DNA of 64,000 bases from positions 3,720,001 through 3,784,000 of the forward strand of contig NZ_CP064653.1 of NCBI RefSeq assembly GCF_015711015.1, written 5' to 3'. Source of the stretch: Methylomonas sp. LL1. Lineage in GTDB: Bacteria > Pseudomonadota > Gammaproteobacteria > Methylococcales > Methylomonadaceae. This document shows, piece after piece, positions 1 through 64,000 of this stretch. Made by a program: the position numbers and the translations under genes. The first letter of the stretch is position 1. Every line of letters starts with the position of its first letter. The notes under the pieces are model-generated. The model saw only the letters and a program-made list of their open reading frames with translations. It was not told where the DNA came from and searched no databases.

Positions 1-1
1 G

Positions 2-1387
2 CTGCAAGACGATACCAAGGCCTTATCCGGATTGAGCAATACACTCGAACCCGGCTCCATCAGCGAATTGAGTCTATCCGACGAGTTGGTATTCAGGGTG
101 CGGTTTGCCGGCGATGTCCCTCCTCCGCAATTACGCTATTGGCGTGGGCCAGTCTATTCTCGGACCGATGGTATACGTTGGTCCGCTACCGGCAACAACA
201 ATCAATCCACCGTTAAACCTAGCTTTAGCGGCGAGGCCTATCAATACACTTTGCTGATGGAGCCGCGGAAGGAAAATTGGGTCTTTGGGTTGGATATGGC
301 CGAAAGCTTTGATGCCAGTTTGAGCAGGAATGATTTATTGCAGTTGCAAACCAGCAAACGGCCATCGGAGCGTGCCGAATACAAGATTGTCTCCAGGCCT
401 TTTTATAACACCGGTGCTATCAGCCCATCGGAAAAACAGGAAAATTTACAGCTGCCCGCAAACGCCTCCGCCAGGCAGTTGGAATTGGTTGCAAGCCTAC
501 GTGGTTTCCATGCCGAGCCGGAGCAGTTCATCGGGAATCTGCTGAACCATTTTCGGCAGGAAAAGTTTTACTACACCCTGACTCCGCCGCTGATGCCGGA
601 TAACCCGATCGATACGTTTTTATTCGAAACCCGTAGCGGATTTTGCAGCCACTATGCCACCGCGTTTGTGTACTTGTTGAGGATAGCCAAGATACCGGCA
701 AGAGTCGTCGGCGGGTATCAAGGCGGTGAAATCAACAAGGTCGGCGGTTTTCTGGAAGTCAGGCAGGCCGATGCGCATGCCTGGGCCGAAGCCTGGCTGG
801 AACACAAAGGTTGGGTCAGATTCGACCCTACGGCGGCGGTGGCGCCGGAACGCATAGAGCGTGGCGTCAATGTGGACCTGCAAATCGCCAGCGGCGCGGT
901 CAGTTTCAGCCCGATGGTTGTCGAATCGGCGGCCTTGAATTGGTTAAAACGTAGCCGGCAGTTATGGCAGAGCATCGACTACAATTGGCAACGCTGGGTA
1001 ATCAATTATCATGGCGGAAGCCAGAAGCAGTTTTTGCAATTGCTGGGAATAGACGGGGTGGGCGAGTTGGTCAAATGGCTGGTCGGCGGTTTGCTGTTGA
1101 TTACCCTGCCGTTGGCCTGGTGGTTGTTAAGGCAAAAAGCCACGGCCACAGACAAAGCCGTACGCTATTACCGGCGCTTTTGCGCCAAGCTGGCCAAGGC
1201 CGGGATCGAAATAAGATTGGGCGAAGGGCCGAAAGATTTTGCCGAACGCGCCCAAAAGCAATGTCCTGAGTTGGCGGCAAGAATCGAGCAAATCACCGCC
1301 CTCTTCATCCGCTTGCGTTATCAAGCGGATGCGAAAGCCGGCGATTTGCAAGCCTTAAAGACGCTGGTCGGCGGCCTACGCATCTAG
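2..1387 (+). CDS. Transglutaminase-like membrane protein (TgpA type), 5' truncated by window edge
   Basis: The reading frame is open from base 2, so the N-terminal membrane part lies outside the window; the TTG at 32 is not a credible start. The visible part has a transglutaminase core. The likely catalytic Cys is in RSGFCSHYA (residue 205 counted from base 32), the His is in ADAHAWAEAW (249) and the Asp in VRFDPTAA (265). A transmembrane segment (KWLVGGLLLITLPLAWWLL) and a DUF4129-like cytoplasmic tail follow. This is the order of the TgpA/DUF3488 family of inner-membrane proteins with a periplasmic transglutaminase domain. The substrate is unknown. The family call is firm; the physiological role is not. 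Confidence 0.85.
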   Translation: MQDDTKALSGLSNTLEPGSISELSLSDELVFRVRFAGDVPPPQLRYWRGPVYSRTDGIRWSATGNNNQSTVKPSFSGEAYQYTLLMEPRKENWVFGLDMAESFDASLSRNDLLQLQTSKRPSERAEYKIVSRPFYNTGAISPSEKQENLQLPANASARQLELVASLRGFHAEPEQFIGNLLNHFRQEKFYYTLTPPLMPDNPIDTFLFETRSGFCSHYATAFVYLLRIAKIPARVVGGYQGGEINKVGGFLEVRQADAHAWAEAWLEHKGWVRFDPTAAVAPERIERGVNVDLQIASGAVSFSPMVVESAALNWLKRSRQLWQSIDYNWQRWVINYHGGSQKQFLQLLGIDGVGELVKWLVGGLLLITLPLAWWLLRQKATATDKAVRYYRRFCAKLAKAGIEIRLGEGPKDFAERAQKQCPELAARIEQITALFIRLRYQADAKAGDLQALKTLVGGLRI

Positions 1388-1399
1388 GCCGCCCGGTGT

Positions 1400-1663
1400 T
1401 TAATGCAGGTCTGGGACTTCGGCGCCGGGTTGCTGAGTCGTTTGTTGTTTATTGAGTTGAGCTTTTTCCTGCTGCAATTGCTTGTTGCCTTCGCCAAACA
1501 TCACGGCCGCGATCATGAACAACACGCCGGCAATCATTGCCACGGGTAGGCGGCCGGGTTTATCCATCCACAACAATATCCATTTGGGTTTGTACATGCC
1601 GACGGCCAGCACGATCAAGCAAAGAACAAAGACGTTGAAGGCGTAATAAATCAAAGTATTCAT
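1400..1663 (-). CDS. Small hypothetical membrane protein
   Basis: An 87-residue protein convergent with the transglutaminase gene, 12 bp away. It has two hydrophobic segments (about residues 5-22 and 40-57) separated by a short basic loop (YKPKWILLWMDKPGR), then a Gln/Lys-rich soluble tail. I recognise no family. The ATG start and coding-like composition support a real gene. Confidence 0.6.
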   Translation of the reverse strand: MNTLIYYAFNVFVLCLIVLAVGMYKPKWILLWMDKPGRLPVAMIAGVLFMIAAVMFGEGNKQLQQEKAQLNKQQTTQQPGAEVPDLH

Positions 1664-1765
1664 GAATCCGGTCCTATAACCTGCAAGTTTGAGAGGGATG
1701 CATTATTATTAGTCGGGTGACAGTTTGCAATAAACAAAAATTAACAATCACTTTTAGGGGGCGCT

Positions 1766-2686
1766 ATGGGCGGCTTTGGTTTGTTTGTAACGGTACTGTT
1801 TATTTTCGCGATACTGATGGTGTTCATGAGTGTCAAATCGGTGCCACAAGGCATGGAATATACCGTCGAACGTTTTGGCAAATATACTAATACCTTGACT
1901 CCGGGCTTGAACATCATCATGCCGATCATTGACCGTATCGGACGTAAGCTGAACATGATGGAACAAGTGCTCGATGTGCCGTCGCAGGAGGTCATCACTA
2001 AGGACAACGCCATGGTTCGGGTCGATGGGGTAGTGTTTTACCAAGTCATGGATGCGGCCAAGGCGGCCTATGAGATCACTTACCTGGATATGGCCATCAT
2101 CAATCTGGTAATGACCAATATTCGTACCGTGATGGGTTCGATGGACCTGGACGAATTGTTGTCGCGCCGGGATGAAATCAATGCCCGCTTGTTGAACGTA
2201 GTCGACGAAGCCACCTCGCCCTGGGGGATCAAAGTCACCCGTATCGAAATCAAGGACATTTCGCCGCCCAAGGATTTGGTCGATTCGATGGCCCGCCAAA
2301 TGAAAGCCGAACGGGAAAAACGCGCGCAAATTCTGGAAGCTGAAGGCATGCGGCAAGCGGAAATTCTGAAAGCCGAAGGCTTGAAACAAGGCGCCATTCT
2401 GGATGCCGAAGGCCGAAAGGAAGCCGCATTCCGCGACGCGGAAGCTAGGGAGCGTCTGGCGGAAGCTGAAGCCAGGGCCACCACCATGGTCTCGGAGGCG
2501 ATAGCCAAGGGCGATGTGCAGGCCATCAATTATTTCGTCGCGCAAAAGTACATCGAATCCTTGAAAGACGTGGCCACTGCCAACAACAGCAAGCTGATCT
2601 TCATGCCGCTGGAAGCTTCCAGCGTGATCGGCGCGCTGGGCGGGATTGGCGAACTGGCCAAGGAAGCCTTGAATAAAAAGGTTTAA
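1766..2686 (+). CDS. qmcA: SPFH/band 7 (stomatin-like) protein QmcA
   Basis: A 306-residue protein with an N-terminal membrane anchor (about residues 5-22), an SPFH/band 7 domain (about 23-190; [15 protein letters not shown] is typical) and an Ala/Glu-rich coiled coil (about 190-250) that drives oligomerisation in this family. Such proteins form membrane-microdomain scaffolds often linked to protease control. The nfeD-like gene starts 3 bp downstream, the standard QmcA/NfeD pairing. A GGGGGC ribosome-binding stretch precedes the ATG. Confidence 0.9.
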
Positions 2687-2689
2687 ACC

Positions 2690-3133
2690 ATGAATGAACT
2701 GGATATCGTGTTCTGGTATTGGTGGGTGCTGGCCGTCGGCTTTTTAGCCGTCGAACTGCTGGTGCCCGGCTTTTTCTTTCTGTGGTTGGCGGTGTCGGCG
2801 TTTGTGGTCGGATCGATATTGCTGATGATTCCGTCAGCCCCTTTGGACGTGCAATTGCTGTTGTTTTCAGTGTTGGCCGTGATCTCGATATTGGTTTGGC
2901 GGCGCTATGTCAGCGCCAAGTCGCAGGAAAGCGACCACCCTCTGTTGAATCAACGCGGCGCCCAATACATCGGCCAGACTTTTAATGTAGTAACCGCTAT
3001 CGAAAATGGCCAGGGTAAGGTCAAGGTAGCCGATGGTCTATGGAAGGTTCAGGGCCAGGATTGTCCGGCGGGGACCAAGGTTAAAGTGGTGGCGGTTAGG
3101 GGGACGGTGTTTGAGGTGGAGGTTTGCGGGTGA
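2690..3133 (+). CDS. NfeD-like membrane protein
   Basis: A 147-residue protein with two or three N-terminal hydrophobic helices (about residues 7-68, with GFFFLWLAVSAFVVGSILL) followed by a soluble beta-rich OB-fold-like domain (about 85-147), matching short NfeD-family proteins. It sits 3 bp after the stomatin-like gene, so the two are almost certainly cotranscribed and act together in the membrane. Confidence 0.87.
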   Translation: MNELDIVFWYWWVLAVGFLAVELLVPGFFFLWLAVSAFVVGSILLMIPSAPLDVQLLLFSVLAVISILVWRRYVSAKSQESDHPLLNQRGAQYIGQTFNVVTAIENGQGKVKVADGLWKVQGQDCPAGTKVKVVAVRGTVFEVEVCG

Positions 3134-3188
3134 AATGGCTTGGCTGTTGCCAGATGAATTTGCGTGATAATCAATAGGTAGTTTAACC

Positions 3189-3647
3189 ATGGCACATCTC
3201 AGCAAATCGGCAGCTACATTACGAGTGATGGGCGACAATCTAGTGCCTGACGAAATTAATTCTCTCCTTGGATGCCTTCCTTCAACGAGTTATGTCAAAG
3301 GCGAGGTTATTCGAGGAAAAAAATCAGGTCGTGACTTTACAATGAGAACTGGAATGTGGCGGCTTGAGGCTACTAGCTGCGAACCAGAGAACTTAGATAG
3401 CCAAGTAGCAGAGATACTAAGTCAGCTCACACAAGACTTAAACGTCTGGACGAACCTCAAAGATCGATTCGATATTGATCTCTTCTGTGGGTTTTACATG
3501 GAAGTGACAAATGAGGGAGTAGAAATATCAAGTGCGACACTTAAGTTGCTTGGGGAACGAGGAATTGCTTTAGGCCTAGATATCTATGGTCCAGTTAAAG
3601 AGAACACCTCCGCTGCGAAACCTTGGAAACGAAGCGTTAGCGAGTGA
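3189..3647 (+). CDS. DUF4279 domain protein with repeat-derived C-terminus
   Basis: A 152-residue protein that looks like the DUF4279 family (RSGRDFTMRTGMWRLEA-like core, then FCGFYMEVTNEG and a late GLDIYGP). Its function is unknown. Residues after about 140 (AAKPWKRSVSE) and the stop codon are encoded by the first bases of a 274-bp repeat element beginning at 3611, so the native C-terminus may have been replaced. AT content is higher than in the neighbours, which suggests transfer. It is not obviously in an operon with nfeD. Confidence 0.7.
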   Translation: MAHLSKSAATLRVMGDNLVPDEINSLLGCLPSTSYVKGEVIRGKKSGRDFTMRTGMWRLEATSCEPENLDSQVAEILSQLTQDLNVWTNLKDRFDIDLFCGFYMEVTNEGVEISSATLKLLGERGIALGLDIYGPVKENTSAAKPWKRSVSE

Positions 3648-3884
3648 AGGTTGAGTAGTCCCTGGAAGCCGTAGCGCCGGGCGGTTTTTCGACTAGAAAA
3701 ACTGCAAGGCATCGCGAAACGGCGTCGAGTCATGCGAGAGCCAAGGCTTTGATCCCCTTGTTGGGTCAAAGGCGAGGTGACGCGGACGGCCAGGGCCGCC
3801 GCAGGCAATCACGTGGCGGTGTAGGCGCGATTGCTAGCCAGGGATGGCTAGCAATCTTTCCCGCCGGAAGCCGACACTCGCCGA
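3611..3884 (+). repeat. 274-bp repeat element, copy 1
   Basis: Nearly identical (a few substitutions, no indels) to the inverted copy at 20071-20344. It contains a 12-bp perfect hairpin, GATTGCTAGCCA / TGGCTAGCAATC, at 3829-3856 whose loop differs between copies (GGGA here, AGGA in the other). The element starts CGCTGCGAAACC and ends CACTCGCCGA. It carries no transposase. A short ORF in reverse (from MPAAALAVRV) is conserved only because the DNA is. In both copies a protein gene reads into the same end and stops inside the element. Confidence 0.9.
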
Positions 3885-3906
3885 CGGCTCTTGAAGGTGT
3901 CGCTAT

Positions 3907-4154
3907 CGCGACGGCTTAATTTAATCGGGTACTCGCACCCGAAGGCGAGTTTCTTTCTTTTGCTCCGCCAAAAGAAAGAAACCAAAGAAAAGGCGGCCCG
4001 GATGCCGCTTGTTTCCTGCGTTCCTCGTTTTCGACGGGGGTTGCCAGAAGGCACGTCCCTGTACCTCCGGCAACGTGCGGCATCCATGCCGCACCCCTTT
4101 GGGCTGATCCCATCGAAAACTCCGGTACTCGGCGCGGCATACGGGAGAAACCCC
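3907..4154 (+). repeat. Structured repeat, copy 1 (plus orientation)
   Basis: The order of predicted stems is: P0 TCGGGT/ACCCGA (3925-3942); a 14-bp perfect hairpin starting GTTTCTTTC (3949-3982); closing stem GTTTTCGA/TCGAAAAC (4027-4034 with 4113-4120), which encloses GTTGCC/GGCAAC (4040-4045 with 4069-4074) and GTGCGGCAT/ATGCCGCAC (4075-4094). The same architecture recurs in copy 2 with changed but still paired bases. This points to selection on structure, either as RNA or as folded single-stranded DNA. Confidence 0.85.
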
Positions 4155-4279
4155 ATTCCATTGGAAAATTCGTCGTGCTAATTTGATGTTTGGTGTAGCC
4201 ATGTGGGGTACGCACCGCGTACCTTTTGGGTTGAGGCGTATAACCATCAAGCCGCGAAGCGGAACGATGCCGAAGGCAT

Positions 4280-4528
4280 GGGGTTAAACCCCTGATACCG
4301 CCCCGAGCATCGCAGTATTTGGCGAGAACAGCCCGCTAGGGGAGCAGCAGGGATGCTGCTCGTTTACGGAGGGGCTGGGAGCCCCTTCCGGAAACCCTCG
4401 CCAAATACGAGAAGCGCAGGAACTAGGCGGTAGCGGGGCGGCCTTTTCTTTGGTTGCTTTCTTTTGGCCGAGCAAAAGAAAGCAACTCGGTCGTCGGTCC
4501 GAGAACCGACTTTAAATCAGGCTTCGCG
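4280..4528 (-). repeat. Structured repeat, copy 2 (minus orientation)
   Basis: This copy is homologous to 3907-4154 but clearly diverged. Stems in plus coordinates are: closing stem 4315-4325 with 4398-4408 (11 bp), inner hairpins 4342-4361 and 4362-4395, a 14-bp hairpin 4453-4486, and outer hairpin 4494-4509. Every stem is kept despite substitutions, and several changes are compensatory (for example T-A to G-C in the 14-bp hairpin). It converges with copy 1 across a spacer of about 125 bp. Confidence 0.85.
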
Positions 4529-4671
4529 TAGCGTGTCTTATTATTTGCGCCTCAGTTTGAATCGCACCCTGCGCGGCAATTGCCTAATAGCAAATCCTAC
4601 GGCTTTCTGTATACATAGCCATACTCGCGGGATAGAATAACAATGAATTGACATTATCATATTTCCCGTAT

Positions 4672-5160
4672 ATGCCACAGTCTGCACAATCACCTACTCA
4701 AAAGGCTCGCCAAGTCTTGATTAATCATTGGGATGGTGAGCTGCCTATCGATCCGGCCGCGATTGCGGGAAAGCTGGGCATTTCCGTCAAACCGGTGGCC
4801 GGCTGCGACTATAGCGGCAAGGCTTATCAAGAAGGCGGCTTCGGGATTATCGAATACAACGATTCAGAATCGAAACTACGGCAGAGATTCACTATCGCCC
4901 ACGAGTTGGGCCACCATGTCATGTCCCACACCGATGCCACGCATCAATTTCGCGACGATCCCAGCAAGTTTAATCTTAACGTCGCTATCCCCGAAGAAAC
5001 TCAGGCCAATAAATTCGCCGCCGAGTTGTTAATGCCGAAATTGGCGATAGAACATTTCGTGTTTAACGAAAAAATCAGCTCCTTAAATAAGTTGGCGGAA
5101 TTATTTTCCGTATCGACGGTAGCCATGCAATACCGATTGAAGAACCTCGGCTTGCTGTAG
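4672..5160 (+). CDS. ImmA/IrrE family metallo-endopeptidase
   Basis: A 162-residue protein with a zinc-peptidase motif HELGH (His77, Glu78, His81 counted from the ATG at 4672) in the context RFTIAHELGHHVMSH, followed by EETQANKFAAELLMP, the classic second ImmA/IrrE signature. Relatives cleave repressors or anti-sigma-like regulators, often on mobile elements or in stress responses. An in-frame TTG at 4648 would add eight residues. I prefer the ATG because the helix KARQVLINHW begins shortly after it. No XRE repressor partner is adjacent. A membrane-protein gene follows 8 bp downstream. Confidence 0.85.
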   Translation: MPQSAQSPTQKARQVLINHWDGELPIDPAAIAGKLGISVKPVAGCDYSGKAYQEGGFGIIEYNDSESKLRQRFTIAHELGHHVMSHTDATHQFRDDPSKFNLNVAIPEETQANKFAAELLMPKLAIEHFVFNEKISSLNKLAELFSVSTVAMQYRLKNLGLL

Positions 5161-5168
5161 AAAAAACC

Positions 5169-5705
5169 ATGATTGGCGACAGCCCTAGCCCGCAATCGGA
5201 TTTGAGCGAAGGCAGCATCGCCGAAGAGCAATCGCTGCTGGGCAAGGATATATTGGAAGAGCAACAGCTGAAAAGAAGATTCAGGACATGGAGCTTTTTT
5301 ATCGCCTGGGCCTTGAGCATCGTCTTTTTTCTGGCGGTTCTTTGTTTTTCATATCGATTTTTTGCCCATCCAAATTGTTATTGGATAGCCAGAACTGTCA
5401 AATCGTCACAAGCCGCGGATCAAAAACCGCCAGTTCCCGCGGAAATTCATAAAACGGTCGATGGCGAGGGCCAGATGGTCAAAGAGGCCGTGCCGCAAAC
5501 TGCCTATCCGCTCAATCAGTTTCTTATCCTGCTTGGACTGTTATCGGCCATCGGCACAACGCTGGCGGTCTCGGTCATGCGTTTTTCATTCGCTAATGAT
5601 AAGACCTCCGAAAAAGACAATGGCGCAATACCCATCAGCCCGATTGCCTCTTCCTTGACTGAATTACTTAACGCGATCATTGCTTTAGTTAAGAAAGAAA
5701 AATAG
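5169..5705 (+). CDS. Hypothetical membrane protein next to the ImmA-type peptidase
   Basis: A 178-residue protein with an acidic N-terminal cytoplasmic region (about 1-38), a strong transmembrane helix (about 43-66), a periplasmic or loop region (about 67-118), a second helix (about 119-138) and a short charged tail. I recognise no family. It begins 8 bp after the peptidase stop, so cotranscription is likely; whether the two proteins interact is unknown. Confidence 0.6.
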   Translation: MIGDSPSPQSDLSEGSIAEEQSLLGKDILEEQQLKRRFRTWSFFIAWALSIVFFLAVLCFSYRFFAHPNCYWIARTVKSSQAADQKPPVPAEIHKTVDGEGQMVKEAVPQTAYPLNQFLILLGLLSAIGTTLAVSVMRFSFANDKTSEKDNGAIPISPIASSLTELLNAIIALVKKEK

Positions 5706-5833
5706 ACCTGCAAAATTCATTCTCGGTGCTCCGGCGCCGGAACGCATTCCTGGGCGCTCTGCATCCTTGCAAAATCAATTCCTTGGTACAATGCTGTCCA
5801 AGCAACTCACTCGACGGACAACCCCCAAAAGCT

Positions 5834-6493
5834 ATGCGATTGTTATTGGTAGAAGACGATGCCATCCTGGGCGATGGCCTGAAAGTTGGCTTGAGCTTGG
5901 AAGGCTATGCCGTGGACTGGCTGACCGACGGCGCTCAAGCCGACGAAGCGCTGAAGTTAAATCATTACGACTTGATCGTGCTGGATTTGAACCTGCCACG
6001 GATGGACGGCATGAACGTGTTGAAGAACTTGCGCAAACGCAAGGACAGCACGCCGGTCTTGGTGTTGACCGCCCGCGATGGTGTGTCGGAACGGGTGGCC
6101 GGGCTGGATAACGGTGCCGACGATTTCGTTTGCAAACCGTTCGATCTGACCGAGGTTTGCGCGCGTCTGCGGGCGCTGGCGCGCCGGCATGAAGGCCATG
6201 GCATCCCGTTGTTGGAGCATAAGGGCGTGACGATAGACCCGGCCGCGCATCTGGTGTTTTACAACGGCATCGCGGTGGAATTGTCGCAAAAAGAATACGA
6301 AATTCTGAATTATCTGATGACTCACATCGGCCACGTCACCTCGCGGGCCCGTCTGGAAGAGGCGTTGTACGCCTGGGGTTCCGAGGTGGAAAGCAATGCG
6401 GTCGAGGTGCACATTCACCATTTGCGCAAGAAACTGGATGTCAACTTGATCCGCACCATACGCGGGGTAGGTTATATCATCGATCAAGCCTGA
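5834..6493 (+). CDS. OmpR-family response regulator (QseB/PmrA-like)
   Basis: From the ATG at 5834 the protein starts MRLLLVEDDAIL and is 219 residues long; the longer open frame from 5726 adds improbable sequence. The receiver domain (1-115) has phosphorylatable Asp51 (IVLDLNLP) and conserved Lys in VCKPFD. A winged-helix DNA-binding domain follows (about 125-217, ending IRTIRGVGYIID). It lies 4 bp before its cognate histidine kinase. It is the first of two OmpR-type pairs flanking the copC/hupE genes and may respond to metals; that assignment is inferred from position only. Confidence 0.9.
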   Translation: MRLLLVEDDAILGDGLKVGLSLEGYAVDWLTDGAQADEALKLNHYDLIVLDLNLPRMDGMNVLKNLRKRKDSTPVLVLTARDGVSERVAGLDNGADDFVCKPFDLTEVCARLRALARRHEGHGIPLLEHKGVTIDPAAHLVFYNGIAVELSQKEYEILNYLMTHIGHVTSRARLEEALYAWGSEVESNAVEVHIHHLRKKLDVNLIRTIRGVGYIIDQA

Positions 6494-6497
6494 TCGC

Positions 6498-7898
6498 ATG
6501 AAATTTAGGTTACGCCCGCGTTCACTGAAAAAACAGCTGCTATTTTCCCTGCTGTCCTCGCTGTTTTTGGTCTGGGGCATGACGGTTTATGTCAGTTACC
6601 AGCAAACCCGCGACGAAATTACTAAGTTGTTCAGCGCCGATTTGGCCCAATCGGCGCGGGTGGTGCATGCCTTTGTCGAGAATTTGCTGCAGCAACGGCG
6701 CCTGACCAAATTATGGGATCAGGACAAATCGCCCGACTTGTTTCAGATGCCGATACTCGGGCACAAATACGAACGCAAAATTGCCTTTCAATTGCGTTCG
6801 GTCAAGGACGGCGTGGTGCTGCGCTCGGAAAGCGCGCCGGAATTCGCGTTGTCGCTGACGCGTAACGGATATAGCGAAACCACGATTAATAACCAGCTCT
6901 GGCATGTGTTCAGCATTAGCAGCGAAAATGGCGATTATGTGATACACACCGGCCAGCGCGATGACATGCGGCGCGAATTGGTCAAGGCCTTGGCCAATCA
7001 GCAGGTATTGGCGATGTTGCTGGCGTTGCCGATGCTGGGCTTGGTGATCTGGTTGATCGTCAGCCGCACCTTGCGGCCGGTAAATCAGCTCAAGGAACAA
7101 CTGGCCGTGCGCGAAGTAGGCCATTTGCAGCCCTTGTCCCTGGATAAACTGCCGGAAGAAGTGGTGCCGATGGTCGAGCAGATCAACGCCTTGTTTGAAC
7201 TGCTGGAACAGGCTTTTGCCAACGAGCGCAATTTCACCTCGGATGCCTCGCATGAGCTGAAAACTCCGCTGGCCGGGTTGATGACGCAATTGCAGGTGGC
7301 GCAAAAAACCACGGAGGATGCGATGCGCCGTCAAGCCTTGCAAAAATGCCAGCAGGCGGTATTGCGGATGACGCATATGGTGCAGCAGCTTTTGACCTTG
7401 TCCAGAGTCCAACATCATAACGTTCAGCTGACGAAACAACCGGTTGATGCCAATCAGGCCATGATAGGCGTGATTGCCGATATTGACTTTTCGGCGCATG
7501 AAAAACGGATAGAAATCGAATTGAACGGCGGGAACGGTCTGGTGATTGAAGCCAATCCGCAATTATTGAATATTCTGCTGCGGAACTTGCTGGATAACGC
7601 CATCAAGTACACGCCGGCGGGAGGTAAGGTCAACGTCGGTTTACGGCGAGACCGTGAGCAGCTATGCGTAACCGTCGAAGATAGCGGACCGGGCGTGGCC
7701 GATCAGGATTACGAACGTATCAGCCAGCGGTTTTACCGTTGCGTGGAAACCGCGCAACAGGCCGAGGGTAGCGGCTTGGGGCTGTCGATTGTGCAGCGCA
7801 TCATTCGTCTGCATGATGCCAATATCGAGTTTTCAAAATCGGAACTGGGTGGATTGAAAGTGACGCTACGGTTTGATTTGCCAAAATCGGCCGGTTAG
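6498..7898 (+). CDS. Sensor histidine kinase (QseC-like)
   Basis: A 466-residue protein with transmembrane helix 1 (about 13-33), a periplasmic sensor region (about 34-168), transmembrane helix 2 (about 169-190) and a HAMP-like linker. The HisKA domain carries phospho-accepting His252 (SDASHELKTPL). The HATPase domain has an N-box (NLLDNAIKYTP), G1 (DSGPGV) and G2 (GSGLGLS). It is the partner of the response regulator at 5834. The signal is not evident from the sequence; no Cys/His metal motif stands out in the sensor region. Confidence 0.9.
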   Translation: MKFRLRPRSLKKQLLFSLLSSLFLVWGMTVYVSYQQTRDEITKLFSADLAQSARVVHAFVENLLQQRRLTKLWDQDKSPDLFQMPILGHKYERKIAFQLRSVKDGVVLRSESAPEFALSLTRNGYSETTINNQLWHVFSISSENGDYVIHTGQRDDMRRELVKALANQQVLAMLLALPMLGLVIWLIVSRTLRPVNQLKEQLAVREVGHLQPLSLDKLPEEVVPMVEQINALFELLEQAFANERNFTSDASHELKTPLAGLMTQLQVAQKTTEDAMRRQALQKCQQAVLRMTHMVQQLLTLSRVQHHNVQLTKQPVDANQAMIGVIADIDFSAHEKRIEIELNGGNGLVIEANPQLLNILLRNLLDNAIKYTPAGGKVNVGLRRDREQLCVTVEDSGPGVADQDYERISQRFYRCVETAQQAEGSGLGLSIVQRIIRLHDANIEFSKSELGGLKVTLRFDLPKSAG

Positions 7899-7968
7899 TT
7901 TCAATTCCGGTTCAGCTTTTAGTGTCAGTATGATGTAATCATCGCTCGTTTTTCTCGAGTAAGCCTAT

Positions 7969-9198
7969 ATGCCGGTTTTAATGTTGCGGAACATGCGCAA
8001 GGGATTGTTGTTTATGATGGTTGCGGGCCTGACGGCTTGTTCGCAGCTATTGCTGCCTAACAAGCCGCTGGACGTTAGCCTGGCTAGTCCGATAACTGTT
8101 CAAGGCTTGCCGGTACAAAATCTGATTAGTTACGATTTATATGCCGATGGCACGGTGTTGCACGCTATGTTTTCTACGGCAACGGCTGATCCTAAACAGC
8201 CTTATATCGGTTATTTGCACTCCGATGATGATGGTCGGCATTGGTCCGCCCCGATTGCATTAGGCCAATACGCAAGAGCGACTATCGAATCGATGGCCGG
8301 TAACGATCTACAGATTGCGGCGTCCGGCGATACGTTGTTGGCGATCTGGCAAGTGACCGGCGAAATTCCAGGCATGGGGCCGTTAGCGGCAATGTATTCC
8401 AAGGATGGCGGACAAACCTGGGTAGCCGGTGCCAATCCAACCGGCAGCGAGGGCGATCAATCGCATCCCGATCTGGTTGCCGATAGCGATGGCCGGTTTC
8501 ATCTGATCTGGCTGGACGATAGGGACGAGAACGGTTACCAGGGTGTGCGTTATGCCCGCAGTTCGGATGCCGGACAGCATTGGGAACTGGCGCAAACCGT
8601 TGATGAGTCCAGCTGTTCCTGTTGCTGGAACCGCTTGATAACCGGTCCGGATGGGCAGCTCAATGCGCTTTATCGGGATATGGAGCCGCGCGACATGGCA
8701 TTGGCGCAGTCCATGGATGGCGGGAAAAGCTGGCGCCGAATCAGTACGGTGGGCGAATTTAACTGGATATTCGACGGCTGTCCGCACAACGGCGGCGCCT
8801 TGATCCGAACCGAGTCCCAAACCTTGCATGCCTTGGCCTGGACCGGCGTCGAACATAAATCGGGCCTGTATTATCTGCGGTCGGCGGATAACGGCAAAAA
8901 CTGGTCGTTGCCGCAAGCCATGAGGGGCGAGGCTTTGGCGTTTCACGGCGACATCGCGGCCGGCGATGAAGGACGTTTAATCGCAATTTGGGATGCGATG
9001 GGTGCCGACGGTTCGGTGGTGGTGATCAGCGAATCGGTTGATAATGGCCGGAATTGGTCGGCTTCCAGACAGATTTCGACCGTGGGCGGTTCGGCGGTGT
9101 TTCCCCGGATTATCGCCACCAGGTCCGGATTTTTGGCGATGTGGTCGGAACAGAAGCCCGGCGGGGGCAAGCAATGGATGTCCGCGATACTTGAATAA
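7969..9198 (+). CDS. Asp-box (sialidase-fold) lipoprotein with CSCC motif
   Basis: A 409-residue protein with a lipoprotein signal (lipobox GLTAC). It has six Asp-box motifs of the form S-x-D-x-G-x-x-W (such as SKDGGQTW, SADNGKNW, SVDNGRNW), implying a six-bladed beta-propeller. Between blades lies ESSCSCCWNRL, a Cys cluster unusual for sialidases and suited to metal binding. It is followed 24 bp later by copC. I do not call it a sialidase: the catalytic Arg triad cannot be assigned by eye, and the context favours an envelope metal-related function. Confidence 0.75.
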   Translation: MPVLMLRNMRKGLLFMMVAGLTACSQLLLPNKPLDVSLASPITVQGLPVQNLISYDLYADGTVLHAMFSTATADPKQPYIGYLHSDDDGRHWSAPIALGQYARATIESMAGNDLQIAASGDTLLAIWQVTGEIPGMGPLAAMYSKDGGQTWVAGANPTGSEGDQSHPDLVADSDGRFHLIWLDDRDENGYQGVRYARSSDAGQHWELAQTVDESSCSCCWNRLITGPDGQLNALYRDMEPRDMALAQSMDGGKSWRRISTVGEFNWIFDGCPHNGGALIRTESQTLHALAWTGVEHKSGLYYLRSADNGKNWSLPQAMRGEALAFHGDIAAGDEGRLIAIWDAMGADGSVVVISESVDNGRNWSASRQISTVGGSAVFPRIIATRSGFLAMWSEQKPGGGKQWMSAILE

Positions 9199-9222
9199 CT
9201 ATAACCATAACGAGATAGTCAT

Positions 9223-9594
9223 ATGCGCAAATCAACAATAATATTTTCTTCAGTGCTTTTGCTGGCTTCCTTGCTGAGTCCGATTGCGGCCTCCGCGCAT
9301 GCAATTCTGGTGAAATCGCAACCGGCCAAGGATGAAGAAGTCAAGGAAGCCCCCAAGCAAATCGACCTGTGGTTTAACGATCCGGTCAAGAGCGAGTACA
9401 AAGCCTTGGCGGTGATCGATAGCGAAGGCAAGCGCGTCGATAATCACGATGTCGAACAAAGCTTGACCGACGGATCGAATATCCACGCCACGGTAGCGGA
9501 TTTGGCGCCGGGTACTTATACCGTGCGTTATCGGGTGGTTTCGCAGGATACCCATATCGTCACCGGCAAATTCCAATTCACCGTAAAACCTTAA
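9223..9594 (+). CDS. copC: CopC-type periplasmic copper-binding protein
   Basis: A 123-residue precursor. The signal peptide ends ASA (residue 25), so His26 becomes the mature N-terminus. With Asp109 and His111 (SQDTHIVTG) it reproduces the His1/Asp/His Cu(II) site known from CopC proteins. The rest is a single cupredoxin-like CopC domain (LVKSQPAKDEEV at the start, KFQFTVKP at the end). Its TAA stop overlaps the ATG of the next gene (TAATG), indicating translational coupling. No CopD membrane partner is adjacent; a HupE-type membrane protein occupies that place. Confidence 0.92.
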   Translation: MRKSTIIFSSVLLLASLLSPIAASAHAILVKSQPAKDEEVKEAPKQIDLWFNDPVKSEYKALAVIDSEGKRVDNHDVEQSLTDGSNIHATVADLAPGTYTVRYRVVSQDTHIVTGKFQFTVKP

Positions 9595-10286
9595 TGCGGG
9601 TTCAGCCCTTAATCGTTAATTTCATGAATATTCAGCGACTCTCCTCTTTCCGTGTTTCCGTTTTAATGGTCTGTACTTTATTGCTGGCGGGTTGCGAACA
9701 GCTCGGATTCGGGGCCAAGCAATCCAATGCGCTGGGAAATAGGCCCGATCTGGACTGTATTATCGCCAACGATTTTTATGCGGTGCATTTCAGCACCTAT
9801 TTGCAGCCTTCCAAGGACGATCGAAATGCTGATCCTAAAGCCGCTTTCGTGCCGTTTTGCCAGCAGATTCCGCGCGCCGGCAAAATGTTTTTTACCGCCG
9901 ATTTAATCGATCGCGACATACGCACCACGCCTATCGGCATTCGCTTGGTCGAAGTGGAAAAAACCGGTCAAAAAGCCCCGAATGATATTCGCGAAATCCG
10001 CACCATTGCCGAAATTCCAAGCCAGCTTTATCCGCGCGGCGCGGTGGAAGCCCAGGCCGAAATCGATAAAAACGGCGATTATGTGCTGTATTTCCTGATT
10101 GGAGATGCGATCGAGGAAGACGATAAATTCAGAGTGGCGCTGGAAGTCGGCGTTGAGCCGGGCGGCTCCAAGTTGCCGATGATTGCGATTGCCTCGGTGG
10201 CGGCCTTGTTATTGGTGGTGCTGGGCTTTTTGATTTACTTGCATAAACGAAAATCCAATAGTGCGAACGGAGATAGTCAAGTATGA
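9594..10286 (+). CDS. CopC-coupled two-Cys envelope protein, paralogue A
   Basis: A 230-residue protein with a lipoprotein-like signal (LLLAGCEQ), an extracytoplasmic domain and a C-terminal transmembrane helix (about 197-216) with a basic tail (HKRKS). It shares a pattern with the protein at 19386-20009: Cys-x-x-x-Asn-Asp-Tyr/Phe-Tyr, then a second Cys before Ile-Pro, then L-x-DRD-x-R. The two conserved Cys could form a disulfide. I know no named family. The start at 9594 overlaps the copC stop; ATG 9624 is an alternative. The hupE-like gene overlaps its stop by 4 bp. Confidence 0.8.
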   Translation: MRVQPLIVNFMNIQRLSSFRVSVLMVCTLLLAGCEQLGFGAKQSNALGNRPDLDCIIANDFYAVHFSTYLQPSKDDRNADPKAAFVPFCQQIPRAGKMFFTADLIDRDIRTTPIGIRLVEVEKTGQKAPNDIREIRTIAEIPSQLYPRGAVEAQAEIDKNGDYVLYFLIGDAIEEDDKFRVALEVGVEPGGSKLPMIAIASVAALLLVVLGFLIYLHKRKSNSANGDSQV

Positions 10287-11410
10287 AGCATGTTCAGGGA
10301 CGGAATGGCTGGCCTGTTTTGGCAAAATGCTTGCTGATCGTCGGCTTGTTGTTGCAAGCGAATTGGGTTGCCGCGCATCCACCCGGCCTCAGCTCAGTGG
10401 ATGTTGTGATCGAAGTCGAACTGTTGGCTGTCAAGGTGACCTTTGCATTGCAGGACATCGAGGCCTTTGCGCCGATGGATAGCGACCTTGATGCCGAGGT
10501 CAGCAATGCCGAGCGCGATGCGGCCAAGCCCGCAATTGCCCAATTACTGGCAAACCAGTTGCGGGTCAATGTCGACGGCAAGGATTTGGCGTCGGCCGAG
10601 CCAGGTATCGTCAACTATGACGATCAGAACAATGCCCATGTCGAGTTTCGGTTTGAACCGTCGCCGCGGCGGCAGTTGCTGGTGCAATCCAAGTTTTTGG
10701 CGTTATTGCCGGATGGTCATCAGCAATTCGTCAAGATTCGGGATGTGAACGGCAATACCTTGTTGGAAAAAATGCTGGGCAGAGCCAACGATCAGGTTCA
10801 GGTAGAATTTGATTTGGTCGATGGTAAGCAACAGGTTAGCGGGCATGCATGGTTCGCGGCTTTTATCGATTTTTTCAAGCTAGGTGTCGAGCATATTGTC
10901 ACCGGCTACGATCATTTGCTGTTTTTGTTGGCGTTACTGGCGGTTACCCATAGCTTCTGGCCGGCGATTAAGATCATTACCTTTTTCACTATTGCGCATT
11001 CGATCACCTTGGCCCTGGCTGGACTGAATCTGATTGAATTACCCTCAAGTTTCGTCGAGCCTTTCATTGCAGCCACCATCGTTTATGTGGCCGTGGAAAA
11101 CTTGATACGGGGCGATCACCCGAAGGGCCGCCACTGGCTGACCTTCGGTTTCGGTTTGATTCACGGTTTTGGTTTCGCTGGTGTTTTGCGGGAAATGGAC
11201 ATATCCAGCGGCGACACCGGTATTCTGTTGCCATTATTGTCGTTCAACCTAGGGATAGAAACCGGGCAAATCGTGGTGGCGGCTATCGTATTGCCGATGA
11301 TCTGGTGGTTGAACAACAAGCCGGAGTTCTCCGTGAAATTCCTAAAAGGTTGCTCGTTCATGATCAGTCTGATGGGCGCTTACTGGTTCTTGGAACGTAC
11401 CGTGTTGTAA
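10283..11410 (+). CDS. HupE/UreJ_2-family membrane protein
   Basis: A 375-residue protein with a signal peptide (ending WVAAHPPG), a periplasmic domain (about 35-185) and a six- or seven-helix membrane domain carrying the family signature GVEHIVTGYDHLLFLL, then IAHSITLAL and GLIHGFGFAG. Conserved His and Asp residues in these helices resemble the nickel/cobalt permease-like HupE/UreJ proteins. It starts inside the stop of the CopC-coupled protein (ATGA overlap), so copC, the two-Cys protein and this gene form one translational unit. The transported metal is not proven; copper or nickel are both possible. Confidence 0.88.
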   Translation: MKHVQGRNGWPVLAKCLLIVGLLLQANWVAAHPPGLSSVDVVIEVELLAVKVTFALQDIEAFAPMDSDLDAEVSNAERDAAKPAIAQLLANQLRVNVDGKDLASAEPGIVNYDDQNNAHVEFRFEPSPRRQLLVQSKFLALLPDGHQQFVKIRDVNGNTLLEKMLGRANDQVQVEFDLVDGKQQVSGHAWFAAFIDFFKLGVEHIVTGYDHLLFLLALLAVTHSFWPAIKIITFFTIAHSITLALAGLNLIELPSSFVEPFIAATIVYVAVENLIRGDHPKGRHWLTFGFGLIHGFGFAGVLREMDISSGDTGILLPLLSFNLGIETGQIVVAAIVLPMIWWLNNKPEFSVKFLKGCSFMISLMGAYWFLERTVL

Positions 11411-11416
11411 GCAAGT

Positions 11417-11450
11417 AACCGACGGCGGATTCGCGGGCCACCGCCGGTTG
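11417..11450 (+). terminator. Possible terminator after the copC-hupE unit
   Basis: Inverted repeat ACCGaCGGCGG / CCGCCGGT just after the stop at 11410, followed by a short T-rich stretch (GTTTC). The stem is strong but the T-tract is weak, so this may be only an attenuating hairpin. Confidence 0.45.
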
Positions 11451-11689
11451 TTTCTCATCCTCTCCCGCTGCTTTCCGGCCTTCATTCCGATCCCGTTTCT
11501 TGATCCGGTCAGGCTCGGGCTTGTTATTGCGCGGCAAAGAAGCGCGAACGATGCCGGTAGGAAATATATAAATTTCATCATACAATAGGGTCCGCTGTGC
11601 TTCAGCCGGATACGAGCCTATGTCTACCAATCGATGCCGGACAAGCACAAAGCGGATGGTTTCAGTCACTGACGGGATTGGCGGAGAAG

Positions 11690-12112
11690 ATGAGGGTTTT
11701 TGTAATGATGTTAGGACTGGCATTGTTGAATGCTTGCGGAAATGCCGGGCAAATCAATGGCCTTAGTTTAACTACCGCCCATAAGTCGGTCAGCTTTATC
11801 AAGGAGCATTTGCCGGCCAATCAGCGGGTTGAATTTGAAGTGGCTTATTGGGCTCTACGGGCGCAATTCAAAACCGATGGCGATTTTCTAAAAGCCATCG
11901 ACGGTAAAACGGCCGGTGATTTGATTGCCTCGGCCAAGGCCGGTTTTATCGATGGCAAGGTATCAGGCGCCAAGGAATATGCCGCTTATCCAAACTGGGA
12001 GCAAATGATAGCCGAGCAAACCCGGATACGGACCGAACAGGATCGTGGCGCCATCGACCCGCACGATAAGAAAGGCTATCCCAGGGTTGATTACAAGATG
12101 CATGCGATGTAA
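11690..12112 (+). CDS. Small lipoprotein, DUF6694-like
   Basis: From ATG 11690 (preceded by GGAG) the protein is 140 residues with a lipoprotein signal, MRVFVMMLGLALLNACGN. An alpha-helical domain follows (SVSFIKEHLPANQRVEFE and TAGDLIASAKAGFIDGKV) resembling short DUF6694-type lipoproteins. The C-terminal about 50 residues are charged and lack a known domain. It lies between the copC-hupE unit and the second two-component system. The function is unknown and the DUF assignment is tentative. Confidence 0.6.
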   Translation: MRVFVMMLGLALLNACGNAGQINGLSLTTAHKSVSFIKEHLPANQRVEFEVAYWALRAQFKTDGDFLKAIDGKTAGDLIASAKAGFIDGKVSGAKEYAAYPNWEQMIAEQTRIRTEQDRGAIDPHDKKGYPRVDYKMHAM

Positions 12113-12138
12113 CGCTTTGCGTTGCATCGGGATTGAGT

Positions 12139-12804
12139 ATGCGGTTACTGCTGGTTGAAGACGATCTGGTTCTATCCCGGTCCTTGGAAATAGATTTGGG
12201 CGCTGCGGGATATGTGGTCGACACGGCTAGGGATGGCGTAAACGGCGAGTTTCTGGGGGCAACCGAAAATTATGACGCCGTCATTCTTGATTTGGGTTTG
12301 CCTAAACTGCCTGGAATCGAAATTTTGCAACGCTGGCGAGCGGCCGGCAATAGTGTGCCGGTGATCGTACTGACGGCGCGCGATGCCTGGCATGAAAAAG
12401 TCGATGGCTTCAAAGCCGGTGCCGATGATTATCTGGGCAAACCCTTCCACCCGCAAGAACTGCTGGTTCGGTTACAAGCCATATTGAAACGCGTGCATAG
12501 CTGTAACCAAGTCCGGTTGAATGTGCTGGGCGTGGAACTCGACGAGGACGAACAGACCGCTTCGGTCAATGGCGGGCCAGCGCATGCTCTAACGGCTATC
12601 GAATTCAGATTGCTGCGCTACTTCATGCTGAATGCCGGCAAAGTACTCAACAAGGCGCAACTCAGCGAGCATATCTATAGCGAATCCTCGGAACCGGATA
12701 GCAATGTGATCGAAGTGTATGTAAAGCGTTTGCGTCGGATCGTTGGCAGCGATTTGATCCAAACCCGGCGGAGCCAAGGTTATGTTTTCGGGGCAAAGCC
12801 ATGA
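12139..12804 (+). CDS. OmpR-family response regulator (PhoP-like)
   Basis: A 221-residue protein starting MRLLLVEDDLVLSR at ATG 12139; a TTG two codons upstream is less likely. The receiver has Asp51 (VILDLGLP) and Lys in YLGKPFH. The C-terminal winged helix ends in IQTRRSQGYVFG. Its stop overlaps the start of the kinase gene (ATGA), so the pair is translationally coupled. It is the second two-component system in the metal region and directly precedes the first TonB-dependent receptor, a plausible target. Confidence 0.9.
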   Translation: MRLLLVEDDLVLSRSLEIDLGAAGYVVDTARDGVNGEFLGATENYDAVILDLGLPKLPGIEILQRWRAAGNSVPVIVLTARDAWHEKVDGFKAGADDYLGKPFHPQELLVRLQAILKRVHSCNQVRLNVLGVELDEDEQTASVNGGPAHALTAIEFRLLRYFMLNAGKVLNKAQLSEHIYSESSEPDSNVIEVYVKRLRRIVGSDLIQTRRSQGYVFGAKP

Positions 12805-14126
12805 TGCCGTTGCGCAAACGCTTGGGTCGTGGATTGATCGTGTTGTTATGCATCATTTTCGTGATTCATTGGATTGCCGCCGATTGGATGATACGTAGCG
12901 TTGCCGAAAAGCAGATGGCCAACCGCTTGGAGGACGACGGCCATTCGCTGCTGGAAACGCTCACCGCCACGGCGGACGATCAGGTCGGTTTCGATAGTTA
13001 TCATATCAGCTCGGTCTACAACCGCCGTCTTTCCGGCCACTATTATCTGGTGAAAGTGGATGCGCAAGCCTATCCCTCGCCGTCATTGCTCGATTTTCCG
13101 TTGCAAGCAGAGCCGATCGGACCGGAGCAGTCTAAGATCTACCATATCAATGGGCCGGAGCAGCGGCCGCTGTTGGTTCTCGGTTTAGGGGCGGTGAAAT
13201 TCGGCCATAGAATCAACATCAGCATTGCCGAGGATTTATCCGCCGTGGATCACGACATTACCGCGATGCGCCTAACTTATTTCGGCTTGACGCTGCTGAT
13301 TTTGGTCAGTGCGATCGTATTGCTGAACTGGGATGTCAAACGATCCTTGCGGCCGCTGGCACTGGTGGGCGGCGAACTCGAGCAGGTTTCCAGCGGGCGG
13401 CGGCAGCGGATTGGTTTGGATGTGCCGGAGGAAATCGAACCCCTGGTGAAAGAGATCAATCGTTTGTTGGAGCTGGTTGTGCGGCGCTTGCAGCAATCGC
13501 GCACCGCAATCGGCAATTTGGCCCATGCTTTGAAGCCGCCGATGGCGCTACTGTACCGAATCGCCGAGGAGCCGGTATTCGACGATTACCCGGAGTTGCG
13601 CCGGCAACTGCACACTCAAACCGAAAACATCCATCGGTGCATTGAGCGAGAACTGAAACGCGCGCGAATTGCCGGGGACCAGCAGCTGACTATTGCCTTC
13701 AACCCCAGGCAGGAACTCATCGCGCTGAAAAAAACCTTGCGCGCCATCTACGCCGAAAAGGCATTGGATATTCAAATCACCGCGCCCGATGGACAGATTC
13801 ATTTCGATCGGGAGGACATGATGGAGATGTTGGGCAACCTGCTGGATAACGCCTGCAAGTGGGCTAAACATCGGATCGATGTCGAAATGGATTTTTCCGA
13901 TGTTTTAGATATCCGGGTGGCGGACGACGGCCCTGGATGCTCCGAAGCGGAACTGCAAACCCTGACTCAACGCGGATTACGCTTGGATGAATCCATACAA
14001 GGACACGGGCTTGGTCTGGCTATCGTTTCGGACATCGTCAATTCCTACAAGGGCAATTTACAAATTGGCCGCAGCAAGCCCTTAGGCGGTTTTTTGGCCA
14101 CGGTGAGCCTACCCCTATCTCGATAA
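12801..14126 (+). CDS. Sensor histidine kinase (PhoQ-like)
   Basis: A 441-residue protein with transmembrane helices at about 10-30 and 158-176, a periplasmic sensor between them and a HAMP-like segment. The H-box IGNLAHALKPPM places the phospho-His at 242; the usual Lys-Thr-Pro is changed to Lys-Pro-Pro. The HATPase motifs are NLLDNACKWAK, DDGPG and GHGLGLAI. This is the PhoQ/ParS type of kinase. The ligand is unknown. Confidence 0.88.
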   Translation: MMPLRKRLGRGLIVLLCIIFVIHWIAADWMIRSVAEKQMANRLEDDGHSLLETLTATADDQVGFDSYHISSVYNRRLSGHYYLVKVDAQAYPSPSLLDFPLQAEPIGPEQSKIYHINGPEQRPLLVLGLGAVKFGHRINISIAEDLSAVDHDITAMRLTYFGLTLLILVSAIVLLNWDVKRSLRPLALVGGELEQVSSGRRQRIGLDVPEEIEPLVKEINRLLELVVRRLQQSRTAIGNLAHALKPPMALLYRIAEEPVFDDYPELRRQLHTQTENIHRCIERELKRARIAGDQQLTIAFNPRQELIALKKTLRAIYAEKALDIQITAPDGQIHFDREDMMEMLGNLLDNACKWAKHRIDVEMDFSDVLDIRVADDGPGCSEAELQTLTQRGLRLDESIQGHGLGLAIVSDIVNSYKGNLQIGRSKPLGGFLATVSLPLSR

Positions 14127-14195
14127 TTCTCTCTGTCGTTTGTTGATGGCCCGTTTTTCAGTTTCGATTCACGCCCTTTCGTTAAATTAGGGACA

Positions 14196-14217
14196 GTACC
14201 CGGTGATCAGTGGGTAC
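14196..14217. promoter_or_regulatory. Palindrome upstream of TonB receptor gene
   Basis: GTACCC (14196-14201) and GGGTAC (14212-14217) flank a central TGATCA, giving a near-palindromic 22-bp site 45 bp before the receptor start and 70 bp after the kinase stop. It could be an operator or a short hairpin in the leader. No T-tract follows. Confidence 0.35.
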
Positions 14218-14261
14218 CCAACTAATCAGCATTTTCAAGTTTCAAACGGTGAGAGGATAAT

Positions 14262-16532
14262 ATGAATTATAAAGACGGGCTACTACCGGCTTTGTTATTG
14301 AGTGTCATCGCTCACGGCGCGGTGGCCGTGGAACAAGCCAAAGTCGGCCGGACAGCCAGCGACAACAACGCCGAAACGCTGCCCAGCGTGGAAGTCGAGG
14401 AAAGCGTCGAAAAAGCCGCGACTTTTTCCGGATCGACCTCGGTGATCAACAAGCAGACACTGGAGCGCGATCAGGTATTCACCGTCAACGAAGCCTTGCG
14501 CAAGGCGCCGGGCGTATATGTTCGCGACGAGGAAGGTTTCGGCATTCGGCCCAATATCGGCATACGCGGCCAGAACCCATTCCGCTCCACCAAGGTATTA
14601 TTTCTGGAAGACGGCCTGCCGTTCAACTTCGCGCCCTACGGTGACAACGACATCTATTATCATCCGCCGATCGAGCGCTATGACGGCGTGGAAATTTATA
14701 AGGGCGCCGATTTGACTCAGTTCGGCCCGCAAACCCTCAGCGGCGCGGTCAATTATCTGACCCCGAAAGTGCCGACCAAGCCCGGCGGTTTCGCCAGCTT
14801 TACCGGCGGTAATCGCGATTACCTGAACGGCCATGTCCGCTACGGCGGCATGTTCAACGGCGTCACGGGCGTCGATAGCGCCGGCGGCACTATCGATTAC
14901 ATCCACAAGCAAGGCTCGCGCGCGCGCGACAACACCTTTGCCGAACTCGACGATGTCAATCTGAAAAGTATCATCGACATCGACGCGCAAAACCGCCTGA
15001 CCTTGCGCGGCGATTTTTACCGCGAGGACTCACAGTCCACCTTCGGCCTGACCGAGGCCGAATACAGTAATTTCGGTCCGCGTTACAACCCGTTCAAGAA
15101 CGACCGCTTCACGACCGAGCGCTGGGCGGCATCGGCAACCCATCAGCATTATTTCAACGATGATGTAACCTTGGAAACCAGTTTCTATTGGTCGAGTTTT
15201 CATCGCGACTTCTGGCGGCAGATGAACCAGCAGCCCAGTGATTTGAACAACTGCTTCGCCGGCAATAATGCCGCTAATCTGGCGTTCCGGGAGGCCAGGT
15301 TGAGCGGCCAGGCCATTGATGTCGATAGCTGCAATTTCGTTCGAGGCCGCTTGCGCGAATACGAAACCTGGGGTGTCGCGCCGACCATTCATGCCAAGCA
15401 CGACTTGTTCGGCGTCGACAACCAACTGGACGCGGGGTTTAGAGCGCATGTCGAAAATCAATACCGGCGCACGGTGGATGGAGGATTGCCGACCGCGCGC
15501 GACGGGGTTCTGGGCGAATTTCAGGACCGTTATGCCCAGGCCTTTTCCGGCTTCGTGCAAAATAAATTCATGCTGGGCGACTGGACCGCCACGCCGGGCG
15601 TGCGGGTCGAATCGGTCAGCTACCAGCGCGAGAACAAGCTGAATGGACAGAAAGGCGAGTCTTCGGTGACCGAAGCCTTGCCGTCGTTCGCGATGACGTA
15701 CACGCCGGTCGATCAAGCCACGCTGTTCTTCGGCGTGCATCGCGGTTTCGCTCCGCAGCGGGTTGAAGACACCATAGGCAACGACGGCAATAGCGTCGAA
15801 ATCGGCGCCGAAAAAAGCTGGAATTTCGAGTTCGGTGTGCGCAGTCAGCCTATGCGCGGCGTCAAAAGCGATTTGACCTTTTTCCATAACGATTTTGAAG
15901 TGCTGACCGTGCTCGGCACCGTGGGCGGAAACGATTCGCCGGTCGCCCAAGGCGCGGCCTTGTTCGAGGGCGTGGAGTTTTTCAACCGCTTCGATCTTGG
16001 CGAGACTTTCGGCTGGAACCACAACCCATATCTGCAAGTCGCCTATACCTGGCTGCCGACCGCAGAATCGACCTCGCCGTTTCAGTGCATGTCGCAGTCC
16101 AATGGCCAACCGCAGCCGCAAAGCCGTTGCCCAGGCGGAAACGTCTACGGCTCGGAGGCCGGCAAGCGCTTGCCCTATGCGCCGGAAAACTTGTTGACTG
16201 CAACGCTCGGTTATTCGAATCCCGGCAGCGGTTTCGATGCGCATTTCGAGACCGTGTTCGTCGATCAGCAATTCGGCGATTTCATGAATCTGGAAAGCGG
16301 GTCCGATCACCCTGATGGTCCAAATAGCGTCAATGCCCGCTCCGGCCAGTTCGGCAAAATCAGCGATTATGTGGTGGTCAACTTCGCCACCTCCTACAAG
16401 ATTCATCGTGACATTACCCTCTATGCATCCTTGAAAAACATGCCGGATAACGATTATCTGGTCGACCGGGTGCGCGGTATGTTGCCGGGTTCGCCGAGGT
16501 TGGTACAGGCCGGATTCAAATATGAGTTTTGA
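14262..16532 (+). CDS. TonB-dependent outer-membrane receptor (FecA-like)
   Basis: A 756-residue protein with signal peptide (about 1-22), plug domain (about 50-165; VNEALRKAPGVYVRDEEG, IGIRGQNPFRSTKVLFLEDG, VEIYKGAD) and a 22-strand barrel ending in aromatic Phe (LVQAGFKYEF). The plug resembles FecA-type siderophore or metal-chelate receptors. GAGAGGATAAT precedes the ATG. Its place between a two-component system and a HupE-like gene suggests import of a metal chelate; which metal cannot be read from the sequence. Confidence 0.9.
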   Translation: MNYKDGLLPALLLSVIAHGAVAVEQAKVGRTASDNNAETLPSVEVEESVEKAATFSGSTSVINKQTLERDQVFTVNEALRKAPGVYVRDEEGFGIRPNIGIRGQNPFRSTKVLFLEDGLPFNFAPYGDNDIYYHPPIERYDGVEIYKGADLTQFGPQTLSGAVNYLTPKVPTKPGGFASFTGGNRDYLNGHVRYGGMFNGVTGVDSAGGTIDYIHKQGSRARDNTFAELDDVNLKSIIDIDAQNRLTLRGDFYREDSQSTFGLTEAEYSNFGPRYNPFKNDRFTTERWAASATHQHYFNDDVTLETSFYWSSFHRDFWRQMNQQPSDLNNCFAGNNAANLAFREARLSGQAIDVDSCNFVRGRLREYETWGVAPTIHAKHDLFGVDNQLDAGFRAHVENQYRRTVDGGLPTARDGVLGEFQDRYAQAFSGFVQNKFMLGDWTATPGVRVESVSYQRENKLNGQKGESSVTEALPSFAMTYTPVDQATLFFGVHRGFAPQRVEDTIGNDGNSVEIGAEKSWNFEFGVRSQPMRGVKSDLTFFHNDFEVLTVLGTVGGNDSPVAQGAALFEGVEFFNRFDLGETFGWNHNPYLQVAYTWLPTAESTSPFQCMSQSNGQPQPQSRCPGGNVYGSEAGKRLPYAPENLLTATLGYSNPGSGFDAHFETVFVDQQFGDFMNLESGSDHPDGPNSVNARSGQFGKISDYVVVNFATSYKIHRDITLYASLKNMPDNDYLVDRVRGMLPGSPRLVQAGFKYEF

Positions 16533-16841
16533 AGAAGGGGGGTCTTCCTGGAATTGAATAATATGAACTATTATTTATTTTTCATATTTCTGGTACTATG
16601 TACTCGTCTTGTTCGCCGCGATTGAGTCCGATTTTGCTAACTCGTCGGTCTTAGCCGTGGCAATAAGACAATGAGATACCGCGCACATCATCATGCACGG
16701 AAACTTTTTTGCATTCCCTAGCACTTGGCGCTTCCGGTCGTATTTCGTGCAACCAGAGGCGTCAAGGTTTTTTCCTAAAGTTATGTAACAACAGAGCCCG
16801 GTTTCCGAACGGAATTCGGCAACCAAGATTAGGAGGCGGTG
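16533..16841. other. Long leader upstream of hupE-like gene
   Basis: There is no gene in these 309 bp. The region starts with an AT-rich dyad (16561-16587) and the sequence GGTACTATG, then about 250 bp without an obvious motif up to the AGGAGG ribosome-binding site at 16831. A comparably long untranslated stretch precedes the hupE-like gene at 22783. Confidence 0.6.
16561..16587. promoter_or_regulatory. Candidate NikR-type operator
   Basis: The half-sites ATATGA (16561-16566) and TCATAT (16582-16587) are exact inverted repeats separated by 15 bp. This resembles the E. coli NikR operator GTATGA-N16-TCATAC, one base shorter. A nikR gene is in the window (21830). A related TTTCATA-containing sequence lies upstream of the hupE-like gene at 22783. 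Confidence 0.4.
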
Positions 16842-17402
16842 ATGAAAGGCAAGGCAAAATTTTTTCAAAAACTCACGGCGATGACACTTGCGCAACCCTT
16901 GGTTGCCGATGCGCATTCTTTTCATTGGGCGAGTGAATCGATAGGCTTTTTGGGTGGTTTGATTCATCCAACCACCAGTATGGAACATGTGTTAACCATG
17001 TTGCTGGTCGGATTATGTCTGTCCCAAATGGGTAATCGATCGGCCTATGTTATGCCTTTTTTGTTTGTCGTTTTAATGCTGATGGGCGGCGGCTTGACGC
17101 TGATTCCGATTGAAATTGCAGATGCGGAAAATTTGATGTGGCTGTCGGTGTTGCTGTTGGGCTTAATGCTGGTATTTGTCCGTAGGGTTTCACAGTATGT
17201 CGGAGCGCTGATTATCGCGAGTGTGGCCGTGTTACATGGCTATGTGCATGCCTACGACATCTGGCTGGATGTCGATGCCGTCGGCTACTCGATAGGTTTT
17301 GCCTTGATGACCATGGTGCTGATTCTGGTTGGAATTGGCTCGGGATGGATGGTTAAACGCCTTGCGGTTAAATTTTCCCCAGTTAGTCTGGTAGAGCGCT
17401 AG
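16842..17402 (+). CDS. HupE/UreJ-like small metal permease
   Basis: A 186-residue protein with an N-terminal signal-like segment and six hydrophobic helices. The motifs GGLIHPTTSMEHVLTMLLVG and AVLHGYVHAYD correspond to the HxxxxxxHxxxM and HGxxH motifs of HupE/UreJ nickel permease-like proteins. AGGAGG lies 5 bp before ATG 16842; a GTG one codon upstream is possible. It follows a TonB receptor, the same pairing seen at 22783-26536. Confidence 0.83.
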   Translation: MKGKAKFFQKLTAMTLAQPLVADAHSFHWASESIGFLGGLIHPTTSMEHVLTMLLVGLCLSQMGNRSAYVMPFLFVVLMLMGGGLTLIPIEIADAENLMWLSVLLLGLMLVFVRRVSQYVGALIIASVAVLHGYVHAYDIWLDVDAVGYSIGFALMTMVLILVGIGSGWMVKRLAVKFSPVSLVER

Positions 17403-17522
17403 GGGGCCTGTTTTTCGCTTTAATAAAAACAACAAGGAGTACGCAGCTTGCTTCAATTGAACGTCATACCCGGAAAACCAGTTTTTACTTTATAAAATTA
17501 ATCATTTACTACAGAGATTTAT

Positions 17523-17891
17523 ATGTCACTCAAGAAAGTTTTTATCACAGTCATGCTGTTTTTTTCGATGTTGGGCCTTTCCGGTTCAACCTTCGCGAAA
17601 GAAGCCCATAAGGCTATACCCGAGATATTGAAAGAGGTTGACGCCAAAATTCAAGCCGCTTTGGATGCCATCCCTTCCGGCAATGCCCAACAAATAGCTT
17701 CGCTGATCAAGGAAGCTTCCGAAAGCGCTAGCGAACTGAGCGCCAACTATAAATTTGAGTTCGAGCGCGATAAAGTCGTACTGAAATTGAAAAAAGCCAG
17801 GGAATTAACCAAGAAATCCGATTTTCCCGCTGCGGAGCAAGAGCTGAAAACCGCTCGCGAAGGCTTTGCAAACTTGCCGAAGTACCAATAA
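17523..17891 (+). CDS. Small periplasmic helical protein
   Basis: A 122-residue protein with a clear signal peptide (MSLKKVFITVMLFFSMLG, cleavage near TFA-KEA). The mature part (about 96 residues) is entirely helical and Lys/Glu/Ala-rich (ILKEVDAKIQAALDAI, LKTAREGFANL), like small helical-bundle proteins. It has a single His and no Cys, so the SmbP type of His-rich metal binder does not fit well. Function unknown. A strong terminator follows at 17971. Confidence 0.75.
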   Translation: MSLKKVFITVMLFFSMLGLSGSTFAKEAHKAIPEILKEVDAKIQAALDAIPSGNAQQIASLIKEASESASELSANYKFEFERDKVVLKLKKARELTKKSDFPAAEQELKTAREGFANLPKYQ

Positions 17892-17970
17892 TGGAACCAA
17901 GCGGCCTTTGATTTAAGTAAAGGGCTGCATTTTATTCGGCCCGGCCGAAATGGATTTTCGTGTATGACTT

Positions 17971-17994
17971 GGGTGGCTGTTGCCACCCTTTTTT
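17971..17994 (+). terminator. Rho-independent terminator
   Basis: Perfect stem GGGTGGC / GCCACCC with a four-base loop, followed by six T. It terminates plus-strand transcription from the small periplasmic protein gene. On the minus strand there is no T-tract, so it is unidirectional. Confidence 0.85.
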
Positions 17995-18001
17995 ACGCGG
18001 G

Positions 18002-18703
18002 TTAGAAATTGACGTTGATATTGGTCAGCCAGACGTGGTTGGTTAAATCCGGCGTGCCGTAGTTATGCACGTACTGCAATTGATAGCCGGTGTCCAGGTT
18101 GAGTTGCGGCGTTAGTTTATAACCGATGCCGACGTAGCTGCGGTTCTGGTTAATGCCGGTTTGTACCGAATGGGCCAGACGGCCTTGGTCGATGGAATTG
18201 AAATAGACAAACAGTTCGTCGACCGCAATCAGATAGGCTTTGCTGTCCGGTATCGTGTATACGAAACGTAGCCGGTGCCGCATGCGGTGACCGGTGTCTT
18301 CCCCTTCAAACAAGCGCTGTTCCAGCCGGAAGCGGTACTGAAAGTTCAGTTGCGGAGTCCAATTGTCTATCCACTGCACCTGCTCTATGATGTCGTTGGT
18401 AGCCAGCTCGAAATCGGTTTGTTCGTTATATTCGCCCTGCCAGGTATAGCCAGCCCACAGTTGCAAGTGCTGGCTTAGTTTGTAACCAAGCAAGGGGCGG
18501 ACGATGATCTGGGCAAAATCGTTATTGTCGTTTTTGGTGCGCGGCGCCAGTTCCAGGAAAGCCAGATACGGGCTGCCGCCGAAGTCGGTCTGATAGGTGT
18601 TGCTGAGCCAGATACCGAAATCGTCATTCGCCGGTGCCGCCAGAGCCGGCATGACGGCGAGGGTTAAGCCGGCGGATAACAGGATGGATGTGGCTTTATG
18701 CAT
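18002..18703 (-). CDS. DUF2490 family outer-membrane-like protein
   Basis: A 233-residue protein with signal peptide (ending LAAPA) and a beta-rich mature part with alternating aromatic strands (LWAGYTWQGEY, NFQYRFRLEQR, YVGIGYKLTP) ending in Phe (TNINVNF), the look of a small outer-membrane barrel. It matches DUF2490. The gene starts 11 bp after the stop of the cytochrome lipoprotein gene, so the two are likely cotranscribed. Confidence 0.82.
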   Translation of the reverse strand: MHKATSILLSAGLTLAVMPALAAPANDDFGIWLSNTYQTDFGGSPYLAFLELAPRTKNDNNDFAQIIVRPLLGYKLSQHLQLWAGYTWQGEYNEQTDFELATNDIIEQVQWIDNWTPQLNFQYRFRLEQRLFEGEDTGHRMRHRLRFVYTIPDSKAYLIAVDELFVYFNSIDQGRLAHSVQTGINQNRSYVGIGYKLTPQLNLDTGYQLQYVHNYGTPDLTNHVWLTNINVNF

Positions 18704-18714
18704 GATTCCTATGT

Positions 18715-19206
18715 TTATTTTGCAGCCTCAAACGCCTGATTCGCGAAAGGATTGAAGCTAGGTCGGGTGACGAGGTTAAAACCAAAGTCGGTGCCTTGGT
18801 GGCAAGCGTTACAACCGGCGGTGAGTCTATCGTAATTTGCGATAAATGCCTGCTGATTTTTGTCCTTGATGGCTTGCTCTATGGCGGCCAGCGGTTGGGC
18901 CATATGATTGGCAATCAAGTCCGGAATGGGCTGGGTGATGTGTTTGTGGGTGGGATGATACTTGCCGGCATCCTCGAAGCCTTCGTGTAACTCGTCCACC
19001 TCATAGGCCGCCAAGGCCCAGTTCCGAGCCTGTCCGGCAAACCACAGCTTGGCGTGGCGTGTCGCGCTTTGCGCCATGATTTCACCGAGTCCGGGTGCAT
19101 ATTGGCTGAGTTGCTCGGCGTGATGATCACGCAAAGGCGTGGTGCAAGCCGTTAACAGAGCGGTGGCGGCGAAAGCCAGGCCAAGGTTCGAAATTGACGA
19201 TTTCAT
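18715..19206 (-). CDS. c-type cytochrome lipoprotein
   Basis: A 163-residue protein with a lipoprotein signal (lipobox LLTAC). The mature part is helical and rich in His. A single haem-binding motif, CNACH, lies near the C-terminus (about residue 133), as in class II c-type cytochromes (cytochrome c'/c-556). It probably transfers electrons, or binds small ligands, at the outer or inner membrane. It lies upstream of the DUF2490 gene. Confidence 0.82.
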   Translation of the reverse strand: MKSSISNLGLAFAATALLTACTTPLRDHHAEQLSQYAPGLGEIMAQSATRHAKLWFAGQARNWALAAYEVDELHEGFEDAGKYHPTHKHITQPIPDLIANHMAQPLAAIEQAIKDKNQQAFIANYDRLTAGCNACHQGTDFGFNLVTRPSFNPFANQAFEAAK

Positions 19207-19319
19207 AATGATTCCTTATCAATGGAGGCAAGGGGGATGTGAATAATATTGACTTCAATCAAGCCGTGATCCGGGCGGAGTCGAAGCCGGTGAGTGCATC
19301 GGCCCCAGTCCGCGAGCGG

Positions 19320-19388
19320 TTGACTTTGGTTCCGCTCAGTCAACGGCAAATTGCTTGGATTAGTACATTTGTTGCCGTAAATCGCCTA
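19320..19388 (-). repeat. ~70-bp gene-end repeat, copy A
   Basis: Shares about 80-85% identity with 36301-36370, including the core CCGCTCAGTCAACGGCAAAT and the end AAATCGCCTA. Read on the minus strand it begins TAGGCGATTTA, and its first three bases are the stop codon of the gene at 19386-20009. Copy B stands in the same relation to moaC. Confidence 0.8.
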
Positions 19389-20009
19389 AGGCGTGGAGTT
19401 GACCGGTTGTTGCGGCTTTAGAAAGCGTGGCACGAAGAAAGCAAGCCCGGCGATAAGGGCGGCGATAAGGCCGAAAAAGATCAGCAGACTGCCTTGTCCG
19501 CCGGATTGCTCAGTCACTAGGGCAACGGTCAACGGAATGGTTAGGGCGCCGGTTTCCGGGGGGATATTCAAATCGGTGTCGTTGACATATAACACTGCTT
19601 GGTATTTGCCGGCGGCCTTGAAATCCACCGTGGCGGAGACCACGCCTTGTTTGGCGATCGGCATCGGCAATTCGGCGATGATCTGCCCATCTTCGCGCAG
19701 TATTTTTAGTGAAACCAGCTTTTTACGCACGTCGCGGTCCAATAAGTCCAGGGTAATTTGGGTCTTGCCGGTCAACGGAATGTCGATGCATTCCGCGCTG
19801 GGCAAGTTTTTCGGGTCCTTGGTTTGCTTCGGGTCGAATTGATAGGCGGCGAAATTGACCACATAGTAATCATTGCTTTGCATGCAGCCATACATATCGT
19901 AGCTGCCGCCGACGCCTTTGCGATTGCCGCCCAACGGCACCGAGGCGCCGGCTTGTCCGATCGCGGCCAGTATTAGAATTACAGTCATGCAATTTTGGAA
20001 TGTGTTCAT
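19386..20009 (-). CDS. CopC-coupled two-Cys envelope protein, paralogue B
   Basis: A 207-residue protein with signal peptide (ending AGASV), an extracytoplasmic domain and a C-terminal transmembrane helix (about 172-195) with a basic end. It shares with the protein at 9594-10286 the two Cys (YGCMQSND and AECIDIP) and LLDLLDRDVR-like spacing. It is not lipidated like paralogue A. Its ATG overlaps the original copC stop (TGATG), so coupling to copC is conserved in both modules although this copC is now interrupted. The stop codon lies at the start of the ~70-bp repeat. Confidence 0.8.
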   Translation of the reverse strand: MNTFQNCMTVILILAAIGQAGASVPLGGNRKGVGGSYDMYGCMQSNDYYVVNFAAYQFDPKQTKDPKNLPSAECIDIPLTGKTQITLDLLDRDVRKKLVSLKILREDGQIIAELPMPIAKQGVVSATVDFKAAGKYQAVLYVNDTDLNIPPETGALTIPLTVALVTEQSGGQGSLLIFFGLIAALIAGLAFFVPRFLKPQQPVNSTP

Positions 20010-20675
20010 CAGTTTACCTCCGGCTTGGACGGTTTGTCCGTTATGCTAAATTTCAATACGCCGCTGACGATCGGCGAGTGTCGGCTTCCGGCGGGAAAGA
20101 TTGCTAGCCATCCTTGGCTAGCAATCGCGCCTACACCGCCACGTGATTGCCTGCGGCGGCCCTGGCCGTCCGCGTCACCTCGGCTTTGACCCAACAAGGG
20201 GATCAAAGCCTTGGCTCTCGCATGACTCGACGCCGTTTCGCGATGCCTTGCAGTTTTTCTAGTCGAAAAACCGCCCGGCGCTACGGCTTCCAGGGACTAC
20301 TCAACCTTCACTCGCTAGCGCTTCGTTTCCAAGGTTTCGCAGCGTCAGACCATCCTCTGTCACCACGCGGTAACGAACCGCATGCGGGCCGGGTTGCAAG
20401 GATTGGGTGGTGGCGGTCAAACGGTGGCGTTCACCCAGTACCAGGCGGGTGTCGCCGTTGTCGACCCGCTTGCCCTGCCCGTCAATCACCACTATCGATG
20501 GGGAACGCTCGCTGACATTGCCGCTGAACCAGAGCTTGACGGTGCCGTCGAAGGCGGCAATTTCGGCGTTATCCTTGGGTTCGGACTTTATCAGTACCCC
20601 TTCGGCATGGCTAATTTGGCTGATGCCGAGTAGCGAAATCGCGGCGAATAATGTTTTGAGAGTCATGATATTCAT
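20009..20675 (-). pseudogene. copC paralogue interrupted by the 274-bp element
   Basis: The 5' part (20345-20675) encodes a signal peptide and most of a CopC domain up to RVVTEDGL. The frame then enters the repeat element and stops after a few residues, giving a 124-residue product. The missing end, VSGVLKFSITDKPSKPEVN with its stop, is encoded at 20009-20070 beyond the element. Joining the two flanks directly gives an uninterrupted frame reading EDGLIVSGVLKF. Even before insertion the copper site looked weak: no His directly after the predicted cleavage site, and Leu where copC at 9223 has His111. Confidence 0.88.
20071..20344 (-). repeat. 274-bp repeat element, copy 2
   Basis: The inverted, nearly identical counterpart of 3611-3884. 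It lies inside a copC paralogue in the same orientation relative to the gene as copy 1 is to its gene. No target duplication longer than two bases is visible. No transposase is encoded, so mobilisation in trans is the likely mechanism if it is mobile. Confidence 0.9.
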
Positions 20676-20687
20676 ATGGCAAACGAA

Positions 20688-21047
20688 TTAGGGGAGCCCG
20701 AAGAAATTGGCGATAAACAGTACGATGGGATCGGACAGCGGATGGAAAAAACCCAGAGTGATTGTTGCCAGGCCGATGACGAACCAGCGGGTCCAGGTCT
20801 GTAGCGGCAAATCCAGTTTGCGCCACAACAAATGAAATATCAGCCAACTGCTCAACCAAACGATGATGGCCAGAGTCTCCTTGCCGGAATAAGAACCAAT
20901 GCTGCCTTCCGGTCCGCTGCCGGTCGAGCCGGGAATCCAATGGCCGTATGCGTGTATGGCTTTATCCAGCATCGGGGTTAGTCTGGAAATATGATGGCTG
21001 ATCATCAGGGTTAGAAAGGCCAGCAATAGCGACAGGCTGGCGGCCAC
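20688..21047 (-). CDS. Hypothetical small membrane protein, start uncertain
   Basis: At least 119 residues with three hydrophobic helices (about 1-18, 60-75, 85-115 from the GTG at 21047). Coding-like sequence continues in frame upstream of the GTG (SDNQPLYSGPVV) to just after the stop of the preceding gene, with no ATG, GTG or TTG; only an ATA at about 21092 follows a GGGA. It ends 12 bp before the copC paralogue. No family recognised. Confidence 0.6.
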   Translation of the reverse strand: MAASLSLLLAFLTLMISHHISRLTPMLDKAIHAYGHWIPGSTGSGPEGSIGSYSGKETLAIIVWLSSWLIFHLLWRKLDLPLQTWTRWFVIGLATITLGFFHPLSDPIVLFIANFFGLP

Positions 21048-21105
21048 TACCGGGCCGGAGTAAAGCGGTTGATTATCCGAGTCGTTTTGTATTGTAGTTT
21101 TCCCG

Positions 21106-21684
21106 TTAAACGAAGCGTAATTTGGCCAATACCAAGCCGGCCACGAAGCCCAGCATCAGAAAGCCCCACGACACCAGGATGGTAATGCCGACGAAGCGGG
21201 CGATGTCGCGGCGCAGTTGTTGCGGCAGTCCGTAGTAATACAGCATGGCCGTGGCGGACAACATCAACGGAAATGGAAAAAGCGAAACGAATTCCTTGAA
21301 TTCCATTAATACGTTATGAAATGACGGGACGTGTTCCAAAATCCAGTCGCGCGGGCCGTTCTGGCCGCGATAACGCATATAAATCCAGTTGCCACTGATG
21401 GCGCCGGCCAAATTCAGTAAGGTGGCGGCCAAGAGCCAGCGGCGCAGCGATTCCAGTCTGATATGCATGCCTTTGATCAAGGGGATGGCGCGATGAGTCA
21501 GATAAGTGCCAATGATGATGGCCAGTATCGCGCTGACTCCGTGTATGCCAGCTTTCAAGTTGTAATCCGTCGGATAGAAAAAATTGGCGGTGGGCAGCAA
21601 CAGTAGCAATGTCAAGGCTATTGCTATCTGGCTACGGATAACAATCTTGCCGAAATGATCGTGTAAATATTCTCCAGCGGACAT
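21106..21684 (-). CDS. Hypothetical polytopic membrane protein
   Basis: A 192-residue protein with about four or five transmembrane helices (about 15-33, 45-62, 85-103, 130-150, 163-188) and several His in loops (EYLHDHFG at the N-terminus). I recognise no family. It is the first gene of a minus-strand unit: this protein, a second membrane protein, the broken copC and the two-Cys protein. It is divergent from nikR across 145 bp, so NikR control is possible. Confidence 0.65.
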   Translation of the reverse strand: MSAGEYLHDHFGKIVIRSQIAIALTLLLLLPTANFFYPTDYNLKAGIHGVSAILAIIIGTYLTHRAIPLIKGMHIRLESLRRWLLAATLLNLAGAISGNWIYMRYRGQNGPRDWILEHVPSFHNVLMEFKEFVSLFPFPLMLSATAMLYYYGLPQQLRRDIARFVGITILVSWGFLMLGFVAGLVLAKLRFV

Positions 21685-21829
21685 GACGTCTCCTGATTAT
21701 TGGTGTGTTTTGAAATCCTTGGTTACACGCACGGCTCTTATCGATAACTTCCCGGCCGGCGGGCTTATAAGCGCTTTGCGTTATAATCGGCGATCCAATA
21801 ACTAATAATAAAAAAGACAGGAGCCGACC

Positions 21830-22282
21830 GTGGAACGTTTTACTATCTCTCTCAGCGACGAATTGGCCGCCGATTTCGATCAATGGATCGAGGCGCGGGG
21901 CTATTCCAATCGTTCCGAAGCGGTTCGTGACTTACTGCGCAAGGAAGTCGAAACCCAGCGATTGGATCAGGGGCAGGCCATTTACAGCGTTGCCACGCTT
22001 TCTTACGTTTATAATCATCATGAACGCAATCTGGCCGAGCGTTTAACCAATTTGCAGCACGCAGCCCACGATCTGGTTGTTTCATCCATGCATGTGCATC
22101 TCGATCATGACGATTGCATGGAAAGCCTGTTTTTGCGCGGCTTGACGCAGCATATCCGCGATTTCGCCGACAAGCTTTCCGCCGAAACCGGCGTCAGGCA
22201 TGGCACGCTTAACTTAGTACCGGTAAAAATCGTGGCGCTTCAGCATGATCATTCTCATGCCCATTTTCATCCCCACAGTTAG
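21830..22282 (+). CDS. nikR: Nickel-responsive regulator NikR
   Basis: A 150-residue protein with a ribbon-helix-helix DNA-binding domain (ERFTISLSDELAADFDQW, NRSEAVRDLLRKEV) and an ACT-like metal-sensing domain. The four high-affinity nickel ligands are in place: His77, His88, His90 and Cys96 (MHVHLDHDDCME). A His-rich tail (HDHSHAHFHPHS) is an extra. It starts with GTG 21830, with AGGAG 8 bp upstream. It probably represses the adjacent hupE/TonB-receptor genes when nickel is sufficient. Confidence 0.95.
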   Translation: MERFTISLSDELAADFDQWIEARGYSNRSEAVRDLLRKEVETQRLDQGQAIYSVATLSYVYNHHERNLAERLTNLQHAAHDLVVSSMHVHLDHDDCMESLFLRGLTQHIRDFADKLSAETGVRHGTLNLVPVKIVALQHDHSHAHFHPHS

Positions 22283-22547
22283 CTGTGATGTCCAGTCGGA
22301 TTTTTTAGTTGTGAATGATTTGACTGAGGGTGAATGCAATTTGGCAAAAAAATGAGCATCATCGCTGGTGATTTTTCGCTATCGGAACGCTGGCTGATGC
22401 CGGTCAATTAGTTGCCGTGAGTCATTCGCGTGTTTGTGAGCAAATTTTCCGCCGAATCCAATCCAAAGCCCTGAGTTTTTTAATAAAGATCCCATCAAAA
22501 TAAATGCATACCGGCATTGGATGCTTGCGAATCGTGTTATTTTTTAA

Positions 22548-22570
22548 GTTTGAAATTTTTTATTTCATAC
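22548..22570. promoter_or_regulatory. Candidate operator (dyad with TCATAC)
   Basis: GTTTGAAAT and ATTTCATAC are inverted repeats (eight of nine positions) around a five-base centre. TCATAC matches one half-site of the E. coli NikR operator, but the spacing is shorter than the canonical one. It lies 2 kb... of hupE-type sequence upstream of the receptor and about 215 bp before the hupE-like start. Confidence 0.3.
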
Positions 22571-22593
22571 TTTTGCGGTATCATCTCCTAATA

Positions 22594-22642
22594 GGCTGCA
22601 TTTACACATAGGATTATCGGCGAGCCGATTGTGCAAATAGCC
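22594..22642 (+). other. Structured leader hairpin
   Basis: A bulged stem pairs GGCT/AGCC, ATTT/AAAT, CACA/TGTG and ATCGGC/GCCGAT around a two-base GA turn, about 18 base pairs in all with a seven-base bulge (TAGGATT). It lies in the putative 5' untranslated region of the hupE-like gene. There is no T-tract, so it is not a simple terminator. It does not match the cobalamin or NiCo riboswitch features I know. Confidence 0.45.
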
Positions 22643-22782
22643 GGGAAGGAAATCATTGTTTGTCATGGATTTTGCCTAACTAAACAGGAATAGCCAATAG
22701 CCTGAAGTAGGGATATTTTGATACTCAAAAATACTCATTAAAATTAACGTCATTTTCCCTTTTATTGTCCTCATTGACACGC

Positions 22783-24342
22783 ATGCAACCTAATCGTTCA
22801 AGCAAGCCCTCTGCCGTAAGACGAAGTCTTTTAAGGTTATTGCTTTCGTTCGTGCTTCCACTTCTGCTGGCATTGGTCTTCTTGGGTAAGCAATTTATCA
22901 ATTTCGACGGCATTGGATGGAGTAACGGCTTTAGTCATCCACTGACCGGATGGGATCATTTATTAACGATGCTCGCCGTTGGCATTTGGGCGGCGCAGTT
23001 ACGTGGACAGGCTATCTGGATGTTGCCGTTGGCATTTGTCGGTGTCATGAGTCTTGGTGGGCTCGCGGGTGCGGCAGGTCTATCCATTCCCAGTGTAGAG
23101 GGTATCATCCTGCTTTCCACCGCCGTTTTCAGTGTGCTAATCACTCGAAAAGTCCGTTTCAGTACCAATATCAACGTGCTGATCGTGGCCTTTTTTGCCT
23201 TTTTCCACGGCTTTGCGCATGGACAGGAAATTTCTACCTCTGCCAGTCTGATTTCTTATACCCTCGGTTTTATGCTGGCCACGCTGTTATTGCACGGTAC
23301 CGGTATCTTGGTGGCTAAGTTGGTCGTTTTGGGGATCACTTGTTTGCTAACCGCGCTGTTTTCCAGCGCTGCCTTGGCGAAAACCTCCGCATCGATTATC
23401 GATGGCAGTCTCAATGTCGGCGCGAATAGCTCACGCTCAGTTTCTCACGGTTGGAGTCCGGATGGCCCAATTGTTTATCGAGAGCATTATCATGCCTTAG
23501 CTAATGAAGTGTCGCGATCGGACGGTTTTTTCCAACGTCAGGTCGGATTGAACGATCAGGACGCCATGGATAGCTTGCGAGGGATAGGCTTGTCCGATTT
23601 GGTTAATGCGTCCATTCAAACCGGTAGTGAAAAGTTAACGGTATTCGCTAATGCCGACGGCTTGATTTTTAAATCGGCCTCTGTGCAAACCGTAATTTAT
23701 TGGCTGAGCCCGGTTGTATCGAGCTTCAACTTCAGTAACCCAGCCGGTTTAGACTTCAAGCATTATTTCCCCGACATTAACCATACGCCGGGTACGCATT
23801 TGCTTGGCAACGGAGTGGGTCTGACGTCTCCGCCCGTTGCAATTCCTGCCGTATATGCTTCACAAGTCGTTCCTGATTTCCTCAAGTTTTCGTTCCCGTT
23901 CATTGAAGAGTCCAATCTTCGATCGATCGTTGCCAAATTCGATGTTGGCAAACGCTTTTCCAAGGCCCATAAGCTCTGTAACCATGCCGCCGCCCATGAT
24001 TCGGGCCATGACCCGTTGTTTACAGCCGCAAACGTTCCTCGCCTGATTCGGTCTTTTTTATCTTTAGTGCTCGGTGGTTACTTAAATCGCCGAAACTGCG
24101 GCGCCACGAGTTTATTTTCCAAACACCCTCTGTTGTTTCCAGGTCAGGGTTCATCACCATGGCAAATGAAGGTTCGATGTTGCCGGTATCCATTAAAAAA
24201 CAATGCGCTAGCTACTTATGAACATACCCGGCGGCAATTCGAAAAAATGAAAAACGGGGCGACCCGGCGGAACCAACAAGCGAAGAAACCATTTAAAAAA
24301 ATAATAATTAATAACAGGAGACAGTATGTACGCTCGCTATAA
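22783..24342 (+). CDS. HupE/UreJ-like permease with long unknown C-terminal extension
   Basis: Residues about 10-200 form a HupE-type membrane domain with GFSHPLTGWDHLLTMLAVG and FFHGFAHGQE. The frame then stays open for about 320 more residues with no recognised domain, some His-rich (NHAAAHDSGHD) and very basic at the end (RRNQQAKKPFKK). The last part overlaps the ribosome-binding site and start of the receptor gene, so the final 100 or so residues may be fortuitous. ATG 22783 is chosen over TTG 22765. Pairing with the TonB receptor suggests nickel uptake. Confidence 0.7.
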   Translation: MQPNRSSKPSAVRRSLLRLLLSFVLPLLLALVFLGKQFINFDGIGWSNGFSHPLTGWDHLLTMLAVGIWAAQLRGQAIWMLPLAFVGVMSLGGLAGAAGLSIPSVEGIILLSTAVFSVLITRKVRFSTNINVLIVAFFAFFHGFAHGQEISTSASLISYTLGFMLATLLLHGTGILVAKLVVLGITCLLTALFSSAALAKTSASIIDGSLNVGANSSRSVSHGWSPDGPIVYREHYHALANEVSRSDGFFQRQVGLNDQDAMDSLRGIGLSDLVNASIQTGSEKLTVFANADGLIFKSASVQTVIYWLSPVVSSFNFSNPAGLDFKHYFPDINHTPGTHLLGNGVGLTSPPVAIPAVYASQVVPDFLKFSFPFIEESNLRSIVAKFDVGKRFSKAHKLCNHAAAHDSGHDPLFTAANVPRLIRSFLSLVLGGYLNRRNCGATSLFSKHPLLFPGQGSSPWQMKVRCCRYPLKNNALATYEHTRRQFEKMKNGATRRNQQAKKPFKKIIINNRRQYVRSL

Positions 24343-26536
24343 AAACAAAAAATTCATGCTCACACCCTTAGCCATTGGTTTAGGCATCGCATTGGGCATG
24401 AGTTTTTCGCCGGCTCAAGCTCATTCGGTCGACCCGGATAAAGCCGAAGAGCTTGAAAGCGTAGAAGTCGAAGAGGATGGTCGTGGCAGGGATTTGATCG
24501 GTATCGCCGAGACCGCTTCGCAAGGCGAGGTTAGCCAAAAGCAGTTTGAAAACCGGCCATTGTCGCGCAACGGCGAACTGATTGAGGTCGTTCCTGGCGC
24601 GGTGGCTACCCAGCATAGTGGTTCCGGCAAGGCTAATCAGTATTTCCTGCGCGGTTTCAATCTCGATCACGGTACCGATTTCACCACCTATGTCGACGGC
24701 ATTCCGATGAACATGACTACTCATGCTCATGGTCAGGGCTATATGGATATTAACAGCATCATTCCCGAGTTGGTGGAAAAGGTCGAGTATGGGAAAGGGC
24801 CTTACTATGCCGAAGTGGGTGATTTTGCCGCCGCCGGTTACGCTAAAATGCATACCATGAACAAGTTGAAGGATGGAGGGATAGCCAAGTTTACCGCCGG
24901 TGAATATGACTATTACCGGGGTTTGGTTGCCAATTCCAATTCGCTCGGCGATGGCGATCTGCTGTATGCGGCCGAGTTCAATCTGTACGACGGTGTTTGG
25001 AATGTGCCGGAAGATACCAAGCGCTTCAACGGGATGTTGAGGTACACCCTGGACAGACATGATTGGGGGATGGCGATTAACGGCAAAGCCTATAGCAATA
25101 GCTGGACGGCAACCAACCAGATCCCACAGTACGCTATCGACGGTGGCGCATTGGGTTTATACGACTCGATGGACCCGACCGACGGCGGGTCATCGAATCG
25201 CTACAGCTTGTCCGGTAATTTCTGGCAAACCGGCAAGAATTGGAAAAACGATGCCAATATCTATGCGCTGTATACCGATCTGGATTTGTATTCCAATTTC
25301 AGTGGGCATGTATTAAGTTCCGATAATCCATGTAATCAGGCCGGGGCGGAATGTAATCCCGATGGCGACATGAGAACCTACCCATCCGATCAGATTTTTC
25401 AAACCGAGCGCCGGGTGCAGGTCGGCGGTAATTTCGACCACACGCGCTACAACAAAGTGTTTGGGTTCGAAATGGATAACACGGTAGGTATACAGTTGCG
25501 TCATGACCAAATCATGGATTTGGGCCTGTATCAAACCAGTGCCAGACAAATAATGGATACCGTCAGTAAAAGCGATGTGGGTGTGACGACCATCGGTACC
25601 TATCTCAAAAACCATACGCATTGGCACGAAAAATTTCGCACCATTACCGGGTTGCGGGCCGATTTCATCAATAACGATGTCAGGGTGCGCGACACAATGG
25701 AGCATGATTCGGCGGTCAGTGAGGCCAATTCGGGTAGTCGCGGTAAGGTCATGCTGAGCCCCAAGATGAGCGTGGTCATCGGGCCTTGGTACGATACCGA
25801 GTATTTCGTCAATGCCGGCTACGGCTATCATTCCAACGATGCACGGGGAACTTCGATACGCCGTGATCCGACCAATGGCGAATTTCTCGATGCCGGCTCA
25901 TCCAGAATCGACCCGGCGGCTTGGTCGCGCGGGGCCGAGGTCGGTGTGCGCAGCAACTTTATTCCCGGCTTGAACACCACCGTGGCGGCCTGGTGGTTGA
26001 ATTCCAGTAACGAACTGGTGTTTGTTGGCGATGCTGGCACCACCGAAATCAATGGGGCGTCCGACCGTTACGGCATCGAATGGACTAACTACTATAAACC
26101 GACCGATTGGATGACGCTGGATTTCGACTATGCCGTCACTACCGCCCGCTTTGCCGATGTGCCGGATGGCGCCACTGACAATTACATCCCAAATTCCGTG
26201 GGCCGGGTGATTAGCACAGGTATTTTGGTCGAAGATCCTACCGGTAGTACCGGGCTGTTCGGCACCTTGCGTTTCCGCCATTTCGGGCATGTGCCGCTCG
26301 ACGAGTCCGGTACTTTTTGGGCGGGCGATACCAATATCGTCAACCTCGGAGCCGGTATCAAGCGTAAGAATTACAAAATCGAAATTGACGTCTTCAATAT
26401 ATTGGGATCGGAAAGCAACGATATTGCCTATGCCTATGACTCCTCATATCCCAATGGCGCCGATACCGTGAATGGTATTATGAAACATCCCGTAGAGCCT
26501 CGGATGGTGCGCGGTACGATAACCGTCAATTTTTAA
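24326..26536 (+). CDS. TonB-dependent receptor, probable nickel-type
   Basis: A 736-residue protein with signal peptide (ending FSPAQA). The plug contains GSGKANQYFLRGFNLDHG and DGIPMNMTTHAHGQGYMD, a His-containing pattern typical of receptors found beside nickel/cobalt permeases. The barrel ends VRGTITVNF with a C-terminal Phe. AGGAGA precedes the ATG. It follows a HupE-like gene and nikR, so outer-membrane import of nickel is the most economical role (inference). A good terminator follows. Confidence 0.9.
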   Translation: MYARYKNKKFMLTPLAIGLGIALGMSFSPAQAHSVDPDKAEELESVEVEEDGRGRDLIGIAETASQGEVSQKQFENRPLSRNGELIEVVPGAVATQHSGSGKANQYFLRGFNLDHGTDFTTYVDGIPMNMTTHAHGQGYMDINSIIPELVEKVEYGKGPYYAEVGDFAAAGYAKMHTMNKLKDGGIAKFTAGEYDYYRGLVANSNSLGDGDLLYAAEFNLYDGVWNVPEDTKRFNGMLRYTLDRHDWGMAINGKAYSNSWTATNQIPQYAIDGGALGLYDSMDPTDGGSSNRYSLSGNFWQTGKNWKNDANIYALYTDLDLYSNFSGHVLSSDNPCNQAGAECNPDGDMRTYPSDQIFQTERRVQVGGNFDHTRYNKVFGFEMDNTVGIQLRHDQIMDLGLYQTSARQIMDTVSKSDVGVTTIGTYLKNHTHWHEKFRTITGLRADFINNDVRVRDTMEHDSAVSEANSGSRGKVMLSPKMSVVIGPWYDTEYFVNAGYGYHSNDARGTSIRRDPTNGEFLDAGSSRIDPAAWSRGAEVGVRSNFIPGLNTTVAAWWLNSSNELVFVGDAGTTEINGASDRYGIEWTNYYKPTDWMTLDFDYAVTTARFADVPDGATDNYIPNSVGRVISTGILVEDPTGSTGLFGTLRFRHFGHVPLDESGTFWAGDTNIVNLGAGIKRKNYKIEIDVFNILGSESNDIAYAYDSSYPNGADTVNGIMKHPVEPRMVRGTITVNF

Positions 26537-26553
26537 TTCGTTAAACTCAAGAA

Positions 26554-26595
26554 GGCATGGATGTCGACAATGCTGTCGATGACCATGCTTTTTTT
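26554..26595 (+). terminator. Rho-independent terminator after TonB receptor
   Basis: The stem runs GCATGG ... CCATGC with an inner TGTCGACA/TGTCGATGA helix and is followed by seven T. Confidence 0.85.
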
Positions 26596-26781
26596 GTGTT
26601 TGGGGTAATCAGAATTAGTGCCGGCTGGACTGCCTTGAATTGTTTGTGCTTCGTCGGGCTAATGGAGAGCCGGGGTGGGAAAAGGATGCGTTAGAGCGAT
26701 GTAGCGGTTGGTTGGGCGTTAGGTTGAAAATAAAGGTCATTGCCGCTGACAACAATGACCAAGCCATATTTGAGCCGAGTT

Positions 26782-27219
26782 TTATAAGTCGGGTAAACCG
26801 GTTATACCTTCGATGGACCAGTTGTTGATATCGGTGGCGCCGGTAAGATCATCGCCGTTGGCGTATTGAATGCGGCAAACATAGTGGTAAATGGTGCTGG
26901 GGGCTTCTTTTGAAGAAATGTCGACTTCGGCGTTGATAATGTATTCGTAGTTGCCGATGCTCCATGCGTTGGTAGGTTGGCTGGCAAATGAGGCGGTGGT
27001 TTCGGGATCGATTTTGCTGTTGACGTAGCTGTTGCACTGGGTAAAGGCAATTGCCGTCATGTCATTTGAAATCGGCATCGGGTTTGCATTGTCTTTGCTT
27101 TCTACAAGAAATAAATCGGATGCGGCAATGTCGTACATCCAGGGAAGAAAAAATTTAATTTGAATGGCAAGTAAGCCGGCTAAACAGACAGCAAACAGGA
27201 TAATTTTTTTTTTGTTCAT
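26782..27219 (-). CDS. Hypothetical membrane-anchored protein
   Basis: A 145-residue protein with a basic N-terminus (MNKKK), a single hydrophobic segment (about 6-26) that could be a signal anchor, and a soluble domain containing two Cys (TQCNSYV and YVCRIQY), possibly disulfide-linked. I recognise no family. It lies divergently upstream of pmoCAB, 285 bp away. Confidence 0.65.
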   Translation of the reverse strand: MNKKKIILFAVCLAGLLAIQIKFFLPWMYDIAASDLFLVESKDNANPMPISNDMTAIAFTQCNSYVNSKIDPETTASFASQPTNAWSIGNYEYIINAEVDISSKEAPSTIYHYVCRIQYANGDDLTGATDINNWSIEGITGLPDL

Positions 27220-27358
27220 GGCAGGTGTCGTAGGGTGTTGTTGTAATAAAGAGGTGCTAACTCTGCGAGAATTCTAGCAAAAAAAAATTGGCCGCGTTAA
27301 GCGATTGCTGGCGGATAAAGATCGCCGCTCGATGAGTGAGAAAATGCGGAATATTGTC

Positions 27359-27386
27359 TTGACAACGAATATCGTGGTGGTAGACT
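27359..27386 (+). promoter_or_regulatory. pmoCAB sigma-70-type promoter
   Basis: TTGACA (27359-27364) and TAGACT (27381-27386) are separated by 16 bp, giving a leader of about 110 nt before pmoC. A sigma-70 promoter in this position is established for pmoCAB in several methanotrophs. Confidence 0.7.
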
Positions 27387-27504
27387 GCCAGGCACTCTCA
27401 GGGATGCGGGTGGTTTATTCGAAGATGGGTAAGCCGGTATAACAGGAAAAACAAAGAACTCCCGGTTATATTCCGGGGATTTAAAAATCTTTTAGGAGGT
27501 AGAA

Positions 27505-28257
27505 ATGGCTGCTACAACTGAATCAGTTAAGGCTGATGCTGCGGAAGCACCGCTTTTAAATAAAAGAAACCTGACACTGGGCATTATGCTCTATCTGGTT
27601 TTTTATTCTTTCATTCGTTGGTACGAAGGTGTTTACGGCTGGTCCGCTGGTCTTGACTCGTTTGCTCCAGAGTTTGAAACATACTGGATGAACATGTTGT
27701 ACATCGAGATCGTATGCGAAGTTATACTGTTCGCAGGTATCAACGGTTACATCTGGAAAACTCGTGATCGTAAAGTAATGTCAATCACTCCACGTGAAGA
27801 ACTGCGTCGTCATTTCACACACTGGACATGGTTGGTTTGCTACGGTTGGGCTATCTACTGGGGTGCTTCTTACTTCACAGAGCAAGACGGTACATGGCAC
27901 CAAACCATCGTTCGTGATACTGACTTTACTCCAAGTCACATCATCGAGTTCTACCTGTCTTACCCAATCTACATCATCACCGGTACTGCTTCATTCATGT
28001 ATGCAAAAACAAGACTGCCTACATACCATGAAGGTCTGCACCTGATGTATCTGATTGCGGTTATCGGTCCTTTCATGATTCTGCCTAACGTAGGTTTGAA
28101 CGAATGGGGTCACACATTCTGGTTTATGGAAGAGTTGTTCGTTGCACCATTGCACTACGGTTTCGTATTCTTTGGTTGGGCTGCTCTGGCCATCATGGGT
28201 GTTGTGAACACCGAAGTAATGGCAATTACCAAATTGCTGAAAAAAGACCTGGCTTAA
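27505..28257 (+). CDS. pmoC: Particulate methane monooxygenase subunit C
   Basis: A 250-residue integral membrane subunit with about six helices. The metal site of PmoC (Asp, His, His) is present as Asp128 and His132 (EQDGTWHQ) and His145 (FTPSHIIEF). The very conserved stretch GLNEWGHTFWFMEELF follows. Preceded by TTAGGAGGT. Codon choice (GGT, CGT, TTC, AAC) is more biased than in the neighbours, as expected for a very highly expressed gene. First gene of pmoCAB. Confidence 0.98.
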   Translation: MAATTESVKADAAEAPLLNKRNLTLGIMLYLVFYSFIRWYEGVYGWSAGLDSFAPEFETYWMNMLYIEIVCEVILFAGINGYIWKTRDRKVMSITPREELRRHFTHWTWLVCYGWAIYWGASYFTEQDGTWHQTIVRDTDFTPSHIIEFYLSYPIYIITGTASFMYAKTRLPTYHEGLHLMYLIAVIGPFMILPNVGLNEWGHTFWFMEELFVAPLHYGFVFFGWAALAIMGVVNTEVMAITKLLKKDLA

Positions 28258-28295
28258 TCGTCGGGCTTTAAAAGTAAAATACTATCTCCTTTCTT

Positions 28296-28314
28296 GCCCT
28301 ACCTTGTGTAGGGC
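28296..28314 (+). other. pmoC-pmoA intergenic stem-loop
   Basis: Perfect 7-bp stem GCCCTAC / GTAGGGC with a five-base loop, without a T-tract. It may set mRNA processing or stability between pmoC and pmoA. Confidence 0.6.
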
Positions 28315-28365
28315 AGGATAAGGAAAGTAATAAAAAATAATTTTAATTCTTTAGGAGGTAAGCTA

Positions 28366-29115
28366 ATGAGCGCATCTCAATCAGCTGTACGTTCTCGTGC
28401 GGAAGCGGTACAAGTTTCCCGTACGTTTGACTGGATGATTCTTTTTACACTGTTCACAGCGGTTCTGGGCGGTTATCACATTCACTATATGTTGACTGGT
28501 GGTGACTGGGACTTCTGGACCGACTGGAAAGATAGACGTCTATGGGTAACCGTAGCACCTATCGTTTCTATTACATTCCCTGCGGCTGTTCAAGCTTGCT
28601 TGTGGTGGAGATACCGTTTGCCAGTTGGCGCAACTCTGTCTGTTGTTGCTCTGATGATTGGTGAGTGGATCAACCGTTACATGAACTTCTGGGGCTGGAC
28701 ATATTTCCCAGTTAACATTTGCTTCCCATCTAACCTGTTGCCAGGTGCTATCGTTCTCGACGTCATCCTGATGTTGGGTAACAGCATGACTCTGACTGCG
28801 GTTGTTGGTGGTTTGGCTTATGGCCTGTTGTTCTACCCAGGTAACTGGCCTGTTATCGCTCCATTGCACGTGCCTGTAGAATACAACGGCATGATGATGA
28901 CTTTGGCTGACTTACAAGGTTACCACTATGTTCGTACCGGTACACCTGAGTACATCCGTATGGTAGAGAAAGGTACATTAAGAACTTTCGGTAAAGACGT
29001 TGCTCCTGTATCAGCGTTCTTCTCTGGATTCGTTTCTATCATCATTTACTTCTTGTGGCACTTCTTCGGCAGATGGTTCGCTAAAACCGATTTCATCGCT
29101 GACGACGCATCCTAA
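28366..29115 (+). CDS. pmoA: Particulate methane monooxygenase subunit A
   Basis: A 249-residue membrane subunit. It contains the standard marker sequence GGDWDFWTDWKDRRLW (encoded by bases matching the A189f primer site at 28501) and, near the other end, GKDVAPVSAFF (mb661r region, one mismatch). The PmoA sequence is of the gammaproteobacterial type Ia kind, resembling Methylomonas. AGGAGGTAAGCT precedes the ATG. It lies 108 bp after pmoC. Confidence 0.98.
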   Translation: MSASQSAVRSRAEAVQVSRTFDWMILFTLFTAVLGGYHIHYMLTGGDWDFWTDWKDRRLWVTVAPIVSITFPAAVQACLWWRYRLPVGATLSVVALMIGEWINRYMNFWGWTYFPVNICFPSNLLPGAIVLDVILMLGNSMTLTAVVGGLAYGLLFYPGNWPVIAPLHVPVEYNGMMMTLADLQGYHYVRTGTPEYIRMVEKGTLRTFGKDVAPVSAFFSGFVSIIIYFLWHFFGRWFAKTDFIADDAS

Positions 29116-29141
29116 TCTGAAGTTTTGATTGAAAATGAAAG

Positions 29142-29165
29142 CTGGCACGGCAGTAAATGTGCCAG
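29142..29165 (+). other. pmoA-pmoB intergenic stem-loop
   Basis: Perfect 7-bp stem CTGGCAC / GTGCCAG with a ten-base loop between pmoA and pmoB, parallel to the stem-loop between pmoC and pmoA. Confidence 0.6.
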
Positions 29166-29207
29166 TAGATCTTAATTACAAGATTCTCTAGTAATAGAGG
29201 AGGAAAT

Positions 29208-30452
29208 ATGAAAATAATTAAAGACAAAGTTGCAAAACTGTCCTTTGTCGCACTGCTGATCACAATGACAGCAGCGATGTTCTATGCTCCAACAGCATCT
29301 GCTCATGGTGAAAAGTCACAGGCTGCGTTCATGCGTATGCGTACTATTCACTGGTTTGACTTGAACTGGTCAAAAGAAGAAGTGCCTGTTAACGACACTA
29401 TGACCATTTCCGGTAAATTCCTGGTATTCGCAGGATGGCCTGAAACTGTTGATAAACCAGAAGTATCGTTCCTGAACGTTGGTATCCCTGGCCCAGTATT
29501 TATTCGTGCTGGTTCTTGGATCGGTGGTCAGTTGGTTCCTCGTTCAGTTTCTTTGGAACTGGGCGAAGTTTATGAGTTCAAAGTTCTGTTGAAAGCACGT
29601 CGTCCAGGCGACTGGCACGTTCACTCTATGATGAACGTTCAAGGCGGTGGTCCAATCATCGGCCCAGGCAAATGGGTAACCATTACTGGTTCTATGAGCG
29701 AGTTTGTTAACCCAGTTACAACTTTGACTGGTCAAACAATCAACTTGGAAAACTACGCTCTGGATAACGTTTATTTCTGGCACGCAGTATGGTTTGCAAT
29801 TGCCTTTGCTTGGTTGTTGTTCTGGATCAAACGTCCATTGTTTGTTCCACGCCACATCGCTGTAAGCACTGGTAAAGCTGACTCTCTGATCTCTGCTGGC
29901 GACAAAAAAGTCGGTATGCTGTTCGGTGTAGGTACTCTGGTTATCGTTGCTGCTTCCATGGGCGCAACCAACGAAAAATACCCTGTAACTACTCCTCTGC
30001 AAGCTGGTTTGTTGCGTGGTATGAAAACTTATCAAATGCCAGAAGCAACTGTTTCTGTCAAAGTTGATGACGCTACCTACCGTGTACCTGGTCGTGCTAT
30101 GCAAATGACACTGACCATCACCAACAACGGTGATTCAGCAGTCCGTTTGGGCGAGTTCAACACCGCCGGTGTACGTTTCTTGGATCCAGCTGTTCATGAA
30201 GATGAAACTGCTTATCCAGATGACTTGCTGGCTGAAGAAGGTTTGACTGTTAGCGACAACAGCCCACTGGCTCCAGGTGAGACCCGTACTGTTGAAGTTA
30301 CAGCTTCCGACGCTGCATGGGAAGTATACCGCTTAGCTGACTTGATCTACGATCCAGACAGCCGTTTCGCGGGTCTGTTGTTCTTCTGGGACGAAAGTGG
30401 CAACCGTCAATTGGTAACTGTTGACGCTCCATTAATCCCAACTTTCATCTAA
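29208..30452 (+). CDS. pmoB: Particulate methane monooxygenase subunit B
   Basis: A 414-residue subunit with signal peptide cleaved before His33 (ASA-HGEK), which becomes the copper-binding N-terminal amine/His. His137 and His139 (GDWHVHSMM) complete the CuB site. Two periplasmic cupredoxin-like domains flank two transmembrane helices (about 185-203 and 233-253). AGAGGAGGAAAT precedes the ATG. It is the last gene of the operon and is followed by a strong terminator. Confidence 0.98.
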   Translation: MKIIKDKVAKLSFVALLITMTAAMFYAPTASAHGEKSQAAFMRMRTIHWFDLNWSKEEVPVNDTMTISGKFLVFAGWPETVDKPEVSFLNVGIPGPVFIRAGSWIGGQLVPRSVSLELGEVYEFKVLLKARRPGDWHVHSMMNVQGGGPIIGPGKWVTITGSMSEFVNPVTTLTGQTINLENYALDNVYFWHAVWFAIAFAWLLFWIKRPLFVPRHIAVSTGKADSLISAGDKKVGMLFGVGTLVIVAASMGATNEKYPVTTPLQAGLLRGMKTYQMPEATVSVKVDDATYRVPGRAMQMTLTITNNGDSAVRLGEFNTAGVRFLDPAVHEDETAYPDDLLAEEGLTVSDNSPLAPGETRTVEVTASDAAWEVYRLADLIYDPDSRFAGLLFFWDESGNRQLVTVDAPLIPTFI

Positions 30453-30490
30453 TGAAAGTATTCTAAGAATAAAATCTTAGAATGATTAGA

Positions 30491-30526
30491 AGCCTCCGTT
30501 ACCTTAGGGTAGCGGGGGCTTTTTTA
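30491..30526 (+). terminator. Rho-independent terminator of pmoCAB
   Basis: The stem AGCCTCCGTTACC / GGTAGCGGGGGCT with loop TTAG is followed by a run of T, 38 bp after the pmoB stop. Confidence 0.92.
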
Positions 30527-30621
30527 TTTAGAGGGATATAGATTTAACCGACCTAATATTCTTAGTAAATAAGCTATGAAATAGGTTTTTAAAAAATTTA
30601 GCCGAAAATTGTGACAAGAAA

Positions 30622-31020
30622 ATGAATAAAGTGTTAATGGTTTTAGCAGCGTTATTATTGGTAGGTTGCGCGGAAAAAGCGGAATATGAACAAGCCGTTC
30701 TTGAGCAGGTAACCCAAGATAAGGATAGTAAGGATTACAATATCAAGCCGGAAAAAATGGTGGATTGCGTGGTGGCGACGACCGCAAAGAAAATGCCGGG
30801 TCTAGTGCCTATTGACCCAACCCGTCGGCAAGCATATATAAATTATACAAAAATGCTAAAACTGAACAGTTCCGCCGATCCTAAAAAGACGATGGATGAA
30901 CTTAGGGAAGCCTTCGGGTCACCCAAGGAACTTGCCGAGGCTCATGCTAATTTTGCCGAAAGCATGGTTGAATGCTTATCGGGATTGGTGTCCGGGACCG
31001 AAGAAGAATCAATGAAGTAA
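30622..31020 (+). CDS. Hypothetical lipoprotein
   Basis: A 132-residue protein with a lipoprotein signal (ALLLVGCAEK). The mature part is charged and helical, with two Cys (MVDCVVAT and MVECLSGL) that could pair. No family recognised. It lies beyond the pmo terminator, so it is transcribed separately. It may be envelope-located. Confidence 0.7.
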   Translation: MNKVLMVLAALLLVGCAEKAEYEQAVLEQVTQDKDSKDYNIKPEKMVDCVVATTAKKMPGLVPIDPTRRQAYINYTKMLKLNSSADPKKTMDELREAFGSPKELAEAHANFAESMVECLSGLVSGTEEESMK

Positions 31021-31292
31021 ATTTCGAGAATCTCAAGTGGGTCCTAAGTTAAGCAAAGGCCTTGTTTGCAATTTAAAAATACTGGATGTATGGGCAAAAA
31101 TCAGAGGCTATATCAGATGTGGGCCTGATCATTTGGTAATTGCCGATAGGGCAAGAGAATAGTGTATTTATTAAAAACAGAAACGAACTGGCTACCAATA
31201 GTTAACAATGGTGGGCTGGATAGCGGTATCTAGTTAGAATAGAATACAGGTGGCCTGCAATGTGCCGGCAAATCCAATCCAGGAGAGATTCA

Positions 31293-32588
31293 ATGACTGA
31301 AAAATACATATCGTTAGCTGAAAGTGGGGACGGGCAAGCCTATCAGCTGCCTATCATCCAGGGGACCATGGGGCCATCAGTAATCGATATACGCAGTCTT
31401 TATGCACGGACAGGGAATTTTACATACGATCCCGGATTTACTTCCACGGCCAGTTGTTCATCCAAGATAACTTTTATCGATGGTGATGCGGGGATATTGT
31501 TGTATCGGGGGTATCCTATCGAACAGCTTGCCGAAAAGTGTGACTTTCTTGAAGTATGTTATCTGTTGCTGAACGGCGAGCTGCCAAAAGGCGCGGAAAT
31601 GAAAGGATTTGTCACAACCGTTAGCCAGCACGTGATGGTGCATGAGCAGTTAACAAAATTCTACAGTGGCTTTCGTCGGGACGCGCATCCGATGGCGGTC
31701 CTGGTGGGCGTGGTGGGAGCATTGTCGGCTTTTTATCACGATGTAATGGATATTACCTGTCGTGAAGATAGGTATATGTCGGCCATACGGTTAATTGCGA
31801 AAATGCCGACCATGGTTGCGATGTGCTACAAATACAGCACGGGCATGCCTTTTATTTATCCAAAACGAAAGCTTGGATATGCCGAAAACTTTATGCGGAT
31901 GATGCACGGTGATCCTTGTGATGAGTATATGGCAAATCCTGTCTTGATCAGAGCGTTGGACAGAATTTTGATATTGCATGCCGACCACGAGCAGAATGCA
32001 TCAACATCCACGGTTCGGTTGGCTGGATCAAGCGGCGCTAATCCTTATGCTTGTGTCGCGGCGGGAATTGCGTGTCTATGGGGGGCCGCGCATGGAGGCG
32101 CTAATGAAGCGGTATTGAATATGCTGGAAGAGATTGGTGACGTATCGCATATTGCCGAGTATGTGGCAAAAGCCAAGGATAAAAACGATCCGTTCCGTTT
32201 GATGGGATTTGGTCACAGGGTTTACAAAAATTACGATCCGCGCGCAAAATTGATGCGGCAGACATGTCATGAAGTACTGGATGAGTTAAATCTGAATGAT
32301 GATAGGCTATTCAAATTGGCGATGGAACTGGAGCGGATTGCTTTGGAAGATCCATATTTTGTAGAGAAAAAGCTATATCCGAATGTGGATTTCTATTCGG
32401 GAATAGTGCTAAGGGCTCTAGGAATTCCAACAGAAATGTTTACGGCAATTTTCGCATTGGCACGATCGGTGGGATGGATCGCGCAATGGGATGAAATGAT
32501 CTCCGATCCGGAGCTGAAAATAGGGCGGCCAAGACAGTTATATCGTGGCGTCGCCATGCGGGACGTACAATCCATTTCGAATCGTTGA
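31293..32588 (+). CDS. gltA: Citrate synthase
   Basis: A 431-residue type II citrate synthase that condenses acetyl-CoA and oxaloacetate at the head of the citric acid cycle. Catalytic motifs are [14 protein letters not shown] and [13 protein letters not shown], with the Asp in NVDFYSGI. The ATG at 31293 follows AGGAGAG; the upstream frame extension from 31260 is unlikely. As a single gene it is not in an operon. Confidence 0.96.
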
Positions 32589-32677
32589 AACCAAGACAAG
32601 ACAGATCAACGGACAGATAATCTTGGCAAGTGGCGGGGACCTCTTGCCAGGTGTTATCTCCGCAAGCAAGATAAAAT

Positions 32678-32959
32678 TCAATCGTATCTGTTCTCATGAG
32701 GATGGCGTCGGACTTGCTCCATCGCCCTCTCGATAGCATGGCCGACAGTGGTCCTGATTTGCTGATGGTCCTGTTCGGTCATCGTGGCGCCTTTATCAAC
32801 TAAGCTTCGAACGTAACAGGTCGGCAAATTATTCAGTGCCAAGCAGGCAACATCCTCGAGAAATGACTGCGTGAAAGGGTTTTCGGAAACTTCGGAAAGT
32901 TCCCATAATTTGTCGATCACAAGCTGTTCGTAGTAGTTAGATATATTAATCATGAGCAC
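32678..32959 (-). CDS. ComFB family protein
   Basis: A 93-residue protein with YYEQLVIDKLWEL and EDVACLALNNLPTCYVR, the signature of the late competence ComFB family. The two Cys are conserved in many members. Some ComFB-type domains bind cyclic di-nucleotides; whether this one does is unknown. The start may be Met3. Confidence 0.8.
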   Translation of the reverse strand: MLMINISNYYEQLVIDKLWELSEVSENPFTQSFLEDVACLALNNLPTCYVRSLVDKGATMTEQDHQQIRTTVGHAIERAMEQVRRHPHENRYD

Positions 32960-33224
32960 TCCATTCTGCCGGGGTGGAAATTATCTTCATTGTATTCGAC
33001 AGCCAATACTAGTCGAAACCTTTACGCGGACAACTGTACCTGATTTTTTCAGGTAATTGCGGCTGGTCTCGAACAAGCGGGACAATTCAGAACAGAATCA
33101 ACGCAATAGAACTAAAGTGCGGATAATGGCTCAAAGAAATATAAATGTCGAATTGAATGGTTTATGCCGTAAGCTTAAGCTATTACTGTTAGGCTTCTAT
33201 TTTGGTAATACTTAGGGGAAATTT

Positions 33225-33755
33225 ATGGCTCAGTCCGATTTAAGCTATGGACAACGGTTGGTAATTGTTGTCGCGACATTGTTGCTAGCGGCACCAGTAA
33301 GTGCTGAAAAACCAGCCAATGCGGGGCGAGAAAATCAAAAGTATAAGCCGCATCATGAACAAAAGCATGAAAAAAGAAACGATGTTAGGCCGTATGATGA
33401 GAAGCATGAATCGAGAGGCGATAATTATAATAGAGCAGATCGCTACTTTAACGATCAGCATCGTACGGTAATTCAAAACTATTACGCCGATGAATTCCGT
33501 ATTGGCCGTTGTCCTCCGGGATTGGCAAAAAAACATAACGGTTGCCAGCCGCCTGGTCAGGCAAAAAAATGGGCGCTTGGACGTCCGTTACCACGAGACG
33601 TGGTTTTTTATGATTTGCCCGACACCATAATTAGACAAATAGGTTATCCGCCGGCTGGCTATCGATTTGTCCGTGTAGCGTCGGATATTCTGATGATTGC
33701 GATTGGCAGCGGTTTGGTAGTGGATGCTATTTCCGACTTGAGTGGGATGCAGTGA
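33225..33755 (+). CDS. CigR/RcnB-like periplasmic protein
   Basis: A 176-residue protein with signal peptide (cleavage near VSA), a His/Asn-rich, charged middle (KPHHEQKHEKRND) and a conserved C-terminal domain: CPPGLAKKHNGCQPPGQAKKW, then GYRFVRVASDILMIAIGSGLVVDAI. This matches the CigR/RcnB family. RcnB relatives affect nickel/cobalt export, and the His-rich part could bind metal; here the function is not proven. Confidence 0.82.
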   Translation: MAQSDLSYGQRLVIVVATLLLAAPVSAEKPANAGRENQKYKPHHEQKHEKRNDVRPYDEKHESRGDNYNRADRYFNDQHRTVIQNYYADEFRIGRCPPGLAKKHNGCQPPGQAKKWALGRPLPRDVVFYDLPDTIIRQIGYPPAGYRFVRVASDILMIAIGSGLVVDAISDLSGMQ

Positions 33756-33937
33756 CGCACTAATCGTAAAAGCCGTAAAGCGACAGATTGCGGGAGCTTC
33801 CGGCGAAGAGCACGGAATCGAGTAATCATGGCTTTGTGGCTTGCATCATAGCTCAGTTCTGATCAAACGGATTTCAACGGCTTGTTAGCATGCATCGACA
33901 TCATGTTGACCGGAATAAAATTGACGGTGGATTTTGG

Positions 33938-33948
33938 ATTGTCATAAA
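33938..33948 (+). promoter_or_regulatory. Possible Pho-box half-site
   Basis: TTGTCATAAAA resembles one half of the Pho box (CTGTCATAAA). I cannot find a clear second half at the 11-bp spacing, so this is weak. Confidence 0.25.
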
Positions 33949-34000
33949 AGGGTAATATTCCATTGTTAAATTCCCGGGTTGATTAGGTTGAAACAAGTAA

Positions 34001-34699
34001 ATGATTATGTCGAATATGAATGTTCTGGTTGTCGAAGACGAAGATGCCATCAGGGAAATGTTGGTGATGGTGCTTGAGCAGGCTGATTTGCATGTCATTG
34101 CCGCCGCCAGCGCGGAACTTGCCATACAGTCCCTGGCGGAAAATCGGGTGGACTTGATTGTGCTGGATTGGATGTTACCCGGTATCAGTGGAGTCGAACT
34201 AGCTAAACGCTTGAAAAGAGATCCGGGATATAAGGAGTTGCCCATCATATTATTGACCGCGCGCGGCGAAGAAGAGGACAAAATTCGAGGCCTGGAAATT
34301 GGCGCCGATGATTATATGACCAAACCGTTTTCGCCCAAGGAGTTAATAGCCCGTATTAAAGCCGTCATGCGCCGTAGCGGCAAGCTGACCGAGGCCGGGC
34401 AGCTCAGCGTGGGTGATCTGACCTTGGATGCGGAACAACACCGGTTGACGATTGCCGGAAGAGCGTTGGATGTAAGCCCAACCGAATTCAGGCTGATGCA
34501 GTTTTTTATGACTAATCCGGATAAGGTTTACAGTCGAACCCATTTGCTGGATCAAGTATGGGGACGCAGTGTTTACATCGAAGAGCGTACGGTGGATGTG
34601 CATATTCGGCGTTTGCGTAAATTATTGGCGGAATTCGGTCGCGAGGATTTGATTCAAACCGTGCGAGGGTTCGGTTACCGCTTTTCGATGGCGGGCTGA
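34001..34699 (+). CDS. phoB: Phosphate regulon response regulator PhoB
   Basis: A 232-residue protein (ATG 34001 or the internal ATG 34007 or 34016). The receiver has VLDWMLPG with the phospho-Asp and YMTKPFSPKEL; the winged helix ends VRGFGYRFS. The sequence is close to PhoB. It lies 5 bp before phoR. A possible Pho-box half-site, TTGTCATAAAA, is at 33938-33948, compatible with autoregulation. Confidence 0.92.
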   Translation: MIMSNMNVLVVEDEDAIREMLVMVLEQADLHVIAAASAELAIQSLAENRVDLIVLDWMLPGISGVELAKRLKRDPGYKELPIILLTARGEEEDKIRGLEIGADDYMTKPFSPKELIARIKAVMRRSGKLTEAGQLSVGDLTLDAEQHRLTIAGRALDVSPTEFRLMQFFMTNPDKVYSRTHLLDQVWGRSVYIEERTVDVHIRRLRKLLAEFGREDLIQTVRGFGYRFSMAG

Positions 34700-34704
34700 T
34701 CACG

Positions 34705-35979
34705 ATGGATCGCTGGAAACGAGAAATCAACATAGTGATGGCGTGGTTGTTGCCCGCGCTGCTATTAAGCTACTTTGTCGGTCATCTGACACACATGCTT
34801 TTGTTGATTACGCTGGGTTTGTTAATCAAGCAAACCATGGCTGTCAATGATCTGGAAAAATGGCTGAGCCGTGGCGCTTTTCGTGACTATCGGGATCGCA
34901 AGGGGATTTGGGGCGACATTTATTATCATCTATGGAAAATTAAAAAAACCGATAAAAAACGCAAGAAAAAACTGAGTCGGATGATTGATCAATTTCGAAA
35001 TTCAACCGACGCACTGCCGGACGCGGCCGTGGTGTTGGGTGAATATGCCGAAATCGAATGGATAAATAAGGCGGCTCGCGAGGTATTGGGACTGAAAAAA
35101 TCCGATAAAGGACAGCGCATCCCCAACTTGATACGGGCGCCGAAGTTCATAGAATATTTGAAATCACAGGATTACCGGCAGAAGATTTGTATCTCGTCGC
35201 CGGTCAACGACAGCTTGATCCTGCAAATCAGTATCGTGCCCTACGGCGCGGGCTTACGTCTGTTGGTGGCGCAAGACGTCACCCAAATCAAAAACATGGA
35301 GCGTATGCGTACAGATTTCGTCGCCAACGTTTCTCACGAATTACGGACGCCGCTGACCGTCTTAAAAGGCTATCTGGAAACGCTGCAAGACATGGATGAT
35401 CTGCCCGCCAGTTACGCCCGCTCATTTGAAAGCATGTCGGCGCAAACCGTACGTATGCAAAATTTGATCGATGACTTGTTGTTACTGGCCAGATTGGAAA
35501 CCAAGCCCAAACAGACCGAATGTATCAATATGCATGATTTGTTGGGGCAGATCTGTAAAGAAAGCGATTTGTTGGAAAAAGACGAACGTCGGATCGAATT
35601 GAATATAACGGCGGATGCTAACCTAATCGGCGATGCCCAGGAATTACAAAGCGCATTCACCAATTTGCTGGTGAATGCGCTGAAATATTCTCCCTCAACA
35701 TCGCCTGTCAAAGTCGGCTGGCATCAAAAGCAGGACGGTTCGGCTTATCTGGAAGTTGAAGATTTCGGCGAAGGTATCCCGGCGGCTGAAATTCCGCGGA
35801 TCACCGAACGCTTTTATCGGGCAGATGCCAAGCGTAATCATAAAGTGATTGGTACCGGATTAGGGTTGGCCATTGTCAAACATGTTTTGGTCAGGCACGA
35901 TGCCAAACTGGAAATCGACAGTCAGCTGGGCAAAGGTAGCCGGTTCCGTTGCGTATTCACCGCAAAACGGATCTGCTGA
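34705..35979 (+). CDS. phoR: Phosphate regulon sensor kinase PhoR
   Basis: A 424-residue protein with N-terminal transmembrane helices (about 10-45), a basic linker, a PAS domain (about 95-190), HisKA (NVSHELRTPLTVLKGYLETL) and HATPase ([29 protein letters not shown]). This is the architecture of PhoR, with no periplasmic sensor domain. Paired with phoB. No pst genes lie within the window. Confidence 0.92.
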   Translation: MDRWKREINIVMAWLLPALLLSYFVGHLTHMLLLITLGLLIKQTMAVNDLEKWLSRGAFRDYRDRKGIWGDIYYHLWKIKKTDKKRKKKLSRMIDQFRNSTDALPDAAVVLGEYAEIEWINKAAREVLGLKKSDKGQRIPNLIRAPKFIEYLKSQDYRQKICISSPVNDSLILQISIVPYGAGLRLLVAQDVTQIKNMERMRTDFVANVSHELRTPLTVLKGYLETLQDMDDLPASYARSFESMSAQTVRMQNLIDDLLLLARLETKPKQTECINMHDLLGQICKESDLLEKDERRIELNITADANLIGDAQELQSAFTNLLVNALKYSPSTSPVKVGWHQKQDGSAYLEVEDFGEGIPAAEIPRITERFYRADAKRNHKVIGTGLGLAIVKHVLVRHDAKLEIDSQLGKGSRFRCVFTAKRIC

Positions 35980-36367
35980 CTCGATGTAAAAATGGTGGTT
36001 TATCGATACGTTTGAGCATGATGAGTCAGTTTGCCTCCTCCCTGTTTTTACGGACCCGTAGGTTGGCTTGGACAACCTTTTTTCTAATTGTGACTTGCCA
36101 TTGTTCAGACCTCAGGGAAGCAAAACTGCTTTTCGTGTAAAATTTGAGCTTGTTTATCTGGGTTAACTTTTACGCGAGATATTGTGAGAGTGTGTTTAAG
36201 GTGATTTTTGAGAAAGTTTGTACCCATTGCCAATGTCAAATATGTGTCGTCCGCTGAGCGGACTTGTGCTAAGCGAAGCCGAAGTAGCCGAAGCGAACGA
36301 TTGACTTCGACTCCGCTCAGTCAACGGCAAATTGCTTGGATTGGGTGTATTTATTGCCATAAATCGC
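35980..36367. other. Intergenic region with gene-end repeat
   Basis: The space between convergent phoR and moaC contains no gene. It holds the ~70-bp repeat copy B (36301-36370) and, next to it, a hairpin GTCCGC/GCGGAC at 36249-36263. The rest shows nothing recognisable. Confidence 0.6.
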
Positions 36368-36370
36368 CTA
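36301..36370 (-). repeat. ~70-bp gene-end repeat, copy B
   Basis: Homologous to 19320-19388. On the minus strand it begins with the moaC stop codon (TAGGCGATTTA). Both copies therefore abut, and supply, the stop codon of an upstream gene in the same orientation. Confidence 0.8.
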
Positions 36371-36865
36371 ACTAACTGAATCTTCTTGTTTTCTCCAGTG
36401 TCCCGACTTACCGCCGCTTTTTTCCAGCAAGCGTACACCCTGAATCACCATGCCGCGATCGACTGCCTTGCACATGTCGTAAATGGTTAGCAGGGCGATT
36501 TGGGTGGCGGTTAGCGCCTCCATTTCCACCCCGGTTTGACCTTTGGTTTTGACCGTTGTCAGGCAATGCACCCGGTTTTGTTGGGGTTGCGTCCGCAATT
36601 GAATCTCGACATGAGTCAGTGGCAACGGATGGCAGAGCGGAATCAGATCGGCGGTTTTTTTGCTGGCCATGATGCCGGCGATACGGGCAACACCCAGCAC
36701 ATCGCCTTTTTTATGATTGCCTGCCATAATCAACGCCAATGTGTCCGGCAACATCTCGATAAAGCCTTCGCAAACCGCGCTACGCTCGGTAATGGCCTTG
36801 TCGCCGACATCCACCATGTGGGCCTCTCCGGCGCTGTTGAAATGACTGAGGGGTGAATTTTGCAT
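36368..36865 (-). CDS. moaC: Cyclic pyranopterin monophosphate synthase MoaC
   Basis: From ATG 36865 the protein is 165 residues, the normal MoaC length; ATG 36895 would add ten. Motifs are [45 protein letters not shown] and [25 protein letters not shown]. It completes the first step of molybdopterin synthesis after MoaA. It is divergent from moaD across about 50 bp. Confidence 0.95.
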
Positions 36866-36916
36866 GGCCAACATTGATAATGAGTGAACTTCCATTGTAT
36901 TACCGGGTAAACCAGC

Positions 36917-37150
36917 ATGTCGATTAAAGTCCGCTATTTTGCCAGCTTGAAAGAAAAGGTTGGCCGTGGCGAAGATGAAATAAACCCTGCCTCGCCCCTG
37001 TCGGTTCGCGCTATCTGGCGGCAACTCAATCCCAATCTAAGCATGCCGGAGTCGGTGTTGGCGGCGGTAAACATGGATTATGCCGATCTTGACGCGATAG
37101 TTCGAGATGGCGACGAACTGGCGTTTTTTCCGCCGGTAACGGGAGGCTGA
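36917..37150 (+). CDS. moaD: Molybdopterin synthase sulfur carrier MoaD
   Basis: A 77-residue ubiquitin-like protein ending in the essential Gly-Gly (FFPPVTGG), which is thiocarboxylated and donates sulfur to the MPT dithiolene. It lies 4 bp upstream of moaE. Confidence 0.94.
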
Positions 37151-37154
37151 CAGG

Positions 37155-37610
37155 ATGATCCGGCTCAGCGAACAGACCTTTGATCCCTGGCAAGAAATAC
37201 AAACTTACCAGACCAGCCAAACGCACATGGCGGGCAAATTCGGCGCCACTAGCGTATTCGTCGGCAGTATGCGTGATTTCAATCAAGGTGACGGTGTGGC
37301 ATCCATGTACCTGGAGCACTACCCCGGCATGACCGACAAACAGCTGCATCTAATTGTCGAACAGGCCCACGGTCAATGGCAGCTATTGGATAGCCTAGTG
37401 ATACACCGGATAGGAATGGTCTACCCGGATGATGTTTTGGTACTGGTGGCGGCGTGGTCCGCACATCGCGGAGACGCTTTCGACGCCAGCCGTTTCATCA
37501 TGGAAAAGCTAAAAAACCGCGCCCCGTTCTGGAAAAAGGAAACCCTGGCCTCGGGCCAACAACGCTGGGTGGAAAAAAATAGCGATGGTTATCAGCCAAA
37601 AACTGGCTAA
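37155..37610 (+). CDS. moaE: Molybdopterin synthase catalytic subunit MoaE
   Basis: A 151-residue protein with TSVFVGSMRDFNQGDGV, LYLEHYPGM-like (MYLEHYPGM), HRIGMVYPDD and LKNRAPFWKKE, which carries the active-site Lys. It forms the MoaD2E2 synthase with the preceding gene product. Confidence 0.94.
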   Translation: MIRLSEQTFDPWQEIQTYQTSQTHMAGKFGATSVFVGSMRDFNQGDGVASMYLEHYPGMTDKQLHLIVEQAHGQWQLLDSLVIHRIGMVYPDDVLVLVAAWSAHRGDAFDASRFIMEKLKNRAPFWKKETLASGQQRWVEKNSDGYQPKTG

Positions 37611-37760
37611 CGCAAATAGCTGCCGGAGGTTTTTCAACTGCTTGAAATGATATTCTCAAAGCGCAGTTAATGGATGAAATTTATCGCCGTTGTTTGCGGG
37701 TAGTCGCCACTTTTCGTCCGGGACTTTGCTTGGAACCGTAGCATTTACTTTTCGGAATGC

Positions 37761-40700
37761 TCAATATTTACTGGCTCCGATTATATTTGCCGCCAGTTCC
37801 GGATAGTCCTGCCTTAACTGTTGTAAAGTTTCCAACGCCTCCGGATATAGAAAGTGCGTGATTCTGTGTTCTAATTCCTTACCCAGGGCTCCGAGTCCAG
37901 CCATCAGATACGCTGAATGAGTGTCGAATAGAAAGTTAGCTTGTATGCTGCAAGACGCAAGCAACGGTTCCAATTCGTTCAACACCCGGTTTATCACTGC
38001 CCAGTCAACTTCGCCTTCTTCCAGCGTAAAGGCGTCATCGGGAAGAGCGGCAAGACAAGAGGCTTTCAGCCGTTGCAGCTCGTTTTCCAAACGGCTCGCC
38101 AATCGTTCGATTTCCGCAACCGCGCGCCTGTCCTTGAGAGCCAGTTCCAGGTCGGCGGCCAGATGTTGCACACCGGTTGCACCCAGATTACTTGAACTGC
38201 CCTTCAAGGTATGGGCAAGCCGCCTGGCTGACTCCCAGTCGCCGATGGCCAGTTGCGCCCGCAAGCCGGAGACATCTTCCACATGATCGTTCGCAAAACG
38301 TCGAAGCAGGCGTAAATAGGCAGCAATGTTGCCGTTCAACACCCGGAGGCCGCGTTCGATATCCAAGCCGGGAATTGACCTCAGTCCGGCGGGAATCTCT
38401 ATCTGTTCGTTCTGACTGGCGGGGGGCGTTATCTCGGCGGCGGGCAGCCAGCGTAACAGCGTTCCGTACAGTTGATCGGGATCGACCGGTTTGGCGATGA
38501 AGTCATTCATGCCTGACTCGTGGCAGTGTTGGCGATCTTCGTCGAAGGCATTGGCGGTCATGGCCAGGATAGGCAATGTTGTCCGGTTGGGTAGGGCTCG
38601 GATGGCGCGAGTTGCCTCCAAGCCGTCCATACCCGGCATTTGCATATCCATCAGAATGAGATCGTATTCATGGTCGCGAGCCTTTGCCAGCGCCTCAAAA
38701 CCGTCGTTGGCGACATCGACCTTCAGTCCGGCCTCGACGAGCAGGGCAACCGCAACCTCCTGATTGAGCCTGTTGTCTTCGGCCAGCAGAATGCGGGCAG
38801 CCGGCATGGCTCGCAAACTATTTTCGGCCAAGTCCGACGTTTCCATCAATTCATTGACGCTTAACTTACTCTTGCCGAGACAAGCGGTGAACCAGAAGAT
38901 ACTGCCCTGGCCGGGTAAACTTTGCGCGCCAGCCTCGCCGCCCATCAAATGCGCCAGCCGCTTGGTGATGGCCAGCCCAAGCCCAGTGCCGCCGTAGCGA
39001 CGCGAGGTTGTGCCGTCGACTTGCTCGAAGGCGGCGAACACATCCGCGATTTTTTCGGGCGGAATACCGATACCGGTATCCGCCACCTCGAAACGCACCA
39101 GCAAATCGCTGGCGGTTTCCGCCGCTTTAGAGATGTTTACGCGAATTCCGCCGCGCTCGGTAAATTTTACGGCGTTGGATAAATAATTCAGCAGCGCTTG
39201 CGCCAATCGGGTCGAGTCTCCCGCCAGCACGGCCGGAATCGAATCGCGGTCGACGCTAATTTCCAGCCGCTTTTCGCGCAGCTTCGGGCCGATCATCGAA
39301 ATCGCATTATCCAGCATCCGGTCGAACGCGAAATCGGCGATATTGAGATTGAGTTTTTCCGCCTCGATTTTGGACAGGTCCAGAATGTCGTTGATTACGG
39401 CCAGCAGGTGCCGGGATGCATCGACGATTTTATCCAACTTCTCTTTCTGCGCCGCATCGGAACTGTTTCGCCGCAACATATGCGTGATGCCGACAATAGC
39501 ATTCAATGGCGTACGGATTTCGTGGCTCATGTTGGCGACAAAGGCGCTCTTGGCCGCGTTCGCCACCTCGGCCGCGCGCTTGGCCTCTTCCAGTTCCCGG
39601 GTGCGGATTGCGACCAGTTCCTCCAGGTGATGGCGGTAGTGGTCCAACTCCTGGTCGAGGCGTTTTTTCTCCGTGATGTCCTTGATCACGCCGTCGTAGG
39701 ACAGCAGTTTACCGGTCTCATCCCTGAACAGAATGGCCGTGTCGCAGATCCAACGAATCTCGCCGTTTTTCCGGATAATGCAATGTTCCAAGGGCGGAAC
39801 ATCCTGCCCGGAAAGAATTCGCCGCACATGCTGTAACACCCGTTCGCGATACTCCGGCACCACCATTTCAAGCCATAGATGGGGATTATCGGCGAATTCT
39901 TCCACGGTGTAGCCGGTTACCGCCAGGCAGGCCGGGCTTTGCGTGGCTTCGACCGGAAGCCCGTTTTCGATGCGGACCGTATAGTGATAATCGGTCAGCC
40001 CCTCGGTAATGCGCCGGTAACGTGCTTCGCTTTCGCGCAAATATTCCTCTATCCGCCTACGCTCGGTAATGTCTTCCTTCACCGCCAAATAATGGCTGAC
40101 GCGCCCATCGGCTTGGTGAATAGGAGAGACACTGGCGGACTCGATATATTCGCTACCATCCTTACGCCGGTTAGTAAATTCGCCCTTCCAGGTCTGCCCC
40201 AGGTTTAATGCCGCCCACATCGCGTCGAAGACCTCGGCTGGCGTCTTGTCGGAATGCAAAATGCGGGGATTTAGCCCGATCACTTCTTGCCTACGATAAC
40301 CGGTAATATCCAAGAAGGCCTCGTTGACGTACTCGATATTGGCATCCAGATCGGTAATGACGATGCTGGCCGGGCTTTGTTCCACGGCAAGAGATAGCTT
40401 GCGAACCAGTTCCTCGGATGCCTTGCGCGCGGAAATATCGCGCACGATCATGCTGGTCAATAACTGTCCGTCCGGTGCTTCGAATACTTGTGAAAGCAGT
40501 TCGGCCGGGAACTTGACCTTATCCTTACCCACCAATGTCAGCTCTCCCCGGAAACGGCCGGTTCTGTCGCGCTCCGCCAATGCCACCGCCAGACGAGGAT
40601 CGCTTGGGTCTACGACCGCCTGCCGGCCTTGTTGGCGCAGCATCTGTTCGTCGAGTCCGAACAAGCGCTGAGCTTCGGGATTGGCGGCGAGGATGTCGCC

Positions 40701-41945
40701 GCTGGGAGTGGTCAGTAATATCGCATCCAGGCTGTTGTCGAACAAGGAACGGTACTGTGCCTCACTGTGGCGTAGGGCCTGCTCGGTAACTTGCAGGTTG
40801 ACCTTGGCCCGCAAATTGATGATGCCATAGGCAATGTCGTCCGCGAGTTCATTAAGCAATTGAGCTTCCTGCTGGTCAAAGGCATTTTTCTCGGAAGAAT
40901 AAATGCTCAGGGCACCGAAGACCTTTTCGCCGTCGGTCAGGGGTATGGCGATGTTTGCGATATAGCCGCGGGCCAACGCGGTTTCTTTCCAAGGAGCGAA
41001 CCCAGGATCCACGGAAATATCGCGGCATATCTGCGGCATGCCTATGCCTATGGCTCGGGTGACCGGCAATTGCTCATCATCGCTATCCACCCAACTAGGC
41101 GGTTGTTGCAAGATGCGACCCTCTTCTACTCCGGACCAAGCAACCAATGAGATGATTTTTCCCTCGGTGCCCTTTCCAAAGCTAATCGACGCTAGACAGT
41201 AGCCGCCTTGTTCGACGATATTGCGCACCGCGCACCGCAGCAATTCCTCTTCGCTATTGGCTCGCACCAACGCTTGATTGCAAGCCGACATGGTTTTTAA
41301 TGCGCGATTGACGCGAGCCAGCGCCTCCGTGCGTTCGCGCACCTGCTGGTCCAGGCTCTCGTTCAACAAGTTGAGTTGGGCTTGAATGACCAACTGTTCC
41401 TGACTCTGTTGAAGGGTGTTTTCATACAACGACAGCAGCAGATTAAGTATTTGCTGCCCGCCTCCGGTAAGGATATGGCGCTTACCGCCATAACCGACGA
41501 TTTCCCGCCGCCGTTCTTCCTTGCGCTTTCTTTCTATCGGCGCATTCAGCAGGGAGTCGATACGTTCCAGCAGCTTCTCCTCGGCGAAAGGTTTGATAAT
41601 ATAGGCATCCGCGCCGCTATTGATCGCCTCGATAATATCCTTCGGCTCCGACAGTACCGTCAGTAGAATCAATGGTATATTCCATAAATCATCATCAAAC
41701 TTGATGGTGCGGCACAATTGATAACCGTCCATCAAAGGCATGTTGATGTCGCTCAATACCAGAGCCGGGCGTTGCGCGTGCGCCATTTGCAGGCCTTCGA
41801 TACCGTTGCCAGCCACGGCCACAGTATATCCAGCCCGAACCAGCGTGCGGCGCAGCAGCTCCGCTTCCAACGGGCTGTCCTCGACAATCAAAATTTGGCG
41901 CCCGGATTCGGTTCCAGGATTAGGTGATCGAGGTGTTTCGCTCAT
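37761..41945 (-). CDS. Large hybrid sensor kinase (REC-GAF-PAS3-HisKA-HATPase-REC-Hpt)
   Basis: A 1394-residue cytoplasmic protein with no transmembrane helix. Domains by eye: N-terminal receiver (about 15-135, [12 protein letters not shown]), GAF (about 230-385), three PAS/PAC (about 395-790), HisKA ([16 protein letters not shown]), HATPase (GGTGLGLAI), second receiver ([13 protein letters not shown]) and C-terminal Hpt ([13 protein letters not shown]). Its start overlaps the cheB stop by 4 bp, so it belongs to the chemosensory operon as its last gene. It offers a complete phosphorelay in one chain, with an input receiver that CheA could phosphorylate. Confidence 0.93.
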
Positions 41946-43030
41946 GCCACATCCTTCGAGTTTGGCTGATAACGCTTGCCGTCAAGATTGCCAGCCAGTC
42001 CGATTAATGCCGGGGCAATCTGATTCAACGGCAACACATGCCGCACGGCACCCAATGCCGCCGCCGCCCTGGGCATGCCGTAAACCACGCTGCTTGCCTC
42101 GTCTTGAGCGATGGTGACACCGCCGGCTAACGCAATTTCGGCCATGCCCTCGGCGCCATCGCGGCCCATGCCGGTCAGCAGCACGCCCACCGCGTTCGCG
42201 CCGAAGTGACGCGCCGCCGAGCGCAGCGTGACGGTTGCCGATGGCCTGTGACCGTCGTACGCTGCCGAATCCGACAATGTAAACCGGCCGTGTTGGTCGA
42301 ATTCCAGATGTGTATCCTCGGGGGCGAAATAAACAACCCCGTTCCGAGGTATCTCACCTTGACTGGCTTTACGCACCGGCAACGGGCATGCTTCGGCCAA
42401 CCACAACACCAGGTCGGCCAGGAAATCGTTACCGATATGTTGGACACAGGCCACCGGCGCGGCGAACGATGCCGGCAAGGTGGACAGAATGGTGCGCAAT
42501 GCCTGCGGGCCGCCGGTGGATGCCCCGATCGCGATCAATTTAACCGGCGCGGCGGGTGATGGCAGGGGTTGTAGCGGTGGTACGTCGCGCGTCGCCGCCG
42601 TTTGCAGGCGGAACACATGTACGCCGGCGACGATGCGGATTTTGGAAGCCAGCTCCCGCGCCAACTTATCTTGATCCGCTTCCAGAATGGCGCGCGGCTT
42701 GGGATAGACATCCACCGCGCCCGCCTCCAGCATCCGGAACACGTTGAGCGAATCCGGTTCCACCGATACGCTCACCACCAGAATCGGACATGGCCGCGTT
42801 GCCATCACCGCGCGGGTAAGCTCCAAACCGTTCATACCCGGCATGTGCAGGTCGGTACAGATCACATCGGGATTCAGCGTCGGCAACAGTTCGAGAGCCT
42901 CCTTGCCGTCGGCGGCCGTGCCGACTACCTGAATATCGTTTGCGCGGAGCAACAGCCGTTGCAAGATGTGTAGTGCGATTGGGGAATCGTCGACGAGTAA
43001 CACCCGGATTGCGGAATCGATGCTGGTCAT
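41942..43030 (-). CDS. cheB: Chemotaxis methylesterase CheB
   Basis: A 362-residue protein with a receiver domain ([13 protein letters not shown]) and a C-terminal methylesterase/deamidase domain with the Ser-His-Asp triad in [21 protein letters not shown] and [12 protein letters not shown]. It removes methyl groups from receptor glutamates. It is paired with CheR in the same operon. Confidence 0.95.
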
Positions 43031-43184
43031 GTTTTGATTGCCTCGGCTGTTCCGATTAAGGCCACAATGATAGCCACGATTTCATCTTTCATTACTCCTG
43101 GCAAATTATCGACGCTGACTACCGTTCGCAACGCGAAACGCTGGATACGATTTTTAAAATGATTTCGCATTCCGCACTCTGTGT

Positions 43185-45386
43185 TCAAATGAGCCTTTTC
43201 AAGGTGTCCAGCAACACTCGCTGGTCGAAGGTCGGCTTGGGTATATAGGCATTGGCGCCGGCATCGAGTCCTCGACGCTTGTCTTCATCGGAGGCGAGAC
43301 TGGTCACCAGGATCACCGGTAGATTCCGGTGGCGAGGCTCGGCGCGGATCCTAGCCGTCAACGTCAGCCCGTCCATGTTAGGCATCACGATATCCGTCAC
43401 CACCGCAGCGAAAGGCCGGCTGCCCAACAGGTTAAGCGCATCCAAACCGTCCACCGCCGTAACTACCTCGTAGTGGGCGTCTTCGAGGATGCGTTTCTCC
43501 ATCGCGCGGATCAAGGCCGAATCCTCGGCCAACAGCACGGCCGGTTTCGATTGCGGCATATCGGGTGCTGATTGCGGAACGGCGTCGGCGGTCCGCAATC
43601 CTAATTCCGTAATCCGTAGGGCTTTGTGTGCCGAGCGCGTGAGGTCGGCGGGGTTCAATAGCGGGCAAATCGTACCGTCGCCCAGCACGGCCAAGGCCGA
43701 AACGTTGCGTACCCGTTTCAACGGCGCCCCCAACGGTTTGGGCACGACTTCCTCTTCGCCGGGCAACTCGTCCGCCAATAGCCCCAGACGCCCATGATCG
43801 AGTTGGAGTACTACGCAAGCTTGTTGTTTCGATCCAGTGGCAGCGGCGGCGCGATGAGCCCCTTCCGGTATTTCCAGCAACTCGGCAAGGCCGGCGACGA
43901 TCACCGGCTCGCCGTCCAATAATATCGCCCGACGGCCGTCGAGCTGGAAAATCTCCTCCGGTCGCACCCTACGGGAAGTGTGTATGGATTCGACCGGCAA
44001 GCCGTAAAGCCGGCCGTCCACACTAGCTAACAGCAAACGCGTGGTGGCGAGACTCAGCGGCAGGCGCATTTGCACCGCCAGCCCTTGGCCCGATAGCGAT
44101 TCCAGCCGGATGCCGCCCTTTAAACGTTCGACATTGACTCGCACCACATCCAGACCGACACCGCGCCCGGATAACTCGGTCAGGTAACGGCTAGTGGAAA
44201 ACCCGGAGGTAAAAATCAACTGCTGTATTTGCCGAGACGTCATCGAAGCTAACACCCCGTCGTCGAGCATGCCTCGCTTGCCGGCTTCCAGCCGGATCGC
44301 CGCCGAATCCAATCCTCGGCCATCGTCGCGCACCTCCAGCAACACATAGATGTCCTCGCGCACCGCGCGCAAACGTAGCGTGGCTGCACGGGGCTTGCCC
44401 ATGCGGGCGCGCTCGTCCGGCGGTTCGATGCCGTGATCGATCGCATTGCGCAGCAGGTGCATCAAAGGATCCTTCATCTCTTCCAGGATGCGCTTATCGA
44501 CGGTGATGTCTCCGCCTTCCAGCAGCAACTCGACCTCCTTACCTTGCTCCCTAGCGAGATCGCGAACCATGCGTGGAAACAATCCGAACAGGCTGGACAG
44601 CGGCAGCAAGCGCATGCTGCTTACCTGATCATCCAAACGTTGGACGGTCGACTCCAGACGTGCATTGTCGTCGAAGAAAGCATCGCGCGCCTGCTTCAGC
44701 AAACTTCCAAAACATCCATCCGCCGTTTCCACCGATGCATGTTTCGCGGATAGCCCGGCTTTAGTCTGGTTTCGTCGCCTCTCAAGTACCGCCCACAGGT
44801 TCATCAGTTCCTCGATCAGCTTCAGGCGGTGTTGCGCCTGTCCCTGGATCACGGCGAGCTCGCCGACTTGTGTCAGCAAATCATCCAGTTTGCGAGTCTC
44901 GACCCTTACGGTTTCGATCCGAAAAGGCTTGATTGCTTGCGGATTGGCGGCTTCGGGCCGCGGATTTGGGCTGTGCGATTGCGGAATGGGGGATGCCGCA
45001 ATCAACAGGCTGCCCGCGTCCGCTGGGGGCTCTGTGATTTCCAATCCGCAATCCGCGTTGGTAGCCAACGCTTCCCGCGCGCGTTGACGCAAATCGGCCA
45101 GCGCGATATTCATTTGTTCGATCGACTCCGGCGTCAGCGGCGCCTCGCCCTTGCGGGCCGCATTGAAGATGCTTTCCAGCCCATGGGCGGCGGCCTCGAT
45201 TCGCGACAGCCCCAGCATGCGCGCCGCGCCCTTCAGACTATGCGATTCGCGGAACATGTCGTCCAATAATTCAGGATCGGCCGGCATTTTCTCCAAGCGC
45301 AGTAGGCCGTCATCCAGGCGGGCGAGATGTTCATCGCTTTCCGCCTTGAACAGTTTGTGCAGTTCCGGGTCGGTAATCATGGCCAT
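43185..45386 (-). CDS. cheA: Hybrid chemotaxis kinase CheA-REC
   Basis: A 733-residue protein with an N-terminal Hpt (RESHSLKGAARMLGL), dimerisation region (about 160-260), HATPase (LRNAIDHGIEPP, DDGRGLD, SGRGVGLDVVR), CheW-like domain (about 415-560) and a C-terminal receiver (VVTDIVMPNMDG). The P2 CheY-binding domain is missing. A fused receiver is typical of non-flagellar (Wsp-like or alternative function) chemosensory systems. Interdomain linkers contain GATTGCGG-type micro-repeats. Confidence 0.94.
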   Translation of the reverse strand: MAMITDPELHKLFKAESDEHLARLDDGLLRLEKMPADPELLDDMFRESHSLKGAARMLGLSRIEAAAHGLESIFNAARKGEAPLTPESIEQMNIALADLRQRAREALATNADCGLEITEPPADAGSLLIAASPIPQSHSPNPRPEAANPQAIKPFRIETVRVETRKLDDLLTQVGELAVIQGQAQHRLKLIEELMNLWAVLERRRNQTKAGLSAKHASVETADGCFGSLLKQARDAFFDDNARLESTVQRLDDQVSSMRLLPLSSLFGLFPRMVRDLAREQGKEVELLLEGGDITVDKRILEEMKDPLMHLLRNAIDHGIEPPDERARMGKPRAATLRLRAVREDIYVLLEVRDDGRGLDSAAIRLEAGKRGMLDDGVLASMTSRQIQQLIFTSGFSTSRYLTELSGRGVGLDVVRVNVERLKGGIRLESLSGQGLAVQMRLPLSLATTRLLLASVDGRLYGLPVESIHTSRRVRPEEIFQLDGRRAILLDGEPVIVAGLAELLEIPEGAHRAAAATGSKQQACVVLQLDHGRLGLLADELPGEEEVVPKPLGAPLKRVRNVSALAVLGDGTICPLLNPADLTRSAHKALRITELGLRTADAVPQSAPDMPQSKPAVLLAEDSALIRAMEKRILEDAHYEVVTAVDGLDALNLLGSRPFAAVVTDIVMPNMDGLTLTARIRAEPRHRNLPVILVTSLASDEDKRRGLDAGANAYIPKPTFDQRVLLDTLKRLI

Positions 45387-45453
45387 TGCGGGTAGAAAAC
45401 CATCGCTCCGAATTCCACGGTCCGCAATCCGGGCGCCGCAATCACCATTGGTA

Positions 45454-46911
45454 TCATGCGATCGCCTTCAAGTTTTCCGCTGCCTGGTTCATGCTTTGCA
45501 CCCCCAATTTGGTCTGGCTGATGCCGGCGGCGGTTTCCTTGACGCCGGAGGCAATACTGTTGGTAGCCTCGACTACCTGACTGAAGGCGGCGGATTGCTG
45601 TTTGGCATTCAGCATCACTTGCTGGGCATTTTCATTGGCACTGCTAGCCAGGCCGGCCAGGCTATTGAACAACTCGGAAACCTTGCGCACCGTCTGAGTT
45701 ACTTCGTTGACGGTGCGCGTGCCCTCTTCCGTCATCATGATGGAGGAATTGGTGGCCTTCTGGATGTCGGCCACTAGCAATGCGGTCTGTTCCGCTGACT
45801 TCTTGCTCTCGTCGGCCAGTTTGCGTATTTCGCTGGCCACCACGGCGAAACCCTTGCCGTGCTCGCCGGCGCGGGCGGCTTCGACCGCTGCATTCAATGC
45901 CAGCATGTTGATCTGCCCGGCCAAGTCTTTCAACACGGTGGCAATGCCGCCGATCTGCCCGGTCTGTTCGCCCAAATGCAGAATCTGCCCGGCCATCGTG
46001 CCGATTTTATCCTTCAGCCCGGCCATCGCCGATACGGCCTGACGAGTGGCTTCATCGCCTTGCAAGGTGGCGGCGCCGGCCTTTTCCGTCATCGACGCCG
46101 CGTTTGCCGCCTGCTCGGCCGACTTCCGCGATGAAATGGAAAGTTCTTCGATGGTGGCGGAAGTCTCGTTGGCCGCGGCCGCTTGCTGGCTGGCGGTGCG
46201 TTCGTGTTGATTGACGGTTGCGGCGATTTCGGTCGAGACCGACGAAACCATATTGATTACTTCGTTGATCGGACGGAGGAAATTACGATTTATCAACCAC
46301 AATACCGACAGGCCGATGGCAATCGATAATAATGTGCCTCCGACAATGGATAGCGATGAAATTGTTTGAATGCTTTCCGCGTCCCCGGTTCTCCGAGCCA
46401 GCAGGGTTTCTTCCTCGCGGTACATGTCATCCCTTATGCTACGAATATCGTCCATCAGATTCTTGCCGGTTCCGCTGGAAATAATGAGTTTCGCTTCGTC
46501 CTTCTTGCCGGCTTTATGTAATGAAATGGTTTTCTCCATGATGTCGATCTTTTGCTTGGATAAATCGCTTATCGCCTTCAACCGCTGAATTTGCGCCGGA
46601 TTATCCTTAACCAATTCCAAGGTGGTGTTCAGGCTGTCCTGAATCTTGCTCACTGCCTTGGTATAGGGCTCGAGAAACACCTCGTCGGAACTGTAAAGAT
46701 AGCCGCGCTGTCCTGTTTCGGCATCGATCAGCCGGCGCAACAGTTTTTCCAATTCCCCTTTAACCTCGTAAGAATGGGTAACCCAAGCCATACTCTGTAC
46801 CAAATTACGGGTGGTCACGAATGAAGCGGCACCGTTGATGATCATCAATGCCAGAACCCCGATAAAACCAATCTGAATAATTTTATTCAGCCCCATCCGC
46901 CTTGCATCCAT
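45454..46911 (-). CDS. Methyl-accepting chemotaxis protein with CHASE3-like sensor
   Basis: A 485-residue protein with transmembrane helix 1 (about 11-31), a periplasmic four-helix sensor with the CHASE3 signature [21 protein letters not shown], transmembrane helix 2 (about 190-208), and a cytoplasmic signalling domain with hairpin tip [20 protein letters not shown]. The HAMP part is short. It is the only receptor in the cluster. The ligand is unknown. Confidence 0.93.
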
Positions 46912-46954
46912 AAGTCACCTCAAAAGTATTATTGATAGCTGCTTGGTTGTTTTT

Positions 46955-47983
46955 CTACACGTTCTCGTTGACGATCCATTCATCACGCGCCAACAGTACC
47001 GGCAGATCCAGCACCGTCATAGTCCCTCCCGCATATCGCGCGGTGCCGGTAATTTCCGCTCCGTACTGCTCGATGAGCGTCGAAGGCGGCGCTTGCAAGT
47101 CCTCGCGCCGGAGGTAAACCACGTCATGCACTTCATCCACGGCGATCCCAATCAACTGTTCCCCGGGGCCGGTGTCGGAAGCGGCGGAAACGCGGGTGAT
47201 CACGGCCTTGTTGCCCCTGGCGGCGGGCGGCAGGTTTAGCGCGCTACGTGGGTCCATCAACGTCAAAAGGTTGCCTCGCAGGCTCATGACCCCAAGAATA
47301 TGCGGCGGGCAACAGGGTATGGGACTGAAGGGGCCGATGTTGCAAAACTCCTGCACGGCCACCAACTCGATGGCGAAATATTCGCCGCCCAACTCCACCA
47401 CGGCCAATCCCAGTCCGGAATCCTTCTCCTCTTCGGCGGCGCTTTGCCGTAAGGCCATGGCCCGCGCGTGGAACAAGGCCCGAACTTCGGCCGTGGTTTC
47501 CGCATCATAAAAATCGCGGACCGGCGCCGTCGGCTCCTCCATATCGTCTAGGACAGCTATTTGAGGCAATTTGGCCAGTCGCGAGACATCCAGCAGACTG
47601 ACCAAGTCCTCGCCCACGTTTACCACGCCCGCCACGAAGTGCGTCATCGAACTATCGAATTCCGGAGGCGGCTGGATCGAGTCCGATGCCAGTTCAATGA
47701 CCTCGAGCACCTCGCTGACGATCAAGCCCGCCACTTGGCGATCGGTTTTCAGCACTACGACCTGATCGCCGAGGCGGTAATGCCGCGCGGGACGGCCAAA
47801 CCGTAAATGCAGGTCGGTAACGGGCACGATACGGCCACGCAAACTAAACATACCCACAACCCATGGCGGAGCCTCCTCGATGAAAGTCAATTCGGGCAGC
47901 CAGACCGACTCGAACACCTCGGTCGCCTCCAGAGCAAAGCGCGAACCATCGAGATCAAAAATCAGCAAGGAGCGAGAAGCCAC
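46955..47983 (-). CDS. Tandem CheW-domain coupling protein
   Basis: A 342-residue protein with two CheW domains in series (about 1-150 and 190-335; VVGMFSLRGRIVPVTDLH and ILGVMSLRGNLLTLMD). It replaces the usual single CheW and may bridge receptor and kinase in a different array geometry. Between cheR and the receptor gene. Confidence 0.88.
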   Translation of the reverse strand: MASRSLLIFDLDGSRFALEATEVFESVWLPELTFIEEAPPWVVGMFSLRGRIVPVTDLHLRFGRPARHYRLGDQVVVLKTDRQVAGLIVSEVLEVIELASDSIQPPPEFDSSMTHFVAGVVNVGEDLVSLLDVSRLAKLPQIAVLDDMEEPTAPVRDFYDAETTAEVRALFHARAMALRQSAAEEEKDSGLGLAVVELGGEYFAIELVAVQEFCNIGPFSPIPCCPPHILGVMSLRGNLLTLMDPRSALNLPPAARGNKAVITRVSAASDTGPGEQLIGIAVDEVHDVVYLRREDLQAPPSTLIEQYGAEITGTARYAGGTMTVLDLPVLLARDEWIVNENV

Positions 47984-48007
47984 GTCATCACCCCCCAGCG
48001 CGGCTAT

Positions 48008-49129
48008 TCATTGCGCGAGCCATTGCGCCATTTCCGCCGCCGTGATGTCATAGGGCGCTATCGCCGCGTCGCCGGGCAACGAACGGATAATATCCAACGC
48101 AGCGCGCCTGAGGGTTTGTGCGCGTGGCAGGTTTGCCGCGCGCTCGCAAAGCGCCGCCAGTTCCAGCGTGGCGGCGACGCAACCGGGATCGAGATAAAGC
48201 GTTCTGTCCAACAACTTGCCCGCCCGCTCGAAATCGCCTCCTAGCTGGGCCAATTGCGCCAATAGGAAATACGGCGCAGCCGCCAGTGGAGCGATAGACA
48301 ACGCCCGCTGGCAGGTCTGCTCGGCTAGGCCATAGTCGCCCCTATCGGCGAACTCCCGCGCGGTCGCCAGCAAGGCGTCGGCACTAGCCGCCAAAAGAGG
48401 CGCCTGATCGGGTGCGCGTTGCAGCGCGACTGGCGACGGCGGCGGGCGCACATCCGGCAACGCGGCCCCGGCGGCCATGTGCGCCACCCGTTGATACACC
48501 ACGCTTTCGCTGAATAGTCTGCTCTGCATATCCTTCGGATGCAGGCCGGTGAGTTCGGCGTGAGCGGTCATCAAGTAACCGCCTTCGCAAAGAGCCCTCG
48601 CCAGTTTGTTCGCAACCGTCGCCACGGTGTCGGCATCGAAATAAATGAAGACATTGCGGCATAAAATCAAATCCATGTCCCGCAACTCGGCGTCGGGGAA
48701 CGGCTCGGCTACCAGGTCGAGGCGACGGAAACCGACCATGCGCCGGATGCGCTCGTCCAACGCCCACTCGCCACCCTGGAGCCGAAAATAGCGTTGTTGC
48801 AAAGCCGGCGGCACCATCCGAAAAGACCACCGCCCATAGCATCCTCGCCGGGCTTTTGCCAGCGCGGTCGGGTCGATGTCGCTACCGACGATCAAAATGT
48901 TCCAGTCATTGCGCTCCGGCAATAAGCTGTCCACCAACATGGCCAGCGAGTAGGCTTCCTCGCCGCTGGCGCATCCGGCGCTCCACAAGCGCAAAATTTT
49001 TGTATCGCGGCGGCGTTTGATCAACTCCGGCAACAGGCGCAGGAAGAGCAAGTCGAACTGGCCATGATCGCGAAAAAAATAGGTCTCGCCGCTGATCGGC
49101 TTTCCCGCGCTATTCATGAGGCCTGTCAC
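48008..49129 (-). CDS. cheR: CheR-type methyltransferase with TPR C-terminus
   Basis: A 373-residue protein. The SAM-dependent methyltransferase domain starts almost at once (SGETYFFRDHGQFD, LWSAGCASGEEAYSLAML, LILCRNVFIYFD), so the all-helical N-terminal domain of classical CheR is missing or very reduced. C-terminal residues (about 255-350) look like TPR repeats (YGLAEQTCQRALSIAPLAAAPYF). The start overlaps the end of the HD-GYP gene by about 20 bp; Met5 is an alternative start. Confidence 0.9.
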   Translation of the reverse strand: MTGLMNSAGKPISGETYFFRDHGQFDLLFLRLLPELIKRRRDTKILRLWSAGCASGEEAYSLAMLVDSLLPERNDWNILIVGSDIDPTALAKARRGCYGRWSFRMVPPALQQRYFRLQGGEWALDERIRRMVGFRRLDLVAEPFPDAELRDMDLILCRNVFIYFDADTVATVANKLARALCEGGYLMTAHAELTGLHPKDMQSRLFSESVVYQRVAHMAAGAALPDVRPPPSPVALQRAPDQAPLLAASADALLATAREFADRGDYGLAEQTCQRALSIAPLAAAPYFLLAQLAQLGGDFERAGKLLDRTLYLDPGCVAATLELAALCERAANLPRAQTLRRAALDIIRSLPGDAAIAPYDITAAEMAQWLAQ

Positions 49130-50246
49130 CGTTTTTATAGTCGCGGGAAACGGTTAAAAAATCATCCAAGCAAGCCAGAAAGGCGTCAACCACGTCGGGA
49201 TCGAAGTGGCGTCCGCGCTCGCCGGCAATAATGCCGCGCGCTTGCTCGATCGACATCGGTGCTTTATAGACCCGAGGCGAAACCAGCGCGTCGAAGACAT
49301 CGGCCACGGCCATCAGTCTGGCGGGAATCGGAATGGCGTCGTTTTTTTGGCCGTCTGGATAACCGCTGCCGTCCCATTTTTCATGATGAAAATGGGTAAT
49401 TTGCTTGGCAATGTCTAGGAACTCGACGCTACGGCCGGCATCGCGCACGGCGCGCTCGATGGCTTGCGCTCCCAGCAGGCTGTGAGTTTTCATGATGGCC
49501 CATTCCTGTTCGGTCAACTTACCGGGTTTGAGCAGGATATGATCGGGTATGCCCACCTTGCCGATGTCGTGCAGCGGCGCGGACTTGGCCAACAGTTCCA
49601 CGACCTTGTCGGTCAGAAAGCCTGAAAAGCGGGGATGGTCTTGCAAGCGTTCGGCCAAGATACGCACATATTCCTGGGTACGATGGATGTGGTAGCCCGT
49701 TTCCGGATCGCGGGTTTCGGCCAGCTCGGCCAAGGCCTTGATGGTAACATCTTGAATCAGTTGAATATCCTGCGTGCGGGATTCGACCTCGGCTTCCAGG
49801 TAGGCGTTCTGGTTCGCCAACCGGTCGCGGGCATGCTTGAGTTCGAGCTGGGTGCGCACCCGCGCCAGAATGATGGGCGGGCGGTAAGGTTTGGCGATGT
49901 AATCCACCGCACCGAGCGTCAGACCGCGCTCCTCGTCTTCGCTGGAATCCAGCCCGGTGACGAATATAACCGGAATATCGCGGGTCGCGGCATTGTCACG
50001 CAGGCGAGCGAGTACATCATAGCCGTCCATGTCCGGCATCAAGACGTCGAGCAGGATCAAATCCGGTTTCAGCGGACCGGCGGCGATCTGTAATGCGCGT
50101 TCTCCGGAAGGGGCGGCTAGGACATTAAAATAGGGCCGTAGGAATCCGCCGAGATTAGACAGATTACTCGGGTCGTCATCGGTGATCAGGATGGTGGCCG
50201 GTGAAATAGCCGCCGACGTAAAGAGGTTTATATCCAAATCGTGCAA
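49110..50246 (-). CDS. HD-GYP response regulator (RpfG-like)
   Basis: Receiver domain (ILITDDDPSNLSN, LILLDVLMPDMDG) followed by an HD-GYP domain with HDIGKVGIP and WDGSGYPDG, indicating cyclic di-GMP phosphodiesterase activity. A TTG at 50246 with an AGGGGGA ribosome-binding site gives 378 residues; the open frame extends to a TTG at 50351 without a good site. First gene of the chemosensory cluster, and the most likely output: receptor signals changing c-di-GMP. Confidence 0.9.
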   Translation of the reverse strand: MHDLDINLFTSAAISPATILITDDDPSNLSNLGGFLRPYFNVLAAPSGERALQIAAGPLKPDLILLDVLMPDMDGYDVLARLRDNAATRDIPVIFVTGLDSSEDEERGLTLGAVDYIAKPYRPPIILARVRTQLELKHARDRLANQNAYLEAEVESRTQDIQLIQDVTIKALAELAETRDPETGYHIHRTQEYVRILAERLQDHPRFSGFLTDKVVELLAKSAPLHDIGKVGIPDHILLKPGKLTEQEWAIMKTHSLLGAQAIERAVRDAGRSVEFLDIAKQITHFHHEKWDGSGYPDGQKNDAIPIPARLMAVADVFDALVSPRVYKAPMSIEQARGIIAGERGRHFDPDVVDAFLACLDDFLTVSRDYKNGDRPHE

Positions 50247-50351
50247 TCCCGTCCCCCTGTAATTCAAACCGGAATATCCAATTGCCCCCCGTAAGTCTCC
50301 TATTCCAAAGAGAGCCGCCTTACTCCAAGGGCAAGAGCAATGATAAGCCAA

Positions 50352-50642
50352 GCACTTAAACTCTTCTGCTTTTTATCAAATCAAACTCGGGAAAGCAAAT
50401 AGCGATAGACTATGATCGAACATGGACCGGGTTTCCAGAACATCCGTGTCCGGCCAGGTTTTTATATTTGACGCTATCGGCGTTCTCGTCTTGGTCGGAG
50501 TCCCTTTCGAGCTTGCAAAATAACCACGGGTACTTTTCGGCCGGCAAGCACCGACTTTGCCACGGAATTTAAGGATTAGGCTAGGGAAATTTTTGACAAT
50601 CGTTTTTACGACAAGCGCGAATTAAGTATTGAGGGCTGACCG
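50352..50642. other. Intergenic region upstream of chemosensory operon
   Basis: There is no gene here. The promoter of the minus-strand chemosensory operon should be here, but I cannot assign -35/-10 boxes with confidence. Confidence 0.4.
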
Positions 50643-51782
50643 CTAGCAGGCAAAGTTATCCGGCAGCCAGCCTCTTGCCACGCAATCGCGAAAACTCCAA
50701 TGCAACATGGTCTCGGTTTTATAACTCCAGAAGAACCAGCCCAGGTATTTTTCAAAGCAGGCCAGTTGGGCGGCGGCATAACCGCGATAGGCTAGATTCA
50801 ATTGGAAATCGTCCATGGTGTTTTGCGGATAATCGAATGCACCGGCGGCCCAAGTCTCGGTCATTTTCAAATCCAGGCCCAGACTCCATTCGCCGACATA
50901 GGTGGGGAGGCCGGAATGGGTGATGATGTCCTCGGCCTCGTTCTTCCAGTCAACAACGGCTTTTTGCAGGTGTCCGAAGATATCCAGTTCGACATCTTCC
51001 CGCACAAAGCACTGGTAGCGGTGGATGTCGAATATCACATTTTGATAGCCCGGACCGGATATAAAGCCCTGATAGTCGCGGAAGCCGCGAAAGCCGTCAT
51101 GAAACACCACGGCAACTTGTTCCGCGTTACAGTATTGGCGAATGGCTCGATAACCGGCCAGGGTATAACGCTGCAACAACGCGGTGTCCAGGTCCCAGCG
51201 CGGCTCATTCAGCACTTCGATGCCAAGCAAGACTGGCCGATTGGCGTAGCGTTGCGCCAGCCGCTCCAGGGTTTTTACCGCATATTCGATATAGGCTTCC
51301 TGGGTATGCCATTCGCAAACATCTTGAATGCCGCCATTATCGAAGCCGTTTTGGCAACCGGGGGCCGCGTGCAAATCGACCAGGATCGATAGGCCAAATT
51401 CCTCGGCCCAATCAAAAGCCCGATCCAATATCTCGACGCCGCCTTGCACAAAAGGATGGCGGTTTTCGCCATAGCTTGGATGGTAAGGATAATCGGCCGC
51501 GAACAACCAGTGTCCGACCGGGATTCTGACTGCGTTGATACCGATTTGGGCCAGCCAGGCGAAATCGTCGCGGCGGATGAAAATGTTCCAATGTTCTCTC
51601 AAGCGCGGCCCGGCCTGCTTGCCCAGTTCAACGCACCACGCGGTTTCATCCCGCGCGGACAGGCCTTCGAACAGACTGGGCGTCATCCATTTTTCCAGTA
51701 CCAGCCAGCCGCCGAGGTTGACGCCACGGACTTTTTTGCCGAGTATTCTCGGTTGGCTTTGCATCATCGGTGCCTGTCTCAT
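50643..51782 (-). CDS. Glycoside hydrolase family 5 (exo-beta-1,3-glucanase-like)
   Basis: A 379-residue protein. KVRGVNLGGWLVLEKWMTPSLFEG is the start typical of GH5 glucan 1,3-beta-glucosidases. The acid/base Glu is in GIEVLNEPRWD and the nucleophile Glu in TYVGEWSLGLD. No signal peptide is seen, so it may act in the cytoplasm or be exported otherwise. It starts 1 bp after the stop of the upstream ABC gene (minus strand), so the two are translationally linked. The substrate may be a beta-glucan. Confidence 0.88.
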   Translation of the reverse strand: MRQAPMMQSQPRILGKKVRGVNLGGWLVLEKWMTPSLFEGLSARDETAWCVELGKQAGPRLREHWNIFIRRDDFAWLAQIGINAVRIPVGHWLFAADYPYHPSYGENRHPFVQGGVEILDRAFDWAEEFGLSILVDLHAAPGCQNGFDNGGIQDVCEWHTQEAYIEYAVKTLERLAQRYANRPVLLGIEVLNEPRWDLDTALLQRYTLAGYRAIRQYCNAEQVAVVFHDGFRGFRDYQGFISGPGYQNVIFDIHRYQCFVREDVELDIFGHLQKAVVDWKNEAEDIITHSGLPTYVGEWSLGLDLKMTETWAAGAFDYPQNTMDDFQLNLAYRGYAAAQLACFEKYLGWFFWSYKTETMLHWSFRDCVARGWLPDNFAC

Positions 51783-51783
51783 A

Positions 51784-53484
51784 TCAACATAGAAGGATCT
51801 GCCGCTTGTGCATGGCTTGTATGGTCGGTTGCTTGGTAATCGTCAACAGGGCCGAATCCGGCAGTTTTTGGTTAATGATGCGTATCATCTCGACTTCCCC
51901 GTCCGGATCTAGGGAATCAAAGGCTTCTTGCATCAAGATCCATTTGGGTCGTTGCAATAGCAAACGCACCATGCCCAGGCGTTGTTGTTGCTCGCGCTCC
52001 AGATTCTTCTCCCAATCGCCGATATCGTCCAGCTGTGGAATCAATTCCTTAACTCCGGCCAGTTCGAGAGCATATTCGATGTCGGCCTGGCTAAAGTCCG
52101 TGCGGTGGGATGGATAACAGATCGCCGCGCGTAATGCGCCGGTGGGCAGGAAAGGCCGGGGCGGCATGAAAAACATCGGCTCGTCATCCGGCAATTCGAT
52201 GATTCCCTCGCCCCAAGGCCAAAGCCCGGCGATGGCTTTGAATAATTTATTGCCGGTAAACGCGTTACCGGCGATCAAAACCCTGTCGCCCGCCTTGATC
52301 TCTTCGTTAAGACAGGAAATGCAGACAATGCCATCCAGGCGGGTCAGGCATAGATTGTCGAAGCGCAAGACCGACTGCGGTTTTTTTAGCAAATGAATGC
52401 GGCGCGGATCCGGTTTGGCAATCTCTTTTTCCAGTTGGTCGAGCGCACCCGAGAGCCCCAATACACGCTCAACCGAAGCGCGCCATTCGGCGACTCGCCC
52501 CATGTTATCCACCGGCCAGGACAAGGCGGACACCATGTGCTGAAAGGATTGGGCCGACTGCATCAATGCACCCAGGGTAATGCTGCCGAGAATGTAGCGT
52601 GGAGCCGATACCAGAATCGGAAATGCCATCGACAGCACCGAATAACCGGAGCTGAACAGCATAATTTTTTCCCAGGCGCTGGTCTGCTGGTTCCAGGCAT
52701 TGATGATGTCGCCAAACAGTTTGTGAAAATGCGGATTTTCATGGCGTTCGCCATGAATCAGCGCAATGGCCAGCGAGTTTTCGCGCGCCTTTACCAGGGC
52801 AAAGCGGAAATTGGCCTCGACCGTTTGCCTATCGTCGGTAGCCTTGGTCAGGGGGCGGCCTATCCACCAGCCCAGCATCGAAGCGCTGGCGGCGTAAATC
52901 ATCGCAATCAAGACCAAATGCCCTTGTATCGACATTTCCACGATGCCCAGATCCAATATCACGGTGCCGGATAAGTCCCACAAAATCTCGGTAAAACTGA
53001 TCAGCAGCAGAACGCTGTACAACAAACTATGAACCAGATCAATGGCATATTCGGTAGCAATCCGAATGTCCTCGGCGATGCGTCCATCCGGGTTATCGTG
53101 CTTGCCCGGAATATGCGTTACCAGATAGTGGCGGCCGTCGTGCATCCATTGGCCGATTAATTTATCCGTCAACCAGCCGCGCCAATCCAGTTGTATGCGA
53201 CGCTTGACCTTTAAATGGGTGACGGTAATCGCCATGTTGGCGATGAAAATCAAAACAATCAGGCCTATCTGAGTAAAGAACCGCGACATCGAGCGTTGAT
53301 CGAGGGCGTCGAATAAATCGGCGCTCCATATCGTGATGATGACCGAGATGGCGATTTGCAAGATAGTCAGCAGCAACAACGCCAAGGATAACCCTCGGAT
53401 AGTCGCTTTGTTTTCCGAGTACCAAAAAGGTCCCGCTAGACGGATAAATTGAATGAAAAATCTGCTGGTGGTCTGCAAGGCCAT
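51784..53484 (-). CDS. SbmA/BacA-type ABC protein with degenerate ATPase
   Basis: A 566-residue protein with six transmembrane helices (about 20-330, ABC_membrane_2 type) and a nucleotide-binding-like domain (about 375-566). The fold is retained (AIAGLWPWGEGIIELP, RPFLPTGALRAAICYP, QQQRLGMVRLLLQRPKWIL), but every catalytic motif is altered: Walker A is GNAFTGNKLF, the Q-loop Gln is Pro (FFMPPRPFLP), the signature is NLEREQQQR, the Walker B Asp is Gln (ILMQEAFDSLD), and the switch His is Lys (TITKQPTI). It is probably inactive as an ATPase, or works by another energy source, as the SbmA/BacA transporters do. Confidence 0.87.
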   Translation of the reverse strand: MALQTTSRFFIQFIRLAGPFWYSENKATIRGLSLALLLLTILQIAISVIITIWSADLFDALDQRSMSRFFTQIGLIVLIFIANMAITVTHLKVKRRIQLDWRGWLTDKLIGQWMHDGRHYLVTHIPGKHDNPDGRIAEDIRIATEYAIDLVHSLLYSVLLLISFTEILWDLSGTVILDLGIVEMSIQGHLVLIAMIYAASASMLGWWIGRPLTKATDDRQTVEANFRFALVKARENSLAIALIHGERHENPHFHKLFGDIINAWNQQTSAWEKIMLFSSGYSVLSMAFPILVSAPRYILGSITLGALMQSAQSFQHMVSALSWPVDNMGRVAEWRASVERVLGLSGALDQLEKEIAKPDPRRIHLLKKPQSVLRFDNLCLTRLDGIVCISCLNEEIKAGDRVLIAGNAFTGNKLFKAIAGLWPWGEGIIELPDDEPMFFMPPRPFLPTGALRAAICYPSHRTDFSQADIEYALELAGVKELIPQLDDIGDWEKNLEREQQQRLGMVRLLLQRPKWILMQEAFDSLDPDGEVEMIRIINQKLPDSALLTITKQPTIQAMHKRQILLC

Positions 53485-53693
53485 ACTCCTAATTCAGGTG
53501 AGTGGCCAATATACAAACTAGGCGCGCTAATAACAATACTCAGGCGGACTCGCCTGAATGCGGGCGATAGACCTTGCCAGCAGCGAGTGAGTTAAAAAGA
53601 CTGTTAAAAGCAGGGAAATAGCGCGGATATTGTGGCTATCGCCGGGTTTGCTGCGATTGGCAATCCCGGCTTTTTGCGGCTAAAAAACCAACG

Positions 53694-54950
53694 TTAGCGT
53701 TTCATCGAATCGAAAAATTCGGCATTGGTTTTGAAATCCTTCAACTTGCCCAGCAAGAATTCGGATGCGGCCAATTCGTCCATCGGTTGCAGAATCTTGC
53801 GCAGAATCCAGGTTTTTTGCAGTTCGTCGGGATCGACCAGATATTCTTCGCGACGGGTACCGGAACGGTTGATGTTGATGGCGGGGTAAATACGTTTTTC
53901 GGCGATTTTACGTTCCAGGTGCAGTTCCATGTTACCGGTGCCTTTGAATTCCTCAAAGATCACCTCGTCCATCCTGGAGCCGGTTTCGACCAGTGCGGTA
54001 GCGATAATCGTCAAGCTGCCGCCTTCCTCGATATTCCGCGCCGCGCCGAAAAAGCGCTTGGGTTTTTCCAGCGCGTTGGCGTCGACACCGCCCGACAACA
54101 GTTTGCCGGAAGACGGCACCACCATGTTATAAGCGCGCGCCAGACGGGTGATAGAGTCTAACAGGATAACCACGTCGTGCTTATGTTCGACCATGCGCCG
54201 GGCTTTTTCGATCACCATGTCCGCCACCTGAACGTGGCGGGTCGCCGGTTCGTCGAAGGTACTGGAAACCACCTCGCCACGCACGCAACGTTCCATTTCC
54301 GTTACCTCTTCCGGACGTTCGTCGATCAACAGCACGATCAGATAACACTCGGGATTCTTCTCGGCAATCGCATGGGCAATGCTTTGCATGATCATGGTCT
54401 TGCCGGCTTTGGGTGGTGACACAATCAAGCCGCGCTGGCCCTTGCCGATCGGCGCGATCAAATCAATGATGCGGGCGGTCAAGTCTTCGCTGGTACCGTT
54501 GCCCTGTTCCAGGCGGAAACGCTTGTTGGCGAATAATGGGGTCAGGTTGGAAAAGGAAATCTTGTTTTTGGCGTGTTCGGGCGATTCGAAGTTGATGCTT
54601 TCCACTTTAAGCATCGCAAAGTAACGTTCGCCTTCTTTCGGCGGCCGAATCTTACCGCTGACCGTATCCCCTGTACGCAAACCGAAACGTCTGATTTGGC
54701 TGGGCGAGACATAGATGTCATCGGGTCCCGCCAGATAAGAACAACCCGGCGTCCTAAGAAAACCAAACCCGTCTTGCAATATTTCCAGAACCCCATCGCC
54801 GAAAATGTCTTCGCCGCTTTTCGCCTGCTTTTTCAGGATAGAAAAAATCAGCTCCTGTTTTCTGGCTCTATCGATATTTTCAAGGCCAAGGGTTTCTGCT
54901 ATGGAAATAATTTCACTGACTTGTTTAAGTTTTAACTCGGTAAGGTTCAT
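53694..54950 (-). CDS. rho: Transcription termination factor Rho
   Basis: A 418-residue protein, the canonical length. N-terminal RNA-binding domain ([16 protein letters not shown]), Walker A PPKAGKT, then [37 protein letters not shown] (split here for length in the family comparison) and the C-terminal [21 protein letters not shown]. Order rho, trxA, then divergent rhlB is a common gammaproteobacterial arrangement. Confidence 0.97.
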
Positions 54951-55125
54951 AAGGGTTATGGGAAATGAGGATAAGCAAACGGCATGAAACCGTTTACGAC
55001 AGAAGTGGCTGTTGGAATTATTATGGACGTCTTAGAAGCGTAAGAAGCAAGCGCCGAAGATTTTAGCGCAATAACCGGACTTATCAAAACGTTTTGTGAC
55101 AAGTCCGGTAATCGGGAGCGTATTG

Positions 55126-55452
55126 CTAGATATTGCTATCGATAAAAGCGGTCAGCTGCGATTTGGTCAGAGCGCCGACCTTAGTCGCCTCGACTTCGCC
55201 GCCCTTGAACAGCATCAGCGTCGGAATGCCGCGTACGCCGTAATGTTGGGGGGTTTTAGGGTTTTCGTCGATATTCAGCTTGGCAATGGTCAATTTGCCT
55301 TGATACTCAGCTGCGACTTCATCCAGAACCGGGGCAATCATTTTGCAAGGACCGCACCATTCCGCCCAATAATCCACTAAAACCGCACCGTTGGCTTTAA
55401 TTACGGTATCGTTGAAATCAGCATCTGATACATGAAGGACTAAGTCGCTCAC
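55126..55452 (-). CDS. trxA: Thioredoxin 1
   Basis: A 108-residue thioredoxin with the active site WAEWCGPCK and cis-Pro in GIPTLMLF. I prefer the GTG start at 55452 (protein [10 protein letters not shown]), because GGAG sits 6 bp upstream and the length fits; the ATG at 55464 would overlap this ribosome-binding site. General protein disulfide reductase. Confidence 0.95.
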
Positions 55453-55553
55453 GCCATTCTCCAAAAGTTTACAAAGTAAAAACTATAGAATCGACCCATT
55501 GCAATTGTCAATCGATTTCAACCTAACGCTATTTTACGTTATCCTATCACGCT

Positions 55554-56879
55554 ATGAAAAAAGCACATTTGACGGAAACACGTTTTAGCAATCTGGAGCT
55601 TTCCGACTCCATTATCAAAGGCCTGAAGGAAGCGGGATTCATCCAATGCACGCCCATTCAGGACAAATCCTTGCCGCTGGCGCTACGCGACAAAGACGTG
55701 GCCGGTCAGGCCCAAACCGGCACCGGCAAAACGGCCAGCTTTTTGTTGGCCACGTTTCAACGCCTGATCAACGACGAAAGCGAAAAAATCAAGAATCCGC
55801 GGGCATTGATTTTGGCGCCGACCAGGGAACTGGCAATTCAGATTCATAAAGACGCGCTGGTTTTGGGCAAATATCTGAACCTGAAGTTAGCGTTGATCTA
55901 CGGCGGCACCGACTATCAGAAACAGCTCGATAAGCTCAAAACCAATGTCGACATCATCATCGGCACGCCTGGACGCATCATCGATTTTTACAAGCAAGGC
56001 GCCTTCACGCTGGATAATATTCAGGTCACGGTAATGGACGAAGCCGACCGCATGTTCGATTTGGGCTTTATCAAGGATATACGCTTCTTGCTGCGCCGGA
56101 TGCCGCCACCGGAAAAACGCCTGAATTTGCTGTTTTCGGCCACCTTGTCCTACAAGGTCACCGAACTAGCTTATGAGCATATGAACAATCCGGTCTTGAT
56201 TCGGATAGAAACCGAAGAAGTGACCTCCAAGGCCATCAATCAAATCGCCTATTGTCCGGCCAACGACCAAAAAATTCCGTTGTTGCTCGGCTTGCTGAAG
56301 ACCCATCAACCCGTGCGCAGCATCGTCTTCGTCAATACCAAGCGTTGCGCGGAACAACTGGACGATTATCTGCAAGCCAACGGCCATAAAACCGCAATGC
56401 TCAGCGGCGACGTGCCGCAGGAAAAACGCCAACGCTTGTTGGCCGATTTCCAGGAAAACCGGGTGACGCTGCTGATTGCCACCGACGTGGCGGCGCGTGG
56501 CCTGCATATTCCGGATGTCTCGCATGTGTTCAATTACGATTTGCCGCAGGACGTGGAAGATTACGTGCATCGCATCGGCCGTACCGCCCGCTTCGGCGCC
56601 AGCGGCGAGGCCATCAGCTTTATTTGCGAGGAATATGCCTATTCGATGCCAGACATCGAAGACTATATCGGTGAGAAAGTGCCGGTGGAATCGATTACCC
56701 CGGAACTACTGGTCGAGGATGTGATCAAGCCGGAACGCCGCGAACCGCGTGAAAGAGTGGTACCGCACGGCAAACGTCCGCCGCGCTCGGATCATAAACC
56801 CCGTGAGTTCAAAGGCCCTCGGCGGGACACAAGCCCGGCATCAGCCCCCGAAAATCCTCCGTTGCCGGAAACTCCGTAA
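55554..56879 (+). CDS. rhlB: DEAD-box RNA helicase RhlB
   Basis: A 441-residue protein with Q motif (GFIQCTPIQ), Walker A AQTGTGKT, DEAD-like box VMDEADR, SAT, and the C-terminal helicase motifs ATDVAARGLHIP and HRIGRTAR. The C-terminal tail (RREPRERVVPHGKRPP) is basic and Pro-rich, as in RhlB, which works in the RNA degradosome. The last 71 bp overlap the convergent yrfG-like gene. Confidence 0.93.
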   Translation: MKKAHLTETRFSNLELSDSIIKGLKEAGFIQCTPIQDKSLPLALRDKDVAGQAQTGTGKTASFLLATFQRLINDESEKIKNPRALILAPTRELAIQIHKDALVLGKYLNLKLALIYGGTDYQKQLDKLKTNVDIIIGTPGRIIDFYKQGAFTLDNIQVTVMDEADRMFDLGFIKDIRFLLRRMPPPEKRLNLLFSATLSYKVTELAYEHMNNPVLIRIETEEVTSKAINQIAYCPANDQKIPLLLGLLKTHQPVRSIVFVNTKRCAEQLDDYLQANGHKTAMLSGDVPQEKRQRLLADFQENRVTLLIATDVAARGLHIPDVSHVFNYDLPQDVEDYVHRIGRTARFGASGEAISFICEEYAYSMPDIEDYIGEKVPVESITPELLVEDVIKPERREPRERVVPHGKRPPRSDHKPREFKGPRRDTSPASAPENPPLPETP

Positions 56880-57483
56880 TTTGCCGAGTCGGTGCCCGGC
56901 TATCCGGCTTGCTGATCGAGATCAGATGAGCGATGCCAAAAGCCCGAGCCGAGCGCAACACCGCCAGGCTATCGTCGACCAACAAGGTGCTGTGTTTGTC
57001 AAAAACATGCTTGTCTTGCAGGGTTTGCCAAAAACCCTGCTGTTCCTTGGCCAGACCGTAATCATGCGAGCAAATGATGTCGTCAAAAAAACGGTGCAAA
57101 CAAGTTTTTTCCATCTTCAGACTCAGACTATCCCGGTGCGCATTCGTCACCAGCAATAAACGCCGGCCACTGCCGCGCACGGCATCCAGAAACTCGATGA
57201 CATGCGGATGCACCGCGATCAAGCCGGCTAACTCCTGCTTCAAACCGGCAATATTTAACTGCAGTTCGATGCTCCAGTAATCCAGGCAATACCATTCCAG
57301 GCGGCCTTCCATGGCCTTGAAGCGCGGCGCCAATTGCCGCTTGGCTTCGTCCGGCGAAAGTTGGTGTAACTCGGCAAAACGCAACGGCACAAACTCCCGC
57401 CAGAAATGATTATCGAAATTCAAATCCAGCAAGGTGCCGTCCATGTCCAATAGCACGGTTTCGATGTCTGGCCAGTTGAGCAT
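56809..57483 (-). CDS. yrfG: HAD-family nucleotidase (YrfG-like)
   Basis: A 224-residue HAD hydrolase with motif I LLDMDGTLLDL, motif II LLLVTNAH, motif III Lys and motif IV TLLVDDSLAVL. It matches the GMP/IMP nucleotidase YrfG type. Its 3' end overlaps rhlB in opposite orientation by 71 bp, so the two mRNAs are complementary there. Confidence 0.88.
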   Translation of the reverse strand: MLNWPDIETVLLDMDGTLLDLNFDNHFWREFVPLRFAELHQLSPDEAKRQLAPRFKAMEGRLEWYCLDYWSIELQLNIAGLKQELAGLIAVHPHVIEFLDAVRGSGRRLLLVTNAHRDSLSLKMEKTCLHRFFDDIICSHDYGLAKEQQGFWQTLQDKHVFDKHSTLLVDDSLAVLRSARAFGIAHLISISKPDSRAPTRQITEFPATEDFRGLMPGLCPAEGL

Positions 57484-57612
57484 CTGTCTGTCCCTTAAAT
57501 TGATCGAGCGCCATCGCTCGCGGCGGGCAGATGGTAACGAAAAAGCAAGGGCTTTGCCATCACGGCTCTGTTACGATGCGAACTATTGAAAATCGTACAT
57601 GTAATTTATGCC

Positions 57613-58164
57613 ATGCACCGAAAAATGCCCATTATCCATAGTCAGGCCGTCATCGCCGAAACCCGCCAATTCCGAATCGAGTCACTGGAGCTGGAATTTA
57701 GTAGCGGACAATTTCGACAGTATGAGCGCCTGGCCAGAAACGGCACATCCGGCGCGGTATTGGTGGTGCCCATGCTGAATCGCGACACGGTGTTACTAGT
57801 CAGAGAGTACGCAGCAGGCTTGCATCGCTATGAATTGGGGTTACCAAAAGGCAAGATTGACGCCGGTGAAAATAATCTCAACGCGGCCAATCGCGAACTG
57901 AAGGAAGAGGTGGGTTATGGTGCCAGGCGACTTCGCCATCTGCATACGGTGTCCCTGGCACCGGCCTATCTGGAGCATACCATCGACATCATTCTGGCCG
58001 AGGATCTATACCCTGAAAAATTGGCGGGCGACGAACCGGAAGAGTTGGAAGTGATACCTTGGAGCATCTACGATATAGACAAATTGATGGCGACTGGCGA
58101 ATGTAGCGAAGCTCGCTCAATAGCCGCGCTCTATCTGGCCGCAGCCTTTTTGGATAAAAATTAA
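57613..58164 (+). CDS. nudE: ADP-compounds Nudix hydrolase NudE
   Basis: From ATG 57613 the protein is 183 residues; a TTG at 57586 adds nine. The Nudix box is GENNLNAANRELKEEVGYG, and the flanking sequence (LVREYAAGLHRYELGLPKGKID and SLAPAYLEHTIDIILAEDLYPE) is that of NudE, which hydrolyses NADH, ADP-ribose and diadenosine polyphosphates. Convergent with ampD, overlapping by 4 bp. Confidence 0.92.
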   Translation: MHRKMPIIHSQAVIAETRQFRIESLELEFSSGQFRQYERLARNGTSGAVLVVPMLNRDTVLLVREYAAGLHRYELGLPKGKIDAGENNLNAANRELKEEVGYGARRLRHLHTVSLAPAYLEHTIDIILAEDLYPEKLAGDEPEELEVIPWSIYDIDKLMATGECSEARSIAALYLAAAFLDKN

Positions 58165-58712
58165 ACCATTTGACTCAGCTGTTGATGAAATTTTTGCCAG
58201 TCGAACCAGGGGCCGGGATCGGCTTTTCGTTCCGGCGCAATATCGCTGTGGCCGACGATCCGCTCTCGGCTCAGTTTGGGGTAGTTTGCGATTAGCAACC
58301 CCGCCACCTCGGCCAAACGCTGATATTGAAGTTCGGTGTAAGGCTGATTGACAGAACCTTCCAGTTCAATCCCTATCGAAAAGTCATTGCAACGCTCCCT
58401 GCCTTGGTAGCTTGAGACGCCGGCATGCCAAGCCCTCCGGTCGAACGGCACATATTGCACCAACTCCCCGTCACGCCGAATCAACACATGCGCCGACACT
58501 TTCAGTTGGTAAATATCCCGAAAATAAGGATGCAAATTAGGATCTAGACGATTGCAAAATAACTGATCGATAAAATCGCCGCCGAATTGTTCGGGCGGCA
58601 AGCTGATGCAATGAATCACCAGCAAGGAAATATCCTCGGAATTGGGCCGAGCATCGGAATTGGGTGATGGCAGCTGTTTGGCATCGTCGATTTGGTGATC
58701 GTGGATACGCAT
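58161..58712 (-). CDS. ampD: 1,6-anhydro-N-acetylmuramyl-L-alanine amidase AmpD
   Basis: A 183-residue zinc amidase (ATG 58712; ATG 58733 is also open). Zinc ligands are His in LLVIHCISLP, and His and Asp in IVGHSDIAPERKADPGP; RAWHAGVSSYQG is conserved. It recycles cell-wall muropeptides in the cytoplasm. Confidence 0.94.
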   Translation of the reverse strand: MRIHDHQIDDAKQLPSPNSDARPNSEDISLLVIHCISLPPEQFGGDFIDQLFCNRLDPNLHPYFRDIYQLKVSAHVLIRRDGELVQYVPFDRRAWHAGVSSYQGRERCNDFSIGIELEGSVNQPYTELQYQRLAEVAGLLIANYPKLSRERIVGHSDIAPERKADPGPWFDWQKFHQQLSQMV

Positions 58713-58799
58713 TGTTATTGGCAAAAACACCATTTTCCCATAGCCGCTAGCTTCATGCAGCTTGGTTTATAATGGCCAAGTGTTTAATCTTGCCCCGCC

Positions 58800-59642
58800 A
58801 TGCTCATGAGCCCACAGCCCACCCCCGAAGAAATTGCCGCTTATCTTGCCGAAGACTTGGGCAGCGGCGACATTACCGCCGCAATCATTCCCGAGTCAAC
58901 CCAAGCCACTGCCCGCGTGGTAACTCGCGAAACCATGGTGCTGTGCGGCCAAGCCTGGTTCGATGCGGTTTTTCGGCAGCTCAGTCAGGACATTATGATC
59001 GAATGGTTTTGTCGGGAAGGCGATGAGGTCGCGGCCAATACCATGCTTTGCCGACTCGTCGGACCCGCCAGAGCGTTATTGAGTGGCGAACGTACCGCGT
59101 TGAACCTGTTGCAAACCTTGTCGGCTACCTCCACCACGGCCCGGCGCTATGCCAACGCGATAGCTGGAACCGGCTGTAAGGTGTTGGATACTCGCAAAAC
59201 CCTGCCCGGCCTGAGACTGGCCCAAAAATACGCGGTCACATGCGGCGGCTGCGTCAATCATCGGATTGGTTTATTCGATGCAGTGTTAATCAAGGAAAAC
59301 CACATCCTCGCGGCCGGCTCGATTTGCGCGGCAGTCAACAAGGCTAGAGCCATAAGCTCGGTTTTGGTCGAAGTCGAAGTCGAATCTTTAGTGGAATTGG
59401 AGGAAGCACTGGCCGTCGAGCCGGATCGTATCATGCTGGATAATTTTTCCTTGGCCGACATGCGGAGCGCGGTAGCCTTGAATCAAGGCAAGGTCGAATT
59501 GGAAGCGTCCGGCAATATCAGCTTGGATAATATCCGCGACATAGCTGAAACCGGCGTCGACTATATTTCAATCGGCGCCTTGACCAAGAACGTGGTCGCG
59601 ATCGATTTATCCATGCGCATCGAAATATCGACCGCGCAATAA
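58800..59642 (+). CDS. nadC: Nicotinate-nucleotide pyrophosphorylase (carboxylating)
   Basis: A 280-residue QPRTase of NAD biosynthesis that converts quinolinate and PRPP to nicotinate mononucleotide. Motifs: EDLGSGDITA, SGERTALNLLQTLSATST, DTRKTLPGLR, YAVTCGGCVNHRIGL and the late EASGNISLDNI. The ATG at 58806 is an alternative start. Confidence 0.96.
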   Translation: MLMSPQPTPEEIAAYLAEDLGSGDITAAIIPESTQATARVVTRETMVLCGQAWFDAVFRQLSQDIMIEWFCREGDEVAANTMLCRLVGPARALLSGERTALNLLQTLSATSTTARRYANAIAGTGCKVLDTRKTLPGLRLAQKYAVTCGGCVNHRIGLFDAVLIKENHILAAGSICAAVNKARAISSVLVEVEVESLVELEEALAVEPDRIMLDNFSLADMRSAVALNQGKVELEASGNISLDNIRDIAETGVDYISIGALTKNVVAIDLSMRIEISTAQ

Positions 59643-59724
59643 CAAATTGGGCGTGGGCCTAGGCGAAATAAAGCGAAATCAGCCCGCCTAGGCTTAACAC
59701 CAAAAACACTTCAATCCAAACGGG

Positions 59725-60237
59725 TCAGGACACCACATTCAGATTTTCGTTTTCGTACAGCCGCAATTTTTTCCAGTTAACGAATTTACTATCATCGAAA
59801 TGGGCGTCGTGATCGATAGCATGCTCGTAACAGCTGCGGAATAACCGTGCCGTGCGGAATGCATGCAACTCATCGTCCGCCGTCACGGTTTGCACATTGC
59901 CGACCTGAAAGGTTTTATTGCGTGATTTGCCATCCTTGACCCAAAACACCGTGTAGCACAAATAACTTTTGTCCTTGCGGTGATCGAATTTGATGGTTCT
60001 GGAGACGCCGGTTACCCCGGTGGTCGTCTTGTTTTTCGGCGGTTTCAAAAAGCGGGTCTTACTGCCCTTCAATACCACCAGCATTTGATCGCGCCAAGTA
60101 ATGGCGGCCTTCAAGGATTTGGTTTTGCTTCCCCAAAGCTTATGTGAAAAATAGCGGCTACTTTCTTTGCCGCGCCGAACAATGCGAACCTGAAACCCAA
60201 ATGAGTCCGGCTCTGTAATATGTTTAACTTTTGCCAT
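59725..60237 (-). CDS. AP2-domain protein
   Basis: From ATG 60237 (AGAAG upstream) the protein is 170 residues, very basic. Residues about 60-135 look like an AP2 DNA-binding domain (TGVTGVSRTIKF, YTVFWVKDGKSRNKTFQVG). Residues 5-50 (FGFQVRIVRRGKESSRYFSHKLWG) may be a second, diverged copy. Bacterial AP2 domains usually occur in phage or homing HNH endonucleases; no nuclease domain is seen here. It is perhaps a DNA-binding remnant or a regulator. Confidence 0.7.
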   Translation of the reverse strand: MAKVKHITEPDSFGFQVRIVRRGKESSRYFSHKLWGSKTKSLKAAITWRDQMLVVLKGSKTRFLKPPKNKTTTGVTGVSRTIKFDHRKDKSYLCYTVFWVKDGKSRNKTFQVGNVQTVTADDELHAFRTARLFRSCYEHAIDHDAHFDDSKFVNWKKLRLYENENLNVVS

Positions 60238-60482
60238 ATGTCTTCTACCCAAAAAGCAACAAAAGCCCACAAGATGATCCTAAATTAAGTCCAACACCGT
60301 CCGTTAGTCATGTAAGCGTCGGATTACAAATTAACGTGAATTTGTCAGTTGCGCAAGTTTATTTTGCTAGGATAGGTGGATGATTCCCGACTAATTTAGT
60401 GTAGAATACATGTCAGCCCTATCCGATAGGCGCGAATACACTCGTAACCTTTTGTTTTATATGTAACTTTGGAGAGAAATCG

Positions 60483-61085
60483 ATGAGCGTTTTAGTAGGT
60501 AAGCAAGCCCCTGATTTTACAGTCCCAGCAGTCCTGGGTGACGGCTCGATCGTCGATGCATTCAGTTTTTCCGATGCGACTCGTGGCAAATATGCTGTCG
60601 TATTCTTCTATCCGCTGGATTTCACTTTCGTCTGCCCAAGCGAGTTGATCGCATTTGATCACCGCATCGACGAATTCAAAAGCCGCGGCGTCGAAGTTAT
60701 CGGCGTTTCTATTGATTCACACTTTACCCACAATGCATGGCGTAACACCCCGGTCAACCAAGGCGGTATCGGCCCAGTCCGTTACACCCTGGCCGCCGAC
60801 ATAAGCCACGGCATTTGCAAGGACTACGATGTCGAATCCGCGGGCGGTGTGGCTTTCCGTGGAAGCTTCCTGATCGACAAAAACGGTATGGTTCGCCACC
60901 AAGTGGTCAACGATCTGCCGCTGGGCCGTAATATCGACGAAATGATTCGCATGATAGATGCACTGCAATTCCACGAAGAGCACGGCGAAGTTTGCCCAGC
61001 CGGCTGGAACAAAGGTGATTCAGGCATGAATGCCAGCCCAGCTGGCGTGGCTGACTACCTGAGCAAAAACGCTGACAAGCTGTAA
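60483..61085 (+). CDS. 2-Cys peroxiredoxin (AhpC/Prx1 type)
   Basis: A 200-residue peroxiredoxin with peroxidatic Cys in DFTFVCPSELIAF and resolving Cys in GEVCPAGWNKG, typical of Prx1/AhpC. It reduces hydrogen peroxide and organic hydroperoxides. GGAGAG precedes the ATG. A strong terminator follows, so it is a single-gene unit. No ahpF is adjacent; a thioredoxin could be the reductant. Confidence 0.94.
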   Translation: MSVLVGKQAPDFTVPAVLGDGSIVDAFSFSDATRGKYAVVFFYPLDFTFVCPSELIAFDHRIDEFKSRGVEVIGVSIDSHFTHNAWRNTPVNQGGIGPVRYTLAADISHGICKDYDVESAGGVAFRGSFLIDKNGMVRHQVVNDLPLGRNIDEMIRMIDALQFHEEHGEVCPAGWNKGDSGMNASPAGVADYLSKNADKL

Positions 61086-61106
61086 TCATTTACTGCCCTA
61101 GCTATT

Positions 61107-61138
61107 AAGGCGCATTGTCAAGGCAATGCGCCTTTTTT
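61107..61138 (+). terminator. Rho-independent terminator after peroxiredoxin
   Basis: Perfect 11-bp stem AAGGCGCATTG / CAATGCGCCTT with a six-base loop, merging into six T. Confidence 0.93.
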
Positions 61139-61553
61139 ATATCTTCTTTTTCTAAAATCCGCCGCCTTGAATACGATCACAACGCGGCTGCTTTTGACAC
61201 AGGGCGGCGCAATTCTCACAAAAATATGTCAACGAATTTTGAGTTTTATTTGACAAAGCGTTAATCGCTGGAACACTCATAGCGATATTAGGCTTCCCGA
61301 CGAGGCTCTTCATTATCAATAAATTAAGCGACAACTCTCGGCATATCCTAAACATACTGGGCTGCCAGTTATCACTCTAAAGCCAGCCGATGGTGCGTCG
61401 CTTATGTGCTTGAGAATTCCGGCACGCTAATTTGAGCGGACGCCGACCCAGACAAGTCAGGATTGGGCTATTTTCGATCCAATATTGCAAGAATACGTTT
61501 CGACTGCCGAGTATTTTGTTAACAGCAAGCATTACAACCACGGAGACGTCATC
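61139..61553. other. Intergenic region between peroxiredoxin and globin-like genes
   Basis: Beyond the terminator this stretch contains only the doubtful Cys-rich reading frame. A GGAG lies before the globin ATG. No promoter or repeat is recognisable. Confidence 0.4.
61152..61355 (-). CDS. Doubtful small Cys-rich ORF
   Basis: A 67-residue open frame, or 42 residues from the internal Met beginning MSVPAIN, ending YFCENCAALCQKQPRCDRIQ-type sequence with four Cys. The Cys spacing might bind a metal, but there is no clear ribosome-binding site and the composition is not convincing. It is listed because no other gene occupies 61139-61553. Confidence 0.25.
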   Translation of the reverse strand: MFRICRELSLNLLIMKSLVGKPNIAMSVPAINALSNKTQNSLTYFCENCAALCQKQPRCDRIQGGGF

Positions 61554-62078
61554 ATGAGCTTTACAGCCACGGCACAGCCAGTTGCCATATCTAGCCTTGA
61601 CCCCGCCTTGATTAATCAGATCATCGATGTTTTGTACGACAAAATGCTGGATGACTATCGGGTTAATCGATTCTTCAACACGACTCCGGCAACCTTGCAA
61701 ACCGGGCCGTTAAAAACGCTGATTCATAGTCTGCTGACGGGCAAAAAGCTCAAGGAACTGAGCGAATTGCTGGACGATTATTTCATGGCCGCTTTTGCCA
61801 GAAGCAATGCCAAACACAGCCTAGTGACCGGTAGCGACTTTGCTTTTCTACTAGATGTGATTGGCGGCCAGGAAATCCGCACTATTACCCGCATCTGTGA
61901 CGCGCATTCTCATTTGCTTAAACTGGGACCGGACGATTCCCATTTTGATGCCTTGATGGAGCACCTGAATACGACATTGAATCAAATCAACATAACCGGC
62001 ACGCTAAAAGAACAGCTGCTAGCACTTGCCGAAAGCGCTAGAGAACCGCTTCTTGGTCGACAAGCGGAAGCAGCATAA
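61554..62078 (+). CDS. Globin-like protein (truncated haemoglobin family, with insertion)
   Basis: From ATG 61554 (GGAG upstream) the protein is 174 residues. The start, LINQIIDVLYDKMLDDYRVNRFF, and the end, AHSHLLKLGPDDSHFDALMEHLNTTL, match group I truncated haemoglobins, with the proximal His in the HSH motif. Between them are about 40 residues more than in the typical 115-130-residue globin. It could bind oxygen or nitric oxide. TTG 61485 upstream is an unlikely start. Confidence 0.75.
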   Translation: MSFTATAQPVAISSLDPALINQIIDVLYDKMLDDYRVNRFFNTTPATLQTGPLKTLIHSLLTGKKLKELSELLDDYFMAAFARSNAKHSLVTGSDFAFLLDVIGGQEIRTITRICDAHSHLLKLGPDDSHFDALMEHLNTTLNQINITGTLKEQLLALAESAREPLLGRQAEAA

Positions 62079-62122
62079 CCCTTGCGTCGGTAAGCCAGGC
62101 ATTTGCCACGCGTCAATCTGGC

Positions 62123-62557
62123 TCAAAGCCAGCTTCTAGCCCAATCAACAATATCCAGCGCCCGCATGGCGCCGGATTGGCGAGCCAGCTCTTGGCCATT
62201 TTTAAACAGGATCAAGGTCGGAATGCTGCGAATGTTGTAGCGAGCACTGAGCGACTGCTGCGTTTCCGTATTGACTTTAGCCAAGCGAAAATTCGGCTCC
62301 AACTGTTCCGCGGCCTGCGCAAAAGCCGGAGCCATCATCTTGCAAGGCCCGCACCACTCGGCCCAAAAGTCGACTACCAGTGGAATATCGTTATGACTGA
62401 CATGTTTGTCGAAGTTGTTGGCCGTCAATTCCAGTGGGCGGAGATTAAAAAGAGCTTGATGGCATTGTCCACATTTCGGCTGTTGCCGTAGCCGGTTAGC
62501 GGGTAAACGATTGATGGCTAGGCAGGATGGGCATACCAGATGCAGCAAATCATTCAT
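62123..62557 (-). CDS. trxC: Thioredoxin 2 (TrxC type)
   Basis: From ATG 62557 (GGAG upstream) the protein is 144 residues. An N-terminal zinc-finger-like region with two CxxC (VCPSCLAINR and KCGQCHQALF) is followed by a thioredoxin domain with WAEWCGPCK and cis-Pro in SIPTLILF. This is the TrxC arrangement, in which zinc release modulates activity under oxidative stress. Confidence 0.94.
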   Translation of the reverse strand: MNDLLHLVCPSCLAINRLPANRLRQQPKCGQCHQALFNLRPLELTANNFDKHVSHNDIPLVVDFWAEWCGPCKMMAPAFAQAAEQLEPNFRLAKVNTETQQSLSARYNIRSIPTLILFKNGQELARQSGAMRALDIVDWARSWL

Positions 62558-62667
62558 GGCAATATCTCCGATAGCGATAAATTGCAAAATTATTACATTG
62601 AAAATATCGGTCAGCATTGGCATGGTACAGCCTGTACAACCGCATTTAATTTATAGTCACTGACAAT

Positions 62668-63099
62668 ATGAAACAGTTTCACGGGCTGGAAAAGCTTATT
62701 CAATCGGATAAAGCCACACTTGGAAATCAAGATTTAGCCCGTTTGCTGCTAAAGGATTTACAGCATTGTCAGTGTTTAATCTACGGCTGCCTAGATACCG
62801 ACGACAAGATTTTACTCGCCACACTTGATTTGATCCCAGACTCGTTGAATTATGAGATGTTTGATCAACGCATTGATTTAATCCTATCCGGCCCCATATT
62901 ACGTAATGACTGCGTACCGTTAACATATCGGTTGCAAGGAAGTGATTTTGGCATCAGTGGCCGTTGCTCAATGATCGCCAGGGTTTGTGGTGTCGATTTG
63001 TACCTACAACGCAGCTATACCGGCATAATTGGCGAAATGGCCCGGCAGAAATTTTCCATCGCCGTCAAACCCTTGTTAAAAATACTAAAAGCGACTTGA
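62668..63099 (+). CDS. Hypothetical protein
   Basis: A 143-residue protein without signal peptide or membrane helix. Its C-terminal part (IARVCGVDLYLQRSYTGIIGEM) looks like a folded enzyme-like domain, but I cannot name a family. It is divergent from trxC and ends 57 bp before ssrA. Confidence 0.6.
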   Translation: MKQFHGLEKLIQSDKATLGNQDLARLLLKDLQHCQCLIYGCLDTDDKILLATLDLIPDSLNYEMFDQRIDLILSGPILRNDCVPLTYRLQGSDFGISGRCSMIARVCGVDLYLQRSYTGIIGEMARQKFSIAVKPLLKILKAT

Positions 63100-63156
63100 G
63101 CCGCTAAAATATAGTTATGACAATTTTTATTGAAATTCGATAGAATAAAGGCTCTT

Positions 63157-63537
63157 GGGGGTGACATGGCTTCGACGTGGGTAGCAAAACCTCAGGTGCA
63201 TGCCGAGCACAGTACAGCTCGTAAAACCTACTGAAAAAAAGTATTCGCAAACGACGAAAACTACTCAGTGGCCTTAGCAGCTTAAAACCTGCACCACTTC
63301 TCTGACCAGATGTACTTATGCGTCTGGAGTTCCCTTCGGGGGGCGTTCAGGGATCATATTACATAAGATCGCGCCAGGGCTTAGTTCGGAGCCTGAATCG
63401 CTAAATCCAATCGAAATCGCTGTTGATCCTCTTGGCCCGACGGGTAGTCAACAGTTAAATTAAAAGCGCGGGATAAGCATGTAGAGCTTGTGGCGGAGTG
63501 CTTGCGGACGGGGGTTCAATTCCCCCCACCTCCACCA
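63157..63537 (+). ncRNA. ssrA: Transfer-messenger RNA
   Basis: It starts GGGGGTGACATGGCTTCGACG and ends in a T-arm and CACCTCC-ACCA. The 5' GGGGGTG pairs with the 3' CACCTCC to form the acceptor stem, and CCA is encoded. The tag reading frame at 63247-63285 encodes ANDENYSVALAA followed by TAA, a typical proteobacterial tag. It rescues stalled ribosomes with SmpB. Confidence 0.98.
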
Positions 63538-63597
63538 AGTAAACTACTGAATAATAAGGAAAATGATTTTTTATTGTTCAGGCAATGGCGGTAAATT

Positions 63598-63630
63598 GGC
63601 GGTTTGCTATGTCGCAAACCGCCATTTCTT
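63598..63630 (+). terminator. Terminator downstream of ssrA
   Basis: Perfect 10-bp stem GGCGGTTTGC / GCAAACCGCC with a six-base loop, followed by ATTTCTTTT. Confidence 0.75.
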
Positions 63631-63804
63631 TTCAAAATCCGAATTCAAAGTTCACGGCAAGTCCATAGGACATACGCCACCTACAAACCAATCCTTCAAA
63701 AATAAATTTCAGAGCACCAAACTTGTGCAAAAACCGCGCGGGCGAGGAGGAGTGATTTTCAGCCGGGCTAGTGTTTGGTTTTTTTTTAGTTGGCTGATTG
63801 GAAT

Positions 63805-63972
63805 CTAATTACTTTCCAAACGTGTAACCGCTCCGTTGAATTCTGATTCACCCATCTCAGATCCAATAAAACACCGCAATAAGTTGCGACATGCCAATGC
63901 AGTCGATCCGGATCCGGTAAACGTATCCAATACCGTATCGCCAGGCCTAGAACTCGCCTCAACTGAAATGGT
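63805..63972 (-). pseudogene. C-terminal fragment of a DNA methyltransferase
   Basis: The minus-strand frame encodes RPGDTVLDTFTGSGST followed by ALACRNLLRCFIGSEMG and ends in a stop at 63805. PGDxVLDxFxGSGST is motif I (SAM binding) and the C-terminal end of beta-class N4/N6 DNA methyltransferases. An in-frame TAA at 63973-63975 and the absence of a start show that this frame is broken just inside the window. The rest, if it exists, lies beyond the right edge in another frame. It is a likely relic of an element integrated near ssrA. Confidence 0.75.
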
Positions 63973-64000
63973 TTATGTAATGGTCAACAAAAACCGGACA

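Follow-up and report, generated by a model that had tools for sequence, protein, structure and literature searches.

The window, a stretch of 64,000 nucleotides from Methylomonas sp. LL1, holds two inverted copies of a structured repeat of ~250 bp, here named E. The initial annotation recognized two converging copies with shared stems at 3907-4154 (+) and 4280-4528 (-); alignment of the arms (145, 43 and 45 nt, with 77, 77 and 71% complementarity between copy 1 and inverted copy 2) bears out the coordinates and the inverted orientation, while the true limits lie slightly wider, at ~3897-4146 and ~4289-4537. The T-A pair of copy 1 (T3952-A3979) is indeed G-C in copy 2 (G4456-C4483), as had been noted, and both P2 hairpins are perfect. 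The features of the locus are:

3897..4146, + strand: E copy 1, from the GTGTCGC outer end to the P3 end at CGGGA (covariance-model match 3897-4168 and alignments)
3899..3912, + strand: outer hairpin of copy 1, GTCGC TATC GCGAC
3925..3949, + strand: P1 and PK1 of copy 1; P1 is 3925-3930/3937-3942, and the PK1 loop 3932-3936 pairs with 3945-3949
3949..3996, + strand: P2, A-rich linker and PK2 of copy 1; P2 is 3949-3962/3969-3982, and the loop end 3965-3969 pairs with 3992-3996 (PK2)
3997..4145, + strand: P3 of copy 1; 3997-4008 pairs with 4134-4145, with mismatches, and closes a branched domain with two inner hairpins
4147..4288, no strand: spacer between the window copies, with a GGGTACGC/GCGTACC hairpin
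4289..4537, - strand: E copy 2 (covariance-model match 4266-4537; limits from alignments)
4453..4486, - strand: P2 hairpin of copy 2, 4453-4466/4473-4486
4556..4569, + strand: TTTGAATCGCACCC, right terminal repeat of the subtype of copy 2

The outermost PK2 pair of copy 1 competes with P2. In the counted spacer of the window pair no ORF reaches 80 aa. The subtype of copy 2 sits in a ~325-bp unit (window about 4242-4576; also L092, L094 and L096) with terminal repeats GGGTGCGATTCAAA; a test for a left terminal repeat matching TTTGAATCGCACCC found none for the window copy. Duplications of 8-9 nt (CGCTGGCTA, GGAAAGTT) are seen by eye in two of four single copies of this subtype and are missing from the window copy. 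The subtype is apparently an E captured by a transposon-like repeat. Thus, the window pair may be an empty or nearly empty cassette of the kind described below, or two neighboring insertions that now lie side by side. In genome G415 the stretch 3134-5777 is replaced by ~127 bp, and in G413 only 14 bp separate the equivalents of positions 3120 and 5833.

Other features of the window are as follows. A ~279-bp repeat at 3606-3884, just upstream of copy 1, has seven further copies in the same genome at 99-100% identity, one of them at about 20071-20344 of the window, and occurs at 98-99% in G402, G413 and G408; judging from its copies, it appears to be a recently mobile, MITE-like element. An ORF with a HELGHH motif at 4648-5160, which we take to be ImmA/IrrE-like, adjoins copy 2 on a stretch that is absent in close relatives, and a tmRNA gene is found at 63157-63537.

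Fold and covariation of the repeat

Both strands of both window copies fold better than all 200 of their dinucleotide shuffles, with z scores of -2.9 (copy 1) and -6.3 (copy 2) as read and of -4.9 and -6.6 on the complementary strand; the shuffles favor the complement, clearly in copy 1 only. A structure of 84 pairs is derived from an alignment of 25 of 30 fetched copies of the own genome, five rearranged or partial copies having been dropped before the count. It includes the outer hairpin, P1 (whose loop pairs downstream to form PK1), P2 (whose loop pairs past the A-rich linker to form PK2) and the branched domain closed by P3. Over these 25 copies, 94.1% of 2097 cells are paired, compared to 82.0% in shuffles and 40-44% when partners are slid. 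Pairs that change on both sides number 39 (26.1 in shuffles), and cells changed on both sides number 239 (76.9 in shuffles, sd 7.0). The weakest measure is that of further pair types, with 68 compared to 62.3 and with 24 of 500 shuffles reaching the observed value. Both pseudoknots are 100% paired, with double changes at two pairs of PK1 and at three pairs of PK2 (four pairs counted). These figures are inflated by the relatedness of the copies and by the derivation of the structure from the same sequences; thus, the covariation is to be read as support and not as a probability. Within this limit, covariation is strong and includes two pseudoknots beyond the stems described initially. Selection on folding, as the initial annotation had argued from two copies, is borne out by the 25 copies and by further copies with paired changes, and the covariance model and covariation test that it had proposed yield many matched copies and paired changes above those of shuffles. 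The outer end of E is sharp, with GTGTCGC following T-rich DNA (80 of 125 copies anchored), and conservation on the inner side fades ~20 nt beyond P3 (115 of 125 anchored).

The lack of a named RNA family with this layout is confirmed for the window, over which Rfam release 15 has no match above the gathering threshold; at an E-value of up to 10, positions 3600-4700 give sub-threshold matches alone, none credible. The element might also have had no other genomic copies, or unpaired changes in them; instead, the copies are many and the changes paired. String and topic searches of the open-access literature found no description or name of E, which does not imply that it is unprinted elsewhere. 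A second insertion with hairpins of its own (the ACATCC..GCATGCAAATCGGC type) is found repeatedly within E, in several cases in or next to a hairpin (L056, L057, L059, L257:2565-2978, L276 and L285), which gives no more than an impression that folded DNA is its target.

Distribution, convergent pairing and cargo

In the 4.92-Mb genome of strain LL1, blastn with copy 1 gives 36 matches and the covariance model, at an E-value of at most 1e-3, gives 44, some of the latter being fragments or antisense partial hits. Across Methylomonas, E is present in 34 of 37 genomes, the own genome included (model search, E-value at most 1e-6), with at least 51-54 matches in each of nine genomes at this threshold; the model search of these 37 finds none in G421, G425 and G427, the last a 5.4-Mb genome of 100% completeness. 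In a sample of the phylum, at least 62 of 398 genomes carry E, again with the own genome included (E-value at most 1e-4, four candidates scored per genome). A scan with the core pattern returns at least 119 stretches, and the 80 matches listed include Methylomonas, Methylobacter, Crenothrix, Polaromonas, Acidovorax, Thiobacillus, Aeromonas, Lysobacter, Dyella, Rheinheimera, Silvimonas, Vogesella, Dechloromonas, Halopseudomonas, MAGs of Desulfobacterales and Desulfobulbus, and others. Shorter homologues (~195-290 nt) occur in f40, a family of another class, with one to three matches in each of 18 genomes; the P2 hairpin, linker and P3 recur in the f40 homologues displayed, and Rfam on 10 of the 18 loci identifies RNase P and tRNAs and nothing else. 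In many homologues of other genera (L121-L140), the inner hairpin has a recurring AACTCGCTnCGCTCAAACAG-like motif, and the motif strings tried have no printed mention in the open-access literature. Three viral contigs match the core pattern exactly. Carriage by phages or plasmids was considered and set aside, as copy 1 has no blastn match in PLSDB or INPHARED, collections from which near relatives of the window are possibly absent.

The arrangement of E was analyzed in 65 regions of 11 genomes of the genus, which were chosen by E matches, a few of them because a pair was already visible; matches are present in 63 regions of nine genomes, and 138 copies of at least 130 nt were kept of 142 (one short and three overlapping matches dropped). 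Neighboring copies less than 5 kb apart converge in 52 of 72 cases, diverge in 14 and are in tandem in six; inverted dimers and alternating arrays both occur. Spacers of the 52 convergent units span 97-4203 nt with a median of about 1.0 kb, and six of these units have short spacers of 97-272 nt. A single E is found in 9 of 21 regions of the own genome. Convergent neighbors also prevail in other genera, with 21 of 25 in one set and 15 of 22 in a second that was fetched partly because pairs were visible; 34 of these 36 convergent pairs have a spacer below 400 nt. Partner copies within a unit resemble each other little more than randomly paired ones do (0.79 versus 0.75; median partner rank 0.34, 44 units). 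Duplications of at least 4 nt at the outer ends are found in 5 of 52 units compared to a shuffled mean of 4.6, i.e., the target-site signal of a DDE transposon or MITE is not seen. A 3'-UTR common to both neighboring genes was likewise rejected as a general account of E, since one unit lies between the co-directional rsmA and adk.

Of the 52 convergent units, 45 enclose one or more ORFs that reach 80 aa, with 65 ORFs in total. In most units this cargo starts and stops close to E, and its G+C content is 0.41 (46 spacers above 400 nt) compared to 0.54 in the flanks. Family scans of the 65 ORFs, considered for the best 25 families of 41, 142 and 36, list REP-associated tyrosine transposases (RAYTs; six), Sll1717-type P-loop ATPases (two), IS3-type (two), IS110-type (two) and IS256 (one) proteins, and single matches that include QatA-like, PtuA-like, KAP, Mrr and dCTP-deaminase-like proteins and others. 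Ten cargo proteins, mostly large, were chosen for PADLOC models; five match at an E-value of at most 1e-5, two of them strongly (PDC-S20 and HEC-04) and one only via an HNH-type stretch shared with Cas9 models. By NCBIfam, one of ten cargo proteins (the ATPase of G407) is above the curated cut-off, three are below and six have no match. An enrichment of cargo in defense genes is at this stage an impression. REPs of the conventional GTAG type (GTAGGGTGGGCAC.., GTAGGTCCGATTA..) lie on either side of RAYT genes within E units and are also seen in the spacers of E pairs (L089:4811-5480; spacers of L087 and L086). A mobilizer gene linked to E was sought by clustering 1454 ORFs around 58 loci and is not apparent, no family being common to the E loci; judging by coordinates, the cluster found at most loci (32) is simply translated E, and the second largest is confined to five.

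Cargo swaps at conserved loci

Exchange of cargo was assessed in 45 comparisons at 12 orthologous, E-bounded loci, where each of the two 600-bp flanks had to give a blastn match of 100 nt or more and cargo was termed different when under 25% of either is covered. Cargo is different in 35 comparisons, partly shared in nine and the same in one. The rsmA-adk interval holds a RAYT gene in the own genome, an unrelated 292-aa ORF in G410 and the Sll1717-type ATPase in G407, and it shows no E match in 13 congeners whose fetched stretch includes both genes. Loci L189 (G418) and L198 (G417) have flanks of 98-99% identity and E copies of 95-98% identity in the outer two thirds; both copies of E are kept and similarity ends at the P3 end on both sides. 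On the left side, several mismatches precede the P3 end by ~25-50 nt; thus, this breakpoint could be inside E. In other comparisons, similarity continues roughly 20-90 nt beyond E. The rsmA-adk unit of the own genome has a left E that resembles that of G410 at the same locus, while its cargo ends best match the RAYT locus of G410 and G415 (109/128 and 69/124 positions), a locus orthologous in 16 fetched genomes. Thus, cargo has moved between E loci in this case.

Collapsed forms of the units are also found. G422 and G423 share a locus with flanks 99.5 and 98.3% identical and with unrelated cargo (598- and 555-aa ORFs); here the E copies differ as well and the similarity breakpoints lie outside E. 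The same locus in G408 and G401 is reduced to scars of 72 and 79 nt that consist of two outer hairpins around one P1 (in G401 with a match of the left flank only), and in G404 and G405 the outermost hairpin alone remains. Four scar sites are detected in 37 genomes, compared to none with a reversed-pattern control.

By comparison of genomes, then, E lies in convergent pairs with cargo between them, the cargo is swapped on conserved flanks, and one relocation and several collapsed scars can be traced. The convergent pairs, locus swaps, inner-end breakpoints and scars argue that E bounds exchangeable cassettes. Our favored reading, held with slightly better than even confidence, is that E forms the two inverted ends of small cassettes (E-cargo-E) in Methylomonas and that the folded strand is the recognition site. 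One single strand, probably that running from the cargo outward, would fold into the hairpins and two pseudoknots and would be recognized by a trans-acting recombination or processing activity, a putative enzyme. Cargo would be lost or replaced at the inner end of E, with E and the flanks staying in place, and deletion between palindromic parts may generate the scars.

The strongest competitor, which we consider a real but less than even prospect, is that incoming DNA exchanges the cargo by ordinary homologous recombination that depends on RecA. Crossovers would then fall in the conserved flanks or in E, and E would be passive, perhaps an insulator or mRNA-end structure kept for other reasons. 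The conserved flanks at swapped loci and the G422/G423 breakpoints outside E fit this mechanism, as does the lack of both a linked enzyme family around 58 loci and a target duplication at 52 units. It accords less well with L189/L198, where E is kept on both sides and cargo changes at the inner end, or with movement between non-allelic E loci, and it leaves convergent pairing and the kept fold unexplained. Breakpoints thus fit recombination in the flanks at some loci and not at others. In the minimal mobile elements of Neisseria (Saunders and Snyder 2002, as cited in PMC2649163), whole-gene cassettes are described as varying between strains at a fixed chromosomal locus, and the units bounded by E share this property, with different cassettes between the same conserved flanks. 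By contrast with these elements as cited there, the E cassette is bounded by a repeated, structured and inverted element of ~250 bp, and for one cargo the trail leads to a second locus of this kind.

A more doubtful alternative is that E pairs are landing sites, in which short-spacer dimers come first and RAYT-REP units, IS and genes are then repeatedly inserted and deleted with no exchange reaction. Short-spacer dimers are common in other genera and are present here, one locus has an allele with a 128-nt spacer in place of the 229-aa ORF of a relative, and IS and REPs are found in spacers. Such turnover would not be expected to leave cargo that begins and ends near E in most units, nor cargo of which, in the one traced transfer, both ends correspond to another E locus. 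Homologous recombination after uptake explains part of the data and landing-site turnover another part.

Strand, transposases and wider meaning

The strand on which E acts was addressed with 137 copies, i.e., the 25 above and 112 distinct ones of 262-285 nt, other lengths having been dropped. As first read, 62 G.U and 228 A.C are counted over a total of 11492 cells, numbers that are swapped on the complement. Among pairs that are at least 85% Watson-Crick, there are 126 A.C and 54 G.U cells as read, with A.C in excess at 33 pairs, G.U in excess at 12 and 34 ties (p = 0.0025). The complement folds more stably in 100 of 112 copies, a result to which composition may contribute. In the P2 stem of homologues from other groups, 69 A.C and 11 G.U are counted, mostly at a few stem-base positions, and much of this bias may be one inherited mismatch. 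One strand is, therefore, probably selected as a single strand, and it is likelier the one that runs from the inner to the outer end, opposite to the reading of the initial annotation; the same bias weakens a symmetric cruciform reading. RNase P RNA from 28 Methylomonas genomes served as a yardstick (RNAalifold; two truncated loci dropped) and has 7.9% G.U and 0.17% A.C, compared to 7.1% and 1.0% on the antisense strand; thus, G.U by itself does not reveal the strand. By the same method, E has 2.1% G.U and 1.1% A.C as read, and 1.8% and 0.4% on the complement.

These data bear on a further possibility, unlikely in our view, that E may be a functional RNA transcribed outward from the cargo, such as a terminator, a stabilizing 3' structure or another ncRNA, with the pair serving either cargo orientation and with mobility secondary. 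The pseudoknots, the strand bias toward the complement and the conservation of the core in f40, with its few matches per genome, would suit an RNA; against it, G.U is rare in E, where it makes up between 0.5 and 2.1% of the cells according to the strand and method chosen, compared to the 7.9% of RNase P RNA. This scarcity leans toward DNA.

Least probable is mobilization of E by Y1 transposases (RAYT/TIRYT type) as a REP- or TIR-like element, a comparison that the initial annotation had drawn from the inverted arrangement, with the suggestion that nearby RAYT genes be sought. RAYTs make up 6 of 65 cargo ORFs, E lies within 1.5 kb of 8 of 30 RAYT loci of the genus, and outside the genus a Y1_Tnp match is present in 30 of the 33 genomes that carry E. 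By contrast, none of 30 Y1 loci in those genera (30 of 61 Y1 matches; model built on the own genus) has E within 1.5 kb, and two of the 61 matches have an E match at a distance of ~3.5-3.8 kb. A single RAYT clade is repeatedly seen with E on both sides, its own-genome member having GTAG-type REPs of its own; it occupies one orthologous locus in 16 genomes, and its recurrence is thus mostly descent. Y1 transposases are an improbable mobilizer on these grounds. The likeness to REPs, REPINs and BIMEs with RAYTs holds for the intergenic location, high copy number, inverted dimers, alternating arrays and self-complementarity, and fails for the tags, as GTAG, GGAG or CGTC is beside the outer hairpin in none of the 71 copies (of 137) in which the hairpin pattern is recognized. 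Compared to REPs, given as 20-40 bp in PMC3733652, E is much longer, has two pseudoknots and has genes between its copies.

TIRtrons and TIRYT, as presented in Di Nocera et al. 2013 (PMC3733652) and in PMC6006769, are long inverted repeats, some self-complementary, that form dimers and clusters and have Y1 genes between some, traits that E shares. The GGGGWSAS motif, the consensus of some TIRs in these accounts, is absent from all 137 copies of E on either strand, no flanking E was found at the Y1 loci searched in other genera with E, and RAYTs are a minority of E cargo in Methylomonas. Families R26, R178 and R200 of P. fluorescens (PMC2718517) are described as intergenic repeats of 100-350 bp, to which E is likened by this description and not by sequence.

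A cassette system with a folded site of its own is that of integrons. Their cassettes are exchangeable, and attC sites are recognized as a folded single strand, lie in direct copies and have RYYYAAC and GTTRRRY boxes. Exchangeable cassettes and, as proposed here, a folded single strand as the site are shared with E. The E copies are, however, inverted and not direct (6 of 72 neighbors in tandem), and none of the 137 has the two boxes at opposite ends on either strand.

The new point is the arrangement, in which E pairs surround accessory cargo; the initial annotation had neither the cassettes, the pseudoknots nor the likelier strand. A bolder extension of the favored cassette reading, which we put forward tentatively and regard as less likely than not, is that E is the site of an unrecognized structure-guided cassette exchange, in which the pseudoknotted strand would mark the exact inner boundary and an activity in trans would swap accessory genes, some of them defense-like, with the same element present, mostly as short dimers, across much of the Proteobacteria. 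Even if homologous recombination alone exchanges the cargo, a structured repeat that paired changes preserve at the ends of cassettes still calls for a functional explanation. If the cassette reading is true, it becomes testable which activity recognizes a pseudoknotted strand and swaps genes where that strand has its inner end. In that case, a widespread repeat would mark a repertoire of swappable accessory genes in bacteria of soil and water, some of them antiphage-like and many with no family match, and the covariance model would provide a handle for collecting them.
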